From an uncultured Bacteroidota bacterium (lineage in GTDB: Bacteria; Bacteroidota; Bacteroidia; Chitinophagales; Chitinophagaceae), in NCBI GenBank assembly GCA_903853805.1, contig CAINUN010000067.1:1-64000 (forward strand): a stretch of 64,000 nt of DNA, given 5' to 3'. The notes under the pieces were generated by a model, which did no database searches, was not told where the DNA came from, and saw nothing but the letters and a program-made list of their open reading frames with translations. Within the stretch, counting starts at the first letter, position 1. The number at the start of each line of letters is the position of its first letter. Both the position numbers and the translations under genes were made by a program. Below, one piece after another: positions 1 through 64,000 of the stretch.

Positions 1-1
1 A

Positions 2-118
2 GCAGTGCATATTATAGGCGATAAATTCCCTGATGACTTCGATAAATGCGGGCAGTTTTTTGAATTCCATTTGTTGTATAAACCACAACATGAAAAAAAA
101 GAGGTGCCTAATAAATAA
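2..118 (+). CDS. 3' end of an unidentified protein (partial)
   Basis: An open frame enters from the window edge and stops with TAA at 116-118, leaving 38 residues that end in EKKEVPNK. The residue mix (GDKFPDDFDKC, then FFEFHLLYKP) looks like real protein rather than a shadow frame. A strong hairpin follows nine bases after the stop, as expected for the last gene of a transcript. There is too little sequence to name a family. Confidence 0.45.
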   Translation, partial: AVHIIGDKFPDDFDKCGQFFEFHLLYKPQHEKKEVPNK

Positions 119-126
119 ATACAGGA

Positions 127-160
127 GTTGTGGGTCATTTTATTGTGAATGACCCACAAC
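127..160 (+). terminator. Perfect 13-bp hairpin, probable terminator of the upstream gene
   Basis: Arms 127-139 and 148-160 are exact reverse complements around an 8-base loop. The hairpin lies between the partial gene and the long T9SS gene starting at 251. There is no clean T-tract, so termination is inferred from the stem and its position. Confidence 0.6.
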
Positions 161-250
161 TTATGAAATAACTCAGCCTGACACAAGTATATAACAAATA
201 AAACCCGGAAGCCGAAAAGGGATTAGAGTAGGAACTAATACAATTCTAAA

Positions 251-3200
251 ATGAAAAAAACATTTTTAAACAAACTAAGGTATTGCTTGATGGCAATGCT
301 GATTTTATGGAATGTTGCGCAAGGGCAAAGTGGAAGTAACACATCTAACCATATACCTGATTCATTGATTGTAAGATGTAACATGGTATGTGGTACAAAT
401 TCCGATTTCATAAGATCTTTAAAAGGTAATGATAGTAGTAACACACCTAATTCGTCACAAAATGTAAATACTACTTGGCATTTAACTGATTTTCCAGTTG
501 GCACTTATTTTCAATGTGGTAAGTTTACTGTTTATTATGCTGATTTAATTCCAGGAAGCCCAGTAGGTGGATTCAACGACCCTACTATAGTTTCGGGTAC
601 ATTAACGTTAGGGGCGCAAAGAAGAAATACTCTTTGTCAGGTATTATGGGATATACAAAACATGATTGACTTTAGTTTAGTACCCAATGGAGCTATAACC
701 CTTTGTGTTGATAATTCTTACATTATTGGAACAAATGCTGCACCCAATACTGTTGATTGGTATGCAGAAGGAGGTCCTGTTTGGATTGGAAATTTATTAC
801 CAGTTTATGGTGTGGTAAATAATTATATTAAATCTGGAACTGACCCTTTTTCAATCTATACTACACCATATGATTTTCATAGTTTTCTAAAAGTAAACTT
901 TGATACATATTATAATCAAGGAACAAGTTTTGGTGATTCAATTAATTATAATAATGGTACAGGGCCAGTTGATAATTGTCAATTTGATTTATATTCTGTG
1001 ATTTACCATGAAATTTGTCATGTTCTTGGTTGGTTTTCTTTATTGGATATGACACCTGTATCACCTGTAAATGTAATAGGTGAAGCACAACCAAGCATGA
1101 TAGGAGGTATGTATTCTGCCATAGATAATTCAATTCATTTAGGTAATTTAGAATACCCAACTACTATTTTAGATAAATTAATAGTTGGTGGTGCAATAAA
1201 TACTAACACTACTTATATTAATCCAATCACTGGACTACCGATAGGCACAACAACTCAAAATAATTATTGGTTAAACGGTCAATTATTCCCTAACAATGAT
1301 CCTGTTTATTCAGGCTATGACGGTAACTCCTCTTACTTTTATAAAGACCCTGGATTATTTCTTGGACATCTTGATTACCAAATGAATAGTTATGCATTAC
1401 GACATCACATATCACCTGGTGAACGACAAGATTATGTTATGGCACCTTTTCTTTCAAAAGGTGTTGAAAGAAGATTTTTAACAAAAGGAGAATTAAGAGC
1501 ATTCATTAATATTCTTGGGTATAATCTAACTTCAACTTTCCAAAGTCTCAATAACAATTTGATAAACAACAATATTCCTGTATGTACTAAAATGGCTACA
1601 CAAGTAATAAGTTCGGCTTTTAAATCATACTTGGGTGCGTATGATGGCGCTGATTTTATGACACCTGATTATACTATTGTAAATAATAATGTTCCTTTTA
1701 CAATACCACTTACTTTTGGGCCAACTACAATTTATGATTTGGATAACGACCCAGTAACCATAATGCCGGGAACAATTGTAAACCTTAGAGGTTGTGGCGA
1801 TGGTAATGGTAATAATGCTAATCAACTTCAAATTGGAAATGGAGGAACATCTATTATTTATAATCCTAGACATAATTTCTATGGTAGGGCACAATTTGGT
1901 TTTAATCTATGGGATGGAAAAGAAAAAGGACCATTTGTTATCTATACAGTAGATGTTCAAAAAGGAACAAATGTAAGTCTCCAAGCAAATGGAAACATGG
2001 TTTTAAACCCTGGTTTTGAAGAAGGAACTGAGGTAAGAAGACTTGGTGTTGAAGAAACTAAAATTAATGGACCATTTAGAGAAGGATATTTAAAAGAAGG
2101 TAGGTTTTCTGGGGCTATTTTTTCTGATTCTCATCCTCGCGATTTTTATACTAATTCTTATGAACCGGCTGGAGGTGGAATATTTGTCAAAGATTCGTGG
2201 GCGTTGTGTGATTGGGCACAAATATTAAATGAAGAATTTGGTTTCATTGGTACAAATTTTACTTCTATTCCCAATTTTCCTTCACCCAATGGACAGAAAA
2301 GGTTTCAAAAGATATTTGATAATCGATGTGGCTACTTTTTATTAACTAACGATTTACAGACTTGTAAAAAATACAAACTTGAATTTGACTTTTATGGTTC
2401 AGCAATTGACAATAGTAGTTTTGAGGTAGGATTTTTGAATGAGAACCAAATACCAGTTGGTGATTATTTAGCATGTAGTAATCCAGTTTCCAATTTCATT
2501 GTTCCAACTGTTGTGGGAACCACAACGAATACTACCCCTGTTTCAAGTTGGCAAAAATATACCTTAACATTTGAATATTGTGCTAGTCAACAATCCTCTG
2601 TAATGTATCTCAAGGCAAAAGGAACTGGTAGTTTTCTAATCGACAATATTTCTTTAAGTGAATACACTCCTAATTTAGGGGTTTCAGTAACAGCTACACA
2701 ACCTATTCCATGCGGAAGTTATCAACTTACACCAAATGTTACAAACCTGCCAAATAGTATTTGTAATTCAAACCAATTATTGAATTATTCATGGTCACCT
2801 AATTCTGGTCTATCTTGTTATACTTGTGCCAATCCTATAGCTTCACCTACATCACCTACGACCTATTCCTTACAAATTAATAGCGGTTGCCAGACAGCTT
2901 CTTCTTCTATCTCGCTAAATCAAGTTACAGTAACAGCTAACGCTCTTCAATGCAATAACTGTAATGTTAGTGCGTTAATGACTTTGATTGGAGCACCAAG
3001 TACATCTACTTCTTTAATAACTAATGCCACCATAGTTTTCAATGGCACTTTTACTGTCGATAAAAACCTATTAATTGGTAATTGCCCGAATCTTCTGTTT
3101 GATGCTAATGCAGTTATTAAAGTAAATCCTGGTTTTACTCTTAACATTAAAACATCTACTTTAAAAAGTTTATGTAATCAAATGTGGACTGGAATTCAGA

Positions 3201-5632
3201 CAATGGCTCTAAATTCTTCAATTATAATTGATAACAGTACATTAATGGATATGATTGAAGGCGTACATACAGCTCAAGGTTCGACTCTAACAATAACTAC
3301 AACAAGTTTCATCAACAATTATCTTGGAATTTGGATTGAGAACAATCAAACAAATAGTACTATTATTCGAGAGAATATATTTACAAGTACCAGTTTAATG
3401 TCACCCAATTTGGGACAAAAAGGAAAATATGGTATAAAGCTGAATAATTGTAGTTACATTGATATTGGTAGCAATACAAGTGGCGCAAATAATTTCAGCA
3501 ATTTAAAAACAGGTATTTATATTGGATTTACCATAACTGGAACTAGTTTATGTCAGAACAATATCCATAATTGTAACTTCACCAATATTCTTGGCGGCAA
3601 TTATGGCTTGCCTGGTTTGAATGGAACTTTTCCGGTTACTGTTTACAACGACCCTGAGGGAACTGCAATCTTCGGTGAAAATAAAAGTTCAGGAAACTTA
3701 AAACTTACTGTTGATTATCCGGTACTTTCCAACAATGCCAATTTTAATCATTGCACTAAAGGCATAACAGCCTCAGGAATGAGTGTAACGGTAAATAGGG
3801 CTAATTTGTCGGATGTGGTTTGGGGTATTCATGTAAGCCAAACGGATAAATACGACTACCAAATTACCAACAACAATCTTACTATTTTCCGTTATGGCAT
3901 TGGTTTTTCTGGCAACACCCAATCTGCTTATGTGTTTAATAACGTACTCTCTTCAAGAAATTATGACCATGACTGGATGAATGGTCAACCTTTGGGGGGT
4001 ACTTATGGCATTTATGTGTACAACTTTAACCCCAACAATTTACCCAACAATAGTTTCAGAATATTGTCTAACGGTATAACTTATAATGCACCTACCGGTA
4101 ATGGCATCATCGTTGCCAACAGAGGGATAAACATTAGCAACAATACCATTACCCTTACGCACAACTTAAGCGGATGGACTAATAATAATGCCCTTTCTTT
4201 TGGATTAAACGGAATAAATATCAGCCGAGCCTTTGGTTGTAACTTATACTGCAATAGTGTAGGTGGCAATGCAGCACTTCCTTATCAGTCCGTTTACAAT
4301 CAGGCTGCCTTTGCCTTTAGCGATAGTAAAAACATGACCTTGCAATGCAACAGTGCTACCTTAACTAAGTATGGTTTTTATGCTTTAGGCGATTGCTCTA
4401 CAGGCATTGATAGGGTAAAAGCCAATACCTGCTACAAACATGTCAATGGTTGGTTGTTGCGCCACCTCACCAACCCTGGCAGTTTGGGCAATAGTATAGG
4501 CGATGCCGGCAACGAAAACAACAATGCTTTTTGGGGCATTAATTATGCTCAAGTAAATGGGATAGCAGCAAAAATTTATGTAGTTGATGTTTGCAGTGTT
4601 CCTCAGCCTTTTAAAACAATTTTTTCTGGAAATGGAACATTATTGCCAGGAGAATCTATTAGTCAAAACAACTGTTATCCTTATCAAGTTAATAGTTTAA
4701 ATTCCAATCATTCCACCTATAACTGTCCACCATCCTGTCCTATTTTGCAAAGTACTAATCCTGTAGCAAGTGCAGAGTTTATTACCAATCTTGATTTGGC
4801 TGAACAAATAGCTCAGGATAGTGTGCTGTATAGTGAGTTTCAGGAAGGTGGTGCTTGGGTTGCTGCACAAAGGTTGTATTATGCCCTCTATCATGACACA
4901 GCTATTATGAACAATAGTCAGGTGCTCGATTCCTTTTTTATGGCTACTCAAAACTCCATGATTGACCAGGTTTATGAAGCCGATGAACTCTTGGAATCCA
5001 TTAACGCCAGCTTTGCCAACGATACTGTCGCTTATCAAAACTGGTTAACCAATGCACATAACGCCAATAACAATATTGGCAACAGCGACCTTCATGCTGC
5101 CAATGAACACCTGATAAATGCCCTCTACCTGAAATGGGTAGAACATGGTGTAGATTCTCTGAACTTTGAAGATAGCATTGCTATTGCAGCACTTGCGCTG
5201 CAATGTCCCTGGATTGGCGGCGAAGCGGTTTACAAAGCCCGTATGCTTTATGGCTTGTTTGTAAGCGTTAATTATGACGACTTGGATATTTGCAATACTG
5301 CTGGCGTTTACAAAGGAGGGCATGGTTTGTTTGATGAAGAAAACAATTCCCTATCCTTGCTCTATATGCCTTCTTCGGGTGAAAAGAATATTGCTGTTTT
5401 TCCTAACCCTCATTTTGGTAAGTTTATGATTCAGTATATACTTGATCAAAATGAAAAAGGAATATTTCAAGTAGTAGATGTATATGGTAGGTTAATAACT
5501 GAAGCAACCTTGAATCCATTATTGGGAGCACAAACCATTGATATGAGTTCGAGTCCTGATGGTGTTTATTATTATCGATTCTTGATAAATGGATTGTTGA
5601 AAGGCACAGGAAAAATGTTATTGGTTCATTAA
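251..5632 (+). CDS. T9SS-sorted multidomain protein with HExxH metallopeptidase and beta-helix domains
   Basis: This is a very large (1793 residues) predicted surface or secreted protein. A signal peptide (about 1-25, ending near AQGQS) is followed by a peptidase-like region. That region carries HEICHVLGW at 253-261, the leishmanolysin-type HExxHxxGF/W pattern, and has a candidate distal third ligand at H373 (LGHLDY) before VMAPFLSKG. Next come a cadherin/Ig-like stretch (about 500-580), a CBM-like region starting NPGFEEG (about 595-850) and a PKD-like segment rich in Cys. A right-handed beta-helix-like region of N/G/I repeats (about 940-1480) precedes a helical segment (about 1500-1690). A T9SS type A sorting domain occupies about 1715-1793. 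The sorting domain is nearly the same as that of the next gene, 9 bp downstream. Peptidase activity is inferred from motif only. Base composition rises in GC after about position 3700. Confidence 0.85.
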   Translation: MKKTFLNKLRYCLMAMLILWNVAQGQSGSNTSNHIPDSLIVRCNMVCGTNSDFIRSLKGNDSSNTPNSSQNVNTTWHLTDFPVGTYFQCGKFTVYYADLIPGSPVGGFNDPTIVSGTLTLGAQRRNTLCQVLWDIQNMIDFSLVPNGAITLCVDNSYIIGTNAAPNTVDWYAEGGPVWIGNLLPVYGVVNNYIKSGTDPFSIYTTPYDFHSFLKVNFDTYYNQGTSFGDSINYNNGTGPVDNCQFDLYSVIYHEICHVLGWFSLLDMTPVSPVNVIGEAQPSMIGGMYSAIDNSIHLGNLEYPTTILDKLIVGGAINTNTTYINPITGLPIGTTTQNNYWLNGQLFPNNDPVYSGYDGNSSYFYKDPGLFLGHLDYQMNSYALRHHISPGERQDYVMAPFLSKGVERRFLTKGELRAFINILGYNLTSTFQSLNNNLINNNIPVCTKMATQVISSAFKSYLGAYDGADFMTPDYTIVNNNVPFTIPLTFGPTTIYDLDNDPVTIMPGTIVNLRGCGDGNGNNANQLQIGNGGTSIIYNPRHNFYGRAQFGFNLWDGKEKGPFVIYTVDVQKGTNVSLQANGNMVLNPGFEEGTEVRRLGVEETKINGPFREGYLKEGRFSGAIFSDSHPRDFYTNSYEPAGGGIFVKDSWALCDWAQILNEEFGFIGTNFTSIPNFPSPNGQKRFQKIFDNRCGYFLLTNDLQTCKKYKLEFDFYGSAIDNSSFEVGFLNENQIPVGDYLACSNPVSNFIVPTVVGTTTNTTPVSSWQKYTLTFEYCASQQSSVMYLKAKGTGSFLIDNISLSEYTPNLGVSVTATQPIPCGSYQLTPNVTNLPNSICNSNQLLNYSWSPNSGLSCYTCANPIASPTSPTTYSLQINSGCQTASSSISLNQVTVTANALQCNNCNVSALMTLIGAPSTSTSLITNATIVFNGTFTVDKNLLIGNCPNLLFDANAVIKVNPGFTLNIKTSTLKSLCNQMWTGIQTMALNSSIIIDNSTLMDMIEGVHTAQGSTLTITTTSFINNYLGIWIENNQTNSTIIRENIFTSTSLMSPNLGQKGKYGIKLNNCSYIDIGSNTSGANNFSNLKTGIYIGFTITGTSLCQNNIHNCNFTNILGGNYGLPGLNGTFPVTVYNDPEGTAIFGENKSSGNLKLTVDYPVLSNNANFNHCTKGITASGMSVTVNRANLSDVVWGIHVSQTDKYDYQITNNNLTIFRYGIGFSGNTQSAYVFNNVLSSRNYDHDWMNGQPLGGTYGIYVYNFNPNNLPNNSFRILSNGITYNAPTGNGIIVANRGINISNNTITLTHNLSGWTNNNALSFGLNGINISRAFGCNLYCNSVGGNAALPYQSVYNQAAFAFSDSKNMTLQCNSATLTKYGFYALGDCSTGIDRVKANTCYKHVNGWLLRHLTNPGSLGNSIGDAGNENNNAFWGINYAQVNGIAAKIYVVDVCSVPQPFKTIFSGNGTLLPGESISQNNCYPYQVNSLNSNHSTYNCPPSCPILQSTNPVASAEFITNLDLAEQIAQDSVLYSEFQEGGAWVAAQRLYYALYHDTAIMNNSQVLDSFFMATQNSMIDQVYEADELLESINASFANDTVAYQNWLTNAHNANNNIGNSDLHAANEHLINALYLKWVEHGVDSLNFEDSIAIAALALQCPWIGGEAVYKARMLYGLFVSVNYDDLDICNTAGVYKGGHGLFDEENNSLSLLYMPSSGEKNIAVFPNPHFGKFMIQYILDQNEKGIFQVVDVYGRLITEATLNPLLGAQTIDMSSSPDGVYYYRFLINGLLKGTGKMLLVH

Positions 5633-5641
5633 TAATAAACA

Positions 5642-7201
5642 ATGAAGAAGTATTTGATAATAATTATTACCCTGCTGCTGTATAGCAGCAGGGTAATTTC
5701 TCAAAATGACTATGATAAAGTATGGGTTAATGGAATTCCAATTTCTTTTAAAACTACTTTTAATGGAAATAATATTGTAAACCAATATTTCGACACTGTT
5801 AAAAATTTACAATTTAATAATGGTCATTCCAATATCTGCGATGCCAATGGCAATTTAATACTAGCCTGTACCAGTTTTGATTTGTTTAATGCTCAAGCCA
5901 ATTTGATTCAAAACGGGGATATGTTAGTCCCAGATACAATTTACCAAACTTATTCCGGTTCTATTATTGCTTCTCAGGCTTCAATAATTTTACCTGTTTC
6001 AGCATCCAAGTATTATTTAATCACCCCTACAGTAAGCGATTCGGAATATAATGCTAATTGGAATGGTTCATCAGGAAGGATCTTATTTGATTTAATGTAC
6101 TGTCATACCATTGATATGAGCGCCAACAATGGTTTAGGTGCTGTGGTACGCAAAAAACAAGTGCTGATTGAACATGTAGAATTAGGTAAAACAAGGATGA
6201 CTGCCTGTCGTCATGGAGATGGGAATAGTTGGTGGTTACTCAAACAGGGTTATGACAGCAATATTGTGTATAAATTCATCTTGACATTAGATACTATTTA
6301 TGGTCCCTATATTCAAAGATTTACACAGCCCTATTTTACCAAATTTGAGAATACCGGACAAGCAGCATTTTCAAAAGATGGTACTCAGTATGCTACATCC
6401 AATACAAAAGCACAAAAGGCATTTGTGTCCAATTTTGACCGTTGTTCCGGTAATTTATTCAATCCAAGGGTAATTGATGTTCCTAATCCTTGGAGCAATA
6501 ATCCATTTGATTCTTCTGAATTAGACATTTCAATTAGTGGTGTATCTTTTTCACCAAATGGACGTTTTTTGTATATAGTCAAGCAATGTAATATTATGCA
6601 GTTTGATTTGCAAGACACTAATCCCAATACTCAATGGAGTCTTGTAGGCGGAATTGATACTTCTTGGAATAATTTTCAGTGGTATTGTTTGTCTTATCTT
6701 GGTCCAGATGATAAGTTATACATTGGTAATTGGAATGGCTTTAGTCCCGGTATGTCAGTCATTAATAATCCTGATGTAAAGGGTATAGGATGCAATTTTT
6801 GTCCTAAATGTTTACATTTTCCAAAATATCATTTTTCTTCTACATTGATAGGTGGTGGGGTAAAAACTCCCCCTAATATGCCTAATTATAAATTAGGTGC
6901 TACTAACCCGCCCTGTGTGGTGGGGGTGCCTGAGGTGGGGCAGGGTAAGAAGGTGGAATATAGTGTTTTGCCCAATCCATCTATCAGTAAGTTTATGATA
7001 AAATACATGCTCGATGAAAATGAAAAAGGAATCTTCCAAGTAGTGGATATTTATGGTCAACTAATTACTGAAGCAACCTTAAATCCATATTTAGGTGCAC
7101 AAACTATTGATTTGAAGAACAATCCATCAGGTGTGTATTACTATAGGTTTTTTGTAAATGGTATTCAAAAAGCTACAGGTAAGATAGTCTTAACTCATTA
7201 G
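5642..7201 (+). CDS. T9SS-sorted propeller-like protein, copy 1
   Basis: This 519-residue secreted protein has a signal peptide (about 1-20). Its beta-propeller-like body contains WD40/YVTN-style blades (FSKDGTQYATSN near 240, FSPNGRFLYIVKQ near 300) and conserved Cys pairs (CNFCPKC near 385). A GC-rich linker (GVPEVGQGKK) leads into a T9SS sorting domain (about 440-519). The gene starts 9 bp after the preceding cargo gene and is followed 11 bp later by a close paralogue, so the three are probably co-transcribed. The bodies of the two paralogues are nearly identical for long stretches, but their sorting domains are unrelated: this one matches the sorting domain of the upstream 1793-residue protein. 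The substrate or function is unknown. Confidence 0.85.
   Translation: MKKYLIIIITLLLYSSRVISQNDYDKVWVNGIPISFKTTFNGNNIVNQYFDTVKNLQFNNGHSNICDANGNLILACTSFDLFNAQANLIQNGDMLVPDTIYQTYSGSIIASQASIILPVSASKYYLITPTVSDSEYNANWNGSSGRILFDLMYCHTIDMSANNGLGAVVRKKQVLIEHVELGKTRMTACRHGDGNSWWLLKQGYDSNIVYKFILTLDTIYGPYIQRFTQPYFTKFENTGQAAFSKDGTQYATSNTKAQKAFVSNFDRCSGNLFNPRVIDVPNPWSNNPFDSSELDISISGVSFSPNGRFLYIVKQCNIMQFDLQDTNPNTQWSLVGGIDTSWNNFQWYCLSYLGPDDKLYIGNWNGFSPGMSVINNPDVKGIGCNFCPKCLHFPKYHFSSTLIGGGVKTPPNMPNYKLGATNPPCVVGVPEVGQGKKVEYSVLPNPSISKFMIKYMLDENEKGIFQVVDIYGQLITEATLNPYLGAQTIDLKNNPSGVYYYRFFVNGIQKATGKIVLTH
5666..5697 (+). promoter_or_regulatory. 14-bp RNA hairpin inside signal-peptide codons, copy 1
   Basis: Arms 5666-5679 and 5684-5697 are perfect complements with a 4-base loop (GTAT). 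The hairpin starts exactly 24 bases after the A of the ATG and covers codons 9-19 of the signal peptide. The downstream paralogue has the same hairpin at the same offset with a compensatory change. A role in translation or mRNA stability is inferred. Confidence 0.6.
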
Positions 7202-7212
7202 TTTTATAACAA

Positions 7213-8751
7213 ATGAAAAAGTATTTATTAATTACCATAACCCTGCTGCTTTACAGCAGCAGGGTTATTTCCCAAAATGATTATGGGAAAGTATGGGTAA
7301 ATGGTGCCCCTATTTCTTATAAAACAATATTCAATAGTAATAATCTTATAAATCAATTTTACGATTCCATTAATACTTTCCTATTTAGTAATAGTAATTC
7401 CGATATTTGCGATGTTAATGGCAACTTGATATTAGCTTCTACAAGTTGTGATTTGTTTGATGCGAATGCTCAATTAATACAAAATGGGGACACCTTAGTA
7501 CCTTCAGTTATTTATCAAGCATATGATGGCTCAATACCATATTCACAAGCATCTATCATATTACCGGTATCAGCCACTAAATATTATTTTATCACACCCA
7601 CAGTAAGCGATTCAGAATACAATGCTAACTGGAATGGTTCATCTGGCAGGATATTATTCGATATGATGTACTGTCATACCATTGATATGAGTGCCAATAA
7701 TGGTTTAGGAGCAGTAGTACGTAAAAAGCAGGTATTGTTGGAACATGCTGAATTAGGTACAACAAGAATGACAGCCTGCCGACATGGAGATGGGAATAGT
7801 TGGTGGCTGCTAAAACAAGGATACGATAGCAATATTGTGTATAAATTTATCTTTACAAAAGATACTATTTATGGTCCATATATTCAAAGATTTGCCCAAC
7901 CTTATTTTACCAAATTCGATTATACTGGTCAGTCCTCTTTTTCAAAAGATGGTACACTATACGCCACATCAAATACAAAAGCTCAAAAGGTATTTGTTGC
8001 GAATTTTGACCGATGTAGTGGAAACTTATTCAATCCAAGAGTAATTGATGTACCTAATCCTTGGAGTAATAATCCTTTTGATTCAACTGAGTTAGATATT
8101 TTCATAAGTGGTGTTACTTTTTCTCCAAATGGTCGTTTTTTGTATATAGTGAAGCAATTTAACATTATGCAGTTTGATATACAAGACACAAACCCCAATA
8201 CCCAATGGTGCCATGTGGGCGGATTAGATACAACTTGGGCTGCTTTTCAGTATTACTGTTTAGCATACCCTGGACCTGATAATAAATTATATATTGGTAA
8301 TTGGAATGGTTTTAGTCCTGCAATGTCGGTTATTAATAATCCTGATGTAAAAGGTGCAGGCTGTAATTTTTGTCCTAAGTGTTTACGCTTTCCACATCAT
8401 CCTCCTTATACTGGTGGATATGTTACTACCCCGCCCAATATGCCAAATTATAAGCTTGGAGCTACTAACCCGCCATGTGTGGTGGGTGTGCCAGAGGTGG
8501 GGCAGGGTAAGAAGCTGGAGTTTAGTGTGTCGCCAAATCCTTTTGAACAAACCCTTATCATAAAAACTAACTTTGCTCAGCAAGAAACTTTTTACCTCTA
8601 TGATGTAATCGGTAAACTCATCCTCACCAAAACCATCGAGGCAAACAAAGAGCAAATCAATACGACTAACCTTTCAGCAGGCTTATACTTTTATAGCATC
8701 GTTAATAAAAACGGCGAGCGCTTGAAGGCAGGGAGGGTGGTGAAGGAATGA
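7213..8751 (+). CDS. T9SS-sorted propeller-like protein, copy 2
   Basis: This 512-residue paralogue of the preceding gene has the same signal peptide layout. Its body is nearly collinear (GSSGRILFDMMYCHTIDM near 150, FSPNGRFLYIVKQ near 300) and it has the same VGVPEVGQGKK linker. Its C-terminal sorting domain (about 437-512, NPFEQTLIIKT to KAGRVVKE) is of a different sequence class from that of copy 1, which points to recombination at the linker. It is the last gene of the three-gene cargo run. Downstream lies a GT-rich stretch (8752-8800) without a clear hairpin. The molecular function is unknown. Confidence 0.85.
   Translation: MKKYLLITITLLLYSSRVISQNDYGKVWVNGAPISYKTIFNSNNLINQFYDSINTFLFSNSNSDICDVNGNLILASTSCDLFDANAQLIQNGDTLVPSVIYQAYDGSIPYSQASIILPVSATKYYFITPTVSDSEYNANWNGSSGRILFDMMYCHTIDMSANNGLGAVVRKKQVLLEHAELGTTRMTACRHGDGNSWWLLKQGYDSNIVYKFIFTKDTIYGPYIQRFAQPYFTKFDYTGQSSFSKDGTLYATSNTKAQKVFVANFDRCSGNLFNPRVIDVPNPWSNNPFDSTELDIFISGVTFSPNGRFLYIVKQFNIMQFDIQDTNPNTQWCHVGGLDTTWAAFQYYCLAYPGPDNKLYIGNWNGFSPAMSVINNPDVKGAGCNFCPKCLRFPHHPPYTGGYVTTPPNMPNYKLGATNPPCVVGVPEVGQGKKLEFSVSPNPFEQTLIIKTNFAQQETFYLYDVIGKLILTKTIEANKEQINTTNLSAGLYFYSIVNKNGERLKAGRVVKE
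7237..7268 (+). promoter_or_regulatory. 14-bp RNA hairpin inside signal-peptide codons, copy 2
   Basis: Arms 7237-7250 and 7255-7268 are perfect complements around loop TTAC, again starting 24 bases after the A of the ATG. Relative to copy 1, pair T5668:A5695 has become A7239:T7266. Both changes are synonymous, so pairing and protein are kept. Confidence 0.6.
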
Positions 8752-8862
8752 GGTGTTTGTGTGTTTTTGTGTCTGCGTGTTTTTGTAAAACCAAATACAC
8801 AGAACTACAAAAAGACAAAAGAGAGTTAGCAATATTCAGCCGCCATTATTGTTTTACACTGT

Positions 8863-8894
8863 ACACAGTTAGTGTAATGATACACAATTAGTGT
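8863..8894 (+). promoter_or_regulatory. Two 13-bp imperfect palindromes upstream of mutY (possible operator)
   Basis: ACACAGTTAGTGT (8863-8875) and ACACAATTAGTGT (8882-8894) differ at one base, each has ACAC/GTGT ends, and their centres lie 19 bp apart, just under two helical turns. They sit 22-53 bases before the mutY ATG. Binding by a dimeric regulator is inferred from geometry only. Confidence 0.35.
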
Positions 8895-8915
8895 CAGGAG
8901 ATTATCTTGCAACCA

Positions 8916-9965
8916 ATGACCCATGCTACATTTTTCACAAAGGCATTGATGCAATGGCACCATCAAGAAAACTTTAGGTCGTTGCCATGGAAGCAAGAAA
9001 AAGACCCTTATAAAATATGGCTTTCTGAAATCATTTTGCAGCAAACAAGGGCAGAACAAGGTCTTCCTTATTACCTAAGATTTATTGAGGCATACCCTAC
9101 AGTTAGGCATCTTGCTCAGGCAACCGATGAAGAAGTTTTTAGACTTTGGCAAGGATTGGGCTATTATAATCGGTGTAAAAATTTGCTATCTACGGCAAGA
9201 GTCATTGCATATGACATGAACGGAGTTTTTCCCAATACCTACGATGAATTACTGAAGTTGAAAGGCATTGGCAGTTATACGGCAGCAGCCGTTGCTAGCT
9301 TTGCATATGGACTACCCTATGCTGTGGTAGATGGAAATGTGAACCGAGTTTTGTCAAGGTTTTTTGGCATAGACCTTCCATTTGATACTACTGAAGGGAA
9401 AAAATATTTTTTTGAACTTGCCCACAAAGTTTTAGACCGAGCAAATAGTGCATCTTACAACCAAGCAATAATGGATTTGGGAGCAACGGTATGTAAGCCT
9501 CAAAACCCTTTGTGTGATGAATGTCTTTTAAAGAAAAACTGTTTTGCTTATGCGCAAGAAATGATTGGACTGCTGCCCGTAAAAAGCAAGAAGATAGTAG
9601 TGAAAGAGCGTTTTTTCAACTACTATATTTTTAAGTGCAAAGACAAAGTTTACATTCAAAAAAGAACAGCAAAAGATATTTGGCAAAACCTTCACGAACC
9701 TTTTCTGTTGGAAGGAGATGACAAACTAAATGAAGATGCCTTTTCAAATTTTCATTTACAATCAAAACCAGTGGAAATTGGTCAATCAAAACAAAGGTTG
9801 ACACACCAAATAATCGTTGCAAGGTTTTATTTAGCAGAAATAAAAACGCAAGAGAAAATAAGTGAAAACGGTTGGTGGGTAGTTGTTTCGGAATTGAAAA
9901 ACTATGCCTTCCCAAAAACAGTTGTTTCTTTTTTCAAAAAAATAAAATTACTTTTAGACGACTAA
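8916..9965 (+). CDS. mutY: A/G-specific adenine glycosylase MutY
   Basis: This base-excision repair enzyme removes adenine mispaired with 8-oxoguanine or guanine. All key residues are present: E38 (SEIILQQTR), the helix-hairpin-helix LKGIGSYTAAA (about 115-125), catalytic D139 (VVDGNVNRVLSR), and the 4Fe-4S cluster cysteines C193-X6-C200-X2-C203-X5-C209. The C-terminal NUDIX-like recognition domain spans about 230-349. The start is taken at ATG 8916; an in-frame TTG lies nine bases upstream. The length (349 residues) is normal. ssb follows 37 bp downstream on the same strand. Confidence 0.95.
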   Translation: MTHATFFTKALMQWHHQENFRSLPWKQEKDPYKIWLSEIILQQTRAEQGLPYYLRFIEAYPTVRHLAQATDEEVFRLWQGLGYYNRCKNLLSTARVIAYDMNGVFPNTYDELLKLKGIGSYTAAAVASFAYGLPYAVVDGNVNRVLSRFFGIDLPFDTTEGKKYFFELAHKVLDRANSASYNQAIMDLGATVCKPQNPLCDECLLKKNCFAYAQEMIGLLPVKSKKIVVKERFFNYYIFKCKDKVYIQKRTAKDIWQNLHEPFLLEGDDKLNEDAFSNFHLQSKPVEIGQSKQRLTHQIIVARFYLAEIKTQEKISENGWWVVVSELKNYAFPKTVVSFFKKIKLLLDD

Positions 9966-10002
9966 GACAAAATTATTCTTGACAAAAAAATAATTGAACA
10001 AA

Positions 10003-10440
10003 ATGAAGGGCATCAATAAAGTAATGCTAATTGGCAATTTAGGAAAAGACCCAGAGTTGCAATATTTAGAAGGAAACATCGCCGTTGTAAAATTTCCTTT
10101 AGCTACAACTGAATCGTATAAAGACAGAACAGGCAATGTGATGTCGCAAACTGAATGGCATTCGCTTGTGGTGTGGCGTGGGCTTGCAGAAATGGCACAT
10201 AAATACCTGCACAAAGGAAGTCTTATATATATTGAAGGTCGTTTAAGAAGTAGAACTTGGGAAGAAAAAGACACAAAAATAAAAAGACACGCCACTGAAA
10301 TAATTGTTGATAATCTATTGATGCTTGACAAGAAAAAAGAAGGGACAGAATATGGTTTACCCACACAAAACACAAGCAATGAAGAGGGCTTTTCTTCGCA
10401 CATAAACACAAACGAAACGAACGATAATCTTCCGTTTTAG
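10003..10440 (+). CDS. ssb: Single-stranded DNA-binding protein SSB
   Basis: This 145-residue SSB has an N-terminal OB fold (about 1-108; MLIGNLGKDPEL, then TEWHSLVVWRGLAE and LIYIEGRLRSRTW). A polar linker leads to the conserved acidic tail ending DNLPF, which binds partner repair and replication proteins. The start is ATG 10003; an in-frame TTG at 9994 would add three residues that are not conserved in the family. It follows mutY closely. From memory, gldE/gldD often follow mutY-ssb in Bacteroidota; they are not here. Confidence 0.95.
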   Translation: MKGINKVMLIGNLGKDPELQYLEGNIAVVKFPLATTESYKDRTGNVMSQTEWHSLVVWRGLAEMAHKYLHKGSLIYIEGRLRSRTWEEKDTKIKRHATEIIVDNLLMLDKKKEGTEYGLPTQNTSNEEGFSSHINTNETNDNLPF

Positions 10441-10466
10441 AATAAACAATTCGAGTAATAAAAACG

Positions 10467-10496
10467 AGGAAAGGCATTTGTCTTTCCTTTTTTTTT
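10467..10496 (+). terminator. Rho-independent terminator of mutY-ssb
   Basis: The stem AGGAAAG (10467-10473) pairs with CTTTCCT (10482-10488) across an 8-base loop and runs into nine consecutive T (10488-10496). It lies 26 bases after the ssb stop. Confidence 0.75.
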
Positions 10497-10598
10497 GTGA
10501 ATTATCTCGCAAAAGCGATTATTCATCTACTGAAATTTTCCAGAAAAAACAGTTTACAATACCTTAACTGAAAAATAATACTGAATTAAGTTTTTAAA

Positions 10599-11591
10599 AT
10601 GAAAAAACTATACACACTCCTTCTGATAATTTGCATTTCTTATGTAGCAGAAGCTAAGAAAGTAAAGTTTGCAGTAGATATGGCAAACGACAGTGTCAAC
10701 ACAACAGGCATCCATGTTATTGGCGATTTTCAAATGGCTGCAGGTTATACGGCAGATTGGGACGCAACCTTAACACCTCTAACACAAGAAATAGGAACCA
10801 ATATTTATAGTATTGTAGTGGACATTCCAGCTTTTCATAAGTATGAATACAAGTTTGCTAATGGCGATCAGTTGTATGAAGTTGAGATAGTTCCTGAAGA
10901 ATCAAGAGTCGGCTACAGTTTTATAGATAATCGTTGGCTTTATGTGGATTCAACTTCAGACGACACGAGCTTTGTGGGTGCAATTCGTTATGCACAAAAT
11001 GCCCCAACCGGAAAGTTTTTATTGCGCAGTAAAGTGAATATGAAAAATAGCTTTCCGCTTAGTAATAATGGGGTTCATTTGTCGGGCACCTTTATGAATT
11101 GGGGATTGGATGATGCAAGATTATACAGCTTCTTAGATAGCGTTTACGAAAACATTGTTTATGTAGATTCAGGAAGCTATGAGTATAAATTTTTCAATGG
11201 CAGTTCTTCTACAGATGCCGAAACAGTTCCTACTACTTGTGCGACTAATGGAAGTAGAGCTATTTTAGTAAACAAAGACACTGTACTTGCAGGAGTTTGT
11301 TTTGCTTCCTGTGCTACTTGTTTCCCAACAGGCATCAACCCAATTAACTCAAATGGAATTTCTGTAGCACCAAATCCAGTAAATAATTTTACAGTTATCA
11401 ATTTTAGCTCGAATTCAGATTTCAATCTGAGTCTAAATGATGTAGTGGGTCGTTCGGTTTTTTCTACCACTATTTATAATGCGTATCAATATCGTCTTGA
11501 AAGAAATTCGATGCCATCAGGACTTTATTTCTTGAAAATTTACAATCAAAAAGAAAAAACAACTTTCGTACAAAAAATCATTTTCCAATAA
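10599..11591 (+). CDS. T9SS-sorted protein with two starch-binding-like (CBM20/48-type) domains
   Basis: This 330-residue secreted protein has a signal peptide (about 1-19, VAEA/KK). Two Ig-like carbohydrate-binding modules of the type seen beside CotH proteins follow: about 22-112 (VKFAVDMANDSV, then HVIGDFQ and YEYKFANG) and about 140-245 (HLSGTFMNWG, YEYKFFNG, then a Cys-rich end CFASCATCFP). A T9SS sorting domain fills about 250-330 (APNPVNNFTVI to QKIIFQ). Glycan binding is inferred from the fold. It is the first of five co-directional genes; the gap to the next is 33 bp. Confidence 0.82.
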   Translation: MKKLYTLLLIICISYVAEAKKVKFAVDMANDSVNTTGIHVIGDFQMAAGYTADWDATLTPLTQEIGTNIYSIVVDIPAFHKYEYKFANGDQLYEVEIVPEESRVGYSFIDNRWLYVDSTSDDTSFVGAIRYAQNAPTGKFLLRSKVNMKNSFPLSNNGVHLSGTFMNWGLDDARLYSFLDSVYENIVYVDSGSYEYKFFNGSSSTDAETVPTTCATNGSRAILVNKDTVLAGVCFASCATCFPTGINPINSNGISVAPNPVNNFTVINFSSNSDFNLSLNDVVGRSVFSTTIYNAYQYRLERNSMPSGLYFLKIYNQKEKTTFVQKIIFQ

Positions 11592-11624
11592 CAACACACA
11601 ATAAAAGTCACAAAATTTTTATCA

Positions 11625-13325
11625 ATGAAAAAACTATTGCTATCTGCACTTTCCATGATATCATTTGCTATAACACAAGCCCAACAATGGGGAGATTATA
11701 CATTGTATTCAGCAAAAGGCGGCACTACAGCCTATCTTATTGACACAATGGACAGCCCTAATACTTTTCATACTTGGAATTTTTCAAGTGCTTATAAGTC
11801 TGGCTATTCTTGCTATTTATTGCCTGGTGGTTTTCTTTTAAGGTCGGTAACCAAAACTGGAAATTATTTTTCAGGAGGACCAATTACTGGCGAAGTTCAA
11901 AAGGTAGATTGGAATGGGAATGTTGTTTGGGATTACATTTATTCTACCAACGACTATTGTACTCACCATGACATCAAACCAATGCCTAATGGCAATGTTT
12001 TGTTGATTGCTTATGAACGAAAGTCAATGACAGAGGTTGCTGATGCAGGAGCCAATAACACTTCAATAGAAATGTGGCCAGATAAAATTGTTGAAGTGCA
12101 ACCTGTTGGTACTAATAGTGGGAATATTGTTTGGGAATGGCATGCTTGGGACCATATGTGTCAAAACGCAAACCCAGCAAAAGCAAATTATGTCACCTCT
12201 ATTTCCGCACATCCTGAATTATTGAACATCAACAATATGCAAGCTAAAGATTGGCTGCATGTGAATGGTGTAGATTATAATGCTCAACTCGACCAAATTG
12301 TTATTAGTAGCCACATGTGGAGTGAGCTATTCGTAATAGACCATAGTACAACAACAGCAGAAGCCGCTTCACATAGCGGTGGAAATTCTGGAAAAGGTGG
12401 AGATATACTTTATCGTTGGGGTAATCCACAGAATTATGGTGCTGGAACTTCAGCTAATAAAATTTTGAACATTGTACATGATGCACATTGGGTGCCACAA
12501 GGATGTCCTAAAGCTGGTTATTTGGTAGGCTTCAATAATCTTGGGCAGACAAGCCCTTCACAAAAGTCTTGTGTTGACCTTGTTAACCCACCTGTGAATG
12601 GATATAATTATACACTTTCTGGAAGCGCTTATTCTCCTGCGACTTACGATTGGAGACTTGTTGGTTTAGGTTATACTAGTAATGAAGGTGGTTGTCAACA
12701 ATTACCTAATGGCAATATGCTTGTAACAATTGCACTCTCAGGTTTGATTTATGAAGTAGATTCGAACAAAACAGTGCTTTGGCAACAAACTATCACGGGT
12801 GGACCAACAGGAGGAGTGGGTGCAAAAGTTTTTCGCTATTCGGCATGTTATATAAGTGGAACTCCTCCTATTGCACCAACAATTTCTAAAACAGCTGACA
12901 CACTTTTCGCCTCAGGAAATGCCACAAAATACATTTGGTACAAGAATGGCGCCGTGATTATGGGAGCTACTAACTCAAAGTATTCGCCAACGCAAAATGG
13001 TGCATATACAGTTAAAGCCGTTGATTCTTTTGGTTGTGCTTCAAGTGAATCCACAGCATTTTCTTTTACAACTGGTATTGGAGATATTATTACTGAAGAA
13101 ATTAATGTAGTTTATCCCAACCCAACAACTGGTATTTTAACTATTGATGCTTCAAAACTTGGCAATAATTACGAGGTGAAAGTGTTTGATAATTTGGGCA
13201 AAGAAATTATTAATCAAAAGAATGTCAATTCGCTAAACCTTTCTAATTTCGAAAATGGAATTTATCACCTTCTTTTTATCACTCCGGAAAAAACAGCTCA
13301 TCAACAAATAACGTTGGTTAAATAA
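11625..13325 (+). CDS. T9SS-sorted arylsulfotransferase-like protein
   Basis: This 566-residue secreted protein has a signal peptide ending near TQAQQ. It resembles the arylsulfotransferase (ASST) propeller family, with repeated blade edges such as DWNGNVVWDY, HHDIKPMPNGNVLLI, IVWEWHAWDH, QIVISSHMWSELFVID and HDAHWVPQG. Conserved His residues at these edges fit the family's histidine-based sulfuryl-transfer chemistry, but which one would act is not clear here. A PKD/Ig-like insert (about 415-480) and a T9SS sorting domain (about 490-566) complete it. It ends 4 bp before the CotH gene, suggesting translational coupling. A structural rather than catalytic role cannot be excluded. Confidence 0.8.
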   Translation: MKKLLLSALSMISFAITQAQQWGDYTLYSAKGGTTAYLIDTMDSPNTFHTWNFSSAYKSGYSCYLLPGGFLLRSVTKTGNYFSGGPITGEVQKVDWNGNVVWDYIYSTNDYCTHHDIKPMPNGNVLLIAYERKSMTEVADAGANNTSIEMWPDKIVEVQPVGTNSGNIVWEWHAWDHMCQNANPAKANYVTSISAHPELLNINNMQAKDWLHVNGVDYNAQLDQIVISSHMWSELFVIDHSTTTAEAASHSGGNSGKGGDILYRWGNPQNYGAGTSANKILNIVHDAHWVPQGCPKAGYLVGFNNLGQTSPSQKSCVDLVNPPVNGYNYTLSGSAYSPATYDWRLVGLGYTSNEGGCQQLPNGNMLVTIALSGLIYEVDSNKTVLWQQTITGGPTGGVGAKVFRYSACYISGTPPIAPTISKTADTLFASGNATKYIWYKNGAVIMGATNSKYSPTQNGAYTVKAVDSFGCASSESTAFSFTTGIGDIITEEINVVYPNPTTGILTIDASKLGNNYEVKVFDNLGKEIINQKNVNSLNLSNFENGIYHLLFITPEKTAHQQITLVK

Positions 13326-13329
13326 TTCT

Positions 13330-15168
13330 ATGAACTTCAGGAAAATTGCCTGTATTGCTTTGACTTTGGTCTTTGCAATGATCACTCACGCGCAAACTAC
13401 TTTTTACAATTTGGATACTATTCAGAAGGTGGAGATTTATTTCTCTATTCCTGATTGGGATTATCAAATGGATACGGCAAAAGCTGGTGCTGAAGGGTAT
13501 GTTATGGCTGATTGGGTGAAAGTTAATGGCGTTCAGTTCGATAGTGTTGGTGTAAAGTATAAAGGAAACAGTTCTTATAATGCTGCAAGCAAAAAGAATC
13601 CGCTGCATATCAACCTGAAGAAATATATTTCTCAGGCTTACCAAAGCGTCACTGACATAAAGTTGGCTAATTGCTACCTCGACCCTTCTATGATTCGGGA
13701 GCCACTTGCTTTTGCAATACTCAAGAATTACATGGATTGTCCGCATTCCAATTTTTCTGAAGTGTATATCAATGGCGCTTATGTGGGGCTTTATAGCAAT
13801 GATGAAAACATTGCAAAACCTTTTTTAAAAGAACACTTCTATGATTACAGTGCTAATCAAAATGCATTTATAAAATGTAGTCATTCCAATCCATCTGCTT
13901 CTACACGCCCTAATTTAAAATTCATCAACAGCGACAGCAGTAGTTATCAAACTCATTATGAATTGCAAAGCAATTATGGGTGGAATGAATTGGTGAAACT
14001 TTGCGATACAGTAACGAATTTCAATAACCAACTCGACAACGCGATCGATATGGACCGAGTAATTTGGATGTTAGCATTTAATAACGTGCTTGTCAATCTT
14101 GATAGTTACACTGGCTATTTTGTTCAAAATTATTACTTGATAAAAGACAAAACCAATCGTTTCAACCCCATCATTTGGGATTTGAACATGTGCTTTGGTG
14201 GTTTCCCTTTTGCAGGAAATCAATCAGGTGGAATGGGGAGTCTTACCGTTACTAACATGCAAAACTTCCCATTGAATATGCACAACAACGATGCTGATTG
14301 GCCGCTTATTAAAGCAGTATTCAACAATGCAATGTATAAGCGAATGTATGTGGCACACGTGCGTACTATTGTCAACGAAATGTTTGTAACTAATTATTAC
14401 AAAACATTAGCGCAACAATTACAAACACTTGTTGATTTGTCTGTAGTTAACGATACAAATAAAACATTTTCACACACTCAATTTGTAAACGCCATTGATT
14501 CCAACACGAATGTTGCTTCTTATGTGGTACCTGGAATTTCAGGGTTAATGAGTGCTCGAGTAAATTATCTTCAAACTAATTCCGATTTTACTGCTACAAC
14601 ACCAACCATTAGCAATATCAACAAATATATTGCTGGAATTTTGGGAACTATTACTGCTTCAATTTCCAATGCAAATACAAATGGAGTTTACCTTGGTTAT
14701 CGTTTCGATACTACCGACCGTTTTCGCCGTTTTCAAATGTTTGATGATGGTAATCATGCCGATGGTGCAAATGGTGATGGTATTTATGGCTTGCAGTTCA
14801 ATATGGATTCTACCACTGCGCAGTTTTACATTTATGCGGAGAATAATTTCGCCGGAATGTTTGCACCCCAAAGAGCCGAGCATGAATTTTATTGGATAGG
14901 CAAACTAAATAGTATTCATGAAACAAACACCCCTATTCAAAGTACATTCTCTTTGTTTCCAAACCCTTGCAATAATTATTTTACGGTGAAAAGAAATGGT
15001 AATCTCCCGAAAACATTGACAATTTCTAACGTTTTAGGTCAAACTATTATTACTGAAAAAATCACTGAAACGGCTACGATAAAAACCGACAATTTACCTT
15101 CTGGAATTTATTATCTAAACATTGAAGGCACTTCTCAAAAAATATCAGTTGACCATTCAAAAGAATAA
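13330..15168 (+). CDS. T9SS-sorted CotH kinase family protein
   Basis: CotH-family proteins are atypical protein kinases; the founding member phosphorylates spore-coat proteins. This 612-residue protein has a signal peptide (about 1-22) and the CotH signature blocks: KYKGNSSYNA near 77, MIREPLAFAIL near 120, VYINGAYVGLYSNDENI near 140, and IIWDLNMCFGG near 280, the equivalent of the family's conserved Asp block. An Ig-like segment (about 430-520) precedes a T9SS sorting domain (about 535-612). It sits 4 bp after the ASST-like gene and 76 bp before the VTC gene. The CotH/VTC/DUF4956 trio recurs in many bacteria. The substrate is unknown. Confidence 0.88.
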   Translation: MNFRKIACIALTLVFAMITHAQTTFYNLDTIQKVEIYFSIPDWDYQMDTAKAGAEGYVMADWVKVNGVQFDSVGVKYKGNSSYNAASKKNPLHINLKKYISQAYQSVTDIKLANCYLDPSMIREPLAFAILKNYMDCPHSNFSEVYINGAYVGLYSNDENIAKPFLKEHFYDYSANQNAFIKCSHSNPSASTRPNLKFINSDSSSYQTHYELQSNYGWNELVKLCDTVTNFNNQLDNAIDMDRVIWMLAFNNVLVNLDSYTGYFVQNYYLIKDKTNRFNPIIWDLNMCFGGFPFAGNQSGGMGSLTVTNMQNFPLNMHNNDADWPLIKAVFNNAMYKRMYVAHVRTIVNEMFVTNYYKTLAQQLQTLVDLSVVNDTNKTFSHTQFVNAIDSNTNVASYVVPGISGLMSARVNYLQTNSDFTATTPTISNINKYIAGILGTITASISNANTNGVYLGYRFDTTDRFRRFQMFDDGNHADGANGDGIYGLQFNMDSTTAQFYIYAENNFAGMFAPQRAEHEFYWIGKLNSIHETNTPIQSTFSLFPNPCNNYFTVKRNGNLPKTLTISNVLGQTIITEKITETATIKTDNLPSGIYYLNIEGTSQKISVDHSKE

Positions 15169-15244
15169 TTCGTAGGTTGCGATTTTGCGAGAAGACAATA
15201 ATTCTATTACTTTAACTTAACCAAAAGGTAATATTGTTTCATTA

Positions 15245-16042
15245 ATGGCGAATGACAAACTACTGATAGAAGGCATATTGAAAGAGGCTACACCTATTTC
15301 CTTAAAAGAGATGGATGCTGTTTCGCTTCAAAATAGGATTGATAGAAAATACATTCTTCATCATTCTCAACTTGCGGGGATACTACTGCAATTGCTATCT
15401 GATTATTATGTACTCGACATTAATGGCAACCGTATCTTTTCTTACAAAACTGTTTATTATGACACACCCGATTTCCAATTTTATAAAGACCATCATAATG
15501 GTTTGACAAACCGCGTAAAAGTTCGCTGCCGTCAATACATCGAAACCAACAACACATTCTTCGAAATAAAAAGAAAATACCAAGGCACACGCACTGATAA
15601 ATTCCGTAGTCCTATTGAAGATTTCCTTCCTGTACTTGGAGAAAAAGAATATGAAGCGATTAAAGTGCGTTATAAACGACAAGATTTACCAAAACTGATT
15701 ATTACACTTACCAACAACTTTTTCCGCCTAACATTGGTAAATAAAAAACAAATTGAACGTGCTACTATTGACTTTGGCATTTCATTTCTTAGCAATGACA
15801 ATCAGGAAGAAGCAAAGCTTTCAGATATAGCAATAATAGAAGTGAAACAAGGCAAAATGAATGATAGAAGCCCTATTGTTCAACTTCTTAAAAAAGAAAA
15901 AATAACTTCTGGAAGCATCAGCAAATACTCCTATGGATTGATGGCGACTCACGACAAAGTAAAATACAATTCATTCAAACCACTACTGCAAAAAGTTTTT
16001 AAAATTCAAAACAATGGAATCATTAGACAATCTCCTCGATAG
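15245..16042 (+). CDS. VTC-domain polyphosphate polymerase-like protein
   Basis: This 265-residue protein matches the VTC domain (triphosphate tunnel fold) that makes polyphosphate from ATP in yeast. Tunnel-lining basic and acidic residues are visible: QNRIDRKYIL (about 29-38), YYDTPDFQFYKDHHNG (about 73-90), NRVKVRCRQY (about 92-101), FFEIKRKYQGTRTDKFR (about 106-122) and IIEVKQGK near 200. It has no signal peptide or SPX domain, so it is probably cytoplasmic, on the membrane with its neighbour. It overlaps the DUF4956 gene by 29 bp, so the two products are probably made together. The function is inferred from the family. Confidence 0.85.
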   Translation: MANDKLLIEGILKEATPISLKEMDAVSLQNRIDRKYILHHSQLAGILLQLLSDYYVLDINGNRIFSYKTVYYDTPDFQFYKDHHNGLTNRVKVRCRQYIETNNTFFEIKRKYQGTRTDKFRSPIEDFLPVLGEKEYEAIKVRYKRQDLPKLIITLTNNFFRLTLVNKKQIERATIDFGISFLSNDNQEEAKLSDIAIIEVKQGKMNDRSPIVQLLKKEKITSGSISKYSYGLMATHDKVKYNSFKPLLQKVFKIQNNGIIRQSPR

Positions 16043-16667
16043 CAATGGGATGGGCTTCAATATTAGCGAATTACTTGTTCGATTAATCATCAACATGCTC
16101 GCCGTTTTCCTATTAGTGAGAGTAATTTATTACCCAAGACATAAAAACAAGGACTTTCTTTTTACCTTTTTCCTATTTAATAGTCTAAACTTCTTAATCT
16201 GTTTTCTGTTAAGTGCTACTAAGATTAAGGTTGGTTTTGCTTTTGGATTGTTCGCCATTTTTTCTATTATGCGTTATCGAACAGTAATGGTGCCTGTAAA
16301 GGAAATGGGCTATTTCTTTGTTTGCGTAGCGATTGGTATTATCAATGCATTAGCTACTGTTGACGACCATTATTTTGTACTAATTGGTTGTAATATTTTC
16401 ATTCTTTCTCTCATCTTAATGCTCGACCGCAATGTAAACCTCACGCACGAAAACGTGAAGGAAATTAAGTATGAACGCATTGACCTTATACACCCCGACA
16501 AACGAGAACTAATGATAGCCGACCTTGTTGAAAGAACAGGGTTGCCTATTCATCGTGTGGATATTGTAACGATAGATTTCTTAAGGGATATTGCCTTTGT
16601 TCACGTTTACTATTTCTCTAAAGAAAACGAGTCCAAAATGGCAGGAATTATAGATGATGACGATTAA
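16014..16667 (+). CDS. DUF4956 membrane protein
   Basis: This 217-residue protein has three to four predicted membrane segments (about 20-40, 50-75, 95-115, 120-140) and a soluble C-terminal domain (about 150-217, KYERIDLIHPDKRELMIADL). This is the layout of DUF4956 proteins, which regularly accompany VTC and CotH genes. The start lies inside the VTC gene, a 29-bp overlap. It could anchor the polymerase or move its product, but no activity is established. A strong bidirectional terminator follows 12 bp after the stop. Confidence 0.85.
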   Translation: MESLDNLLDSNGMGFNISELLVRLIINMLAVFLLVRVIYYPRHKNKDFLFTFFLFNSLNFLICFLLSATKIKVGFAFGLFAIFSIMRYRTVMVPVKEMGYFFVCVAIGIINALATVDDHYFVLIGCNIFILSLILMLDRNVNLTHENVKEIKYERIDLIHPDKRELMIADLVERTGLPIHRVDIVTIDFLRDIAFVHVYYFSKENESKMAGIIDDDD

Positions 16668-16679
16668 TGCACATGAAAT

Positions 16680-16708
16680 AAAAAGCCCTTGAATATCAAG
16701 GGCTTTTT
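16680..16708. terminator. Bidirectional terminator between DUF4956 gene and tRNA-Arg
   Basis: A 13-bp perfect stem (16680-16692 with 16696-16708) has a 3-base loop, A-rich on the left and T-rich on the right. It can therefore end transcription from the plus-strand CotH/VTC cluster and from the minus-strand tRNA. Confidence 0.85.
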
Positions 16709-16718
16709 ATTTACTAAG

Positions 16719-16792
16719 TGACCCCGTCAGGATTCAAACCTGAAACCTTTTGATCCGTAGTCAAATGCTCTATTCAATTGAGCTACGGGGCC
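16719..16792 (-). tRNA. tRNA-Arg (anticodon ACG)
   Basis: The reverse complement folds into a full 74-nt cloverleaf. The acceptor stem is GGCCCCG with CGGGGTC, the D stem is GCTC/GAGC, and the anticodon stem TTTGA/TCAAA encloses loop CTACGGA. The T arm is TCAGG-TTTGAAT-CCTGA and the discriminator is A. Anticodon ACG reads CGN arginine codons after A34 deamination; the tadA needed for this is encoded at 55760-56203. CCA is not encoded. Confidence 0.97.
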
Positions 16793-16810
16793 ATTTCCTT
16801 TTTGGGAGTG

Positions 16811-16841
16811 CAAAGATAATAGGCTCATCCAATTTAGCAAA
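16811..16841 (-). promoter_or_regulatory. Consensus Bacteroidota promoter of tRNA-Arg
   Basis: On the minus strand TTTG (16838-16841) is followed by exactly 19 bases and TATCTTTG (16811-16818), a full match to the TTTG-N19-TAnnTTTG consensus. The tRNA 5' end is 18 bases beyond the -7 box. Confidence 0.8.
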
Positions 16842-16889
16842 TTGTTTTTTACCTATCTGTTTTTAGTCAACTTGCATACTGAAACTATT

Positions 16890-17363
16890 ATGCAAATAGA
16901 AATTTGGTCAGTGGGCAAAGCAAATGATGCCTTTATTGAAGAAGGAATGAACTATTTCTTTCAAAAAATAAAACCTAATTGCGAGGTAACCCTTGTTGTT
17001 TTAACTGCTTCTAAAAAAGATATTTCCTCGGATGTTAATAGAAATAAACAACTCGAAGGTGAGATGGTTCTTAAGAGATTGAAGCCCAACCATTACTTGA
17101 TTTTATTAGACGAGAAAGGAAAAATGTTAACCTCGCCACAGTGGGCTTCACAAATGCAGCAAATGATGAACACAGGCGTGAAGACTCTTGTGATTTTGAT
17201 TGGTGGTGCTTTTGGTGTGAGTGATGATGTGAAACAAAGGGCTCAGCATACTTGGTCTTTATCTGCTCTAGTTTTTCCACACCAACTAGTACGGCTTATT
17301 GTTTCCGAACAAGTTTATCGGGCATTTAGCATTCTTAACAATTCGCCTTATCATCATTCCTAA
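16890..17363 (+). CDS. rlmH: 23S rRNA (pseudouridine1915-N3)-methyltransferase RlmH
   Basis: This SPOUT-class methyltransferase modifies helix 69 of 23S rRNA. Its 157 residues match the family length, with the start placed at ATG 16890 (MQIEIWSVGKAND); a longer frame upstream would add a poorly conserved hydrophobic stretch. The SAM-binding knot is visible as LVILIGGAFGVS, followed by LSLSALVFPHQLVRLIVSEQ-type residues and the invariant tail SPYHHS. The rhomboid gene begins 29 bp downstream. Confidence 0.95.
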   Translation: MQIEIWSVGKANDAFIEEGMNYFFQKIKPNCEVTLVVLTASKKDISSDVNRNKQLEGEMVLKRLKPNHYLILLDEKGKMLTSPQWASQMQQMMNTGVKTLVILIGGAFGVSDDVKQRAQHTWSLSALVFPHQLVRLIVSEQVYRAFSILNNSPYHHS

Positions 17364-17392
17364 ATCTTATTTTCGCGCTCACTACTTTAAGA

Positions 17393-18001
17393 ATGAGCTA
17401 TACTCTAATTATTATTGTGATTACTGCGCTGATTTCATTGGCTGCTTTTAACAACGATAGCCTTACTCAAAAACTAATTCTTTGGCCAAGAATGATGGAC
17501 AAACCGGAGGAGTATTATAGACTGCTTACTTCAGGGTTTATTCATGCCGATATGATGCATCTTATTTTCAACATGATTACGCTCTACTTCTTTGGTGAGT
17601 ATGTTGAGCAATTGTTCATGATGGTGGGCATTCGTCATGAAATGTTTTTGGTGCTGTACCTTACTGCAATTGTTGCTTCCTCATTGCCTTCTTATTTGAA
17701 ACAGAAAGACAATCTTTATTATCGTTCCTTGGGTGCTTCGGGCGGTGTAGCTGCGGTGCTTTTTGCCTTTATATTTTTCGCTCCTTGGCAAACCATCAGT
17801 TTCTGGTTCATTCCTATTCCGGGAATTCTTGCGGGCGTTGGTTATCTTGCTTACTCAGCTTATATGGTAAAAAAAGGTGGGGATTATATTAACCACGATG
17901 CGCATTTTGCTGGCGCTATTTATGGCTTTCTTTTTCTTATTGCGTTTGAGCCCAATCATGGTCTAACATTTTTAAATCAGTTACTTCACCCTCAATTTTA
18001 A
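17393..18001 (+). CDS. Rhomboid-family intramembrane serine protease
   Basis: This 202-residue membrane protein has about six hydrophobic segments. The catalytic pair is visible: S116 in GASGG and H171 in DAHFAGAIYG. The HLIFNMITLYFFG motif (about 57-69) supplies the oxyanion-region His/Asn. Rhomboids cut transmembrane proteins within the bilayer; the substrate here is unknown. Downstream lies a tandem-repeat region separating it from convergent tilS. Confidence 0.93.
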   Translation: MSYTLIIIVITALISLAAFNNDSLTQKLILWPRMMDKPEEYYRLLTSGFIHADMMHLIFNMITLYFFGEYVEQLFMMVGIRHEMFLVLYLTAIVASSLPSYLKQKDNLYYRSLGASGGVAAVLFAFIFFAPWQTISFWFIPIPGILAGVGYLAYSAYMVKKGGDYINHDAHFAGAIYGFLFLIAFEPNHGLTFLNQLLHPQF

Positions 18002-18018
18002 AGTCTTTTCTTAGAGGA

Positions 18019-18106
18019 GAAAAATTTCCTGCGGGGGAAACCAAAATTTCCTGCGGGGGAAATTATAATTTCGTGCGGGGGAAATTGCAATTTGGTGCGG
18101 GGGAAA
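18019..18106. repeat. Four tandem copies of a 22-bp GC-rich unit
   Basis: Copies run 18019-18040, 18041-18062, 18063-18084 and 18085-18106. Each has the core TGCGGGGGAAA preceded by AATTTCC or a variant (AATTTCG, AATTTGG). The TTTCC and GGAAA parts of the first two units could form a short hairpin. The repeat sits between the convergent rhomboid and tilS genes and contrasts with the AT-rich surroundings. Confidence 0.9.
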
Positions 18107-18154
18107 TTTTTGTACCCTGTGCAGCCCTTTTTTAATAGGGGAGGTTGCTCTCTA

Positions 18155-19495
18155 TTAATTTGAATCTGAAATAAAAGAAATAGTCAGAATGTTTATTGAA
18201 GAATCCCTCACTTTAAATCGTTCGTCTAGCCGAAGACCCGCCACCCATACTATGTGTTTATTACTTTCCAACACCCATATTTTTTCTTTTTCATGAATAG
18301 GCATTTTTTGGTCAACGAAGAACTTGGCAAGTTTTTTCTTCTTCATATTCATACCTAAAGGATAGAAATAATCGCCTATTCGCCAACGGCGCAAAATAAG
18401 AGGCGGTTCCAATCGTTTAACATCGATGTATGCTTTATTTTTTTCTTCCGAAATCTGCTCCTTATTTTCTTCTAGTTTAAAAGAAAAAGACCCTTCAGAA
18501 GTAACAATCTTCTCGCTAAAATTTTCAATAAGATGAAAGCTCGTTTCTTCTTTTTTCTTTTGGGTAATGATAAGAAATGCACGGTCTTTAATCAAACGAA
18601 ATGCATCACTTTCCATCCACTTCCCACTCTCTGCTTCCGCAAGCTGAAGGACAGCTGGAATTTGTGCAGATGAAAAACCATATTTGCTGAAGAGTTCATA
18701 GCAAATCGCTTCGCAGGCTTCGGTTTTTAGCAGTTTAAGAAGAGGGATATACACATCATTGCCACGCATTTGCAACAGCTTGCTCAGTTGTTTTTCTACT
18801 GATTTTTGATACAAAATTTCTGCTTGCGCAAAACGTTGAATGCTTGCGTTCATTTGAAGCACAGCATTAGGAAAAGTCTTTTCTATTGAAGGGATAATGT
18901 TCAGCCTCACATCATTGCGTAGGTATTTTTCGCTGCTGTTAGAACTGTCTTCTCGATAAGAAATTTGATGAGTGCTAACAAAATCATTGATATCCGCTCT
19001 CGGCGCAAACAACATAGGTCGAATGATGTTTCCATTCACCTCTTTGATGCCGTGCAAGCCAGCAAGACCGGTGCCCTTAAACAGGTTGATAAGCAGTGTT
19101 TCCACATTGTCGTTGGCATGATGAGCTGTGGCAATGAACGAAAAACCATGTTCTTTTCTTATCATTTCCAGCCATTCATAACGAAGATTTCTTGCCGTTT
19201 CTTGAATACCTTTTTTGCTTTCAGTTGAAATTGTTTGGGTATTGAAATGAGCATTGAAAATGGGAATATTATGCGTTGCTGCAAAGGATTTTACAAACTT
19301 TTCATCCCCATCAGATTCATTTCCCCTCAACTGAAAATTGCAATGAGCCAAAGCAAATTCAATTTTTGAAAGCATCATTAAATGAGCCAAAGCCATCGAA
19401 TCTCTTCCGCTACTACATGCCAACAAAACGGGTTGTTGCCTCTTGCCAAACACCTTTTGTCTCCAATTGTTTTGAAATGCTTTCAATAAATTCAT
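18155..19495 (-). CDS. tilS: tRNA(Ile)-lysidine synthetase TilS
   Basis: TilS converts C34 of tRNA-Ile(CAU) to lysidine so that it reads AUA. This 446-residue protein has the N-type ATP pyrophosphatase domain (about 1-220) and a C-terminal substrate domain (about 330-446, LILRRWRIGDYFYPLGM). The P-loop reads SSGRDSMALAH (about 29-39) where most relatives have SGGxDS, a Gly-to-Ser change worth noting. Downstream motifs TAHHANDNVETLL and GLAGLHGI are intact. The start overlaps the stop of the upstream TPR gene as TGATG, indicating translational coupling. Confidence 0.93.
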   Translation of the reverse strand: MNLLKAFQNNWRQKVFGKRQQPVLLACSSGRDSMALAHLMMLSKIEFALAHCNFQLRGNESDGDEKFVKSFAATHNIPIFNAHFNTQTISTESKKGIQETARNLRYEWLEMIRKEHGFSFIATAHHANDNVETLLINLFKGTGLAGLHGIKEVNGNIIRPMLFAPRADINDFVSTHQISYREDSSNSSEKYLRNDVRLNIIPSIEKTFPNAVLQMNASIQRFAQAEILYQKSVEKQLSKLLQMRGNDVYIPLLKLLKTEACEAICYELFSKYGFSSAQIPAVLQLAEAESGKWMESDAFRLIKDRAFLIITQKKKEETSFHLIENFSEKIVTSEGSFSFKLEENKEQISEEKNKAYIDVKRLEPPLILRRWRIGDYFYPLGMNMKKKKLAKFFVDQKMPIHEKEKIWVLESNKHIVWVAGLRLDERFKVRDSSINILTISFISDSN

Positions 19496-19806
19496 CAGTA
19501 GGCAATTTCTTCAAAAGCACTTTGCAATTCGCTGTAGCTGTGCATGTCGCCTGCTTTTTTTGCTACCACCATTCCTTGTTCATAAAGCTTCATGGCTTCC
19601 TTTTCCTGCTGATTTCTTTCCAATAGCTTTCCAAGATGATAATAAGTGGCAAGGTAGTTTGCGTCATTCAATAGGTTCTTTTCAAAACATTTTTTTGCTT
19701 CCTCCTCATTACCAAGCTTGATGTACTCTAAGGCCAAAGCATGATTGAGAAAACAATCGTTAGGAGTTTGTGCTAAAAAATTATTTAGTTTTTCAATTCT
19801 GTCCAT
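19495..19806 (-). CDS. Small TPR-repeat protein
   Basis: This 103-residue soluble protein is made of about two and a half tetratricopeptide repeats (NHALALEYIKLGNEEEAKKCF, YLATYYHLGKLLERNQ, YEQGMVVAKKAGD). It has no signal peptide. It is coupled to tilS by a 1-base stop/start overlap, so it may act in the same process, but TPRs only indicate protein binding. The promoter region carries TACTTTTA, one base off the -7 consensus. Confidence 0.8.
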   Translation of the reverse strand: MDRIEKLNNFLAQTPNDCFLNHALALEYIKLGNEEEAKKCFEKNLLNDANYLATYYHLGKLLERNQQEKEAMKLYEQGMVVAKKAGDMHSYSELQSAFEEIAY

Positions 19807-19834
19807 AAAGCTTTTGTAAAAGTAAAAAAGAAAA

Positions 19835-19850
19835 GGCTGCCATTGCAGCC
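19835..19850 (-). terminator. Terminator after the PNGase F-like gene
   Basis: The minus-strand stem GGCTGC (19845-19850) pairs with GCAGCC (19835-19840) around a 4-base loop, extends past one mismatch, and leads into a T-rich tail. It lies about 25 bases past the stop of the gene starting at 21819. Confidence 0.7.
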
Positions 19851-19875
19851 CTTTCCTTAAAATGATTTATTAGAA

Positions 19876-21819
19876 CTACCGCACTATCATAAGCTTTGAT
19901 TGCAATTTACCTTTGCTGTTTTGGAAAACAACGGTATAGGCACCAGAAGGCAGGTTTTCAATATTTATGTTTTGTCTCGTGCTATTACACTTTTCTTCTT
20001 TAACAACCTGTCCGAAAGCATTGACAACACTTATCATTCCATCTTCAATAGAAACTCCAGAAACTTGAATCGTAACATTGTTTCTTGCAGGGTTTGGTGA
20101 TGCCTCTATTGCTGCTTCCATATTGGCGTTGAAGATTGAATGAATATCGGTTGGGAAATCAGTTGTAAAATACTGCGAGAAACCACAGCCAAAATCGCGA
20201 CTGAAATAGCCAGCAAGTGGGAATGTTGCAAATGAAAGTAGGCTTCTAACAGAAAAACTTCCAGAGCCTTGGGCTGTATTTGCCCACCAATATAAACCAT
20301 CACATCCAAGGTCTTCAACAACCAACTTATAACAACTTGGACCAAGTGTGACGGTATCTTCATATGCAGTAGAAGGTGCTAGGTTATTTCTTTGTGCCAC
20401 AACATTTCCATTTAGGTCAAGAATTTTCCAACTTGTTTCACTTACAGCGCCAACTGTTGCAAGGTTTGTTGCTAAACGTACAACTATTTGTACAGGCCAC
20501 TTAGGGGCAGATTTAAAAGGAACGATAATAGTGTTATTAGAATGGTCTTCATCATTTTGTCCATTGACCATTAAAATTTTTGCATCAAAATATTTCAAAG
20601 AAGTATCTCCTGAAGCCATTCTTAAAGACCAAGGTTCAGGCAAAGAAATCACTGTTTCCTCCTTCGAATTTAACGTGCCATTCCAGGTAAAAGTATTCAC
20701 TGCATCATTTAACAAGCCATATCCGAAAGTAATAGAATTGATAGTTTGGCTGCCATTGTTTTTAACTTTTATTGTAGGTTGTCCGCATAATGCATTTTCC
20801 CTAAAGTAACCTTCAAATTTATTGGGAGCAATGACATCAAGTAAATCAGCATCAAGACCTCTATTCATTGTGTCATAATAAAATACTGCGGCAGTTACTG
20901 TATAAGAAGGCGTTCCACTTCCTGTCTTAGTGTAGTTTTCAAAATCAACATCTACAATATAGTTTGAGTTGCTTGTAACACCAGGTAAATCATGATGAAA
21001 AGTTTCCACCTTATCACCCGGACACCAATTCCCACGGTCATAAACCCAAGTACCTGACTGAGGGTACAATTGATTGAGCCCACAGTTGGCACGCCAAATA
21101 TCTTTCTGAGCAATTTGGACATTGTTTAAAAGAACTTGATAGTATTTGCTACAAAATTCAGAACAACCATTATCATCTGCACCATGTCCTGTTACTGTAA
21201 AAGAAAGAGCAGCAGCTTGTGTTCCAGCAGGCGCAGTTTTAACAACAGGTACAGTAAGGTTTTCGATAGAATTATTAGGGTCGCCATAATTATGGCTTGA
21301 ACGATAAATTTTGTCCACACGCAACACATTTCTCATAGGGGTTCCTTCTACAAAAATGAATTTAACATTGGCTGTAAAACCTCCGCTATAACCTGAGTAA
21401 AGAATTCGAACCGTAGCGCTATCTTTCAACAAAGGATAATAATCGGTAACATCATAGATGTATCTTTTCTTCCAACTTGCAGGAGTACTTGCATTTCCTG
21501 AATTGGCATAAGGCGAAATCAAACGTCCTAACTCAACGGTATCGCCCGTCTTTGGCATCAAGAAAGTTTGAATTGTATAATCCCAATCGCCACAATACTG
21601 CGGATTGCCAGGACAAACATATTTACCCAAAGTAAAAACCATGTAAATTTTGCGATAGGATTTGCTACCATCAGGGAAATTGACTGTAGTGTCAAAGTTG
21701 TTGTAATAGTTCAACCAAATGTCACTGTGCGCCTGCACTAAAGTAGTATCGCCAACAGTTGCCTTACAATTGATTTGAAATAATACAAAACAAAAAAGGA
21801 GAAAGTAAAGTTTTTTCAT
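19876..21819 (-). CDS. T9SS-sorted peptide-N-glycosidase F-related protein
   Basis: This 647-residue secreted protein has a signal peptide (about 1-21, NCKATVG). The N-terminal half resembles the jelly-roll domains of PNGase F, the enzyme that removes N-glycans from glycoproteins: FTLGKYVCPGN, CGDWDYTIQTFL near 80, LGRLISPYAN near 97, YDVTDYYPLLKDSATVRI near 125. A later jelly-roll-like part (about 190-330) has the paired-Cys stretch CSEFCSKYYQVLLN. T9SS sorting occupies about 570-647. Catalytic acidic residues cannot be assigned with confidence. It is divergent from der. Confidence 0.75.
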   Translation of the reverse strand: MKKLYFLLFCFVLFQINCKATVGDTTLVQAHSDIWLNYYNNFDTTVNFPDGSKSYRKIYMVFTLGKYVCPGNPQYCGDWDYTIQTFLMPKTGDTVELGRLISPYANSGNASTPASWKKRYIYDVTDYYPLLKDSATVRILYSGYSGGFTANVKFIFVEGTPMRNVLRVDKIYRSSHNYGDPNNSIENLTVPVVKTAPAGTQAAALSFTVTGHGADDNGCSEFCSKYYQVLLNNVQIAQKDIWRANCGLNQLYPQSGTWVYDRGNWCPGDKVETFHHDLPGVTSNSNYIVDVDFENYTKTGSGTPSYTVTAAVFYYDTMNRGLDADLLDVIAPNKFEGYFRENALCGQPTIKVKNNGSQTINSITFGYGLLNDAVNTFTWNGTLNSKEETVISLPEPWSLRMASGDTSLKYFDAKILMVNGQNDEDHSNNTIIVPFKSAPKWPVQIVVRLATNLATVGAVSETSWKILDLNGNVVAQRNNLAPSTAYEDTVTLGPSCYKLVVEDLGCDGLYWWANTAQGSGSFSVRSLLSFATFPLAGYFSRDFGCGFSQYFTTDFPTDIHSIFNANMEAAIEASPNPARNNVTIQVSGVSIEDGMISVVNAFGQVVKEEKCNSTRQNINIENLPSGAYTVVFQNSKGKLQSKLMIVR

Positions 21820-21937
21820 GTCTGAATAAGAAATTGAAATTGAAGCAGCAAATTACATAAGAGTAGTTTCTTAAGAAAATAATTTACAAGATAGAGAGAT
21901 GATATTGATGTGCGAAAGATGCTTATTTTAATTACCT

Positions 21938-21945
21938 TACTTTTG
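21938..21945 (+). promoter_or_regulatory. -7 box of der promoter
   Basis: TACTTTTG matches TAnnTTTG and lies 21 bases before the der ATG. No TTTG is found at the right upstream distance, so this is a partial match. Confidence 0.5.
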
Positions 21946-21966
21946 CCGACTTAATTCAAATATATA

Positions 21967-23283
21967 ATGTCGGGATTTACCGTAGCTATAGTGGGGCGCC
22001 CAAATGTGGGCAAATCAACCTTGTTCAACCGTTTGTTAGAGCAACGGAAAGCCATTGTTGATGATGTGTCCGGTGTAACCCGTGACCGACAATACGGCAT
22101 TGCCGAGTGGAATGGCAAAAGCTTTAACGTGATTGATACTGGAGGATTCGTGGCACATTCCAGCGATGTATTTGAAAAAGAAATTAAAAAGCAAGTTGAA
22201 ATTGCTGTTGACGAAGCTAACCTCATTTTGTTTGTGGTGGATGTTACCACGGGGATTACCAATCAAGACCAAGACATGGCAGATATTCTTCGCCGCTCGC
22301 CAAAGCCGGTATTGATAGTGGTGAATAAAGTGGACAATGCAGCCAGAATGCTTGATGCAAATGAGTTTTATTCTTTAGGATTTGAACAAAACTTTTCCCT
22401 TTCTTCTATTTCTGGAAGTGGCACAGGTGAGATGTTGGATCAATTGACAAGCCATATTTCTGATGATTTGATTGGAGAAGAAGTAGAAGAAAACCCAATC
22501 CCAAAATTTGCAATTATTGGACAACCAAATGCTGGTAAATCAACTTTATTGAATGCACTAGTAGGTGAGGAAAGAACCATTGTTTCAGATATTCCTGGCA
22601 CCACGCGCGATACCATTCATACCCATTACAAACAATTTGGAAAAGAGTTTATTCTTATTGACACTGCAGGAATTCGCAAGAAGAAAAATGTGCATGAAGA
22701 CCTTGAGTTCTATTCAGTAATTCGTGCCATTCGTGCGATGGATGAAGCGGATGTTTGTTTTATTTTGATTGATGCTGAAAAAGGAGTTACGGCTCAAGAT
22801 GTTAGCATTTTTAGTTTGGCTGAAAGAAAAGGAAAGGGCATTGTTATACTCGTTAATAAATGGGATATGATGGAGAAAGAAACTAACACCGCTCGTGATT
22901 ATGAAAGGCAGATAAAAGAAAAAACGGCACCTTTTTCAGATGTTCCCATTTTGTTCATCTCTGCTAAAGACAAGAAAAGAATTTTTCAGGCTATGGAGAA
23001 GGGTTTAGAAGTAGAAGAAAATAGAAAAAGAAAAGTACCCACTTCTCAACTAAACGACCTTATGTTGCCCGAAATAGAACGTTACGCACCGCCTATGGCC
23101 CGTGGACATAATGTGAAGATTAAATTTGTCATGCAGCTACCTGTAGTGGTGCCATCATTTGCTTTTTTTGCCAATCACCCTGATTCCATAAAAGAACCTT
23201 ATAGAAATTTCTTGGAAAATAAACTCAGAGAAAAATTCAATTTCAATGGCGTTCCAATGCGCATATTCTTCCGTAAAAAATAA
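21967..23283 (+). CDS. der: Ribosome biogenesis GTPase Der (EngA)
   Basis: This 438-residue double-GTPase is required for late 50S subunit assembly. The first G domain has GRPNVGKSTL (about 10-19), DTGG (58-61) and NKVD near 118. The second has GQPNAGKSTLLN (about 182), DTAGIRKK near 230 and NKWD near 295. The C-terminal KH-like domain spans about 350-438. Length and motifs are typical. The stop codon TAA at 23281-23283 is in the same frame as rimO, which begins 18 bp later, so the two are probably one transcript. Confidence 0.96.
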   Translation: MSGFTVAIVGRPNVGKSTLFNRLLEQRKAIVDDVSGVTRDRQYGIAEWNGKSFNVIDTGGFVAHSSDVFEKEIKKQVEIAVDEANLILFVVDVTTGITNQDQDMADILRRSPKPVLIVVNKVDNAARMLDANEFYSLGFEQNFSLSSISGSGTGEMLDQLTSHISDDLIGEEVEENPIPKFAIIGQPNAGKSTLLNALVGEERTIVSDIPGTTRDTIHTHYKQFGKEFILIDTAGIRKKKNVHEDLEFYSVIRAIRAMDEADVCFILIDAEKGVTAQDVSIFSLAERKGKGIVILVNKWDMMEKETNTARDYERQIKEKTAPFSDVPILFISAKDKKRIFQAMEKGLEVEENRKRKVPTSQLNDLMLPEIERYAPPMARGHNVKIKFVMQLPVVVPSFAFFANHPDSIKEPYRNFLENKLREKFNFNGVPMRIFFRKK

Positions 23284-23301
23284 ACTCATAATACTTTCCC
23301 A

Positions 23302-24612
23302 TTGAAATCTAAAACACTCAAGAAAAATAAAGTTAACATTATCACCCTTGGCTGCTCCAAAAACATGGTGGACAGCGAAGTGTTGAGCGGACAACTTCAT
23401 GCCAATGGCATCAATGTAGGCCATGAAAGCAGCAAGCTCGATTATAATATTGTGGTAGTTAATACATGTGGTTTTATTGATAAAGCAAAAGAGGAAAGCG
23501 TTAATACCATTCTCGATCAAGTGGCATTGAAGCAAGATGGGAAATTGGATAAAGTGTATGTCACAGGTTGCCTTAGCGAGCGCTATCGCAATGATTTAAT
23601 GAACGAGATTCCTGAAGTGGATGCTTGGTTTGGAACGATGGAATTGCCTTTGATGCTCAAACAATTCAATGCAGATTTTAAAAAGGAATTATTGGGTGAA
23701 AGATTGTTGTCAACGCCCAAACATTACGCATATTTGAAAATTTCTGAAGGTTGTAATAGAACTTGCTCCTTTTGCGCTATTCCTTTGATGCGTGGCGGAC
23801 ATGTTTCAAAAACCATTGAAGAATTGGTGAGTGAAGCCACGAAATTGGTGGCGATGGGTGTGAAAGAAATCATGCTCATTGCGCAAGAGTTGACTTACTA
23901 TGGACTAGACATTTATAAGAAACGCGCATTGGCTGACTTGCTAAAATATCTCTCTGATGTTGAAGGACTTCATTGGATTAGATTGCATTATGCATATCCT
24001 TCTAAATTCCCATTGGATGTGCTCGATGTAATGCGCGAACGCCCTAATATTTGCAACTACCTCGATATGCCATTGCAACATATTTCTAATGACATGTTGT
24101 TGGCTATGAAACGCCAAATGGACAAGCAAGAGATTTATGATTTAATAGCTGCCATTAGAGATAAAGTGCCCGGCATTTGTTTGCGCAGTACTTTGATTGC
24201 TGGTTTCCCAGGCGAAAAACGCGAACATGTAGAAGAACTTAAATCTTTCCTTGAAGAAGTGCGATTGGATAGGGTGGGTATCTTCACTTATTCCCACGAA
24301 GAAAACACTTCTGCACATGAATTGATTGATGATGTGCCTGCTGATGAAAAGGAAGCAAGAGCACAAGAAATTATGGAAGTGCAGCAAGAAATTTCTTTAG
24401 AAAAAAACCAAGATAAATTAGGCAAGGTTTTTAAAGTAATAGTAGATAAAAAAGAAGCAGGTCGCTATTTAGCACGCACCGAATTTGATAGTGTAGAAGT
24501 GGATAATGAAGTGATTATAACCTCTAAGAAAGCACTGAAAGCAGGCGAATTCTACAACGTAAAAATCACCAAAGCCTTCGACTACGACCTTGAAGGTGAA
24601 GTGGTGGAATAA
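23302..24612 (+). CDS. rimO: Ribosomal protein S12 methylthiotransferase RimO (TTG start)
   Basis: This radical-SAM enzyme adds a methylthio group to an Asp of ribosomal protein S12. The N-terminal UPF0004 domain begins TLGCSKNMVDSEVLSG. The radical-SAM cluster is C151-X3-C155-X2-C158 (CNRTCSFC), followed by IPLMRGGHVS and a C-terminal TRAM domain (about 370-436). The start is forced: an in-frame stop lies at 23281 and no ATG occurs before the conserved TLGCSKN, leaving TTG 23302 as the only usual start codon. It converges on the BNR gene. Confidence 0.95.
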   Translation: MKSKTLKKNKVNIITLGCSKNMVDSEVLSGQLHANGINVGHESSKLDYNIVVVNTCGFIDKAKEESVNTILDQVALKQDGKLDKVYVTGCLSERYRNDLMNEIPEVDAWFGTMELPLMLKQFNADFKKELLGERLLSTPKHYAYLKISEGCNRTCSFCAIPLMRGGHVSKTIEELVSEATKLVAMGVKEIMLIAQELTYYGLDIYKKRALADLLKYLSDVEGLHWIRLHYAYPSKFPLDVLDVMRERPNICNYLDMPLQHISNDMLLAMKRQMDKQEIYDLIAAIRDKVPGICLRSTLIAGFPGEKREHVEELKSFLEEVRLDRVGIFTYSHEENTSAHELIDDVPADEKEARAQEIMEVQQEISLEKNQDKLGKVFKVIVDKKEAGRYLARTEFDSVEVDNEVIITSKKALKAGEFYNVKITKAFDYDLEGEVVE

Positions 24613-24649
24613 GTATTAAGATGACCAACTTATTTCAATCTAATATTCA

Positions 24650-27600
24650 TCAGTTACTCGATCTTGAATTACTATTCTTGCCCAGCTTATTTTCTTCTTC
24701 AATAATGGCTTTCACTTTAGCCGATGAAGCATCATATAGCTCTTTGTAAGTGCCTTCTGCTTTGGTTATTTCGGTTTGCAATTGTTCTATGCGTTTTAGT
24801 TGAAGGTCGGTGGGTCTTGCTTCATTGTAGCAAATGTTGCTATACACATCCGATATCTTTTCACGAAGCTTTTCTTCATCCGCAAAAATAGATTTCTGTT
24901 TAGTTGCTAATAATGTGCTGCGCAGTACTTCGAGTTTAGAGTTGTATTCCTGCAATAGCTTTTTGTTTTTAGCAGTTTTCACCACCGAGTCACCAGTTTT
25001 CACCAATGTTTGTTCTTCGCCCACTTTGTTTGTCAAAGCCGCCAAAGCTTCGTGCATTTTATAGAGTTTCATTGCAGCATTATATTGTGTTTTGCGGTCG
25101 TCTTCGCTAAAGTTTTTATTCTCGGCATCATGCACCATTTTTAAGGTAGAAGAATATTCCTTGTCGCCCACTTTTAGTTTCATGGTATAATTACCAGGCA
25201 GCACCATTGGCGCTGCAAATCCTCCATTATCAAGCTTAGTTCCACCTGTTGCAGTTTTAGGAGGCGTCATTCGGTAATTCCAATACACTTTATTAATGCC
25301 TTTTCTTTTTCCGGCAGGCATGGTTTGCACCAACTTTCCTTCGGCATCATAAATATCAATCTTCGCATCGCCTGAATTCACGCGGTCTTTCAAATAATAT
25401 TCAATAGGCGTCATAGAAGAAGGATTGCCAGCATCCCAACCACCATTTGAAGGGAAACCACCCGCACCAAATTTGCCATTATTCAAAGGAATTTCTTTGG
25501 CAGGGAAAATGAAAACCTCTTTAGCTGCAATGCTTGTTGAAAGCTCGCGCATAGGTGTAATATCATCCACCACAATAATACCGCGACCATGTGTGGCAAT
25601 AATTAAATCATTAGTTGTGGGTTGAATTTGAAGGTCTCTTACTAAGGCATACTCAGGAATATTGTTCTTCATTCTAAACCAAGAATTGCCACCATCTACT
25701 GTTGCAAACAAACCCATTTCAGTGCCTAAGAAAAGAAGGTCTTTATTTTTGAGGTCTTCTCTGATTTTATGCGCAAATCCTGTGAATTCATCACTTGCCA
25801 ATAGCGTCCAGGTTTTCCCTAAATCCATTGACTTTCCAAGATAAGGTTTGTGGTCGCCATACATGTGGTTGTCAAAGGTGGCATACACCGTATTCTTATC
25901 AAAGTTAGAAGGTTCAATACTGCTCACCCATGTTTGTGCAGGAATGCCTGCAGCTATATAATTCTTAGCAAGGTTGGTCCAAGTTTTCCCTGCATCAGTA
26001 GAAAGCTGAAGATTACCATCATCCGTTCCCACCCATATCATATTGCCATCGATAGGCGATTCGGTAATTGTGAAAATGGTACAATGATTTTCGGCAGAAG
26101 TATTGTCGGCGCTAAGTCCTCCACTTTCATCTTGCTTTTGTTTTTTCTTATCATTTGTGGTCAAGTCAGCAGAAATTTTCTCCCAACTTCTTCCTTGGTC
26201 TTGTGAACGATAAAGATATTGAGCACCTGTGTATAAATTCTTTTTGTTGAAAACGCCAGTAACAATTGGTGTATTCCAATTCCAGCGAAGTTTTTCTTCT
26301 TTAGCAGTTTGTTGCGGTTGAATTGATACAGATTTTAAAGTAGTCAAATCAATTCTCCCCATATTGCCACCTTGATATTCAGCATAAGCAATGTTGGCAT
26401 CGGTTGGGTCGGGTTGTGTCCAAAATCCATCACCGAAATAAATGTTTTGCCAATTAGCATTGCCCACTCCGCCCGGTGCTGCAGATGGTGCCATCCAACT
26501 CCCATTGTCTTGCAATCCACCATAAATGCGATACGGATTTTGATGATCAACTGCCACATGATAAAACTGACCCACAGGCAGGTTTTGCACAAAGAACCAA
26601 GTAGCGCCCCTATCTAAACTATAATAAACACCGCCATCAGTGCCAAGATACATTTGATTGGTATAATTCGGATTTACCCAAAGTGCATGCATATCGCTAT
26701 GTACCCATCCGCCATCGTAAGAAGCATCACTAAAAGAATAACCCCCATCGTTGGAATAAGAAAAACTAAACGCCGGACGATAAACTCGATTAGAATCAAT
26801 TGGGTCAAATTGCAAAGTGCTGAAATAAAATGGACGGGACACCACATTCATTGTTGCACTCTGTTTCTTCCAGTTTTCACCACCATCTTCCGAAATGTAT
26901 AAACCTGTTTCTTTTGCTTCTACAATTGCCAACAAACGATGAGGCGCACTTGGTGCCAAAGCCAATGCCACACGTCCAAATGGTTTCACTGGCAAACCAT
27001 TTGATAGTTCTTTCCATGTTCTCCCACCATCTTTACTTTTATAAATACCACTACCTTTTCCACCAGAATTAAATGAAAAAGGCATTCTACGAAACTCCCA
27101 AGTAGTAGCATAAACCACATCCGTGTTTTTAGGGTCAATCACTACATCGGCACAGCCTGCTTTTTCATTGACAAACAAAACCTTTTCCCAAGTTGAACCA
27201 CCGTCAACAGACTTATATAAACCACGATGTTTACTATCACTCCACAATGGACCCGGAACTGCAGCAAATACTACATCTGAGTTCTTGGGATTGATCACCA
27301 CTTTAGCAATATGCTCTGTACTATCTAAACCAAGCTTTGTCCAGTTATCACCACCATCTGTTGATTTATAAATACCATTCCCTATAGAAACAGAATTGCG
27401 CATGTTGCTTTCTCCTGTTCCTGCATATATAACCTGCGGATTTTTTTGGTCAATTGCAAGTGCGCCAATGCTTTGACAATATTTATCGAAAATAGATTTC
27501 CACGAAGCGCCTGCGTTAGTGCTCTTCCAAATACCACCACCGGCGGTACCCACATAAATGGTTTTACTATCTGCAGCCACACCATCAATTGCTGTGATGC

Positions 27601-27727
27601 GACCGCTCATAGTTCCTGGACCAAGGTGCCTTGCTTCCATTTGTCCAAAGGTGTAGGAATTGATTTTTTGTGCTTGACTATTGAAGACAAACAAGAAACT
27701 AAGGCTGAGGGAAAATATTTTTTTCAT
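24650..27727 (-). CDS. Secreted BNR/sortilin-like repeat protein
   Basis: This 1025-residue exported protein has a signal peptide (about 1-19, NSQAQK). About ten Asp-box (S-x-D-x-G-x-x-W) repeats form a two-propeller sortilin/VPS10-like fold: STNAGASWKS, STDGGDNWTK, SVDGGSTWEK, SKDGGRTWKE, SEDGGENWKK, STDAGKTWTN, TVDGGNSWFR. An Ig-like segment (about 790-880) and a lysine-rich helical tail (about 890-1025) follow. There is no T9SS sorting domain. Related proteins are widespread in Bacteroidota and often labelled glycosyl hydrolase without proof, so no enzymatic role is claimed. It converges on rimO. Confidence 0.82.
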   Translation of the reverse strand: MKKIFSLSLSFLFVFNSQAQKINSYTFGQMEARHLGPGTMSGRITAIDGVAADSKTIYVGTAGGGIWKSTNAGASWKSIFDKYCQSIGALAIDQKNPQVIYAGTGESNMRNSVSIGNGIYKSTDGGDNWTKLGLDSTEHIAKVVINPKNSDVVFAAVPGPLWSDSKHRGLYKSVDGGSTWEKVLFVNEKAGCADVVIDPKNTDVVYATTWEFRRMPFSFNSGGKGSGIYKSKDGGRTWKELSNGLPVKPFGRVALALAPSAPHRLLAIVEAKETGLYISEDGGENWKKQSATMNVVSRPFYFSTLQFDPIDSNRVYRPAFSFSYSNDGGYSFSDASYDGGWVHSDMHALWVNPNYTNQMYLGTDGGVYYSLDRGATWFFVQNLPVGQFYHVAVDHQNPYRIYGGLQDNGSWMAPSAAPGGVGNANWQNIYFGDGFWTQPDPTDANIAYAEYQGGNMGRIDLTTLKSVSIQPQQTAKEEKLRWNWNTPIVTGVFNKKNLYTGAQYLYRSQDQGRSWEKISADLTTNDKKKQKQDESGGLSADNTSAENHCTIFTITESPIDGNMIWVGTDDGNLQLSTDAGKTWTNLAKNYIAAGIPAQTWVSSIEPSNFDKNTVYATFDNHMYGDHKPYLGKSMDLGKTWTLLASDEFTGFAHKIREDLKNKDLLFLGTEMGLFATVDGGNSWFRMKNNIPEYALVRDLQIQPTTNDLIIATHGRGIIVVDDITPMRELSTSIAAKEVFIFPAKEIPLNNGKFGAGGFPSNGGWDAGNPSSMTPIEYYLKDRVNSGDAKIDIYDAEGKLVQTMPAGKRKGINKVYWNYRMTPPKTATGGTKLDNGGFAAPMVLPGNYTMKLKVGDKEYSSTLKMVHDAENKNFSEDDRKTQYNAAMKLYKMHEALAALTNKVGEEQTLVKTGDSVVKTAKNKKLLQEYNSKLEVLRSTLLATKQKSIFADEEKLREKISDVYSNICYNEARPTDLQLKRIEQLQTEITKAEGTYKELYDASSAKVKAIIEEENKLGKNSNSRSSN

Positions 27728-27753
27728 TGGGTAAAAATTGTATTTACATAAAA

Positions 27754-27769
27754 GCCCGGCTTACCGGGC
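27754..27769 (-). terminator. Terminator after the LolA-like gene
   Basis: A 6-bp all-G/C stem (27754-27759 with 27764-27769, loop CTTA) is followed on the minus strand by TTTTATG. It separates the LolA-like gene from the BNR gene 27 bases downstream. Confidence 0.75.
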
Positions 27770-27791
27770 GTAATATTTTAGAGTCTGTCCA

Positions 27792-28505
27792 TTATTTAGA
27801 TGGCTTGAAAATGGCATCGTCCACTTTCACATTTACTTCTACTTTCGTAAAATTCACTTCCCCCTGCGGCACTCCCATTGTCATGGCGAAAACAATGCCG
27901 TTAGGTTGTTTTTGAAAATTACTGAAATCAATGGCTACTTCCATTTCTTTTCCATCTGCTACAAATTTGTCTACCTCACGAATGAGGTAGTAGTTGCTAG
28001 CATCCATAAATACAGTTTTTTCGGTGCTATCTTTATGCGTCACTTTCAATTTGAATACTTCAGTCCCCTCCACTTCATCTTTCCCAACAAATTCAACCTT
28101 TGTTCCTTTGGATTTATAATCAACAAAATCTCCCTGTAGGTCTAGTTTGTATTTCCCTTGTTTGACTTGATCTGGAGTCATTGCTTCTGGAGCTGTTTGT
28201 CCTCCAAATGGCATATACATCCATCCTTCTTTGTCAGTAGTAATGGTATAACCACTCATTCCCATAACGGTAATGTCTTGGCGAGTTCCTTTCATATTTA
28301 CTGAATTAATGACAACACTAACATCTACACCATTTGCTTTCATACCACCTTCCATACGGAGTGTGTTTAGTTTTTTCCAAGCATCTTCACCACCAATCGC
28401 AGCCAAGTGTTTTTGAATGATGTCTTCTGCTTTTTGAGCATAACTAGTAATAGTAACACTAACTAAAAGAGACAATACAATAAGAGCACGAACAATGAGT
28501 TTCAT
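27792..28505 (-). CDS. Periplasmic LolA/LppX-like protein
   Basis: This 237-residue exported protein has a signal peptide (about 1-23, TSYAQK). A mature part follows with the half-barrel pattern of outer-membrane lipoprotein-sorting-like proteins: AIGGEDAWKKLNTLRMEG, TTDKEGWMYMPFGG, FKLKVTHKDSTEKTVFMDASNYYLIRE. Such proteins shuttle a lipid or lipoprotein across the periplasm; here the assignment rests on fold-like patterns only. A TACTTTCG box 20 bases before the ATG is one base off the -7 consensus. Confidence 0.7.
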   Translation of the reverse strand: MKLIVRALIVLSLLVSVTITSYAQKAEDIIQKHLAAIGGEDAWKKLNTLRMEGGMKANGVDVSVVINSVNMKGTRQDITVMGMSGYTITTDKEGWMYMPFGGQTAPEAMTPDQVKQGKYKLDLQGDFVDYKSKGTKVEFVGKDEVEGTEVFKLKVTHKDSTEKTVFMDASNYYLIREVDKFVADGKEMEVAIDFSNFQKQPNGIVFAMTMGVPQGEVNFTKVEVNVKVDDAIFKPSK

Positions 28506-28637
28506 AAATTGATTTTATTTTTTTCCGAAAGTAGGGAAAATAGTTTTTTGAGTCCTCCCTGAGAGATTGTCTTGAATCAATAAATTAACAATTGGCTTGT
28601 CGAACACACCAGCTTTAATTAATTCCTTGTAATTGAA

Positions 28638-30524
28638 TCAAGCCCCTGTCAACTCGCTCAATTCCAACCAACGCATTTCTTTTTCTTCTAGCAAGTTCGT
28701 TATTTCAGACATTCTTGCACTGAGCTTTTGTAACTCTTCATAAGGCAAGTTTGCCGCAGTCATCCTATAAGCTATTGTAGCTTTTTCTTGCTCTAACTCA
28801 GGCATCTCTTTCTCCAATAGTTCCAGTTCTCTTTGATCTTTGTAAGATAGTTTTTTAGGTTTTTTATTATCGGTAGAAGTCGCTACTATATTTGAATTTG
28901 GAGCTTGGATTTTAGCACTTGGAATTTCTTTCGTTGCTTTTTCTTCAATGCGGTAATGTGTATAATTCCCAGGAAAATCGCGCACTACTCCATCCCCTTC
29001 AAACACAAAAAGATGATCCACCAACCTATCCATAAAATATCGGTCGTGGGAAACGATTAAGAGACAACCTTGAAACTCGCAGAGGAAATTTTCAAGCACA
29101 CCAAGCGTTGGCAAATCAAGGTCATTTGTTGGTTCATCAAGAATTAAAAAGTTAGGGTTTCGGAAAAGAATGGCTAGCAATTGCAAACGCTTTTTCTCGC
29201 CACCACTCAACATACTTAAGTAGGTATATTGTTGTTCGGGAGGGAAAAGAAATAATTCTAGAAACTGTGCTGCACTCAACGTGCCTCCCCCTATTAATGG
29301 AAAACTTTCGGCAATATTCTTCACATATTCTATCACACGTACATCGTCTTTTATCTCCAATCCTTTTTGCGAAAAATTGCCGAAGATGACGGTATCTCCA
29401 ATGTTTATTTTACCACTGTCGGCTTGAACATTGCCCAACAGCATTTCAAGGAAGGTGGATTTGCCTGCACCGTTTTTACCCACTACACCAATGCGTTCTC
29501 CTTTCTTAAACGTGTAATCAAAACCTTTTAGGATGACTTTGTCACCATAGCTTTTATACACTTTTTTCAATTCTGCAATTTTACCACCAAGCCTGTTCAT
29601 TTTCATTTGTAACGAAACCCTATCGTCCACAATTTTTTGTTTTGCAATAGACTCTACTTTATAAAAATTATCCTCACGGCTTCTTGCCTTAGTGGTTCGC
29701 GCTTTTGGTTGCTTGCGCATCCACTCCAGTTCTTTTCTGTAAAGATTTCTAGCCTTGTCAATGCTTGCTTGAGTGCTTTCTATTCGGGCAGCTTTCTTCT
29801 CTATGTAGTTTTCATAATCACCCTTGTAACTAAACATTTCACTACCATCCAATTCCCATATTTCATTACAAGCAACATCTAGAAAATAACGGTCGTGGGT
29901 CACCAACAATAACGTCACTTTTTCTTGATTGAGATAATGCTCGAGCCATTCCACCATTTCTACATCAAGGTGATTGGTAGGTTCATCCATTATGAGCAAA
30001 ACATGTTTATGGTCGAAGCCAATGTCTATCAAGGTTTGTGCCAATGCCACACGTTTTCTTTGTCCTCCGGAAAGCGTAGCAATAGGTTGGGCAAGATTAT
30101 GAATATTGAGTTTGCCCAAAATCTGTTTCACTTTAGCATCAAAATCCCAAGCATGCAATTCATCCATTTTGATGATGGCAGCACCTAAAGCAGTAGCATC
30201 CCCGTCTTCACTCATCGCTTCATAATGCTTGATAGCATTCATCACCGGATGATTGTAGTGAAATATATTGTCAAGCACCGTAAGTGCTTCGTTGAATTTT
30301 GGTTCTTGCTCAAACAGCGCTACAGTTACATCTTTATGAATCCACACCTTACCTTCATCCACCGTTTCTTTGCCCGAAAGAATTTTGAGCAAAGTACTTT
30401 TACCTGTACCATTTTTAGCCACTAAAGCCACTTTATTTCCCTCAGAAAGATTGAAGGATATATTTTGAAATAAGGGCTTGATGCCATAACTTTTACTTAT
30501 GTTTTCTGCAGAAACGTAATGCAT
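28638..30524 (-). CDS. ABC-F family ATPase (Uup-like)
   Basis: This 628-residue soluble protein has two ABC domains and no membrane segments. Domain 1 has GTGKSTLLKIL near 40, LSGGQRKRVALAQ near 150 and LLIMDEPTNHLD near 175. Domain 2 has GAGKSTFLEML near 355, LSGGEKKRLQLL near 440 and FLILDEPTNDLD. A linker rich in Lys/Arg with KARTTKARSREDNF and a C-terminal coiled coil (about 555-628) favour the Uup subgroup. ABC-F proteins act on ribosomes or nucleic-acid intermediates; the exact role is inferred. The NUDIX gene lies 30 bp upstream on the same strand. Confidence 0.92.
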   Translation of the reverse strand: MHYVSAENISKSYGIKPLFQNISFNLSEGNKVALVAKNGTGKSTLLKILSGKETVDEGKVWIHKDVTVALFEQEPKFNEALTVLDNIFHYNHPVMNAIKHYEAMSEDGDATALGAAIIKMDELHAWDFDAKVKQILGKLNIHNLAQPIATLSGGQRKRVALAQTLIDIGFDHKHVLLIMDEPTNHLDVEMVEWLEHYLNQEKVTLLLVTHDRYFLDVACNEIWELDGSEMFSYKGDYENYIEKKAARIESTQASIDKARNLYRKELEWMRKQPKARTTKARSREDNFYKVESIAKQKIVDDRVSLQMKMNRLGGKIAELKKVYKSYGDKVILKGFDYTFKKGERIGVVGKNGAGKSTFLEMLLGNVQADSGKINIGDTVIFGNFSQKGLEIKDDVRVIEYVKNIAESFPLIGGGTLSAAQFLELFLFPPEQQYTYLSMLSGGEKKRLQLLAILFRNPNFLILDEPTNDLDLPTLGVLENFLCEFQGCLLIVSHDRYFMDRLVDHLFVFEGDGVVRDFPGNYTHYRIEEKATKEIPSAKIQAPNSNIVATSTDNKKPKKLSYKDQRELELLEKEMPELEQEKATIAYRMTAANLPYEELQKLSARMSEITNLLEEKEMRWLELSELTGA

Positions 30525-30554
30525 GAATATTGAAGAAAATTGTAAAGGAAATTA

Positions 30555-31190
30555 TTACCAGGAAAACCCTGCTTCATGAAGCACTTCCTTGATGGCTTCA
30601 TAAGTTTTTAAAACAACGGAAGGCAAATCCTTTTCACTAATCCAAGTTGCCATCAAGATGTTTTCTTCCAATTGAGGCACCAATTTTTCATTTTTGGTTC
30701 CTTTCATTCGATACCAAGCCGTTTTCTTCAAAAGACTTTCTCTACCTTGAGAATAGACATGGTAAGTATCGCAAATTTTCTCAGTAAGTTCCAATTGATG
30801 TAAGCCGGTTTCTTCGCTCACTTCTCGCACTGCGCAAGTATCTATTTCTTCTCCATCATCGCATTTTCCTTTAGGTAAATCCCATTTACCACGCCTGAAA
30901 ATCATTAACACAGCGCCTTCTTCATTCATCACCACCCCCCCTGCAGCATCAATAGGTTGATACAAGCCATGTAATTCATGCAACAACGCAACTTTCGATA
31001 CATCTTCAATGATGGCGCCAAGGGCTGTAATCTTTCCAAGATGCTCAAATGCTAATCTAAAATTTCTTCTAAATGACCCTGAAAACGAAAGATAACCTTC
31101 GGCAATTGGATGTTGATCAATATAAGCATGTCTATTGTTGGTGAGGATAAGTGGTTTGTTGTTGTAATAAATTTTTTGTGTGAAAAACAT
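30555..31190 (-). CDS. NUDIX hydrolase
   Basis: This 211-residue protein has the NUDIX box intact over about 117-139 (GKCDDGEEIDTCAVREVSEE, then TGL), following RRGKWDLPKGK. It would hydrolyse a nucleoside diphosphate linked to some moiety; the substrate is unknown. The start is placed at ATG 31190 (MFFTQKIYYNNK): a longer reading would run into divergent pyrE and its promoter. It is followed by the ABC-F gene. Confidence 0.88.
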   Translation of the reverse strand: MFFTQKIYYNNKPLILTNNRHAYIDQHPIAEGYLSFSGSFRRNFRLAFEHLGKITALGAIIEDVSKVALLHELHGLYQPIDAAGGVVMNEEGAVLMIFRRGKWDLPKGKCDDGEEIDTCAVREVSEETGLHQLELTEKICDTYHVYSQGRESLLKKTAWYRMKGTKNEKLVPQLEENILMATWISEKDLPSVVLKTYEAIKEVLHEAGFSW

Positions 31191-31199
31191 GACAGTGCT

Positions 31200-31230
31200 T
31201 TTGAAAAACTGCTTTATCAGCGTAGGTTTG
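31200..31230 (+). promoter_or_regulatory. Consensus promoter of pyrE, apparently leaderless
   Basis: TTTG (31200-31203), a 19-base spacer and TAGGTTTG (31223-31230) match the Bacteroidota consensus exactly. Only four bases (CCAC) separate the -7 box from the ATG at 31235, so transcription should begin at or next to the start codon. Confidence 0.8.
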
Positions 31231-31234
31231 CCAC

Positions 31235-31867
31235 ATGAGCACACCAAAATATTTTGCTGAAAAACTGTTGCAAATTAAAGCATTGCAAATCAACCTGCAA
31301 AAGCCTTATGTATGGGCATCTGGATGGAACTCACCAGTTTATTGCGACAACCGAAAAGTCCTTTCTTTCCCATATGTGCGCGATTTTGTGAAAAGCGAAT
31401 TGGCGAACATGGTGCTCGAACATTTTCCCGATACTGACGTTATTGCTGGTGTGGCGACAGCTGGTATTCCTCATGGAGTGATGGCTGCCGATTTGTTGAA
31501 GTTGCCTTTCATTTATGTTCGTTCGAAACCAAAGGAACACGGAATGGGCAATCAAATTGAAGGTGTGTTAGAAAAAGGGCAAAAAGTGGTAGTGATTGAA
31601 GACTTGGTTTCTACTGGCAAAAGTAGTCTTCAAGTGGTTGATGTCCTTAAAGAACAAGGAGCTGATGTGGTGGGCATGTGTGCTTTGTTTACTTATGGTT
31701 TTCCTGTGGCTGATAAGGCTTTTGCAAAAGCTGGCGTTCCACTTTACACAATTAGCAATTACACCGCTTTGATGGAAGTTGCCGAAGAACTAAAAATTGT
31801 AGCTCCTGAACATAAAGAATTATTGGCTCAATGGCGAGAAGACCCTGCCTATTGGAAGTTGAATTAG
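31235..31867 (+). CDS. pyrE: Orotate phosphoribosyltransferase
   Basis: PyrE makes orotidine monophosphate from orotate and PRPP in pyrimidine synthesis. This 210-residue protein contains the PRPP loop VVIEDLVSTGKSS (about 119-131) and the flexible-loop segment YVRSKPKEHGMGNQIEG (about 92-108). The stop codon TAG overlaps the GTG start proposed for the next gene (TAGTG). pyrD of the same pathway lies at 37.4 kb. Confidence 0.96.
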   Translation: MSTPKYFAEKLLQIKALQINLQKPYVWASGWNSPVYCDNRKVLSFPYVRDFVKSELANMVLEHFPDTDVIAGVATAGIPHGVMAADLLKLPFIYVRSKPKEHGMGNQIEGVLEKGQKVVVIEDLVSTGKSSLQVVDVLKEQGADVVGMCALFTYGFPVADKAFAKAGVPLYTISNYTALMEVAEELKIVAPEHKELLAQWREDPAYWKLN

Positions 31868-32823
31868 TGATTGCTTGGCTTCGCTTAATTCGATGGAAGA
31901 ATCTGCTCATCATTTTTGGCACACAATTGTTTGCTTGGTTTTGTATTGTCAAACCAATGAAAAGCTTGACGGGAGTTTCGTTTTTTTTAGATGGAAATCA
32001 TTTCCTGTTATTATCGTTATCCACTGTTTTAATAGCGGCTGGCGGCTATATTATCAACGATTATTTTGATGTAAAAATTGACAATATCAATCATCCTGAA
32101 AAGATGGTACTCAACAAAGTCATACCAAGAAATCATGCCATCATTGTTCATAGTATTTTAAACATCGTTGCCTTCGTTATCGGGGCAATACTTGCTTGGA
32201 ATGCAGGACATTTAAGCTTTGTTTTATTGCAGGTTTTTTGCACGGCTTTGCTGTGGTTCTATTCCACAAAATTCAAACAAAGATTTGCCATTGGAAATCT
32301 GGTTGTAGCTTTTCTAACCGCTCTCAACATTATACTGCTTATTCTTTACGAACCATCACTCTACGCCTATTTCCGAAGAGGTGTTTTTATCTGTTTTAAA
32401 AATGAACTAGTACTGCCTAATCCGGTTTGGGTATTGGTGGGTTATGCCTTCTTTGCTTTTATCTTCACATGGATTCGCGAAGCAGTAAAAGACATGGAAG
32501 ATTTTAAAGGCGATGAAGCTGAAGGCTGTGTGACAATGCCCATTATTTGGGGCTTTAAAAAAACGGTTTTATTTACTGAAGTCTTGGCAATTATTGCGCT
32601 TCTTACTATAATTTTTGTCACTGGAAAATTGTTGCTCGACAAGAATCTAATTCTTGGTGTTTATTTATTATTAGCAGTAATTATTCCTATTCTTTATTTT
32701 ATCAAAATTCTCCCTCAAAAGTCAACCTCTAAGCACTACAGTTTTGCTAGTAGTTTGTTGAAATGGATAATGGTTACTGGGGGATGTTCACTACTTATTT
32801 ATTATTACGAAGCCCATGTCTAA
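31867..32823 (+). CDS. UbiA-family prenyltransferase
   Basis: This integral membrane prenyltransferase has about eight to nine hydrophobic segments. Both Asp-rich motifs are visible: NDYFDVKIDNINHP and, later, DMEDFKGDEAEG (each binds the prenyl diphosphate through magnesium). Sequences like this in Bacteroidota are usually annotated as geranylgeranylglycerol-phosphate geranylgeranyltransferase-like; the acceptor here is not known. The start is chosen as GTG 31867 (MIAWLRLIRWKNLLI), overlapping the pyrE stop by one base. An in-frame ATG at 31831 would give a 37-bp overlap and 12 extra residues. It overlaps maf by 8 bp. Confidence 0.85.
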   Translation: MIAWLRLIRWKNLLIIFGTQLFAWFCIVKPMKSLTGVSFFLDGNHFLLLSLSTVLIAAGGYIINDYFDVKIDNINHPEKMVLNKVIPRNHAIIVHSILNIVAFVIGAILAWNAGHLSFVLLQVFCTALLWFYSTKFKQRFAIGNLVVAFLTALNIILLILYEPSLYAYFRRGVFICFKNELVLPNPVWVLVGYAFFAFIFTWIREAVKDMEDFKGDEAEGCVTMPIIWGFKKTVLFTEVLAIIALLTIIFVTGKLLLDKNLILGVYLLLAVIIPILYFIKILPQKSTSKHYSFASSLLKWIMVTGGCSLLIYYYEAHV

Positions 32824-33385
32824 AATTATTCTTGCCTCTCAGTCGCCACGCCGCAAACAATTGATGGAAGCTGCTGAACTCGAATTCAATATCATCATTG
32901 CTGATGTGGATGAAACCAACCCTGAAGGAATGAGTGGTGAATTGGTGCCAGAGTTTTTAGCGCGCAAAAAAGCGGCTGCTATCGAACAACAAGTGCATAA
33001 TGCAATCATCATTGCTGCAGATACCGTTGTGTTGCTTGATCATGAAATTCTTGGTAAACCAATTGATGAACAACACGCTATCGAAATACTTCAAAAACTA
33101 TCTGGTAGAAAACACGAAGTGGTTACGGGTGTATGCATGCAAAAAGGGATGAAGCAAGTTTGTTTTTCAGTAACCACTGAGGTTTATTTCAGGTCACTCA
33201 GTAAAGAATTTATTGAGCATTATGTACGCGATTATCGTCCTTTTGATAAAGCAGGTGCCTATGCCATTCAAGAATGGATTGGCATGATTGGCATTGAAAA
33301 AATCAACGGTGATTATTACAATGTTATGGGTTTGCCCATTGGTGAGGTAGTGTTGAAGTTGAAGGAGTTTGATTACAAAACTTAA
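32816..33385 (+). CDS. maf: Maf-family nucleotide pyrophosphatase
   Basis: This 189-residue protein belongs to the Maf house-cleaning pyrophosphatases, which hydrolyse dTTP/UTP or modified nucleotides. Visible motifs are ILASQSPRRKQLMEAA (about 4-19), ADTVVLLDHEILGKP (catalytic Asp region, about 68-82) and FDKAGAYAIQEW near 145. It overlaps the prenyltransferase gene by 8 bp, completing a pyrE-ubiA-maf transcript. Confidence 0.94.
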   Translation: MSKIILASQSPRRKQLMEAAELEFNIIIADVDETNPEGMSGELVPEFLARKKAAAIEQQVHNAIIIAADTVVLLDHEILGKPIDEQHAIEILQKLSGRKHEVVTGVCMQKGMKQVCFSVTTEVYFRSLSKEFIEHYVRDYRPFDKAGAYAIQEWIGMIGIEKINGDYYNVMGLPIGEVVLKLKEFDYKT

Positions 33386-33451
33386 AATAATATTCATACC
33401 TTTGGTTAGTAATTTTTTAAGCAGTCTATTTATCTTATAAACTATGGCATT

Positions 33452-35653
33452 ATGGTAAAATGCTCATTCATTATATACCATAAAAAAGAAAAATTTTTAT
33501 TGAGTACCTACCGAATTATAGTAATCGCTTTACTAGGTTTTTTATTGCCATTTTTTGCTACTGCAAGCAAAGTAGATAGTCTATTAAATATTTTATACAA
33601 TCACCATGTTAATGATACCGTGAAAGTAAGACTCTTCATTGCAGCGGCTGAAGAGTATAAACGTACCAATACTTACTCCACTTTATTGTTTGCCAACAAG
33701 GCAAATGCCTTGTCTGAAAAATTAGGTTTTAACATAGGTAAAATAAAAAGCCTTCAACAGCTTGGTTATGCTTATATCCAGTTAAATGAATTAGATACCG
33801 CTTCCTTTTATCTTAATGAAGCCTTGAAAATTGCTCGTCAATCAAAAGATCTTTTTTCTGAAACAACTACACTTATGGCTATTGGTAACATGCAATATGG
33901 CATGGGTAAATATGATTCAGCACTTCTTCATTACAACAAATGTCTTGCTTTAGCCAAACAAAATAAGGATATTAGAAACCAAGGCTCTGTCCTCATGAAT
34001 ATGGGTTGTATATACAACGACCTGAGGAAATATTCCGATTGTATAACTTACTATTTACGGGCTTTAAAAATTTTAGAAAAAGGAAATTATCCTACAGAAT
34101 TAGCTAATTGCTACTCCAATATGGCTTCGTTTTATGTCTTAATAGCTGATTATAAAAAGGCTCTTTATTTGAATAATCTAAGCCTCAATATTTATGAAAA
34201 GACAGGAAACATAAGAGGTTCATTAGCTGTTCTTAGTAATGAAGGAATGGTATATACGAAATTTCGAGAGTATTCTAAATCACTTGAAGTATTCAAAAAG
34301 GCTATACAACGCGCAGATTCTATAGGCGACCAATATTGGCGAAATATTTGCATTATAAATAGCGCTGGCGCTTACTATAATTTGGGACAATATGACACCG
34401 CTCTTTCTCTTTATAATGAAGCCCTTAATAGCGCTGAAAAGACTAATAATTTCTCAGATTTAGGTTTTGCTCATTTTGGGATAGGTAGAGTGTTTTATGA
34501 AAAAGGGAAATATCCTTTAGCAATTAAAGAATTACTCATTGCCTTTAGTATTTTAAAAGAAAACAACATTAAGGATCCAACTTATATCATAGCAAATAAA
34601 CTTAGCAATGCTTATGAAAAAACACACGAAAAGGATAGAGCATTATTCTATAAAAAAGTTTACTGCAATTATCTAGATACACTTTATGAAGCCAAAAGCG
34701 ATAAAAATATATTTCAACTTCAGTACGAATATGAATTGGAAAAGAAAGAGCATAAAATAGCTGATTTGCAAAACTTGCAAATCATGAACAAAGCAAAAGC
34801 TGAAAGAGATCATTTATTAACAATATCTTTTGGGGTTGGTTTCTTTCTTCTATTGTGTATTGTTTGTGTTTTATATTGGAACCGTTCCAACGATTTAAAA
34901 TCGAAAAAAATCATTTTAAAGAAAAACGAAGAAATAGAACAACACATTGCCGATCTCGAATCTTTAAACCAATTCAAAAACAAAACATTTTCCATTCTTT
35001 CCCACGATTTAAAAAGTCCTATCAATTCGCTATCCTCTGCTGTTAACATGCTCAACGATGGACAAATTGCATATGAAGATATAAAGACTTTTATTCCTGA
35101 AATGGGTAAGAAGCTTGATTCTATTACATTTTTACTAGACAATCTTTTATTTTGGGCAAAAGAATCAATGACCGGTGTTTCAAAACCGAGTCCTACTAAT
35201 ACATATTTGTCTGAGGTTGCTGCACAAAATATTGAATTGTTTAAAGACATTGCAAACAACAAATCATTATCCTTAAATAACAGAATACCTATAAACCTCA
35301 CTGCCTTCTGCGACCCAACACATTTAGACATCATTTTCCGAAACCTTATTGCCAATGCCATTAAGTTTTCTCATCCGAAAGGCATTATTAATATTGATGC
35401 CATTTCTCGAAATGATAAAGTGGAAATAGCTATTTCAGACAATGGAGTTGGTATGTCTAAGGAACAATTAGATAAACTATTTGTTCCTTCCGAAAACAAT
35501 TCTACTTATGGTACGGCTGGTGAAAAAGGAACTGGCATAGGTTTGCTATTATGCAATGACTATATAAAAACAAACAACGGTTCTATTGAAGTAACCAGTG
35601 AATTAAAGCAAGGAACAACCTTTACTCTGATATTACCACAATCCACAGGGTGA
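33452..35653 (+). CDS. TPR-containing sensor histidine kinase
   Basis: This 733-residue protein has an N-terminal signal/membrane segment (about 20-38) and an extracytoplasmic array of about eight TPRs (about 60-430, for example YDSALLHYNKCLALAKQ). A transmembrane helix (about 454-475), a coiled coil, and a histidine kinase core follow. The phosphoacceptor is H518 (FSILSHDLKSPINSL); the ATPase part has NLIANAIKFSHP, DNGVGM and GTGIGLLL. No response regulator is next to it, so it is an orphan kinase. A TACCTTTG box at 33397-33404 could serve as its -7 element, with a leader of about 45 bases. Confidence 0.9.
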   Translation: MVKCSFIIYHKKEKFLLSTYRIIVIALLGFLLPFFATASKVDSLLNILYNHHVNDTVKVRLFIAAAEEYKRTNTYSTLLFANKANALSEKLGFNIGKIKSLQQLGYAYIQLNELDTASFYLNEALKIARQSKDLFSETTTLMAIGNMQYGMGKYDSALLHYNKCLALAKQNKDIRNQGSVLMNMGCIYNDLRKYSDCITYYLRALKILEKGNYPTELANCYSNMASFYVLIADYKKALYLNNLSLNIYEKTGNIRGSLAVLSNEGMVYTKFREYSKSLEVFKKAIQRADSIGDQYWRNICIINSAGAYYNLGQYDTALSLYNEALNSAEKTNNFSDLGFAHFGIGRVFYEKGKYPLAIKELLIAFSILKENNIKDPTYIIANKLSNAYEKTHEKDRALFYKKVYCNYLDTLYEAKSDKNIFQLQYEYELEKKEHKIADLQNLQIMNKAKAERDHLLTISFGVGFFLLLCIVCVLYWNRSNDLKSKKIILKKNEEIEQHIADLESLNQFKNKTFSILSHDLKSPINSLSSAVNMLNDGQIAYEDIKTFIPEMGKKLDSITFLLDNLLFWAKESMTGVSKPSPTNTYLSEVAAQNIELFKDIANNKSLSLNNRIPINLTAFCDPTHLDIIFRNLIANAIKFSHPKGIINIDAISRNDKVEIAISDNGVGMSKEQLDKLFVPSENNSTYGTAGEKGTGIGLLLCNDYIKTNNGSIEVTSELKQGTTFTLILPQSTG

Positions 35654-35745
35654 CGAAGGCATTGAATCAATCATTACTTGATCCTTATAAGTTATCAACT
35701 AAGTATTCGACAGAATTTATGCTCACGGAAACATAAAAATGCATG

Positions 35746-36492
35746 TTACTTTTTCCCTTTCAAAACCCAGCCACCATCTTTCTTAACTGATTTTAAACCG
35801 GCAACGGTACATAGTTCTTTTACCATATCGTCAAGGCTTTGGTTTCGGAAGGAAATATTGACGATGGTTTGGCGAAGATTGTCGCTTACCTTGTTGTTTA
35901 AAGAAAGGCGTGCGTCGGCGTAAAGGTTCATTTCAGCAATTACAGTTTCAAGTGGTTTACTGATGAATACCATTTCGCCTGTTTTCCAAAAAAGATAATT
36001 GTCGGAGCGGTTGAGTTCTTTAAAAGTTCGTTGTGAGGTCACAGTTATTTTTTCACCATCGGCAATACTCAGCGAAAGTTTTTCCTTGTTTTTAGTTACC
36101 AAATGAACCTTGCCTTTTAGGTTGATGATAATGAAAGTAGAATCGCTTTTCAAATCAAAGGTTGCCGTTTCTGCGGTTAGTTGAGCTGCTCCACCTTCCA
36201 CAATAAATGGCAACTTATCATTGGCCGATACTTCACAAAAAGCTTCGCCAAAAAGAGAGATGGTTCTATCGCTTTTGTTGAAATCCTTGGTGAGAGTAAG
36301 CACGCTTCCTTTCTTTAATAAAATATGACTGTGGTCGGAAAAGGTGGTGTCGAGATTGCCATTATTGGCTTCAATAATGATATTGTTGGTTTTGAAAAAG
36401 ACTTTCCAAATTGCAAGTAGGGCAACGATAATGAGTAACGCAATGCGGATGCGTATGTTTTTTTTGCTGTTATTATTCAATTGTTCTTGCAT
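35746..36492 (-). CDS. FecR-like anti-sigma protein without a neighbouring sigma factor
   Basis: This 248-residue single-pass membrane protein (TM about 12-32) has a FecR domain in the periplasm (LLKKGSVLTLTKDF to GEKITVTSQ, about 70-165). A C-terminal DUF4974/STN-like domain (about 180-248, VNISFRNQSLDDMVKELCTVAGL) follows. FecR proteins normally relay TonB-receptor signals to an ECF sigma factor; neither gene is nearby, and the usual N-terminal anti-sigma part is very short (about 11 residues). The start is ATG 36492; a TTG at 36516 is less likely. It lies 57 bp after the carboxypeptidase-regulatory-like gene, probably in one operon. Confidence 0.82.
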   Translation of the reverse strand: MQEQLNNNSKKNIRIRIALLIIVALLAIWKVFFKTNNIIIEANNGNLDTTFSDHSHILLKKGSVLTLTKDFNKSDRTISLFGEAFCEVSANDKLPFIVEGGAAQLTAETATFDLKSDSTFIIINLKGKVHLVTKNKEKLSLSIADGEKITVTSQRTFKELNRSDNYLFWKTGEMVFISKPLETVIAEMNLYADARLSLNNKVSDNLRQTIVNISFRNQSLDDMVKELCTVAGLKSVKKDGGWVLKGKK

Positions 36493-36549
36493 ACTGCCAA
36501 TCTTATCTAAGCACAAAGAAAAAACAATTAGCTAAAGAAAACGAAGCAA

Positions 36550-37260
36550 TTAATTAGAAGAACGTTGTGAACCATTACGCAATCTTCTTCCTCTATAAAT
36601 TTCAACGGTTTGTTTAACGTTAGAATAGAAAGTGTATTCACTCATGCCCCGCAGTTGTTCGTATGTTGGTCTGTAAATGCGCAAATAAGTTCTTGCGCTA
36701 TCGCCTTTAAGCCCTGTAAGCGCAGTCACTAATTTTTCAGTAAATGTGTAGTCAATAAATTTTTCTTTTTCAAAAAGATTGTATTCTTTTTGAAAAGCCC
36801 AAATCTGTCTATTTCGTTTACTCATGGCGCTAAAAGGATGTCGAATAATATCTAACCCAGTAAGTTGCGGAAACTCGAGGTAGGTTTTGTAGAGGTCGTG
36901 GTAGCGAATGCTATCTTTTCTATAATCTCTGAAATAATAAGGCGTTCCTTCGGGCTCTTCAGCCATTAGTTGCACCATCATGAGTTTAAAATAGGAAGGA
37001 ATAAAACCTTGAGGGATTCGCACTCTGAGTACATTATAACCAGGTTTGCGCAACTCTAACAATTCTCCATTGTTCACTTCAATTATAAATTGACCACGGC
37101 TGTCCGTAGAAGTATTTTGGTGGGAAAAAATATTGACTATTGTCACATCGCTCATCATATCATAGCTAAAACGGTCGCTCACATCGCCATGAATAATGAT
37201 GGCATATGAAACTGTATGTAATCCAAAAAAAGCAAACAAAATCAGGAGAATCCGAAGCAT
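36550..37260 (-). CDS. Exported protein with carboxypeptidase-regulatory-like domain
   Basis: This 236-residue exported protein (signal peptide about 1-18, VSYA/IIIHG) has an N-terminal carboxypeptidase-regulatory-like beta-sandwich: HGDVSDRFSYDMMSDVTIVN, then STDSRGQFIIEVNNGE and KPGYNVLRVRIP. A C-terminal helical part (about 110-236) is rich in Tyr/Arg (FRDYRKDSIRYHDLY, AMSKRNRQIWAFQKEY). Such proteins are common in Bacteroidota and are of unknown function. The start is ATG 37260; the open frame continues upstream but would overlap pyrD. It is paired with the FecR-like gene. Confidence 0.78.
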   Translation of the reverse strand: MLRILLILFAFFGLHTVSYAIIIHGDVSDRFSYDMMSDVTIVNIFSHQNTSTDSRGQFIIEVNNGELLELRKPGYNVLRVRIPQGFIPSYFKLMMVQLMAEEPEGTPYYFRDYRKDSIRYHDLYKTYLEFPQLTGLDIIRHPFSAMSKRNRQIWAFQKEYNLFEKEKFIDYTFTEKLVTALTGLKGDSARTYLRIYRPTYEQLRGMSEYTFYSNVKQTVEIYRGRRLRNGSQRSSN

Positions 37261-37338
37261 ATTCAAAAGGGTAAAATTAATTGTTAGGCAACTTGAAATG
37301 AGATTGTGTTTGTTAAAAATCTTTTGATTTTGTCGCTT

Positions 37339-37346
37339 TATCTTTG
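37339..37346 (+). promoter_or_regulatory. -7 box of pyrD promoter, 6 nt from ATG
   Basis: TATCTTTG matches TAnnTTTG and ends six bases before the pyrD ATG at 37353. No TTTG occurs at a 19-21 base spacing, so the -33 part is weak. Confidence 0.5.
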
Positions 37347-37352
37347 CGGCAC

Positions 37353-38384
37353 ATGTATACTTTTCTTCGCAAAATTCTCTTTCGAATAAATCCTGAAACA
37401 GTTCATCATTTAGTGATGAGCATGATGAAAATAGCCTACACCATTGCTCCTGTTCGTTGGCTGATGCGTCAAATGTTTGTAGTGAAAGATAAACGACTTG
37501 AAAAAACACTTTGGGGCATTACTTTTCCAAATCCAGTGGGACTTGCAGCCGGTTTTGATAAAGATGCTCATTACACAGATGCACTTGCCTGTCTTGGTTT
37601 TGGATTTGTTGAAATAGGCACTGTTACTCCTCGTCCACAACCTGGGAATGACAAGCCAAGATTATTTCGTTTGCCGAAAGACAAAGCACTCATCAACAGA
37701 ATGGGGTTCAATAATGGGGGCTCCAAAGCAGCTGCCGAAAGACTGAAACGCCGAAAAGAAATATTGATTATTGGTGGCAATATTGGCAAGAATAAAATCA
37801 CAGCAAATGAAGATGCGCTGAGTGATTACATCGCTGCCTTCAAAGATCTTTATGAGGTGGTTGATTATTTTGTAGTGAATGTCAGTAGCCCCAATACACC
37901 TGGGCTTCGTGAATTACAAGACAAAGCACCATTGATGGCAATCTTAAATTCCCTTAATCATCTCAACCATAAATTGGGCAAACCCAAACCACTTCTGTTG
38001 AAAATTGCACCTGATCTTTCCAATGCTCAATTAGATGACATCATAGACATCGTTCAAGCAACAAAAATTCAAGGAATAGTTGCTACTAACACAACCATTG
38101 ACCGAAGCGGATTGATAACATCAACTCAGGAAGTGGAAACAATAGGCGCTGGTGGTCTTAGTGGTTATCCTTTAAGGGAAAGAGCTACCGAAGTCATCCA
38201 CTACATTCACCAAAAAAGCAAAGGAACAATTCCAATAATGGCTGCAGGTGGAATTTTTACTGCTGCCGACGCCAAAGAAAAATTAGAAGCAGGTGCTTCG
38301 CTTATTCAAGTCTACACAGGCTTCATTTATGAAGGACCAACAATTACAAAAAATATTTGCAAAGGACTTCTCAATCAATCATAA
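37353..38384 (+). CDS. pyrD: Dihydroorotate dehydrogenase (quinone), class 2
   Basis: This membrane-associated flavoenzyme oxidises dihydroorotate using quinone. Class 2 is shown by the N-terminal helical extension ([19 protein letters not shown]) and the length (343 residues). Motifs include [12 protein letters not shown] near 60, [10 protein letters not shown] near 110, [15 protein letters not shown] near 170 (catalytic Ser region) and TNTTI near 240. The start is ATG 37353; a TTG nine bases upstream is disfavoured. pyrE of the same pathway is 6 kb upstream. Confidence 0.95.
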
Positions 38385-38389
38385 AATTC

Positions 38390-39178
38390 ATGGATCAACT
38401 CTTCACACTCGACTCACTCATCAGCCTTATTACACTTGCCTCTTTAGAAATTATTTTGGGAATTGACAATGTCATTTTTGTATCCATCATCATGGGAAGA
38501 ATTCCTTCCAACGAGCGACTAAAAGCTCGCAGATTGTGGATGATTTTTGGTATTGCAACACGAACCTTTTTATTGTTTCTTCTTGGCTGGCTTTTAAAAC
38601 AAAAAGGGAAGCCATTATTCACACTTTTTGATAAAGGTTTTGATTTATCGAGCCTTGTAATGATTGCAGGAGGTTTGTTTTTATTGGTGAAAACAGTAAT
38701 GGAAATTCACCATAAACTCGAAGGTGATGAAGAAGAACTGAACGCAGCTAAAAAAGGAACTAACAATTTCACTAAAGCTATTGGACAAATTGTGTTAATT
38801 GACATGGTTTTTTCTTTCGATAGTGTCATCACTGCTTCAGGAATAGCCAAAATACTTCCTGTGATGATTACTGCCGTTGTGATTGCCATGTTTATCATGT
38901 TCTTTTTTAGCGAAGGGATTTCCAATTTTATTCACAAACATCCTACCTTAAAAATGCTTGCACTTTCCTTTTTGGTGATGGTTGGTTTGGTATTAATTAT
39001 TGAAGGCTGGGATGCTGAACATGCCCACGAAATGCGCTTGAAAAACTATGTCTATTTTGGAATGGCTTTTTCATTTGCTGTTGAGTTGCTAAACATGAAG
39101 CTGCGTAAACAAACTACAAAGCCATTGGAATTGAGAGAGCCAGATGTTTCGGACCTAGAGAACCAGCAAAAAAATTGA
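38390..39178 (+). CDS. TerC-family integral membrane protein
   Basis: This 262-residue membrane protein has about seven hydrophobic segments and the two TerC signature blocks, LEIILGIDNVIFVSIIMGR (about 16-34) and IDMVFSFDSVITASGIAK (about 138-155). The acidic residues within the membrane are thought to bind metal. Relatives handle Mn2+ export, often loading exported metalloproteins. The start is ATG 38390, five bases after the pyrD stop, so co-transcription with pyrD is likely. Confidence 0.92.
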   Translation: MDQLFTLDSLISLITLASLEIILGIDNVIFVSIIMGRIPSNERLKARRLWMIFGIATRTFLLFLLGWLLKQKGKPLFTLFDKGFDLSSLVMIAGGLFLLVKTVMEIHHKLEGDEEELNAAKKGTNNFTKAIGQIVLIDMVFSFDSVITASGIAKILPVMITAVVIAMFIMFFFSEGISNFIHKHPTLKMLALSFLVMVGLVLIIEGWDAEHAHEMRLKNYVYFGMAFSFAVELLNMKLRKQTTKPLELREPDVSDLENQQKN

Positions 39179-39186
39179 ACAAAAAG

Positions 39187-39217
39187 AAAAGGTTAGCAAG
39201 TGACTTGCTAACCTTTT
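39187..39217. terminator. Bidirectional terminator between terC and the T9SS gene
   Basis: A perfect 14-bp stem (39187-39200 with 39204-39217) closes a 3-base loop, with A-tract on one side and T-tract on the other. It serves the convergent terC and the minus-strand gene ending at 39238. Confidence 0.88.
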
Positions 39218-39237
39218 GAATAATAGTGAATTCTAAT

Positions 39238-40020
39238 TTACTTTGAAATAACTACTTTACCAGAGTATGTTTTATCCCCTACTAATAATTGACTGATATA
39301 AAATCCTTGAGGTAATGCAGCAACTGACATAATTAACTGTTGTGAACCTGCATTTAATATTCCATATTCTTTTTCAGCAACAATTCTTCCTGACAAATCA
39401 ACTATTCTAAGGATAATATTATTTTGTTTAGACAAATTGATTTCAGTTCTGACATCATCAAAAGCTGGATTCGGAATGAGTGTCAGCGTATTATTTAATC
39501 CTGTTATTTCATCAATTGCATTTGGCCAACCACCATACAATTTGATAACAGTACACCCTGCATTATTGGCACGATTAACGTCTTTAAATAAATTAGTAGT
39601 TGGGTCAGGCACAACGTACATACAGAAATAATGTGTACCATTCTGAACTTCAGGGAAACCGAATTTAATGATCTTGAAAATGTGAACAGTATCACCCGGG
39701 GCTAAGGTTAGCCCAGTATAATAGTAAACAGAATCAGTATGAAATGTTGGAGGGAAAACAGAAATGTTTTTTTCCTTTACAACCATTTGAACTCCATCTA
39801 ATTCAAACCCAACTTTGAAAACATTATCGGGTGTAAGTATTGTATTGCCAACGTTTTTGATAATTACGTCAATCTGCGTGTCTTTGAAAGACCAAATTTC
39901 ATCGCTTCCCCCAGTATTTTTGGGATATATCATAGTAACGTCCAAATCAACATTCTTGGTTTGAGCATTGACTGAACTCAGCGAAAAAATGGAAAAAACC
40001 AACGCAAAGATTTTTTTCAT
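39238..40020 (-). CDS. T9SS-sorted protein with CARDB-like domain
   Basis: This 260-residue secreted protein has a signal peptide (about 1-20, SVNAQT). An Ig-like domain of CARDB type (about 22-165) has IDVIIKNVGNTILTPDNVFKV and LTLAPGDTVHI, and a T9SS sorting domain spans about 180-260 (LIPNPAFDDVRTEI to KVVISK). No catalytic motif is visible; the protein may be adhesive or structural. A minus-strand TATTTTTG box (40037-40044) lies 16 bases before the ATG. Confidence 0.8.
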   Translation of the reverse strand: MKKIFALVFSIFSLSSVNAQTKNVDLDVTMIYPKNTGGSDEIWSFKDTQIDVIIKNVGNTILTPDNVFKVGFELDGVQMVVKEKNISVFPPTFHTDSVYYYTGLTLAPGDTVHIFKIIKFGFPEVQNGTHYFCMYVVPDPTTNLFKDVNRANNAGCTVIKLYGGWPNAIDEITGLNNTLTLIPNPAFDDVRTEINLSKQNNIILRIVDLSGRIVAEKEYGILNAGSQQLIMSVAALPQGFYISQLLVGDKTYSGKVVISK

Positions 40021-40086
40021 AATGGTGAATTTGATTCAAAAATAACGTTTACAGTAGATATTTAAGAAGTTTTTTTTAAACAGTTT

Positions 40087-40416
40087 TCAAGGCTTTAGTT
40101 TTTCATTATTCTTATGTCTCATAGTATCTCTAAGATTTTTCTTTTCAAAGTTTTTTTGAAGTGCATCGGTTAGGTCAACGCCTGTTTGATTAGCAAGGCA
40201 GATCAATACCCAAAATACATCGGCAAGTTCATCTGAAAGTTCTTTTCCTTCATCTGACTTTTTGAAAGACTGCTCACCATATTTCCTTACTAATATTCGG
40301 CTCAGTTCGCCTACTTCTTCCATAAGAATGCCAAGGTTGGTTAGTTCATTAAAATAACGAACGCCTACCGTTTTTATCCATTGGTCCACTTCATTTTGAG
40401 CTTGTTGTATGGTCAT
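40087..40416 (-). CDS. MazG-like nucleotide pyrophosphohydrolase
   Basis: This 109-residue all-helical protein has the metal-binding pattern of the MazG/dUTPase-like superfamily: LMEEVGELSR near 30 and ELSDELADVFWVLICLAN near 58 (E-x-x-E...E-x-x-D). These enzymes remove aberrant dNTPs. The size fits the single-domain RS21-C6-like group. It is divergent from moxR. Confidence 0.9.
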   Translation of the reverse strand: MTIQQAQNEVDQWIKTVGVRYFNELTNLGILMEEVGELSRILVRKYGEQSFKKSDEGKELSDELADVFWVLICLANQTGVDLTDALQKNFEKKNLRDTMRHKNNEKLKP

Positions 40417-40547
40417 GATTTTTGAAAGATTTTAAGTTTCACAAAATAATAGAAAATGAAAAGACTTTTTTAAGAACATTATCACTTAATTGCATCGTGT
40501 AATTTTTTTTTGAAAAACATAAACACAATCTAAAAACAAATCAGAAA

Positions 40548-41513
40548 ATGCAATCGTTTTCATCGGATATAGAAGCGGCTAAAGCCCTGAAGCAAAAATT
40601 TGAAGAAATCAGGAAAGCTATAGGTCATATCATTGTAGGGCAAGAAGAAGTAGTGAACAAGCTTATCATTTCCATCTTGTGTAATGGTCACAGCCTTTTG
40701 GTGGGGGTGCCAGGTCTTGCAAAGACACTATTAGTAAAAACAGTTGCTGACGTGCTCGACCTTTCTTTCAAACGCATTCAGTTTACCCCCGATTTGATGC
40801 CAAGCGATATTACAGGCGCTGAAATTTTGGACGAAACCCGTCAATTCAAATTTTTAAAAGGACCCATTTTCGCCAACATTATTTTGGCAGATGAAATCAA
40901 TCGTACACCTCCAAAAACTCAAGCAGCTTTATTAGAGGCAATGCAGGAAAAAAACGTAACAACTGGAGGCATCTTGCATAAATTACCTTCTCCATTTTTT
41001 GTATTAGCTACTCAAAACCCTATTGAACAAGAAGGAACCTACCCTTTACCCGAAGCACAACTTGACCGTTTTATGTTTATGCTCACGCTCGACTATCCAA
41101 GCTTTGAGGAAGAAGTGACAATTGTTAGAAACACTACTGGAGCAAGTAATGTAGAACTATCAAAAGTGATGACAGCCAACGATATTCTTCTATTTCAAGA
41201 CCTCATACGCAAAGTGCCAGTCCCGGATAATGTGTTGGAATATGCTGTAAGATTGGTTCATAAAACAAGACCTTCAAACCCAACGGCACCCGATGCAAGC
41301 AAACAGTATGTGGCTTATGGCGCAGGTCCACGTGCATCTCAATATTTGATTTTAGGAGCTAAAGCACATGCACTTTTAAATGGAAAATATTCTCCCGATA
41401 TTGAAGACGTAAAGGCGATGGCTTTGCCTGTTCTTAGACATAGAATTGTGCGCAATTACAAAGCCGAAGCTGAAGGCATTCAGCAAGAAACACTCATCAA
41501 ACAATTGCTTTGA
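40548..41513 (+). CDS. MoxR-family AAA+ ATPase
   Basis: This 321-residue AAA+ chaperone-like ATPase has Walker A GVPGLAKTLL (about 56-65), MPSDITGAEIL near 90, Walker B ILADEINRTPPKTQAALLEAMQE near 112 and a sensor-1 region ATQNPIEQEGTYPLPEAQLDRF near 150. MoxR proteins normally sit in front of DUF58 and VWA-domain genes, which help fold or load metals into partner complexes. Here the next gene is DUF1569, so partners must be elsewhere. Confidence 0.95.
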   Translation: MQSFSSDIEAAKALKQKFEEIRKAIGHIIVGQEEVVNKLIISILCNGHSLLVGVPGLAKTLLVKTVADVLDLSFKRIQFTPDLMPSDITGAEILDETRQFKFLKGPIFANIILADEINRTPPKTQAALLEAMQEKNVTTGGILHKLPSPFFVLATQNPIEQEGTYPLPEAQLDRFMFMLTLDYPSFEEEVTIVRNTTGASNVELSKVMTANDILLFQDLIRKVPVPDNVLEYAVRLVHKTRPSNPTAPDASKQYVAYGAGPRASQYLILGAKAHALLNGKYSPDIEDVKAMALPVLRHRIVRNYKAEAEGIQQETLIKQLL

Positions 41514-41514
41514 C

Positions 41515-41982
41515 ATGGAAAACTTGGAAATCAAAAAAGCATTTCTGCGCAATGAATACACAGCAATTTTGAAGACCATTCCAGCAAATGCTGAAAGGCG
41601 CTGGGGAAAAATGAATTTACAACAAATGATTGAACACATGACCGACTCGGTGAGTTGGGCAACTGGGAAATGTATTTTTAATTTAGTGACATTGGAAGAA
41701 AATGTCCCCAAGATGCAGGCATTTCTTATGAGTGAAAAACCATTTAAAGAAAACACACCTAATAATCTCATCTCTGAGACACCTCCAGTCATTCGCAATT
41801 CATCGGTCAATGATGCCATTGAGGAACTGCAAAATGAAATCAATCTTTTCCTCCATCAATTTGAAGCGGAAGGCAAAGAAAAAACTCTTAATCCGTTTTT
41901 TGGCGAATTGACTTTTGGCATGTGGGTACAATTGCTACACAAACATGCATGGCATCACCTTAGACAATTTGGTGTAGAATAA
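41515..41982 (+). CDS. DUF1569 / DinB-like protein
   Basis: This 155-residue protein of the DinB-like four-helix fold has MNLQQMIEHMTDSVSWATGK near 35, PPVIRNSSVNDAIEELQNEI near 85 and LTFGMWVQLLHKHAWHHLRQFGV at the C-terminus. Metal-ligand His residues are at the expected places (H in IEHM and in KHAWHH). Its function is unknown; relatives include putative thiol- or metal-dependent enzymes. The start is ATG 41515, one base after the moxR stop. The longer open frame upstream lies within moxR. Confidence 0.72.
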   Translation: MENLEIKKAFLRNEYTAILKTIPANAERRWGKMNLQQMIEHMTDSVSWATGKCIFNLVTLEENVPKMQAFLMSEKPFKENTPNNLISETPPVIRNSSVNDAIEELQNEINLFLHQFEAEGKEKTLNPFFGELTFGMWVQLLHKHAWHHLRQFGVE

Positions 41983-41985
41983 TTA

Positions 41986-42441
41986 TTAGTTACCTACTTT
42001 TTTCACATTGATAGCAGATAATCCTTTTGGGGATTTTTCTGTTTCAAAAGTCACTTTGTCTCTTTCTTTTATTGGGAATTCCAAGCGGCTTAACAACATA
42101 AACACACGTTCCTGCGATTTAAGGTCGGTAATAAAACCATAACCCTTTTCTGAATTGATAAAATTGACAATTCCCTTACGGTTTGCTTCTCTTATTTCGC
42201 GATGTTGATGGGCAATACTTAATTGAATATCTTCAGCATTAGTAACAATCTTTTTCTCTGGGTCTGGTGGTGTGTCCGAAATATTCCCATGCTCATCCAC
42301 ATAAGCCATCATCATATCAATACCTTTGCCCTTATTATTGTTTGTTTTGCGCTCTTCTCTTTTGTGCTCTTTATCCTTGCGCTTTTTTGCTTTCTTATTT
42401 TCTTTTTCTTTTTTGCCAAAAGTCTCTTTCGATTTAGCCAT
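41986..42441 (-). CDS. Cold-shock-domain protein with lysine-rich N-terminus
   Basis: This 151-residue protein has a highly charged Lys/Arg/Glu N-terminus (about 1-42) and a linker with YVDEHGNISDTPPDPEKK. A C-terminal cold-shock domain (about 88-150) has RNP1-like KGYGFI intact but a degenerate RNP2, VFMLLS where relatives have VFVH-x-S. It is probably an RNA-binding protein. The DEAD-box helicase RhlE gene lies just upstream on the same strand (65 bp), a pairing that makes sense for RNA unfolding in the cold. Confidence 0.85.
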   Translation of the reverse strand: MAKSKETFGKKEKENKKAKKRKDKEHKREERKTNNNKGKGIDMMMAYVDEHGNISDTPPDPEKKIVTNAEDIQLSIAHQHREIREANRKGIVNFINSEKGYGFITDLKSQERVFMLLSRLEFPIKERDKVTFETEKSPKGLSAINVKKVGN

Positions 42442-42506
42442 AGTTTCTGAATACGTTTTTTTGGGTAATTATTTTACAGTTCTGTTATTAATAAAAACAA
42501 CAGTGA

Positions 42507-43754
42507 TTAGGAATTTCTATTGTTTTGAAAACCAAAACTTCTTTTTTTAGTGCTTTGAAAACTACGCCTTTCTGGTTTTGAAAAAGGAATGGAATGTTTA
42601 TTCAATGACGGGATGCTTGTTTTGTCATTATCCAAGAAAGGATGGTCTTCAACAACAGGAATGTACTTGCCAATCAGTTTTTGAATACTTTTGAGATAGT
42701 CCAATTCTTCTGCTTCACAAAAAGAGATAGCTGTTCCGCTTGCTCCAGCTCTACCTGTTCTTCCAATACGGTGAACATAAGTTTCAGGCACTTCAGGTAA
42801 TTCGTAATTAATGACATGTGTGAGTTCATCAATGTCAATACCTCTTGCAGCTATATCAGTAGCAACTAATACTCTTGTTTCACCAGATTTAAAATTACCC
42901 AACGCACGTTGTCTTGCTGTTTGAGACTTGTTTCCATGAATGGCTTCAGCTGAAATGCCGGCATGAATCAATCCAGTAACCAATTTATTAGCTCCATGCT
43001 TAGTTCGTGTAAATACAATGACTGACACAATATGCTCCTGCTTTAAAAGATACTCCAACAGATGTTTTTTGTCTTTTTTAGCAACGCGGTAAACTGACTG
43101 ATCAATAATTTCAACAGTTGAAGACTCAGGTGTCACTTGCACTTTTTCAGGGTTATGAAGCAAAGAATCTACAAGCTTTTTAATTTCTGTTGGCATTGTA
43201 GCCGAAAAAAGCAAGGTTTGTTTATGCGAGGGTAAAAGTGCAATAACTCTTTTAACGTCGTGGATAAAACCCATATCCAACATACGATCGGCTTCATCCA
43301 ATACAAACAAATTAATTTTATGAAGATGAATGAGTTTTTGCTGTAACAAATCAAGCAATCTACCGGGAGTAGCTATGAGAATATCGACCCCTTTCTTTAG
43401 AATGGAAACCTGTGACACTTGCGAGACACCTCCAAAAATGACTGTGGAGCGAAGGTTTAAATGACGTCCATAGTTCTCAAAAGATTCTCCAATTTGAATA
43501 GCCAACTCTCGAGTAGGCGTTAAAATAAGGCATTGAATGTGATTGGCTGTTGCTGGTTTTTGATGAAGAAGTTGCAAAATAGGCAAAGCGAAAGCCGCTG
43601 TTTTTCCTGTTCCTGTTTGTGCGCAACCTATTAAATCTCTTCCTGCTAATACAATGGGTATGGCTTGTGCCTGAATGGGTGTGGGTGTGGAATAACCTTC
43701 GTCTTCCAAAGCTTGCAGCAATGGAGCTACTAGGTTCAATTCTTTAAAATTCAT
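42507..43754 (-). CDS. rhlE: DEAD-box ATP-dependent RNA helicase (RhlE-like)
   Basis: This 415-residue RNA helicase has all core motifs: Q motif [10 protein letters not shown] (about 21-30), [14 protein letters not shown] (about 43-56), PTRELAIQ near 80, [13 protein letters not shown] near 150, LFSATMP near 180, ARGIDIDEL near 305 and HRIGRTGR near 330. A short basic tail (about 370-415) replaces longer RhlE extensions. It likely remodels structured RNA or ribosome precursors. It precedes the cold-shock protein gene. Confidence 0.94.
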
Positions 43755-43948
43755 AAATGTTTATTTGCTGAGAAAATATCGCGAGATAGGAACGCAGCGA
43801 TGATAGAAAGGGTAAAGGTAAGCTTTATTTAATGAATGGTATTTAACCCAACTTACTTGAGTCTCAAAAGAGTAATTTGACAGCTAACAATTTTTCGAAT
43901 CAAAAAATAATGAAAATCAATCTTGCTAACTTTCAAGAGTATAAAAGT

Positions 43949-43980
43949 AAAAAGTCGCGAAGAAATGCTCACGACTTTTT
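43949..43980 (-). terminator. Terminator after the DUF5777 gene
   Basis: Arms AAAAAGTCG (43949-43957) and CGACTTTTT (43972-43980) pair around a 14-base loop, giving a T-tract on the minus strand about 26 bases after the DUF5777 stop. Confidence 0.65.
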
Positions 43981-44005
43981 ACCTGAAAGTAATTAACATG
44001 CTTAT

Positions 44006-44944
44006 TTACCAAATTTTTGTACGGCTATTTTCAAAACCCTTTGGCTTTACAACAGTAAAAACACGAGAGATATTGAAACCGAAATGAATATCGCCTGCAC
44101 TCCACTTTCCGGTTGTTTCACCAATCACGTTTCGCTCAGTAATTCCTGTGGAGTTAGTAAAAATAAGTTGAAAGACGTGTCCACCTGTTTCAATGTCAAT
44201 CCCTATAGTTAATGAGTTGGTAGTATTATCTAGTTGGTTTAATTGATAAAAGTATTCGCCAGTAAGAGAAACGCGGTTGGTAATTTTTACACGACCACCC
44301 ACACCAACGGCTATGATGTCATTTGGCTCCTTTTTAGTGTTCACTACATTATAGTGTATATGAGTTGGCATAATTTGGAAAGAAACCTTCGGACTAAACT
44401 TCTTTGCAATCAAAAGTTGATTCATGTAAGCAATCCGATTACCTACTTCATAGTCAGGAAGTGTAACCTTGTTTGTTTGAGCCGAAATATCTCCGCAATA
44501 ACTAATACTGATGGGCATTTTATTATCGTCGGTTTGTCGTAAAAGCTTAAACTTTATGAACCCGTCATATTCTTTCAGATAAGAACTCCTACCGATTCCC
44601 ACCATAAGTCTTTTAGATATGCCATAATCAAGTCCGAAACGCATACTAGCCATATCAAGTCCAAACAAGTCTATTGCACCTTGATTTAGTGTTCCAAAAC
44701 GGTGAGAAATACGAAAATCAAGCACGCCTTTAGCCACATTCTCTATACTTTGACTATTGCCAATTCTTGTAGTTTTAAAAGTTGCTGTAGAAAAATTGTT
44801 TTGCGTAGTTGGAGCATCAGCATTAAGCATCGACATTAAGTCGTTTTCTTCGCTTATGGAAGCAGTGTCTTTTTTTGATTGCGCATTTGCATGTGTAATC
44901 CCTAGAAACAAAAGGCATGAAAGCAGTAATGATTTTAATCGCAT
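44006..44944 (-). CDS. DUF5777-family outer-membrane beta-barrel protein
   Basis: This 312-residue exported protein has a signal peptide (about 1-21, THANAQ), a low-complexity linker (about 22-58) and a beta-barrel-like body. Alternating hydrophobic strands and family-typical text are visible: KGVLDFRISHRFGTLNQGAIDLFGLDMASMRFGLDYGI in pieces over about 68-105, then RLMVGIGRSSYLKEYDGFIK. DUF5777 proteins are associated with YceI and cytochrome-like genes in Bacteroidota, as here. The function is unknown. It is the last gene of the block, before a terminator. Confidence 0.8.
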   Translation of the reverse strand: MRLKSLLLSCLLFLGITHANAQSKKDTASISEENDLMSMLNADAPTTQNNFSTATFKTTRIGNSQSIENVAKGVLDFRISHRFGTLNQGAIDLFGLDMASMRFGLDYGISKRLMVGIGRSSYLKEYDGFIKFKLLRQTDDNKMPISISYCGDISAQTNKVTLPDYEVGNRIAYMNQLLIAKKFSPKVSFQIMPTHIHYNVVNTKKEPNDIIAVGVGGRVKITNRVSLTGEYFYQLNQLDNTTNSLTIGIDIETGGHVFQLIFTNSTGITERNVIGETTGKWSAGDIHFGFNISRVFTVVKPKGFENSRTKIW

Positions 44945-44967
44945 AAGATTTTTTTAATGAAATAATA

Positions 44968-45516
44968 TTATTTCTGGTTCATAATGCAGTTCACAGTGAT
45001 TTCAATTTGATCCGCCACTTTGCCTGCCATGAGTTTTGGGATTTTAATTTTATAATCGTTAGGGTTGATGGTGAATTTAGAAACAGCTGTAATAGCGCTT
45101 CCTTTTACGGTTACGGTCCCAAGAATATTAATATCATTACTTACTCCATGCATTGTAAGTTTTCCAGAAGCTTTTACGTTATACACGCCATCTTTGGCAA
45201 AATTAACTTCACTGATGTTGGTAATTTTCCCTTTAAAATCTGCTTTTGGGTATTGATCACTTTCCAAATAATTTTCATTGAAATGCTCTTCCATAAGGGC
45301 GCTTTCAAACTTGAAACTTTTTATAGGGACAAGCACTATCGCGTCGCCTGTTTTTGAATCGAGGACTGCTGAAGTTTCATTATTAAACGATTCAAAGTTT
45401 TCAAGTTTTGTTGAAGAAAACATGGTGACTTTACCTGTCCGAGTCAAATACTTTTGAGCAAATGAAGCATTGGCTGTACCATAGAGAATGGCGAAAATAA
45501 TAATTAGCTTTTTCAT
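44968..45516 (-). CDS. YceI-family periplasmic protein, copy A
   Basis: This 182-residue exported protein has a signal peptide (about 1-21, ASFAQK) and a YceI lipocalin-like barrel (about 22-182): FSSTKLENFESFNNET, then MEEHFNENYLESDQYPKADFKGKI and GKLTMHGVSNDINILGTV. YceI proteins bind polyisoprenoids or related lipids and are often linked to respiratory or stress functions. It lies between the cytochrome-like lipoprotein and DUF5777 genes. A second YceI is at 50.0-50.6 kb. Confidence 0.88.
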   Translation of the reverse strand: MKKLIIIFAILYGTANASFAQKYLTRTGKVTMFSSTKLENFESFNNETSAVLDSKTGDAIVLVPIKSFKFESALMEEHFNENYLESDQYPKADFKGKITNISEVNFAKDGVYNVKASGKLTMHGVSNDINILGTVTVKGSAITAVSKFTINPNDYKIKIPKLMAGKVADQIEITVNCIMNQK

Positions 45517-45538
45517 TGTTTTTTTTTAAAAAGGATGA

Positions 45539-45907
45539 TTATTGTGGACAACTTGCATTTACCCAAACTCTTATTTTAGCAATAGTACAAGCGTCTAATG
45601 GAGTGTTACCTTTTGGCATAGGAGGCGGTGAATTTCGTGTTATGCAAGTTAAAAGCGTACCACCTTGTGCAATAGGCAACAAATTGCTATATGTGCTCAA
45701 ATCGTAACCACCAGCTTGAGAGGCGGCATTATGACAATCACTTGTTGTGCAACTACTTGACATTATTTGTTTAATTGTACCGTTGTAGGTTACGTTAGAA
45801 GTATCGCAGGCTGGATAAAAGTCCTGCAAGTTTTTTTTATAGCAACTTGTCAAACTAACGATGCTACTTATGAATAGCATGGAGCCAAAAAGAAATTGTT
45901 TCTTCAT
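45539..45907 (-). CDS. Cytochrome c-like lipoprotein with CX4CH motif
   Basis: This 122-residue lipoprotein has a signal peptide with lipobox SLTSC, so C22 is the likely lipid-modified residue. The mature part has C53-TTSD-C58-H59, a CX4CH heme-attachment-like motif rather than CXXCH, and a downstream M97 in PPPMPKG that could be the distal heme ligand. This pattern is common in Bacteroidota cytochrome-like lipoproteins of this length. Heme binding is inferred. The start is ATG 45907 (MKKQFLFG); the open frame extends upstream into the next gene. It is 22 bp before YceI. Confidence 0.75.
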   Translation of the reverse strand: MKKQFLFGSMLFISSIVSLTSCYKKNLQDFYPACDTSNVTYNGTIKQIMSSSCTTSDCHNAASQAGGYDLSTYSNLLPIAQGGTLLTCITRNSPPPMPKGNTPLDACTIAKIRVWVNASCPQ

Positions 45908-45935
45908 TTTTTGGGATATTCTAATTATGGATGTT

Positions 45936-46340
45936 CTATTTATTATCAAGAATGCAATCAGATAAAAGAACTACGGTTGTATAACCATTACAAAAACCTT
46001 TAATAGTCACTTTATCCCCAACTTTTAGAGTTGCTGTTTGTTTCATAGTACATTGAACACCTGACAAAGGATCTTCAGAATGAAGCAATACAACTTGTTT
46101 TTTATCTTGATTTTGATTGAGTTCATCAATTACACCTGTTACTTCAAGGATTTGATTGAGATAAGTGGTATTAGCCGATTTTTCGTCAGCAGTAAACGCA
46201 GCACTTAAAACTTCAGAAGTAATAGCTAAGCCTTTTTTATCATCCACTGTAGCGTGGGGCTTGTGAAGCATATAATAAACTACTGCTCCGCCAGCTAACA
46301 CGACTACCAAAAAAACGAACAGTAATGTTTTCTTTTTCAT
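45936..46340 (-). CDS. tRNA_anti-like OB-fold membrane protein
   Basis: This 134-residue protein has an N-terminal membrane segment (about 4-22). A soluble OB-fold of the tRNA_anti-like family (about 45-134) has LNQILEVTGVIDELNQ, VQCTMKQTATLKVGDKVTIKGFCNGY and LSDCILDN. The family is named by fold, with no proof of RNA binding. The start is ATG 46340 (MKKKTLLF); upstream residues are not needed. It heads the four-gene OB/cytochrome/YceI/DUF5777 run. Confidence 0.75.
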   Translation of the reverse strand: MKKKTLLFVFLVVVLAGGAVVYYMLHKPHATVDDKKGLAITSEVLSAAFTADEKSANTTYLNQILEVTGVIDELNQNQDKKQVVLLHSEDPLSGVQCTMKQTATLKVGDKVTIKGFCNGYTTVVLLSDCILDNK

Positions 46341-46358
46341 GAAAAAGGTTTTATAAAA

Positions 46359-46366
46359 CAAAGATA
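46359..46366 (-). promoter_or_regulatory. -7 box upstream of the OB-fold gene
   Basis: On the minus strand TATCTTTG (46359-46366) lies 18 bases before the ATG at 46340. It suggests that the OB/cytochrome/YceI/DUF5777 genes have their own start site in addition to any read-through from the kinase operon. The -33 part is not seen. Confidence 0.45.
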
Positions 46367-46437
46367 GGGATACAAACAATTGGATTACTTATCATAATAC
46401 TGAAACGGGAAAAAAACTTAATGAAATGTGAGTGTTT

Positions 46438-47196
46438 TCAATTATGAAAATCACCCGTTATCCAGTTTTTAAAGTCTGCCGCTCGCTCGGAACTGACAAC
46501 AGGCTGATCGTTTACAATTGGTTTTAATTTAACGATTACTCTTGCTTTTGTATGCGTACGCATTTCATCAATACTTTTAAAACAAATCAAGTATTGACGG
46601 TTAATACGGAAAAATTCTTTAGGGTCTAACATAGTTTCTAATGCATCAAGATTGTGGTCAAGAAGATAAGTCTTACTTTCAAATGTACGAGCAAAGGTTG
46701 CTTTATTTTCACTGAAGCAATAAGCAATATCAGAAACTATAAGCGCTTTCATGTGTTCGCCAAAACGAAGTAGAAAACGTTTTCTATATTCAATTGGAAA
46801 CTGAGAAGGTTGTGTCATTTCACTTTCATAAGCAAGCATTATTTTTAGATCGTTTAGCTTTTGCATAGCTTTTCGTAAATCATCTTTTTTCACGGGTTTA
46901 AGCAAATAATCAATGCTAGATGTTTTAAAAGCTTCTACGGCATATTGATCGTATGCTGTCGTGAAAATGATTGGACATGGAAGTACTATTTGTTTCAACA
47001 AATCGAATGCTGTACCATCAGATAGCTGAATATCCATAAAAATCAATTCGGGAGATGGATTTTGTAATAACCAATTTTTTGTTGTTACAATCCCATCTAC
47101 ATGACCAACAATTTTGATTTCAGGATGCAATTCTTCAATCAGTTTTTTCAAACGATTAAACGCGGGCAATTCGTCTTCAACAATCAATACATTCAT
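46438..47196 (-). CDS. LytTR-family response regulator
   Basis: This 252-residue regulator has a receiver domain (about 1-120), with phospho-acceptor D55 in LIFMDIQL, acidic pair E7/D8, T/Y switch residues (FTTAYDQYAVEAF) and K in LLKPVKK. A LytTR DNA-binding domain spans about 145-248 (FCFSENKATFARTF-like strand, PKEFFRINRQYLI). It overlaps the kinase gene by 4 bp (ATGA), so the two are a cognate pair. The targets are probably the adjacent genes. Confidence 0.94.
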   Translation of the reverse strand: MNVLIVEDELPAFNRLKKLIEELHPEIKIVGHVDGIVTTKNWLLQNPSPELIFMDIQLSDGTAFDLLKQIVLPCPIIFTTAYDQYAVEAFKTSSIDYLLKPVKKDDLRKAMQKLNDLKIMLAYESEMTQPSQFPIEYRKRFLLRFGEHMKALIVSDIAYCFSENKATFARTFESKTYLLDHNLDALETMLDPKEFFRINRQYLICFKSIDEMRTHTKARVIVKLKPIVNDQPVVSSERAADFKNWITGDFHN

Positions 47197-50042
47197 AACA
47201 AAGGAAGTGAAACGACAAACCTATTGTTTTCTATACCATAATTTACTTTTTGGTTTGTTAATAAACTATACCTTCTATGAATATTTATTAATCCCAATCC
47301 TGCACTTTTTTCTTTACTTATTTTAGGATGAATTTCATTGTGAATAGTGATGTGTTGTTCATTGGCTTCAATATAAATTGTCAAGGGGTTAGATTTTGAA
47401 ACCACATTATGTTTTATGGCGTTTTCCACAAGCAATTGTAATGCAAGTGGCACAATTTTTTTTGTTTTAAAAAAAGACTCGGGAATATTGACTTCCATAC
47501 TTAATGCATCTCCAAATCTTGATTTTTGAATGAACATGTAGTTGTCAATAATTTCAAATTCTTCAACAAGAGCGATAAAATCTCTATCTCTAAACGAAAT
47601 CATTTTCCGATATAAATCGGAAAGATGAACAGTATATTCTACTGCTGTATCTGCATCCATTTCAATAAGACTTACCAATGTATTGAGACTATTAAAAAGA
47701 AAATGTGGGTTTACTTGGCTCTTTAATTGCTCATACTCAAAAATCATTCTCTCTTTTTGTAATAAAGCCATTTTTTCTGTCTGCAAATTCCGAATTCGTT
47801 GATAATAATATCCAAATGAAAAAATCAAAAAGGCTAGTCCTAAAACAAACCAGATTTGAACATAAAATGGCTTGCTAATTTTGAAGCTATATTCATCCTC
47901 AGAAAACTGTATAAAATTGTTGCTTAAAGAAGCCTGAATTTTGAATTTGTAATTTCCAGGTGCTAACTTAGAAAAAGACACTTCGTTATCGTTAGTATAA
48001 ACCCAATTATTATTGTAGCTTGATAATTGATAACGGTAAAAAATTTTCTCAGGATTTGAAAAATTGATTGCACTGAAGGTAAATGTCAGATGATTTTCGT
48101 AAGCCGAGAAATCATTTCTGCTTTTACTTATTCTTTCATTTTCTAGTTTAATAGCATTTATCTGAATATCGGGCGTAATTCTAATAGGAACTTTCAATTT
48201 ATTGAACACTATAAATCCATGTTCAAAAGGTATGTAGGTGTTCATATTATTATCTGTAGCTATCAAATTTAGCGCTGTAGATGTGGTATCAATATCCATT
48301 CCCAACTTAGTATTGTATGTTCTATATTGTTTTTCTCTTTGAAACCATTGAAAAACACCTTTTTCACTCACAATAATCACATTACCATCTGCATCCGTTT
48401 TCAATGCTGTCACATTATCTCTTGGAGTCATTTCTGATATTGGAAATCTGTGCCAGTTTTTCCCATTATATCTGTAAATAGCATTACTTATGGTCCCTGC
48501 CCAAGCAGTCCCTTTATTGTCAATAGAAATACAATAAACAACATTTTCTTTCAGTCCGTTTTTAGAATTCCAATGCTTATAATTTTTCCCATCGAATACA
48601 CACACACCACCACCATCTGTTGCCATCCACATATTACCTTTATTATCAGAAGCAAGTTGGTAAATATAGTCGCTACTCATACCCGAAGATTTGCTATGGT
48701 GTCTAATCAACTTAAGACTATCAAAAGCTATATTGGGATTTGTTTCATCTACACCGTTCAGACTTGCAATCCAAAGATTATTTCGGCTACTTTCTATATT
48801 CAGAATATGTCCGTGAGCTAAATCGGGAATATTATTTATTTTTTGGAGTTTACCATTTAGCAAATTGTATGAGAAAACCCCCTTACCCAATGTACCGATC
48901 CATAAATGTGAATTATCCCCTAGGTGAAGACATGTGATTTCTGCTGGTAGAATTGCCTTAACTTCATAATGATTAGAACATGATAATGGCAATTGAAATA
49001 ATTTATTTTCTCTAGCAAACCACAAATGATTTTGTTGATCGCATATCATTGCTGCTAACTTTTTCAGTTGAAAGTTATCCAACTCAATTTTCGAAGCATA
49101 TAAACCTGTTATCAACATCAAACCATCATTGGTTGCAGCCCACATGTTTCCTGCTTTATCTTTAATCAATTTCCTGAATGCTACACCTTCAAAGGTATAA
49201 GGAGTAATATTCAAAGAATTTCCTTCAAGGATTACTTTTAACAAATAATTCCTTTCAGTTGCAATCCATGCTTCATCTTTTCCAATAGGCAAAATATCAT
49301 TTACTTGACCCCATGCCCAAGGCTTACAACTAATGAAATTTTGTACGTTTTTATTATTTAAGTGTAGTATGGATATTCCACCTTCTTGAGTCCCTATCCA
49401 AACCATATCCGTTCCTTGAATTTGTTTGATAACCCTAACAATCTCATCTGTCAAGCCATTATCTGAATTGATTTTATCAATCTTTATGCTTTTGTTTTTT
49501 CGCTCCAAAATATTGATACCATTGTCTGTCGCTAGTAGCATTTTATCATTTACCAATTCGTCAGCATAAACATAGTCATCACTCAATCCTTGCTGTTTTG
49601 ATAACTTATTAGAAAGATCCGCTGCAAAAAGAAAAAAACCTTCTTCCGTTGAAACCTCAGTTAATGGACCTGAATGTTTAATGGAATTGATAGCAGAATG
49701 AATCTGTACTCCTTTAAGTTTTTTTATTTGTATCGAACCGTTTTCAACAAAACCAATTGATCCGTCTTTAAAACCAACACATAGTTTCCCATTATCAGCA
49801 ACAATGGCTGTTGCTGAAATTTTCCTGTTATCCTCAATAGTGTTGAATTTTTTTCCGTCAAAATAAAAAACCCCTGCTTCAGTTGCTAACCATATGTAGC
49901 CGTTCTGTTGATAGCAAATGTCATTTACTCTTATAGGAACATTTGAATCATTTAACCAAAACTCTTTATGAAACGGCACTTGTGCTTTTGCATAAATACA
50001 CAACAAGACAGTGAATATTCCTAACAGAAAGGATCTCATCAT
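47193..50042 (-). CDS. Two-component propeller sensor kinase (LytS-type)
   Basis: This 949-residue membrane kinase has a signal peptide and a periplasmic Reg_prop double propeller (about 25-640, with blades such as NGYIWLATEAGVFYFDGK, DMVWIGTQEGGISIL, GNMWMATDGGGVCVFDGK). A Y_Y_Y domain (about 650-725), a TM helix (about 735-752) and a His_kinase/HATPase module follow. The phospho-acceptor is H780 (QVNPHFLFNSLN). The start is ATG 50042, directly after the YceI stop; a longer reading overlaps YceI. The architecture resembles hybrid glycan sensors but the kinase and LytTR regulator are separate. Confidence 0.93.
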   Translation of the reverse strand: MMRSFLLGIFTVLLCIYAKAQVPFHKEFWLNDSNVPIRVNDICYQQNGYIWLATEAGVFYFDGKKFNTIEDNRKISATAIVADNGKLCVGFKDGSIGFVENGSIQIKKLKGVQIHSAINSIKHSGPLTEVSTEEGFFLFAADLSNKLSKQQGLSDDYVYADELVNDKMLLATDNGINILERKNKSIKIDKINSDNGLTDEIVRVIKQIQGTDMVWIGTQEGGISILHLNNKNVQNFISCKPWAWGQVNDILPIGKDEAWIATERNYLLKVILEGNSLNITPYTFEGVAFRKLIKDKAGNMWAATNDGLMLITGLYASKIELDNFQLKKLAAMICDQQNHLWFARENKLFQLPLSCSNHYEVKAILPAEITCLHLGDNSHLWIGTLGKGVFSYNLLNGKLQKINNIPDLAHGHILNIESSRNNLWIASLNGVDETNPNIAFDSLKLIRHHSKSSGMSSDYIYQLASDNKGNMWMATDGGGVCVFDGKNYKHWNSKNGLKENVVYCISIDNKGTAWAGTISNAIYRYNGKNWHRFPISEMTPRDNVTALKTDADGNVIIVSEKGVFQWFQREKQYRTYNTKLGMDIDTTSTALNLIATDNNMNTYIPFEHGFIVFNKLKVPIRITPDIQINAIKLENERISKSRNDFSAYENHLTFTFSAINFSNPEKIFYRYQLSSYNNNWVYTNDNEVSFSKLAPGNYKFKIQASLSNNFIQFSEDEYSFKISKPFYVQIWFVLGLAFLIFSFGYYYQRIRNLQTEKMALLQKERMIFEYEQLKSQVNPHFLFNSLNTLVSLIEMDADTAVEYTVHLSDLYRKMISFRDRDFIALVEEFEIIDNYMFIQKSRFGDALSMEVNIPESFFKTKKIVPLALQLLVENAIKHNVVSKSNPLTIYIEANEQHITIHNEIHPKISKEKSAGLGLINIHRRYSLLTNQKVNYGIENNRFVVSLPLL

Positions 50043-50043
50043 T

Positions 50044-50589
50044 TCATTTCTTTTTTTCAAAAACTGCATTAACTGTTACTGAAACTTCTGTTGCTATTTT
50101 TTCGTAAACAATTCGTGGGATTTTTATGTTATAGTCAGCTAACAAAACCGGAAAATCAGAATGCACATTTATCACCCTATTCTTTATTGAAACTATTGCC
50201 TTGATAATGCGTTCTTGCTCAACGCCATGTATTTTCAATTTTCCTTTAGCACGTATTATATATTCGCTATCAAAGTTTACATCTACATTTTCAATTATTT
50301 TCCCTACAAAAAATGCATCGGGATAAAGTTCCGACTCCATGTAATTTTCATTGAAGTGCTCTTGTTGTAAAGGATTATTGAAACCAAAAAAAGAAACTAA
50401 GGGGACTCTAAATGCGAACAGCTTTTTACTAATATCAATAACTCCAGAAATATCGTTGGAAGATGCACTTACTAATTCCTTTGTTGCTTCTGAATGAAAA
50501 TATACATGCCCATTTTTGATTCGAAAAACCTGAGCATACAAATCCTGATTACAAGTAATAAATAGAAAAAGTGAGAGGAGAATTCTCAT
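50044..50589 (-). CDS. YceI-family periplasmic protein, copy B
   Basis: This 181-residue exported protein (signal peptide about 1-19, DLYAQV) has a YceI-type barrel: FHSEATKELVSASSNDISG, then QEHFNENYMESELYPDAFFVGKI and AKGKLKIHGVEQERII. It is paralogous to the YceI at 44968-45516. Its stop is one base from the start of the LytS-type kinase gene, so sensor and YceI are co-translated. This suggests that YceI function or ligand state feeds into the sensor, which is an inference from gene order. Confidence 0.86.
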   Translation of the reverse strand: MRILLSLFLFITCNQDLYAQVFRIKNGHVYFHSEATKELVSASSNDISGVIDISKKLFAFRVPLVSFFGFNNPLQQEHFNENYMESELYPDAFFVGKIIENVDVNFDSEYIIRAKGKLKIHGVEQERIIKAIVSIKNRVINVHSDFPVLLADYNIKIPRIVYEKIATEVSVTVNAVFEKKK

Positions 50590-50744
50590 GAGTTTTAGTA
50601 AAAAACGATACTAAAGTAGGTGATTTATTGGTCGTAGAATAAAGTGGAGTTCTCTTTTAGTAAAATGTAAAATCTGACTGAGAAATAATAAATCAATGCA
50701 AACTCCCTTTCTTCCACATTCCCTAACTTGCAGCATTCTACATT

Positions 50745-51875
50745 ATGGATTTTGAATTATTAGCGCAAGACAATTATAGCAAAGCAAGGGCAGGACTGAT
50801 AACTACAGGTCATGGCCAAATTGAAACACCCATTTTTATGCCTGTGGGTACAGTAGGCAGTGTGAAAGCTGTGAACCAACAACAATTGAAAGACGAAGTG
50901 AAAGCTCAAATTATTTTGGGCAATACTTATCATCTATATCTGCGTCCTGGAACCGATATTTTAGAACAAGCAGGTGGCTTACACCGATTCAATGGTTGGG
51001 ATAAACCTATTCTTACAGACAGTGGTGGCTATCAGGTTTTCTCTTTATCCAACAATAGAAAACTAACAGAAGAAGGCGCTTTATTTCAGTCGCATATTGA
51101 TGGTTCGCGCCATCTTTTTTCTCCTGAGAAAGTGATGGATATTCAGCGCAGTATTGGCGCCGATATCATCATGGCATTTGATGAATGTCCACCTTATCCT
51201 TCCGAGTTTGAGTATGCTAGAAAAAGCATGGAGCTTACCCATCGTTGGTTGGCAAGATGTGTGCAAAGGCTAAGTGAAACAGAACCAAAATATGGCTTTG
51301 AACAAACACTTTTCCCAATTGTTCAAGGAAGTACTTTTAAAGATTTAAGAAGATATTCTGCAAGATTCATTGCCGATATTGGTGCAGATGGCAACGCTAT
51401 AGGTGGACTTTCAGTAGGAGAGTCGGAAGAAATGATGTATGAAATGTGTGCGCTGAGTTGTGCTTATCTTCCTGAAGACAAGCCACGTTATTTGATGGGT
51501 GTGGGCACACCTTGGAATATCCTAGAAAACATTTCGTTGGGAGTGGATATGTTTGATTGTGTGATGCCTACACGCAATGGGCGCAACGGAATGCTGTTTA
51601 CAACTAAGGGCGTTATCAATATCAAAAACAAGAAATGGGCAAACGATTTTTCGGGAATTGATGATGGTCTCGATTGCCATATGAGTAACTATTATTCAAA
51701 AGCATACTTGCGTCATCTATTTGTTGCTAACGAAATTTTAGGACTTCAAATAGCTAGCATTCACAATCTTGCGTTCTATCTTCACCTCGTGAAACAAGCA
51801 AGGCTTCAAATTCTTGCAGGCAGCTTTAAAACCTGGAAAGAAGCAATGATACCTATTTTAAAACAACGCTTGTAA
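50745..51875 (+). CDS. tgt: tRNA-guanine transglycosylase Tgt
   Basis: Tgt swaps guanine 34 for preQ1 in GUN-anticodon tRNAs, a step to queuosine. This 376-residue enzyme has TDSGGYQVFSL (catalytic Asp region, about 90-100), MAFDECPPYPSE near 143, GGLSVGES near 220 and VDMFDCVMPTRNGRNG near 267. The zinc site is degenerate: where bacterial Tgt has C-x-C-x2-C it has L-D-C311-H-M-S, keeping one Cys, although the distal His (ASIHNLAFYL) is present. I recall similar loss in other Bacteroidota. It is followed by lptF/G 21 bp downstream. Confidence 0.94.
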   Translation: MDFELLAQDNYSKARAGLITTGHGQIETPIFMPVGTVGSVKAVNQQQLKDEVKAQIILGNTYHLYLRPGTDILEQAGGLHRFNGWDKPILTDSGGYQVFSLSNNRKLTEEGALFQSHIDGSRHLFSPEKVMDIQRSIGADIIMAFDECPPYPSEFEYARKSMELTHRWLARCVQRLSETEPKYGFEQTLFPIVQGSTFKDLRRYSARFIADIGADGNAIGGLSVGESEEMMYEMCALSCAYLPEDKPRYLMGVGTPWNILENISLGVDMFDCVMPTRNGRNGMLFTTKGVINIKNKKWANDFSGIDDGLDCHMSNYYSKAYLRHLFVANEILGLQIASIHNLAFYLHLVKQARLQILAGSFKTWKEAMIPILKQRL

Positions 51876-51896
51876 TAAAAGAAGCAATCTTTTGGA

Positions 51897-52970
51897 ATGA
51901 AAATACTTGACCGCTATATCATTAAAAATTTCCTCGGAACTTTTTTCTACGCCATTCTTATTCTGGCGTTGATAACGGCTGTTATTGACTATTCCGAAAA
52001 AGTGGATGATTTTGTGAGTCGTCATGCTCCTGCAATGGAGATTTTGAATTATTACAAAAACTTCATCCCCTATATGGTGGCGTTTTTGTTTCCATTGTTC
52101 ATTTTCATTGCAACCATTTTCTTCACTTCCAAAATTGCTTATCGTTCCGAAATTATTGCCATCCTTTCTTCTGGAATATCTTTTCAAAGATTCACAAGAC
52201 CTTACCTAATTGGTGGCACTATTTTATGTGGAATATCCTTGCTTGCAAATCATTGGATTGTTCCAGCAGCCAACAAACAACGCCTACATTTTGAAGATCT
52301 TTATTACCACGAACAAACCATTTCATCTGATCAAAACGTTCACTTACGACTTTCCAATAACCTCTATATTTATCTTCAGAGCTACGATTACTCCATCAAT
52401 ACCGGTTACCGTTTTTCGGCAGAAATTATTGAAGGACAAAATCTTAAAGAAAAGCTGATGGCAGAAAGAATCACCTACGACACTGCTAAGAAATGCTGGA
52501 GACTATATAATGTTATGATTCGCCGAAACAATGGCTTGAAAGAAGAATTATTACACATGCCCGATTTGGTGAAAAATTATGCATTTATTCCTCTTGACCT
52601 TAAAGAAGATAACGATAACATGACTGCTATGACTACCCCTGTTTTATACCGCACCATTCAGCGCGAAAAACTACGTGGTCGTGAAAACCTCAACCTCTTT
52701 TATGTGGAACTACACAGGCGAACTGCACAGCCTTTTGCAGGAATGATTTTGACGATTATTGGAGTGGCCCTTGCTAGCCGAAAAGTTCGTGGTGGTTCGG
52801 GCTTGCACCTTGCTATTGGCATTGTTATTAGCGCAGCTTATATACTCGCTATGCAGTTTTCAACCACCTTCTCTACAAAAGCCGGACTGAACCCCTTGCT
52901 TGCCACTTGGATTCCAAATTTCATCTTCGGAGTAATGGCTATATATCTTTACCGGAAACAGACGAGGTAA
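51897..52970 (+). CDS. LptF/LptG-family LPS export permease
   Basis: This 357-residue inner-membrane protein of the YjgP/YjgQ family has an N-terminal pair of membrane helices (about 13-35, 55-77), one at about 100-120, a periplasmic beta-jelly-roll segment (about 130-260), and C-terminal helices (about 280-350). LptF and LptG move LPS from the inner membrane onto the Lpt bridge. Whether this is LptF or LptG cannot be told from sequence by eye. It sits behind tgt, an order common in this phylum. Confidence 0.9.
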   Translation: MKILDRYIIKNFLGTFFYAILILALITAVIDYSEKVDDFVSRHAPAMEILNYYKNFIPYMVAFLFPLFIFIATIFFTSKIAYRSEIIAILSSGISFQRFTRPYLIGGTILCGISLLANHWIVPAANKQRLHFEDLYYHEQTISSDQNVHLRLSNNLYIYLQSYDYSINTGYRFSAEIIEGQNLKEKLMAERITYDTAKKCWRLYNVMIRRNNGLKEELLHMPDLVKNYAFIPLDLKEDNDNMTAMTTPVLYRTIQREKLRGRENLNLFYVELHRRTAQPFAGMILTIIGVALASRKVRGGSGLHLAIGIVISAAYILAMQFSTTFSTKAGLNPLLATWIPNFIFGVMAIYLYRKQTR

Positions 52971-53088
52971 GAAGAATTTTCTATCACTTTATAGCTTACA
53001 CTTTGCAGCAAGGCAACCATGTTTTGCTTTATAATTTTTTTTAAAATCGCATTGTTCTTCGTACCATCTTCAAGCCCTTTCTGTTCCC

Positions 53089-53784
53089 TTAAGTTTCTTC
53101 GTTACCTGGAAACCAATACCCCTTCCACTCTTGAGGTGTTAAAGCATTGTCCGCATTAAACTCACCAATCTTCGTTCTGCGTAGGGCCGATAAATATCCG
53201 CCACAACCAAGGGCTGCCCCAAAATCGTTGGCTAAAGAGCGGATATAAGTGCCCGTGCTACAAGCCACGCGAAAATGAATTTCGGGCAATGCAATCTTGG
53301 TGATTTCAAATTCGTTAATGGTTATTTGGCGGGGTTCGAGCACAATTTCAGCACCTACTCTTGCCAATTCATAGGCACGTTTACCATCTTTTTTAATAGC
53401 AGAATGAATGGGCGGAACCTGCGCAATAGTGCCCATAAATTGTTGGGTAGCATTTATTATTTCCGCTTCAGTCAAATGTTCAAAAGCTTTAAAATCCTGC
53501 GGTTCGCTTTCAAGGTCGTAAGTGGGTGTGATGGCACCAAGCGTAATGATGCCGCTATATTCTTTCAGGAGTTTTTGATACTCTGAAATTTTCTTTGTGA
53601 ATTTTCCGGTACAACAAATCAACAATCCAGTGGCCAACGGATCAAGTGTACCGGCATGTCCAATTTTAGCTTTGGTCATTTTCTTCACTTTATTGATGGC
53701 ATAAAAAGAAGACCATTTTAGTGGTTTATCAATAAGAATAACAGCACCCAATTTTAATTCCTCAATAGAAGGCAAACTTTTCAT
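53089..53784 (-). CDS. truB: tRNA pseudouridine(55) synthase TruB
   Basis: TruB makes pseudouridine 55 in the T loop of tRNAs. This 231-residue protein has the catalytic motif GHAGTLDPLATGLL (about 43-56, nucleophile Asp in LDP) preceded by LIDKPLKWSSF. VPPIHSAIKKDGKRAYELAR and VACSTGTYIRSLANDFG follow. The C-terminal PUA-like part is short, as usual in this phylum. The start is ATG 53784, six bases after a TATCTTTG box; a longer frame upstream is not conserved. Confidence 0.94.
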   Translation of the reverse strand: MKSLPSIEELKLGAVILIDKPLKWSSFYAINKVKKMTKAKIGHAGTLDPLATGLLICCTGKFTKKISEYQKLLKEYSGIITLGAITPTYDLESEPQDFKAFEHLTEAEIINATQQFMGTIAQVPPIHSAIKKDGKRAYELARVGAEIVLEPRQITINEFEITKIALPEIHFRVACSTGTYIRSLANDFGAALGCGGYLSALRRTKIGEFNADNALTPQEWKGYWFPGNEET

Positions 53785-53790
53785 CGGGTG

Positions 53791-53798
53791 CAAAGATA
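53791..53798 (-). promoter_or_regulatory. -7 box of truB promoter, 6 nt from ATG
   Basis: On the minus strand TATCTTTG ends six bases before the truB ATG. A TTTA at 21-base spacing (53820-53823) is one mismatch from the -33 consensus. Confidence 0.5.
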
Positions 53799-53854
53799 GA
53801 TTTTGTCGAAGGCTAATTTTAAAAAGAACAGAAAATATACTTCCCTTCAACAAT

Positions 53855-53862
53855 TACCTTTG
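53855..53862 (+). promoter_or_regulatory. -7 box of DAHP synthase promoter, 5 nt from ATG
   Basis: TACCTTTG matches TAnnTTTG and ends five bases before the ATG at 53868. No -33 TTTG is found at the right spacing. Confidence 0.5.
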
Positions 53863-53867
53863 CCAAC

Positions 53868-54938
53868 ATGTCTTTTTTCACTAAAACAGAAGAACCTTTC
53901 ATCATAGCCGGACCCTGTAGTGCCGAAACCCACGAACAAGTTTTTGAAACTGCGCAGGCATTAAAGACCCTGTCAGTAAAACTATTTCGTGCAGGTGTGT
54001 GGAAGCCCCGCACCAAGCCGGGTTCATTTGAAGGCAATGGAATAGATGCTTTGGAATGGCTGTTGGACATGCGTCAAGAATTTCAATTGCCGTTTACGGT
54101 AGAAGTAGCCGAACCCAAACATGTAGAAGCCGCTTTGAAATATGGAGTAGATGTGTTGTGGCTCGGAGCAAGAACCACAGTTAATCCTTTTCAAGTACAG
54201 CAAATAGCCGATGCTTTAAAAGGCAGCAAAGTGCCTGTGATGGTAAAAAATCCGGTGAACCCCGATGTAGATTTATGGGAAGGTGCAATTGAGCGAATAG
54301 AGCGCGCAGGTGTTGGCGAAGTGGCTGCTATTCATCGAGGCTTTTCAACTTATCAAACGTCTTCTATCTATCGCAATCAGCCCAATTGGTCCATACCTAT
54401 TGAGTTGAAAAGAAGAAGACAAGATTTGTTTATCATTTGCGACCCAAGCCATATTTCAGGCAACAGAACCTTGGTGAAAGACATTGCTCAAAAAGCAATG
54501 GCTTTGTGTTTTGATGGATTGATGATAGAAACACACCCGCAACCAGAAAAAGCTTGGACAGATGCCGCACAACAAATTACGCCTCAAACCCTCAAGGAGA
54601 TTTTGTGTGAATTAGTGATTAGAAAGCATGTAGTAGAAAATGGTATTCATGGTGCTCAAATAGAAAACCTTCGTCAGCAAATGGATAGCATTGATGCAGA
54701 AATCATTTACTTGCTTGGCAGAAGAATGGACTTCAGCGACCAAATGGGATTGTTGAAAAAAGAACAAAACATGACGGTTTACAGCCCCGAGCGTTGGCGC
54801 GAAATTGTGGAAACTAGAAGCGAACAAGCCATGAAGCAACAACTTTCGCCTGAGTTCATACTTTCTCTGTACGAAAAAATTCATCACGAGAGCATTCAAA
54901 GACAACTAAAACAATTGGAGCAGGGAGAAAAAAACTAA
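53868..54938 (+). CDS. Bifunctional DAHP synthase / chorismate mutase
   Basis: This 356-residue fusion has an N-terminal type I 3-deoxy-7-phosphoheptulonate synthase (about 1-250: IIAGPCSAETHEQ, RAGVWKPRTKPGSFEG, LWLGARTTVNPFQVQ, VMVKNPVNPD, ICDPSHISG). Its C-terminal type II chorismate mutase (about 265-350: LRQQMDSIDAEIIYLLGRRMDFSDQMG) is in the orientation where the mutase gives feedback control. It begins and branches the shikimate pathway. The start codon lies five bases from a -7 box. Confidence 0.94.
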   Translation: MSFFTKTEEPFIIAGPCSAETHEQVFETAQALKTLSVKLFRAGVWKPRTKPGSFEGNGIDALEWLLDMRQEFQLPFTVEVAEPKHVEAALKYGVDVLWLGARTTVNPFQVQQIADALKGSKVPVMVKNPVNPDVDLWEGAIERIERAGVGEVAAIHRGFSTYQTSSIYRNQPNWSIPIELKRRRQDLFIICDPSHISGNRTLVKDIAQKAMALCFDGLMIETHPQPEKAWTDAAQQITPQTLKEILCELVIRKHVVENGIHGAQIENLRQQMDSIDAEIIYLLGRRMDFSDQMGLLKKEQNMTVYSPERWREIVETRSEQAMKQQLSPEFILSLYEKIHHESIQRQLKQLEQGEKN

Positions 54939-54967
54939 TCCCCTATTTTTAACCACAAATTTTACTC

Positions 54968-55759
54968 TTGGCACTCAAACAACATAAAGACGAACGCATC
55001 CGTTTCGAACAACAGGTAGATAATTCAAGGAGTTTTGTACTTCCTTTTATTGAGCATACAAAACAACTCGCGAAAGGTGTTCGGGTATTAGAAATAGGTT
55101 GTGGTGAAGGTGGCGTGTTGAAGCCTTTTGCTGAAAAAGGTTGTACTTGTGTTGGTGTTGATTTGAATCCTATTCGCATTGATATTGCTAATGAATTATT
55201 AGCCGATGAAGTGAAGAGTGGCAATATGCGCTTCATTTATCAAAACGTGTATGAAGAAAGTTTCCTCAATGAGTTTCGCAACTTCTTCGATGTCATTGTA
55301 TTGAAAGATGCCATTGAACACATTCCTGAGCAGGAAAAATTCATTCCTTATCTCAAAAATTTTCTCAGAAAAGACGGACAAATTTATTTCGGTTTTCCGC
55401 CTTGGTACATGCCTTTCGGCGGTCATCAACAAGTGTGTCACAATAAGTTGGCAAGTGTGTTGCCTTATTACCATATTCTGCCCAAACCAATCTACAAGGC
55501 TATCCTAAAACTCTTCAAAGAACCCGATGGGGTGGTAACCGAATTGATGGAAATATGGGATACGCAAATCACCATCGAACGTTTTGAGAAAATTGTACGA
55601 AAAAGCGATTTGAAAGTGTTACACAAACACCATTTTCTCATCAATCCCATTTACAAATACAAATTCGGATTGAAACCACGCAAACAAACTGCTTTGATTT
55701 CTTGGATGCCTTTTTTCAGAAATTTCCTCACTACTTGTGTTTATTACACAGTAGGTTAA
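54968..55759 (+). CDS. Class I SAM-dependent methyltransferase (TTG start)
   Basis: This 263-residue methyltransferase has motif I VLEIGCGEGGVLKPFAEKG (about 36-54), acidic VDLNPIRIDIAN (motif II), and motif IV FDVIVLKDAIEHIPEQEKF near 105. The start is forced to TTG 54968: an in-frame stop at 54950 lies upstream and no ATG intervenes. The substrate is unknown. It is 29 bp after the DAHP synthase gene, and its end abuts the stop of convergent tadA. Confidence 0.87.
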   Translation: MALKQHKDERIRFEQQVDNSRSFVLPFIEHTKQLAKGVRVLEIGCGEGGVLKPFAEKGCTCVGVDLNPIRIDIANELLADEVKSGNMRFIYQNVYEESFLNEFRNFFDVIVLKDAIEHIPEQEKFIPYLKNFLRKDGQIYFGFPPWYMPFGGHQQVCHNKLASVLPYYHILPKPIYKAILKLFKEPDGVVTELMEIWDTQITIERFEKIVRKSDLKVLHKHHFLINPIYKYKFGLKPRKQTALISWMPFFRNFLTTCVYYTVG

Positions 55760-56203
55760 TCATCTTTTTGCTGCAAAGAAATCTTTCATCAATTGGGCAC
55801 AATCATCAGCCATTACGCCCGATGTAATGCTTGATTTTGGATGAAAAGGATTGGTGTTTTCTGTATATTTTCGATACCCGTTTTTCTCGTCCGATGCACC
55901 ATAAACAATTCGCCCAATCTTGCTCCAATACATACCACCGCAACACATCAGGCAGGGTTCTAGCGTCACATAGAGCGTGGCTTCATTTAGGTATTTACTG
56001 CCCAATTCATTAAAGGCTGAAGTCATGGCAATCATCTCGGCATGAGCAGTACTATCGTTCAATCGTTCCACTTGGTTGTGCCCGCGAGCAATAATTTTTT
56101 CTCCCCAAACCACCACAGCACCCACTGGCACTTCTCCTGCTTCAAAAGCAAGCTTAGCTTCTCGCAGCGCAGCTTTCATAAAATATTCATCGTCAAAAAT
56201 CAT
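55760..56203 (-). CDS. tadA: tRNA-specific adenosine deaminase (TadA-like)
   Basis: This 147-residue zinc deaminase has H54-A-E56 and P-C84-LM-C87, the HAE...PCxxC site, in the correct spacing. It most likely deaminates A34 of tRNA-Arg(ACG) to inosine; the matching tRNA gene is at 16719-16792. Guanine deaminase relatives share the fold, but the GAVVVWGEKIIARGHN and SKIGRIVYGASDEKNG text fits TadA. It is 2 bp downstream of dtd on the same strand. Confidence 0.9.
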   Translation of the reverse strand: MIFDDEYFMKAALREAKLAFEAGEVPVGAVVVWGEKIIARGHNQVERLNDSTAHAEMIAMTSAFNELGSKYLNEATLYVTLEPCLMCCGGMYWSKIGRIVYGASDEKNGYRKYTENTNPFHPKSSITSGVMADDCAQLMKDFFAAKR

Positions 56204-56205
56204 GG

Positions 56206-56658
56206 CTATTCTTTGTTTTTTGTATCCATTATTATCGTCACCGGACCATCATTTACCAGGTTTACTTTCATATCTGCTCCAAACCTTCCTGTAGCTACTT
56301 TTCGATTCATGAGGGTAGAAAGTTGCTTGTTGAAATATTCATACAAAGGAATTGCTTGTTCAGGTCTTGCCGATTTTATAAACGAAGGTCGGTTTCCTTT
56401 TTTATAAGAAGCATGCAACGTAAACTGACTCACCACCAATACTTCGCCACTCACCTCATTCAAATCTTTATTCATCAATCCATTTTCATCACTAAACACC
56501 CGTAGCTGTGCAATTTTCCGGCACAACCATTCGGCATCCTCTTCCTTGTCTTCGATTTCAATACCCAATAAAATCAAAAACCCTTTTTCTATTGCAGCAA
56601 CAACTTCTTTTTCAATCATCACAATTGCCGATGATACTCTTTGAATGATTATACGCAT
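56206..56658 (-). CDS. dtd: D-aminoacyl-tRNA deacylase Dtd
   Basis: This 150-residue proofreading enzyme frees tRNAs charged with D-amino acids. Family motifs are SQFTLHASYKKGNRPSF (about 77-93) and the near-C-terminal LVNDGPVTI (about 133-141), the latter including the Gly-cisPro-type loop residues G-P. It shares a transcript with tadA, so both products act on tRNA quality. Confidence 0.95.
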   Translation of the reverse strand: MRIIIQRVSSAIVMIEKEVVAAIEKGFLILLGIEIEDKEEDAEWLCRKIAQLRVFSDENGLMNKDLNEVSGEVLVVSQFTLHASYKKGNRPSFIKSARPEQAIPLYEYFNKQLSTLMNRKVATGRFGADMKVNLVNDGPVTIIMDTKNKE

Positions 56659-56967
56659 TTTTCAATAATTGGTGTAAAAATCGGGGATAGGAAATAAAAC
56701 ACAAATAAAATTCCCTGCCCCTCATAGCTTCTCTAAACTGATGAGCTTAGTTTACAATTTAGCTAGGATGCAATTAAAGTTTTAAGAAGTTCATCACTTT
56801 CTAAAGAAAATTGAGTTGAATACAATCTAAAGACAAAAGCAAACTTCCTCAAGGGATCAAAATGCTCATTAACACAAACCCTATATTAGACAAAGACCTT
56901 CTTCGCTTCAGTCATGTGATTAATGGCGTGAAGTAATAAGCTAAAAAAGCAATCTCTTCTTACATTC
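56659..56967. other. Gene-poor spacer, no clear element
   Basis: This 309-base AT-rich stretch lies upstream of dtd and downstream of the unknown exported gene. I see no hairpin with a T-tract, no promoter match and no convincing gene. A 24-codon ATG frame at 56871-56945 is considered and rejected below. Confidence 0.5.
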
Positions 56968-57711
56968 TCAATATCCGCAATTGCATTTTTGCAAACTTTT
57001 CACTTCATTAAACACAGGAAGTTTAGCATCATTCTTTAAAAAAGAATTGGCAATTTTTGTTACATAAATCATTCCTTGCCTAACACCTATCCTACCTACA
57101 GAAGCCGCAGTAGCATTAGTTTCTTCTTCAAAACTCACAAAATACTTTCCATCCTGATAATAGACATAACTATAGCGCTTATCGTCATTTAGCTCTGCAC
57201 TAAGTACTATTTTTTTGTGTTTAAGATCATAAACAGTAATTCCAGAAACATCGGAATCGAAAATCGAAAACAAATAATTTCCATCGTTTGAAATGGAGAA
57301 CGAACCACCTTTAAGTGTGGTCAATTTTCCGTCAATATCAATCAATAATGTTTGTCCTTCATAGTCGCCAAATTTTGAAAGAATAAAATAATTTTTACAA
57401 GGCTGTTTTCTTGGGATATAAACGCCTGAACATCCACCAACAGGCTCGATGTTATATGACTTTTGTTTTAAGCGCTTTCCGTTTTTTATAATAGTAAGCC
57501 ATGTTCGACAAGAAAATTTTGCAGAGGCTTCATTTTGTGGATGCACCATCGTCACTACAATTTTTAAGACACCGAAACTTGAGGTATCGCTCTTAATTTG
57601 GAATGCTGATGTTGGATAATTTTTCTTGTTGAAATCATTTTGTTGCGCTTTGCCTTGCAAATAAAAAACTATAGTGCACAACAATATAAAAAGCAAGCTA
57701 TTCTGATTCAT
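56968..57711 (-). CDS. Exported protein of unknown function
   Basis: This 247-residue exported protein (signal peptide about 1-24, QGKAQQ) has a beta-rich mature part. It contains KFSCRTWLTIIKNGKRL, GGCSGVYIPRKQPCKNYFILSKFGDYEGQ, IDGKLTTLKGGSFSISNDGNYLFSIFDSD and DKRYSYVYYQDGKYFVSFEEET. The repeated strands resemble an incomplete propeller. Paired Cys (CSGVYIPRKQPC, CNCGY at the end) may form disulfides. I recognise no family. The start is ATG 57711. Confidence 0.65.
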   Translation of the reverse strand: MNQNSLLFILLCTIVFYLQGKAQQNDFNKKNYPTSAFQIKSDTSSFGVLKIVVTMVHPQNEASAKFSCRTWLTIIKNGKRLKQKSYNIEPVGGCSGVYIPRKQPCKNYFILSKFGDYEGQTLLIDIDGKLTTLKGGSFSISNDGNYLFSIFDSDVSGITVYDLKHKKIVLSAELNDDKRYSYVYYQDGKYFVSFEEETNATAASVGRIGVRQGMIYVTKIANSFLKNDAKLPVFNEVKSLQKCNCGY

Positions 57712-57834
57712 TAATTGATGTTGAATAGTAAAAATAAATCGCGAACACAATAATTCAAAAAGCAACAGACTCCTTAAAGAGAAAACAAAATTATTAGTTG
57801 AAAGAGAAATAGTTTTTCACCAAAGCAAATGTTC

Positions 57835-57842
57835 TACTTTTG
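57835..57842 (+). promoter_or_regulatory. -7 box of ABC ATPase promoter, 5 nt from ATG
   Basis: TACTTTTG matches TAnnTTTG and ends five bases before the ATG at 57848. The -33 region has only GTTT. Confidence 0.5.
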
Positions 57843-57847
57843 TCCCC

Positions 57848-58609
57848 ATGTTGAATGCTATTATTTCTGTAAAAAACTTAGTGAAAAAATACGGTGATTT
57901 CACTGCTGTAAATGGAATCAGTTTTGAAGTTTCAGAAGGGGAAATCTTTGGTTTGCTTGGACCTAATGGCGCAGGCAAAACGACTACACTCGAAATCATT
58001 GAAACACTTCGCGATAAAACATCTGGAGAAGTAATTGTGGATGGCATGAACCTCGACAATTCACCACAAGAAATCAAGAAAATAATTGGTGTTCAATTAC
58101 AAGCTGCCGGCTATTATCCCAATCTCAATCTAAAACAAATCATCAATCTGTTTGCAGGCTTGTACAACAGAGATGTGGATGCCATGGAATTGCTTGATAG
58201 CGTAAACCTTCGTGACAAGGCAAAAAATAAATTCAAAGAACTTTCTGGCGGACAAAAACAACGCTTTTCAATAGCTACAACGCTTATCAATAAACCCAAA
58301 ATAATCTTCCTTGATGAACCTACAACAGGGCTCGACCCTCAAGCTCGCCGTAATCTTTGGGAGTTGATTAAAGAGCTACGTCAAAAAGGAGCAACCGTGG
58401 TTATCACAACACATTATCTTGACGAAGCAGAGGTTCTTTGCGATCGTGTTGCTATAGTGGACGCAGGAACCATCATTGCACTCGATTCGCCCGATGGATT
58501 GATTGATCATTTATTGGCTACTGGTTTCACCAAACCCAAAGAAGTGAAAGGCGCCAACCTTGAAGATGTGTTTTTGAATTTAACAGGAAAGGAACTCCGC
58601 GAGGCTTAA
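57848..58609 (+). CDS. ABC transporter ATP-binding protein without a permease neighbour
   Basis: This 253-residue ATPase has Walker A GPNGAGKTTTLE (about 38-49), a Q-loop near QLQAAGYYP, signature LSGGQKQRFSIA (about 134-145), Walker B IIFLDEPTTGLD and a switch His in VVITTHYLDEAE. The sequence type is that of ABC-2 exporters (DrrA/CcmA-like). The expected permease gene is absent: the next gene is convergent and overlaps by 4 bp. The export substrate is unknown. Confidence 0.9.
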   Translation: MLNAIISVKNLVKKYGDFTAVNGISFEVSEGEIFGLLGPNGAGKTTTLEIIETLRDKTSGEVIVDGMNLDNSPQEIKKIIGVQLQAAGYYPNLNLKQIINLFAGLYNRDVDAMELLDSVNLRDKAKNKFKELSGGQKQRFSIATTLINKPKIIFLDEPTTGLDPQARRNLWELIKELRQKGATVVITTHYLDEAEVLCDRVAIVDAGTIIALDSPDGLIDHLLATGFTKPKEVKGANLEDVFLNLTGKELREA

Positions 58610-59487
58610 CGGTCCATAATTCTTATTTCTACTCTGCGGTTTACTGCTGCTTCTTCAGCGGTTTGCTCGTCTTCTATAATGGGTTTACTTCTGCCAAAAC
58701 CCACATAAGTAAGCCTGTCGGCAGAAATGCCACGTGTAACTAAATACTCAAAAATAAAACGTGCACGATTCACAGAAAGATCTAGTTGATGACTATCTAA
58801 ATCCATAGCATCTGCCACGTTGGTTACACAACAAACATGCCCTTCGATTTGAATAATGAGATTAGTGTTTTCTTTAAGAGACTCTAAAAGTTTGTTGAGT
58901 TCTTCAAGAGAATTTTGTTTAGGAAAATGTCTTCCCATGGGGAAGTAAATATTCTTTAGAATAAAAGTTTTCCCTTTAGGAATGTCGTCAATATCAAAGT
59001 TAGGATCGTCGCTCGAAGGTGGAATGGCGTTTTTGTTTTTGGGATGCATCACTACTACTGTGTCAGATATTTTGCGAGGTGGCAATGGTTTATTGAGCAA
59101 CACAATATCTACCCTTCTATCTGTTGGCACTCCTTTTTCTTTACGAATTGTATCTGATCTTTTTACTTCGCCTTTCCCTATGAGTAAAGTGATGTATGTT
59201 GGCTTCAATCCAGCTGCAACCAACTTATTCTTTACGTTTTCTGCACGATTGTGGCTTAACTCAAGGTTGTATTCGTCTGTGGCTAAATAATCGGCATAGC
59301 CAATGATTGCTGTTTGTTTTTGAAGGTTGATTTTTTTGACGAGGATAAGGCTGTCAATTTTCTTAATTGCTTTAACGTTCAATTCTTGCACATCAAGGTC
59401 AAAGTAAACTGAAAATGTATCGTTTTTCTGCTGCGCAAAAAGGTTATTGCACAGAAACAAAAACGGTATGAATTGCCAGCACTTCAT
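58606..59487 (-). CDS. OmpA-family protein with two OmpA-like domains
   Basis: This 293-residue exported protein (signal peptide about 1-18, NLFAQQ) has two successive OmpA-like peptidoglycan-binding domains. The first (about 24-130) is YFDLDVQELNVKAIKKIDSL, then SHNRAENVKNKLVAAG and PTDRRVDIVLL. The second (about 175-293) is NIYFPMGRHFPKQNSLEELNK, then LSVNRARFIFEYLVTRG and NRRVEIRIMD. It has no beta-barrel, so it may bridge the envelope and cell wall. Its 3' end overlaps the convergent ABC gene by 4 bp. Confidence 0.88.
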   Translation of the reverse strand: MKCWQFIPFLFLCNNLFAQQKNDTFSVYFDLDVQELNVKAIKKIDSLILVKKINLQKQTAIIGYADYLATDEYNLELSHNRAENVKNKLVAAGLKPTYITLLIGKGEVKRSDTIRKEKGVPTDRRVDIVLLNKPLPPRKISDTVVVMHPKNKNAIPPSSDDPNFDIDDIPKGKTFILKNIYFPMGRHFPKQNSLEELNKLLESLKENTNLIIQIEGHVCCVTNVADAMDLDSHQLDLSVNRARFIFEYLVTRGISADRLTYVGFGRSKPIIEDEQTAEEAAVNRRVEIRIMDR

Positions 59488-59541
59488 CTAAAAAAATCTG
59501 ACATTGAAAGTAGGGAAAAAGAAATTATTTTTTCAAAAAAG

Positions 59542-59568
59542 AAAACTGCCGGTAGAACCGGCAGTTTT
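59542..59568. terminator. Hairpin terminator after the outer-membrane barrel gene
   Basis: A perfect 12-bp stem (59542-59553 with 59557-59568) has a 3-base loop, A-tract on the left and T-tract on the right. It serves minus-strand transcripts from 60385 and can act in both directions. Confidence 0.82.
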
Positions 59569-59596
59569 AAAAATATTGTGACAAGAACAAGAACGA

Positions 59597-60385
59597 TTAT
59601 TCATCGCTGTCGGCGCCATCTTTACTTCTGTAAGTAGGCTCGCTATTTGATTTTGATTTTTTAGTCCAACCAAGCATATATCCCAAACGGAAAGTTGGAG
59701 CAATGTAAGGAACTGCGTTGAATGACTCAGAAGTTTTGTCATTGTTTCCTTGTGCATAAGATACAACACCGTATCTCATGTAGTTAACACCCCAACCGAG
59801 CTCCATTCCTACATAAACCTTAGGAAGAATATAGTAGTCAGCACCTGTAAAAGCTCTCATGCCGAAACCCCAACAGTTTTGAGATGCATCGTTACTACCT
59901 GCAGTAGAAGTAACACGACCATAACCAATTGTAACGTCACCACCTACATAAGTATTCAAACGTTCAGCAGGAGAAAACATTTTCTCGCAACCATATCCCA
60001 TAGCAATACCAAAATTGGTGTTTTTTATATCACTACTTGATAAAGTTGTTTTATTTGACGTGTAGGATAAATTCAAAGTTACGCGATGAACCAAATTGTT
60101 TTGTCCGAAGAATCTTAACTTAATCATAGGGTAATTGCTTCCACCAGAAGGAACAGCAAACTGAGCATCGTAACCGTTGTTCATGTTGGCAAGATATCCA
60201 TCTGCAAAATTGAACAATGTGCCACCATTTACATTGAAATATCCTTGTGTTTCAACGAGGATGTCACCACGTCCTGGTAGAGAGAAAGTTCCCTTGTCAT
60301 TTTTGATTTGAGCATTAGTTGTGAATGCTGAGGCAGTCATTATAGTAGCTGCGAGTAATAGTCCTGGTAAAATGTGCTTTTTCAT
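59597..60385 (-). CDS. Outer-membrane beta-barrel protein
   Basis: This 262-residue exported protein has a signal peptide (about 1-25, TNAQIK). It is probably a small barrel with alternating strands ending in aromatics: FSLPGRGDILVETQGYFN, MIKLRFFGQNNLVHRVTLNLSYT, YYILPKVYVGMELGWGVNYMRYG and PTFRLGYMLGW. It has no plug or OmpA domain. A minus-strand TATATTTG box lies 21 bases upstream. The function is not known; a porin or structural role is likely. Confidence 0.8.
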   Translation of the reverse strand: MKKHILPGLLLAATIMTASAFTTNAQIKNDKGTFSLPGRGDILVETQGYFNVNGGTLFNFADGYLANMNNGYDAQFAVPSGGSNYPMIKLRFFGQNNLVHRVTLNLSYTSNKTTLSSSDIKNTNFGIAMGYGCEKMFSPAERLNTYVGGDVTIGYGRVTSTAGSNDASQNCWGFGMRAFTGADYYILPKVYVGMELGWGVNYMRYGVVSYAQGNNDKTSESFNAVPYIAPTFRLGYMLGWTKKSKSNSEPTYRSKDGADSDE

Positions 60386-60406
60386 TTGCTGAACAATAAT
60401 TTAAGA

Positions 60407-60414
60407 CAAATATA
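60407..60414 (-). promoter_or_regulatory. -7 box of the barrel gene promoter
   Basis: On the minus strand TATATTTG (60407-60414) lies 21 bases before the ATG at 60385. The -33 TTTG is not evident at standard spacing. Confidence 0.45.
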
Positions 60415-60486
60415 GTGTTTGCAATAAAAAAACCTAACTCTTTGTAAAGTTTTTTTCTAAAAGGGCTGTTTTCATTTAATAAGGAG

Positions 60487-60513
60487 GCTTGCAGAAACAC
60501 TATTTCTGCAAGC
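60487..60513 (-). terminator. 11-bp hairpin with the methyltransferase stop codon in its loop
   Basis: Arms 60487-60497 and 60503-60513 are perfect complements with a 5-base loop. The loop contains the TAG stop (60500-60502) of the minus-strand methyltransferase gene. No T-tract follows, so a terminator or mRNA 3'-end role is inferred. Confidence 0.5.
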
Positions 60514-61411
60514 AAATCATCATTCTAAATGCTCTTTTCCCTGTCATGAAAATAACAAGTTTATCAAAGTGTTTCCATAAGGGGATAGGGAGAAATCGAA
60601 GCAAATACTGCACCCATGTTTTCACTAATAATTTACTGTTTAAAAGTTGAATGTTTACCTTATATACTTTAGGTAAAAGTTGAAAAATATTTTTTTCAGT
60701 AAAAGAGTGTAAATGGGCATTGTGAGGTGTTTCACAGTTGCAATGAATACACAATGAAGTACGAATGAGCTCGTTGTATGGTGTAGTAATTATTATTTTA
60801 CCGCCTGGTTTTAATACCTCAAACAAACAAGCAATAAAACGTTTTGGATCTGGGACATGCTCAATAATTTCAGAAGCAACAATGCAATCAATACTATTGG
60901 CTTTTAAAGGAAGCTCAAAAACATCTGCAACCAAGCCAAAATGATTGAGTGAAGGGAATTTCTTAACAGCTTTTATTGGGTTGATATCAGAAATATCTGT
61001 TGAAATTACGCACTTTCCAGTTGGCAACAATGCAGCTGCAAGCCAAGCGCCACCACAACCAATATCCAAAACAATTAATGCATTTTGAGGAATTTCGGAT
61101 AATATATAACGTCTTAAAAAGTTAATTTCAGTTTGTTCAACAGGATGGTGATGATGCTCATTACCATAATCATAAACCTGCGCATCTGTTTGGTAATGAT
61201 CCTTATAATTGAATGCTTTTACTGCGAGATTATTAGAGGGAATAGTTGTTTGTTCTTCCTGAACATTGTTGATTACAAGTATAGGCACCCCCTCTTTTAT
61301 CTTAAATCTTGCGTTGCTTTTTTCATCAAAAAGTTGGGCAGAAATTTCATCAAAACGCAATGGCGTTTTATGAATTGGATGAACTAATAATTCTAAAAAT
61401 TCGGAAGACAT
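60500..61411 (-). CDS. Class I SAM-dependent methyltransferase with Trm112-like N-terminus
   Basis: This 303-residue protein has an N-terminal Trm112-like module (about 1-50, FLELLVHPIHKTPLRFDE, KIKEGVPILV). A SAM domain follows with LIVLDIGCGGAWLAAALLP (about 114-132), STDISDINPIKAVKKFP and IDCIVASEIIEHVPDPKRFIACL. The C-terminal part has an insert, NCETPHNAHLHSFTEKNI. It resembles lipid/glycan or quinone-type methyltransferases; the substrate is unknown. The last codons lie in a hairpin. Confidence 0.85.
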   Translation of the reverse strand: MSSEFLELLVHPIHKTPLRFDEISAQLFDEKSNARFKIKEGVPILVINNVQEEQTTIPSNNLAVKAFNYKDHYQTDAQVYDYGNEHHHHPVEQTEINFLRRYILSEIPQNALIVLDIGCGGAWLAAALLPTGKCVISTDISDINPIKAVKKFPSLNHFGLVADVFELPLKANSIDCIVASEIIEHVPDPKRFIACLFEVLKPGGKIIITTPYNELIRTSLCIHCNCETPHNAHLHSFTEKNIFQLLPKVYKVNIQLLNSKLLVKTWVQYLLRFLPIPLWKHFDKLVIFMTGKRAFRMMICLQK

Positions 61412-61462
61412 CGTGCGAAATTAATCCAAAGCAAATCAAGTAAGAAGAAATGGATATGGGCA

Positions 61463-61726
61463 TTAAAAAAACACATCAATTATACTATTCAATGGAATTA
61501 CTACCCCACCTTTCAATTGTAAGAAATCATCTCCTAAAGACCATATTGTTGTTTCAACAGTTTTAGGACCTTGGGTTGTTTCAAAAGTGATGGATGTTTT
61601 TCCTTTAAATTCATTTCCAAGCCTTAAAGCGTAAGTTAATTTATTTCGCCAAATTTCAGTGTTATCTACAAAGGCGGGAACAATTGTGAAGAATGGGATT
61701 TTCTCTTTAGCAATTAATGACTGCAT
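61463..61726 (-). CDS. Small conserved-looking protein of unknown function
   Basis: This 87-residue soluble protein has no signal peptide: FFTIVPAFVDNTEIWRNKLTYALRLGNEFKGK in pieces, then TTIWSLGDDFLQLKGGVVIPLNSIIDVFF. The C-terminal strands (FLQLKGGVVIPLNSI) look like an SH3- or Sm-like small barrel. Codon use is like its neighbours. It lies between the skp terminator and the methyltransferase. I do not recognise a named family. Confidence 0.6.
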   Translation of the reverse strand: MQSLIAKEKIPFFTIVPAFVDNTEIWRNKLTYALRLGNEFKGKTSITFETTQGPKTVETTIWSLGDDFLQLKGGVVIPLNSIIDVFF

Positions 61727-61785
61727 GAATGTGTTTTAGTATCTCTAAATTAAGAATTAATTGGATTATTTTATAGAGGCTAATT

Positions 61786-61815
61786 AAAAAGAGGCGCTTT
61801 TCAGCGCCTCTTTTT
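61786..61815. terminator. Terminator after the bamA-skp-skp run
   Basis: A perfect 13-bp stem (61786-61798 with 61803-61815, loop TTTC) is flanked by A5 and T5. It is two bases from the stop of the second skp gene, so it ends the minus-strand envelope-biogenesis operon. Confidence 0.88.
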
Positions 61816-61817
61816 AA

Positions 61818-62321
61818 TTATTTTATTCCCAGTTTCGATTTTACTAAAGGAAGGATATTGTCGCTTTCTTTGGAGTATAATAAACCGCCAGAACTAGCAT
61901 CAAAAATATAATCGTAGTTGTTGGTTTTTGCAACCTCTTTGATAGCTTTATCGGCTTTTTCAAGTATAGGGGCAAACAACTCTTGTTTCTTTCCTGCTAC
62001 TTTTTCTTGAGCACTTTGATCTGTACTTTGAATACGTTCTTGTAGCTGCTGAATTTCTTTATACTTCACTTCTTTTACAGCATCAGTCATCGTTTTTTCT
62101 TGTGATTGAAAGTCTTGAACTTTTTTCTGGTAGTCTTTACTCATAGCTTCAAGCTGGTCCTGATAGCTTTTAGCATAAGCTTTTAAGCTGGAATCGGCTT
62201 TTTTAGCTTCAGGCATCAACTCAAGTAATTCTGCAGAATTGATATAGCCAAGTTTCTGTTGAGCATGTACGTAACCTGCAGAAAGAAAACCGCAGGCAAT
62301 AAGGAGAATGATTTTTTTCAT
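61818..62321 (-). CDS. OmpH/Skp-family periplasmic chaperone, copy 2
   Basis: This 167-residue exported protein has a signal peptide (about 1-20, YVHAQQ), then LGYINSAELLELMPEAKKAD. A long coiled-coil tentacle (about 40-115, KDYQKKVQDFQSQEKTMTDA) and a C-terminal strand region (YDYIFDASSGGLLYSKESDN) follow. Skp trimers hold unfolded outer-membrane proteins for delivery to BamA, whose gene precedes it. It is a tandem paralogue of the neighbour at 62388-62900. Confidence 0.92.
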   Translation of the reverse strand: MKKIILLIACGFLSAGYVHAQQKLGYINSAELLELMPEAKKADSSLKAYAKSYQDQLEAMSKDYQKKVQDFQSQEKTMTDAVKEVKYKEIQQLQERIQSTDQSAQEKVAGKKQELFAPILEKADKAIKEVAKTNNYDYIFDASSGGLLYSKESDNILPLVKSKLGIK

Positions 62322-62387
62322 CGAATATTTTTAATGATTTTTTTGAAGGTGCAAATTAATAGCCAATAATCCTTTATTCCAATTATT

Positions 62388-62900
62388 CTATTTAGCGTTG
62401 ATGATTTTTAACACCTCATCACTTTTATCAAGTTTAGTGTCTGCATAAAATAAGGTAACACCACCAGCCTTATCTAATACTAAGTCATAGCCTTTTTGTT
62501 GTACCATTTTTTGAACAGCGTTATACACTTTGTCTTGAACTGGTTTTACAAGTTCTTGGCGTTTTTTAAACAAATCGCCTTCGTAACCAAAACGTTGTTT
62601 CTGTAATTCTTTTACTGCTTTCTCTTTAGCTACAATTTCATCTTCTCTCTTTTTGCGCATTTCATCAGAAAGCATAGCTCTTTCAGCTTGATAAGACTTG
62701 TACATTTTATCAACATCTTGCATTTTATCGTCAATTTCGGATTGCCAATTTTTCGACAATGCATCGAGTGTTGTTTGTGCATTTTTGTAATCAGGCACTT
62801 TTTCGAGAATGTATTTCGAATCAATAGTGCAATAACGTTGTGCTGAAGCGAAGATTGTGCTTGAAGCTATCAGCACAATGCTTAAAAAAAGCTTTTTCAT
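62388..62900 (-). CDS. OmpH/Skp-family periplasmic chaperone, copy 1
   Basis: This 170-residue exported protein has a signal peptide (about 1-20, FASAQR), YCTIDSKYILEKVPDYKNAQ, and a coiled-coil region (about 48-125, KMQDVDKMYKSYQAERAM, KEKAVKELQKQRFGYEG). The C-terminal strands are GYDLVLDKAGGVTLFYAD. It is the first of two skp genes behind bamA (39-bp gap). The two paralogues share layout but are well diverged. Confidence 0.92.
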   Translation of the reverse strand: MKKLFLSIVLIASSTIFASAQRYCTIDSKYILEKVPDYKNAQTTLDALSKNWQSEIDDKMQDVDKMYKSYQAERAMLSDEMRKKREDEIVAKEKAVKELQKQRFGYEGDLFKKRQELVKPVQDKVYNAVQKMVQQKGYDLVLDKAGGVTLFYADTKLDKSDEVLKIINAK

Positions 62901-62939
62901 AATTACGTTTTGTAAGTAAGTAAAATTAGGTGATTAATA

Positions 62940-64000
62940 TTAATCCGGTTCAAACCCAAGCATGAAGGTAATCTTTGCCATATCCTTCAAACTTGTGACG
63001 CCGGCAGCTGCGTTGTATCTGTCAAATCCTATGCCATAATCAAGTCCTAACAATCCAAACATCGGCAAATAAAGTCGGATACCTACACCTGCTGAACGGT
63101 ACAATTTAAATGGATTATAATCTTTAAAAGTTGACCAACCATTGCCTGCTTCCATGAATGCTAATGCGAAAATAGTGGAGGATGCGCTCATTGAAAAAGG
63201 GTAACGAACTTCAGCTACGTACTTGTTGAATATTGTTGCATTATTGGCATATATTTCATAGCCACGTTGCGAAATGATATCTCGACCAATAGCATAATTA
63301 AATCCAGATAATCCATCTCCACCCATTTGAAATCTTTCAAATGGCGAATAACCAATATTGGCATTATAATAACCTAGGAATCCATATTTAGCAGCCATTT
63401 TGAATACAAATTTTCCTGTAAAATTTTTATACCATTCAGCTGTAAATCTGTATTTATGATACTCTATCCATTTGTATTTGGTTGACGCTTCTGCTGTAGA
63501 GTAATCAATACCACTCAAAGAACTGAAAGGAGGTGTAAAACTCATTGTCAGATTAATATTAGAGCCGTTCCTTGGATATAGTGGTTGGTCTATTGAATAG
63601 CGTGCTATGATTAGTTTCAAGGCAAGGTTATTACTATATCCATCCGAATAATTAGGCAATAAACTTGTATAGTTTTTTAAGTAGTAATTATTAAAATTAA
63701 AACCAATCGTAAAAATGAAATAATCATCAGGCCATTTCAATCGCTTACTAAAAGAAACGCCTCCACCTGCCATTCTAAGAAAGGATGCATTAGGGTCACC
63801 GCCAATAGTTGTGTTTGAAAATTTACTTCTTGAAACGTTTACAGAAAGAGTGTTGGCCTTTTTACCACCAAACCATGGCTCAGTAAAACCAAAGTTTAGT
63901 GAACTGAAATAGATACCATTTGACTGGTAGTTTATAGAAAGTTTTTGTCCGTCGCCTATAGGTAATGGATCCCATGTTCTAGGTTTAAGAATGTTTCTTA
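62940..64000 (-). CDS. bamA: Outer-membrane assembly factor BamA (C-terminal part, truncated by window edge)
   Basis: The frame is open from 64000 to the stop at 62940 on the minus strand, giving about 353 residues of the C-terminal Omp85 barrel. Reading through upstream of the internal Met at 63773 gives family-typical text: PRTWDPLPIGDGQKLSINYQ, then FTEPWFGGKKANTLSVNVSR. BamA inserts beta-barrel proteins into the outer membrane. The barrel has the mid-domain YSPFERFQMGGDGLSGFNYA block and ends MLGFEPD. The POTRA domains and start lie beyond the window. It precedes two skp genes. Confidence 0.93.
   Translation of the reverse strand, partial: RNILKPRTWDPLPIGDGQKLSINYQSNGIYFSSLNFGFTEPWFGGKKANTLSVNVSRSKFSNTTIGGDPNASFLRMAGGGVSFSKRLKWPDDYFIFTIGFNFNNYYLKNYTSLLPNYSDGYSNNLALKLIIARYSIDQPLYPRNGSNINLTMSFTPPFSSLSGIDYSTAEASTKYKWIEYHKYRFTAEWYKNFTGKFVFKMAAKYGFLGYYNANIGYSPFERFQMGGDGLSGFNYAIGRDIISQRGYEIYANNATIFNKYVAEVRYPFSMSASSTIFALAFMEAGNGWSTFKDYNPFKLYRSAGVGIRLYLPMFGLLGLDYGIGFDRYNAAAGVTSLKDMAKITFMLGFEPD

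Follow-up and report, generated by a model that had tools for sequence, protein, structure and literature searches.

A hairpin in the signal-peptide codons of two tandem T9SS genes

The window analyzed in this work is a stretch of 64,000 nucleotides from an uncultured bacterium of the Chitinophagaceae. Near its left end lies a tandem array of T9SS genes, two of which carry a hairpin within their signal-peptide codons. The features under study are as follows:

251 to 5632, + strand: T9SS gene for a 1,793-aa protein, member of the tandem array with genes A and B, ending 9 nt before gene A
5642 to 7201, + strand: gene A, an ORF for a 519-aa secreted beta-propeller-like protein with a Sec signal peptide and a C-terminal T9SS type A sorting domain
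5666 to 5697, + strand: hairpin A, ATTACCCTGCTGCT-GTAT-AGCAGCAGGGTAAT, a 14-bp stem with a 4-nt loop, -23.6 kcal/mol, inside codons 9 to 19 of gene A (ITLLLYSSRVI)
7213 to 8751, + strand: gene B, for a 512-aa paralogue of A with a T9SS sorting domain
7237 to 7268, + strand: hairpin B, ATAACCCTGCTGCT-TTAC-AGCAGCAGGGTTAT, a 14-bp stem with a 4-nt loop, -23.4 kcal/mol

The products of genes A and B are 75% identical, and both have the two marks of T9SS type A cargo, namely, a C-terminal Por_Secre_tail and an N-terminal signal peptide, the latter assigned from sequence and ending just before a conserved Gln. For the gene A product, the Por_Secre_tail match (TIGR04183/PF18962) lies above the curated cutoff. 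The AlphaFold model of this protein (mean pLDDT, 69) is predicted to be beta strand for the most part, and the Foldseek list for the model is headed by propeller-type folds, with low TM-scores.

The hairpin arms (5666 to 5679 with 5684 to 5697 in A, and 7237 to 7250 with 7255 to 7268 in B) are 100% complementary. As described in the first-pass annotation, both genes have a perfect 14-bp stem and a 4-nt loop beginning 24 nt past the A of the ATG (5642 and 7213, respectively), and one stem pair differs between the copies in a compensated manner (T5668:A5695 versus A7239:T7266) through third-position synonymous changes on both sides (ATT/ATA and GTA/GTT). The two loop changes are synonymous as well (CTG/CTT and TAT/TAC). 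Within the stem region, 4 of 11 codons differ between A and B: two in the loop and the two that make the compensated pair. In the gene bodies, 41% of the codons for the same amino acid differ.

No long inverted repeat was found near the start codon of the upstream 1,793-aa T9SS gene. A perfect 14-bp inverted repeat with an 8-nt loop (AGTTGTGGGTCATT) lies upstream of that gene at window positions 126 to 161, with a sequence unrelated to those of the signal-peptide hairpins.

Further family members and a common register

The same genome encodes two more full-length paralogues, designated C55 and C10, each 43% identical to A. The C55 stem, AGTAGTGTTGCT-GGTT-AGCAACACTACT, is a perfect 12-bp stem with a 4-nt loop, and that of C10, CTGCTGCT-TATT-AGCAGCAG, is a perfect 8-bp stem, also with a 4-nt loop. 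A fifth stem, ATAACCGTGCTGCT-GTAC-AGCAGCACGGTTAT (14 bp, 4-nt loop), occurs in a homologue from Chitinophaga silvisoli (protein identity, 49%), which was retrieved by a profile scan of genome contigs after a single-protein scan had given no match. Thus, the stems of A, B, C55, C10, and C. silvisoli measure 14, 14, 12, 8, and 14 bp, all perfect, and all four full-length paralogues of this genome have one.

All five stems are centered exactly 20 nt (-20.0) ahead of the conserved mature Gln codon, and in all five, third codon positions pair with third and first with second. Because third positions pair with third, several pairs can be changed without changing the protein. The loop sequences differ among all five genes. 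The C55 half-site is unlike the others, with four adjacent pairs changed as a block, and C10 has a signal peptide nearly the same as that of A and B, yet its outer six pairs are gone.

Four of the five stem genes start 9 to 13 nt past the end of a preceding open frame, which is a T9SS gene for A and B and a T9SS-like remnant for C. silvisoli; the C10 paralogue stands alone without this layout. Given this spacing, a role for the upstream message is conceivable, with C10 as the exception. The C. silvisoli remnant is truncated and sorting-domain-like (positions 2285 to 2472 of its stretch, L176) and stops 13 nt short of the homologue, an arrangement reminiscent of the tandem genes in the window. 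About 40 to 70 nt upstream of the stand-alone C10 paralogue (L138), there is another strong stem, GCAAACGTCCCTTGTAGGAGACGTTTGC. The C-terminal sorting domains at window positions 5387 to 5629, 6958 to 7198, and 8500 to 8748 look swapped: the tail of gene A resembles that of the upstream 1,793-aa gene (68%), while the tails of B, C55, and C10 are near-identical to each other and different from that of A.

Codon choice and covariation

The first-pass annotation allowed that the stems might have arisen by chance. When the codons of either gene were resampled, a stem as long as that of A or B was obtained in 0 of 1,000 cases. Given the protein and its codon usage, the probability of a stem at least as long as the gene's own in this register is 2e-5 for A, 1.5e-5 for B, 1.9e-3 for C55, 1.8e-4 for C10, and 6e-4 for C. 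silvisoli. If A, C55, C10, and C. silvisoli are taken as four independent deep lineages, their codon choices have a joint probability of about 1e-15; allowing for 30% of codons kept by descent raises it to 3e-10. The probability that A and B keep 14 of 14 pairs at 41% synonymous divergence is 0.017 (0.004 given exactly four changed codons). Moreover, a sample of 243 ORFs of this genome (299 kb of coding sequence [CDS], chosen to include the family loci) contains only four perfect stems of at least 12 bp, three of them in the hairpin gene family. On the strength of resampling, register probabilities, pair retention between A and B, the joint probability, and the sampled CDS, chance was rejected as an explanation of the stems.

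The earlier count of a single compensated pair has been superseded: adding the other paralogues and C. silvisoli brings the number to six. Among the five sequences, 91% of cells are paired, both partners have changed in 6 of 14 pairs, and one-sided changes are absent. A covariation test gave a signal above both kinds of control, with the score matched in 2 of 500 shuffles and slid controls far lower, for a set of five sequences only. One of the changed pairs carries an amino acid replacement in each arm (L>V and R>T). No G-U pair and no one-sided G-U step occurs in the five stems.

Synonymous sites in the stem are constrained as well. Core Leu/Ser/Thr codons are the same in 5 of 6 cases, both for A versus C. 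silvisoli and for A versus C10, compared with 26 to 31% in the gene bodies (p of 0.01 to 0.02 each), at a divergence that has nearly saturated the other synonymous sites. Each of the five genes has G-C at its two innermost wobble-wobble pairs, at a gene GC3 of only 0.27 to 0.42. The features expected of a covarying RNA structure in an ORF, both-side pair changes above control and synonymous constraint, are therefore present.

Conservation of a nucleic acid fold beyond that of the protein is well supported by these comparisons: in five genes from two distantly related species, the arms changed together while the proteins diverged, and it thus appears that something acts on the nucleic acid fold in addition to the protein.

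Distribution and specificity

Genome-wide CDS statistics come from the sampled stretches and a whole-genome covariance-model search. With a model built from the five sequences, which its members match by construction, a search covering 20 whole genomes placed the four genes of this genome on top at 46 to 54 bits, followed by a match at 22.8 bits once opposite-strand readings of these palindromes are set aside. The C. silvisoli gene scores 52 bits. Lower-scoring matches in other genomes resemble terminators or hydrophobic segments. The 29 pattern matches in viral contigs and the two in other Bacteroidia have stems of 7 to 9 bp only, the Bacteroidia pair in unrelated genes.

The sampled stretches of this genome yielded 51 X-Gln signal peptides, with A and B counted as one, and stems of at least 8 bp occur only in those of the hairpin family. 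A general signal-peptide feature was rejected, as the other sampled X-Gln signal peptides reach at most 7 bp and homologues show no excess. In homologues from other Chitinophagaceae and Saprospiraceae, no stem enrichment was detected (in one set, 2 of 50 have p<0.05; two others gave similar results). These sets, with about 100 other homologues from elsewhere in the Chitinophagales, include some that are nearly as close as the stem genes. Three almost-as-close homologues (G011, G510, and G082) either miss the stem or have merely an AT-rich stem expected by chance; G011 and G510 group near C. silvisoli yet are without the hairpin.

Conservation across orthologues in many related species was thus not found, the hairpin being limited to the paralogues of this genome and C. 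silvisoli. Homologues without complementarity had been named beforehand as evidence against the structure, and such homologues exist in part: C10 has lost its outer six pairs, and most homologues from other genomes are stemless.

Several known classes of element were considered and rejected. The copies in the genome are the four paralogues only, which excludes a dispersed or mobile palindromic repeat of the REP, MITE, or RPE type. The gene has no match to plasmids, arguing against a plasmid-borne gene, and the best Rfam match reaches 22.7 bits versus a gathering threshold of 43.

The gene was found in 1 of 79 Chitinophaga genomes, and this sporadic presence suggests horizontal transfer. A tree built without the signal peptide and sorting domain does not reject a grouping of the five stem genes in one clade (p-AU, 0.39), so that a single origin is possible.

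Another explanation would be codon coincidence, in which runs of CTG Leu and AGC Ser codons happened to pair out of frame and the segment then spread among the paralogues and to C. silvisoli by conversion or horizontal transfer, making the five genes non-independent. Runs of Leu and Ser codons do seem prone to such stems: a weaker one of about 12 bp with one G-U occurs in an unrelated signal peptide (FLLLLIFSSRGFSQ, genome G666), and another weaker stem lies in a hydrophobic segment of a further gene. The sporadic occurrence of the gene and the apparently swapped C-terminal domains are also in keeping with spread of a segment. However, coincidence accounts for the 8-bp core and not for the outer ATTACC/GGTAAT pairs, and the C55 arms (AGTAGTGTTGCT), despite their different sequence, form 12 bp in the common register. 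In addition, when A is compared with C. silvisoli, the stem-flanking codons, few in number, show no clear excess of similarity over the gene body. We therefore regard this explanation as improbable. The G666 gene with the weaker stem (L321, CP058707, minus strand) encodes an unrelated secreted-type protein.

Less probable still is an element acting at the DNA level, such as a cruciform, recombination site, or operator, for example an exchange target between tandem paralogues. Strict Watson-Crick symmetry without G-U and the location in a tandem array with apparently swapped C-terminal domains would suit such an element. The half-site sequence, on the other hand, is not conserved (C55), the loops differ in all five genes, there are neither dispersed copies in the genome nor plasmid relatives, and a dimer site would do without coupled changes.

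Possible template switching and the retention of the stem

The strongest rival to selection on an RNA fold is template switching, in which DNA polymerase copies one arm onto the other, such that a repeat with a 4-bp spacer maintains itself and the hairpin has no function. In coding DNA, this process homogenizes arms, favors short spacers, inverts spacers, and gives multibase, often nonsynonymous changes (PMC8604942); switching between inverted-repeat arms has also been described for RNA genes (PMC8794818). The hairpins resemble these quasipalindrome products (PMC8604942, PMC8794818) in being perfect short-spacer repeats in coding DNA with coupled changes of the arms. No changed pair is altered on one side only or is a G-U pair, C55 differs in a block of four adjacent pairs, and in the L>V/R>T pair each of the two changes replaces an amino acid.

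The retention of the stems, by comparison, is far deeper than that of template-switch products, and one register is kept in several paralogues. Three perfect control inverted repeats of 10 to 12 bp in CDS of the same genome were lost in orthologues of the same genus (45 to 85% identical, two at 25 to 28%), which keep 1 to 8 of 10 to 12 pairs and a perfect stem of at most 6 bp; the control is imperfect, these palindromes being more AT-rich than the signal-peptide hairpin and having longer loops. Most of these orthologues are less divergent than the hairpin genes, whose stems persist at 43 to 49% protein identity. General upkeep of palindromes thus fails to account for the retention. A general process should also yield many perfect palindromes, and few are seen in the sampled CDS. 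Neither the conservation of core codons near saturation nor the G-C inner wobble pairs at a GC3 of about 0.3 are accounted for; the latter fit selection for stability and are not predicted by template switching. Overall, we consider template switching a serious candidate, though an unlikely one.

Comparison with known structures in messages

Like cis-acting RNA structures in ORFs, the hairpin has a fixed position, and it combines a conserved protein with a stem that compensatory and synonymous changes have preserved. It differs from the known cases in lying where a bacterial T9SS cargo gene encodes its signal peptide, in having five members only, and in lacking an Rfam match. Hairpins within bacterial signal-peptide codons have no described case in the literature searched.

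The GC-rich stem and 4-nt loop also recall intrinsic terminators. Unlike those, the 14-bp stems are not followed by a U-tract on the coding strand and lie within the signal-peptide part of an ORF, and the window copies were rejected as terminators on the former ground (no U-tract after the full stem, + strand). Elsewhere in the window, perfect inverted repeats of 17 to 18 bp with loops of 3 to 4 nt, at 61781 to 61820 and 16676 to 16712, are likely terminators by their appearance.

The hairpin further resembles the structure of the translation-initiation region in Bacteroidota, a phylum naturally without Shine-Dalgarno sequences, where mRNA folding close to the start codon adjusts translation (PMC6847099). 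In Flavobacterium johnsoniae, the zone of low structure extends from -20 to +20 about the start codon (PMC6847099). The five stems, in contrast, start at +21 to +31, placing the hairpins just outside the initiation zone.

A putative cis-acting mRNA hairpin

Taken as a whole, the comparisons favor, at slightly better than even chances, a structure-conserved GC-rich hairpin, selected as an mRNA fold, in the signal-peptide codons of a few T9SS-secreted, propeller-like proteins. The earlier proposal of selection on RNA structure holds as far as fold conservation is concerned (five genes, six compensated pairs, one register, and kept core codons); RNA-level and DNA-level causes are not separated by these data, as G-U pairs are absent. 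Selection on RNA is the leading, if unproven, cause of the conserved fold. Against it stand the absence of G-U pairs, some of which should be tolerated, the occurrence of the hairpin in two species only, and the loss of the outer six pairs in C10.

If the fold is selected, its core (CTGCTGCT/AGCAGCAG) probably arose by coincidence, because the Leu codons of the hydrophobic region can pair, out of frame, with the Ser codons that follow in the next region. The core would then have been lengthened and kept, with the arms coevolving in the register of third-to-third pairing under selection for a stable GC-rich mRNA fold. More tentatively, the hairpin, which is probably cis acting, may affect the message that carries it, from a position just past the -20 to +20 initiation zone, by slowing early ribosomes or by shielding the 5' part of the mRNA. 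Tuning of expression is a further candidate role. A ribosome meets the stem after about 4 to 6 codons, when the nascent chain is still deep in the exit tunnel. Pausing for Sec targeting, as first suggested, is hence unlikely, because the stem, starting at nt 21 to 31, is met before the signal peptide leaves the tunnel.

A cis-acting mRNA hairpin in the signal-peptide codons of T9SS cargo could represent an undescribed layer of control for secreted proteins of Bacteroidota, a proposal that we regard as possible rather than probable. Should the hairpin instead be a product of template switching, it would be an unusually long-lived bacterial case of mutation making textbook covariation without function, and a warning for RNA discovery by covariation. 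If the selected mRNA fold is the correct reading, the signal peptide would double as an RNA structure, in which residues change in concert (L>V with R>T) and thereby keep the pairs, and it would be a small, convenient entry point to early-ORF control in Bacteroidota, which are naturally without Shine-Dalgarno sequences.
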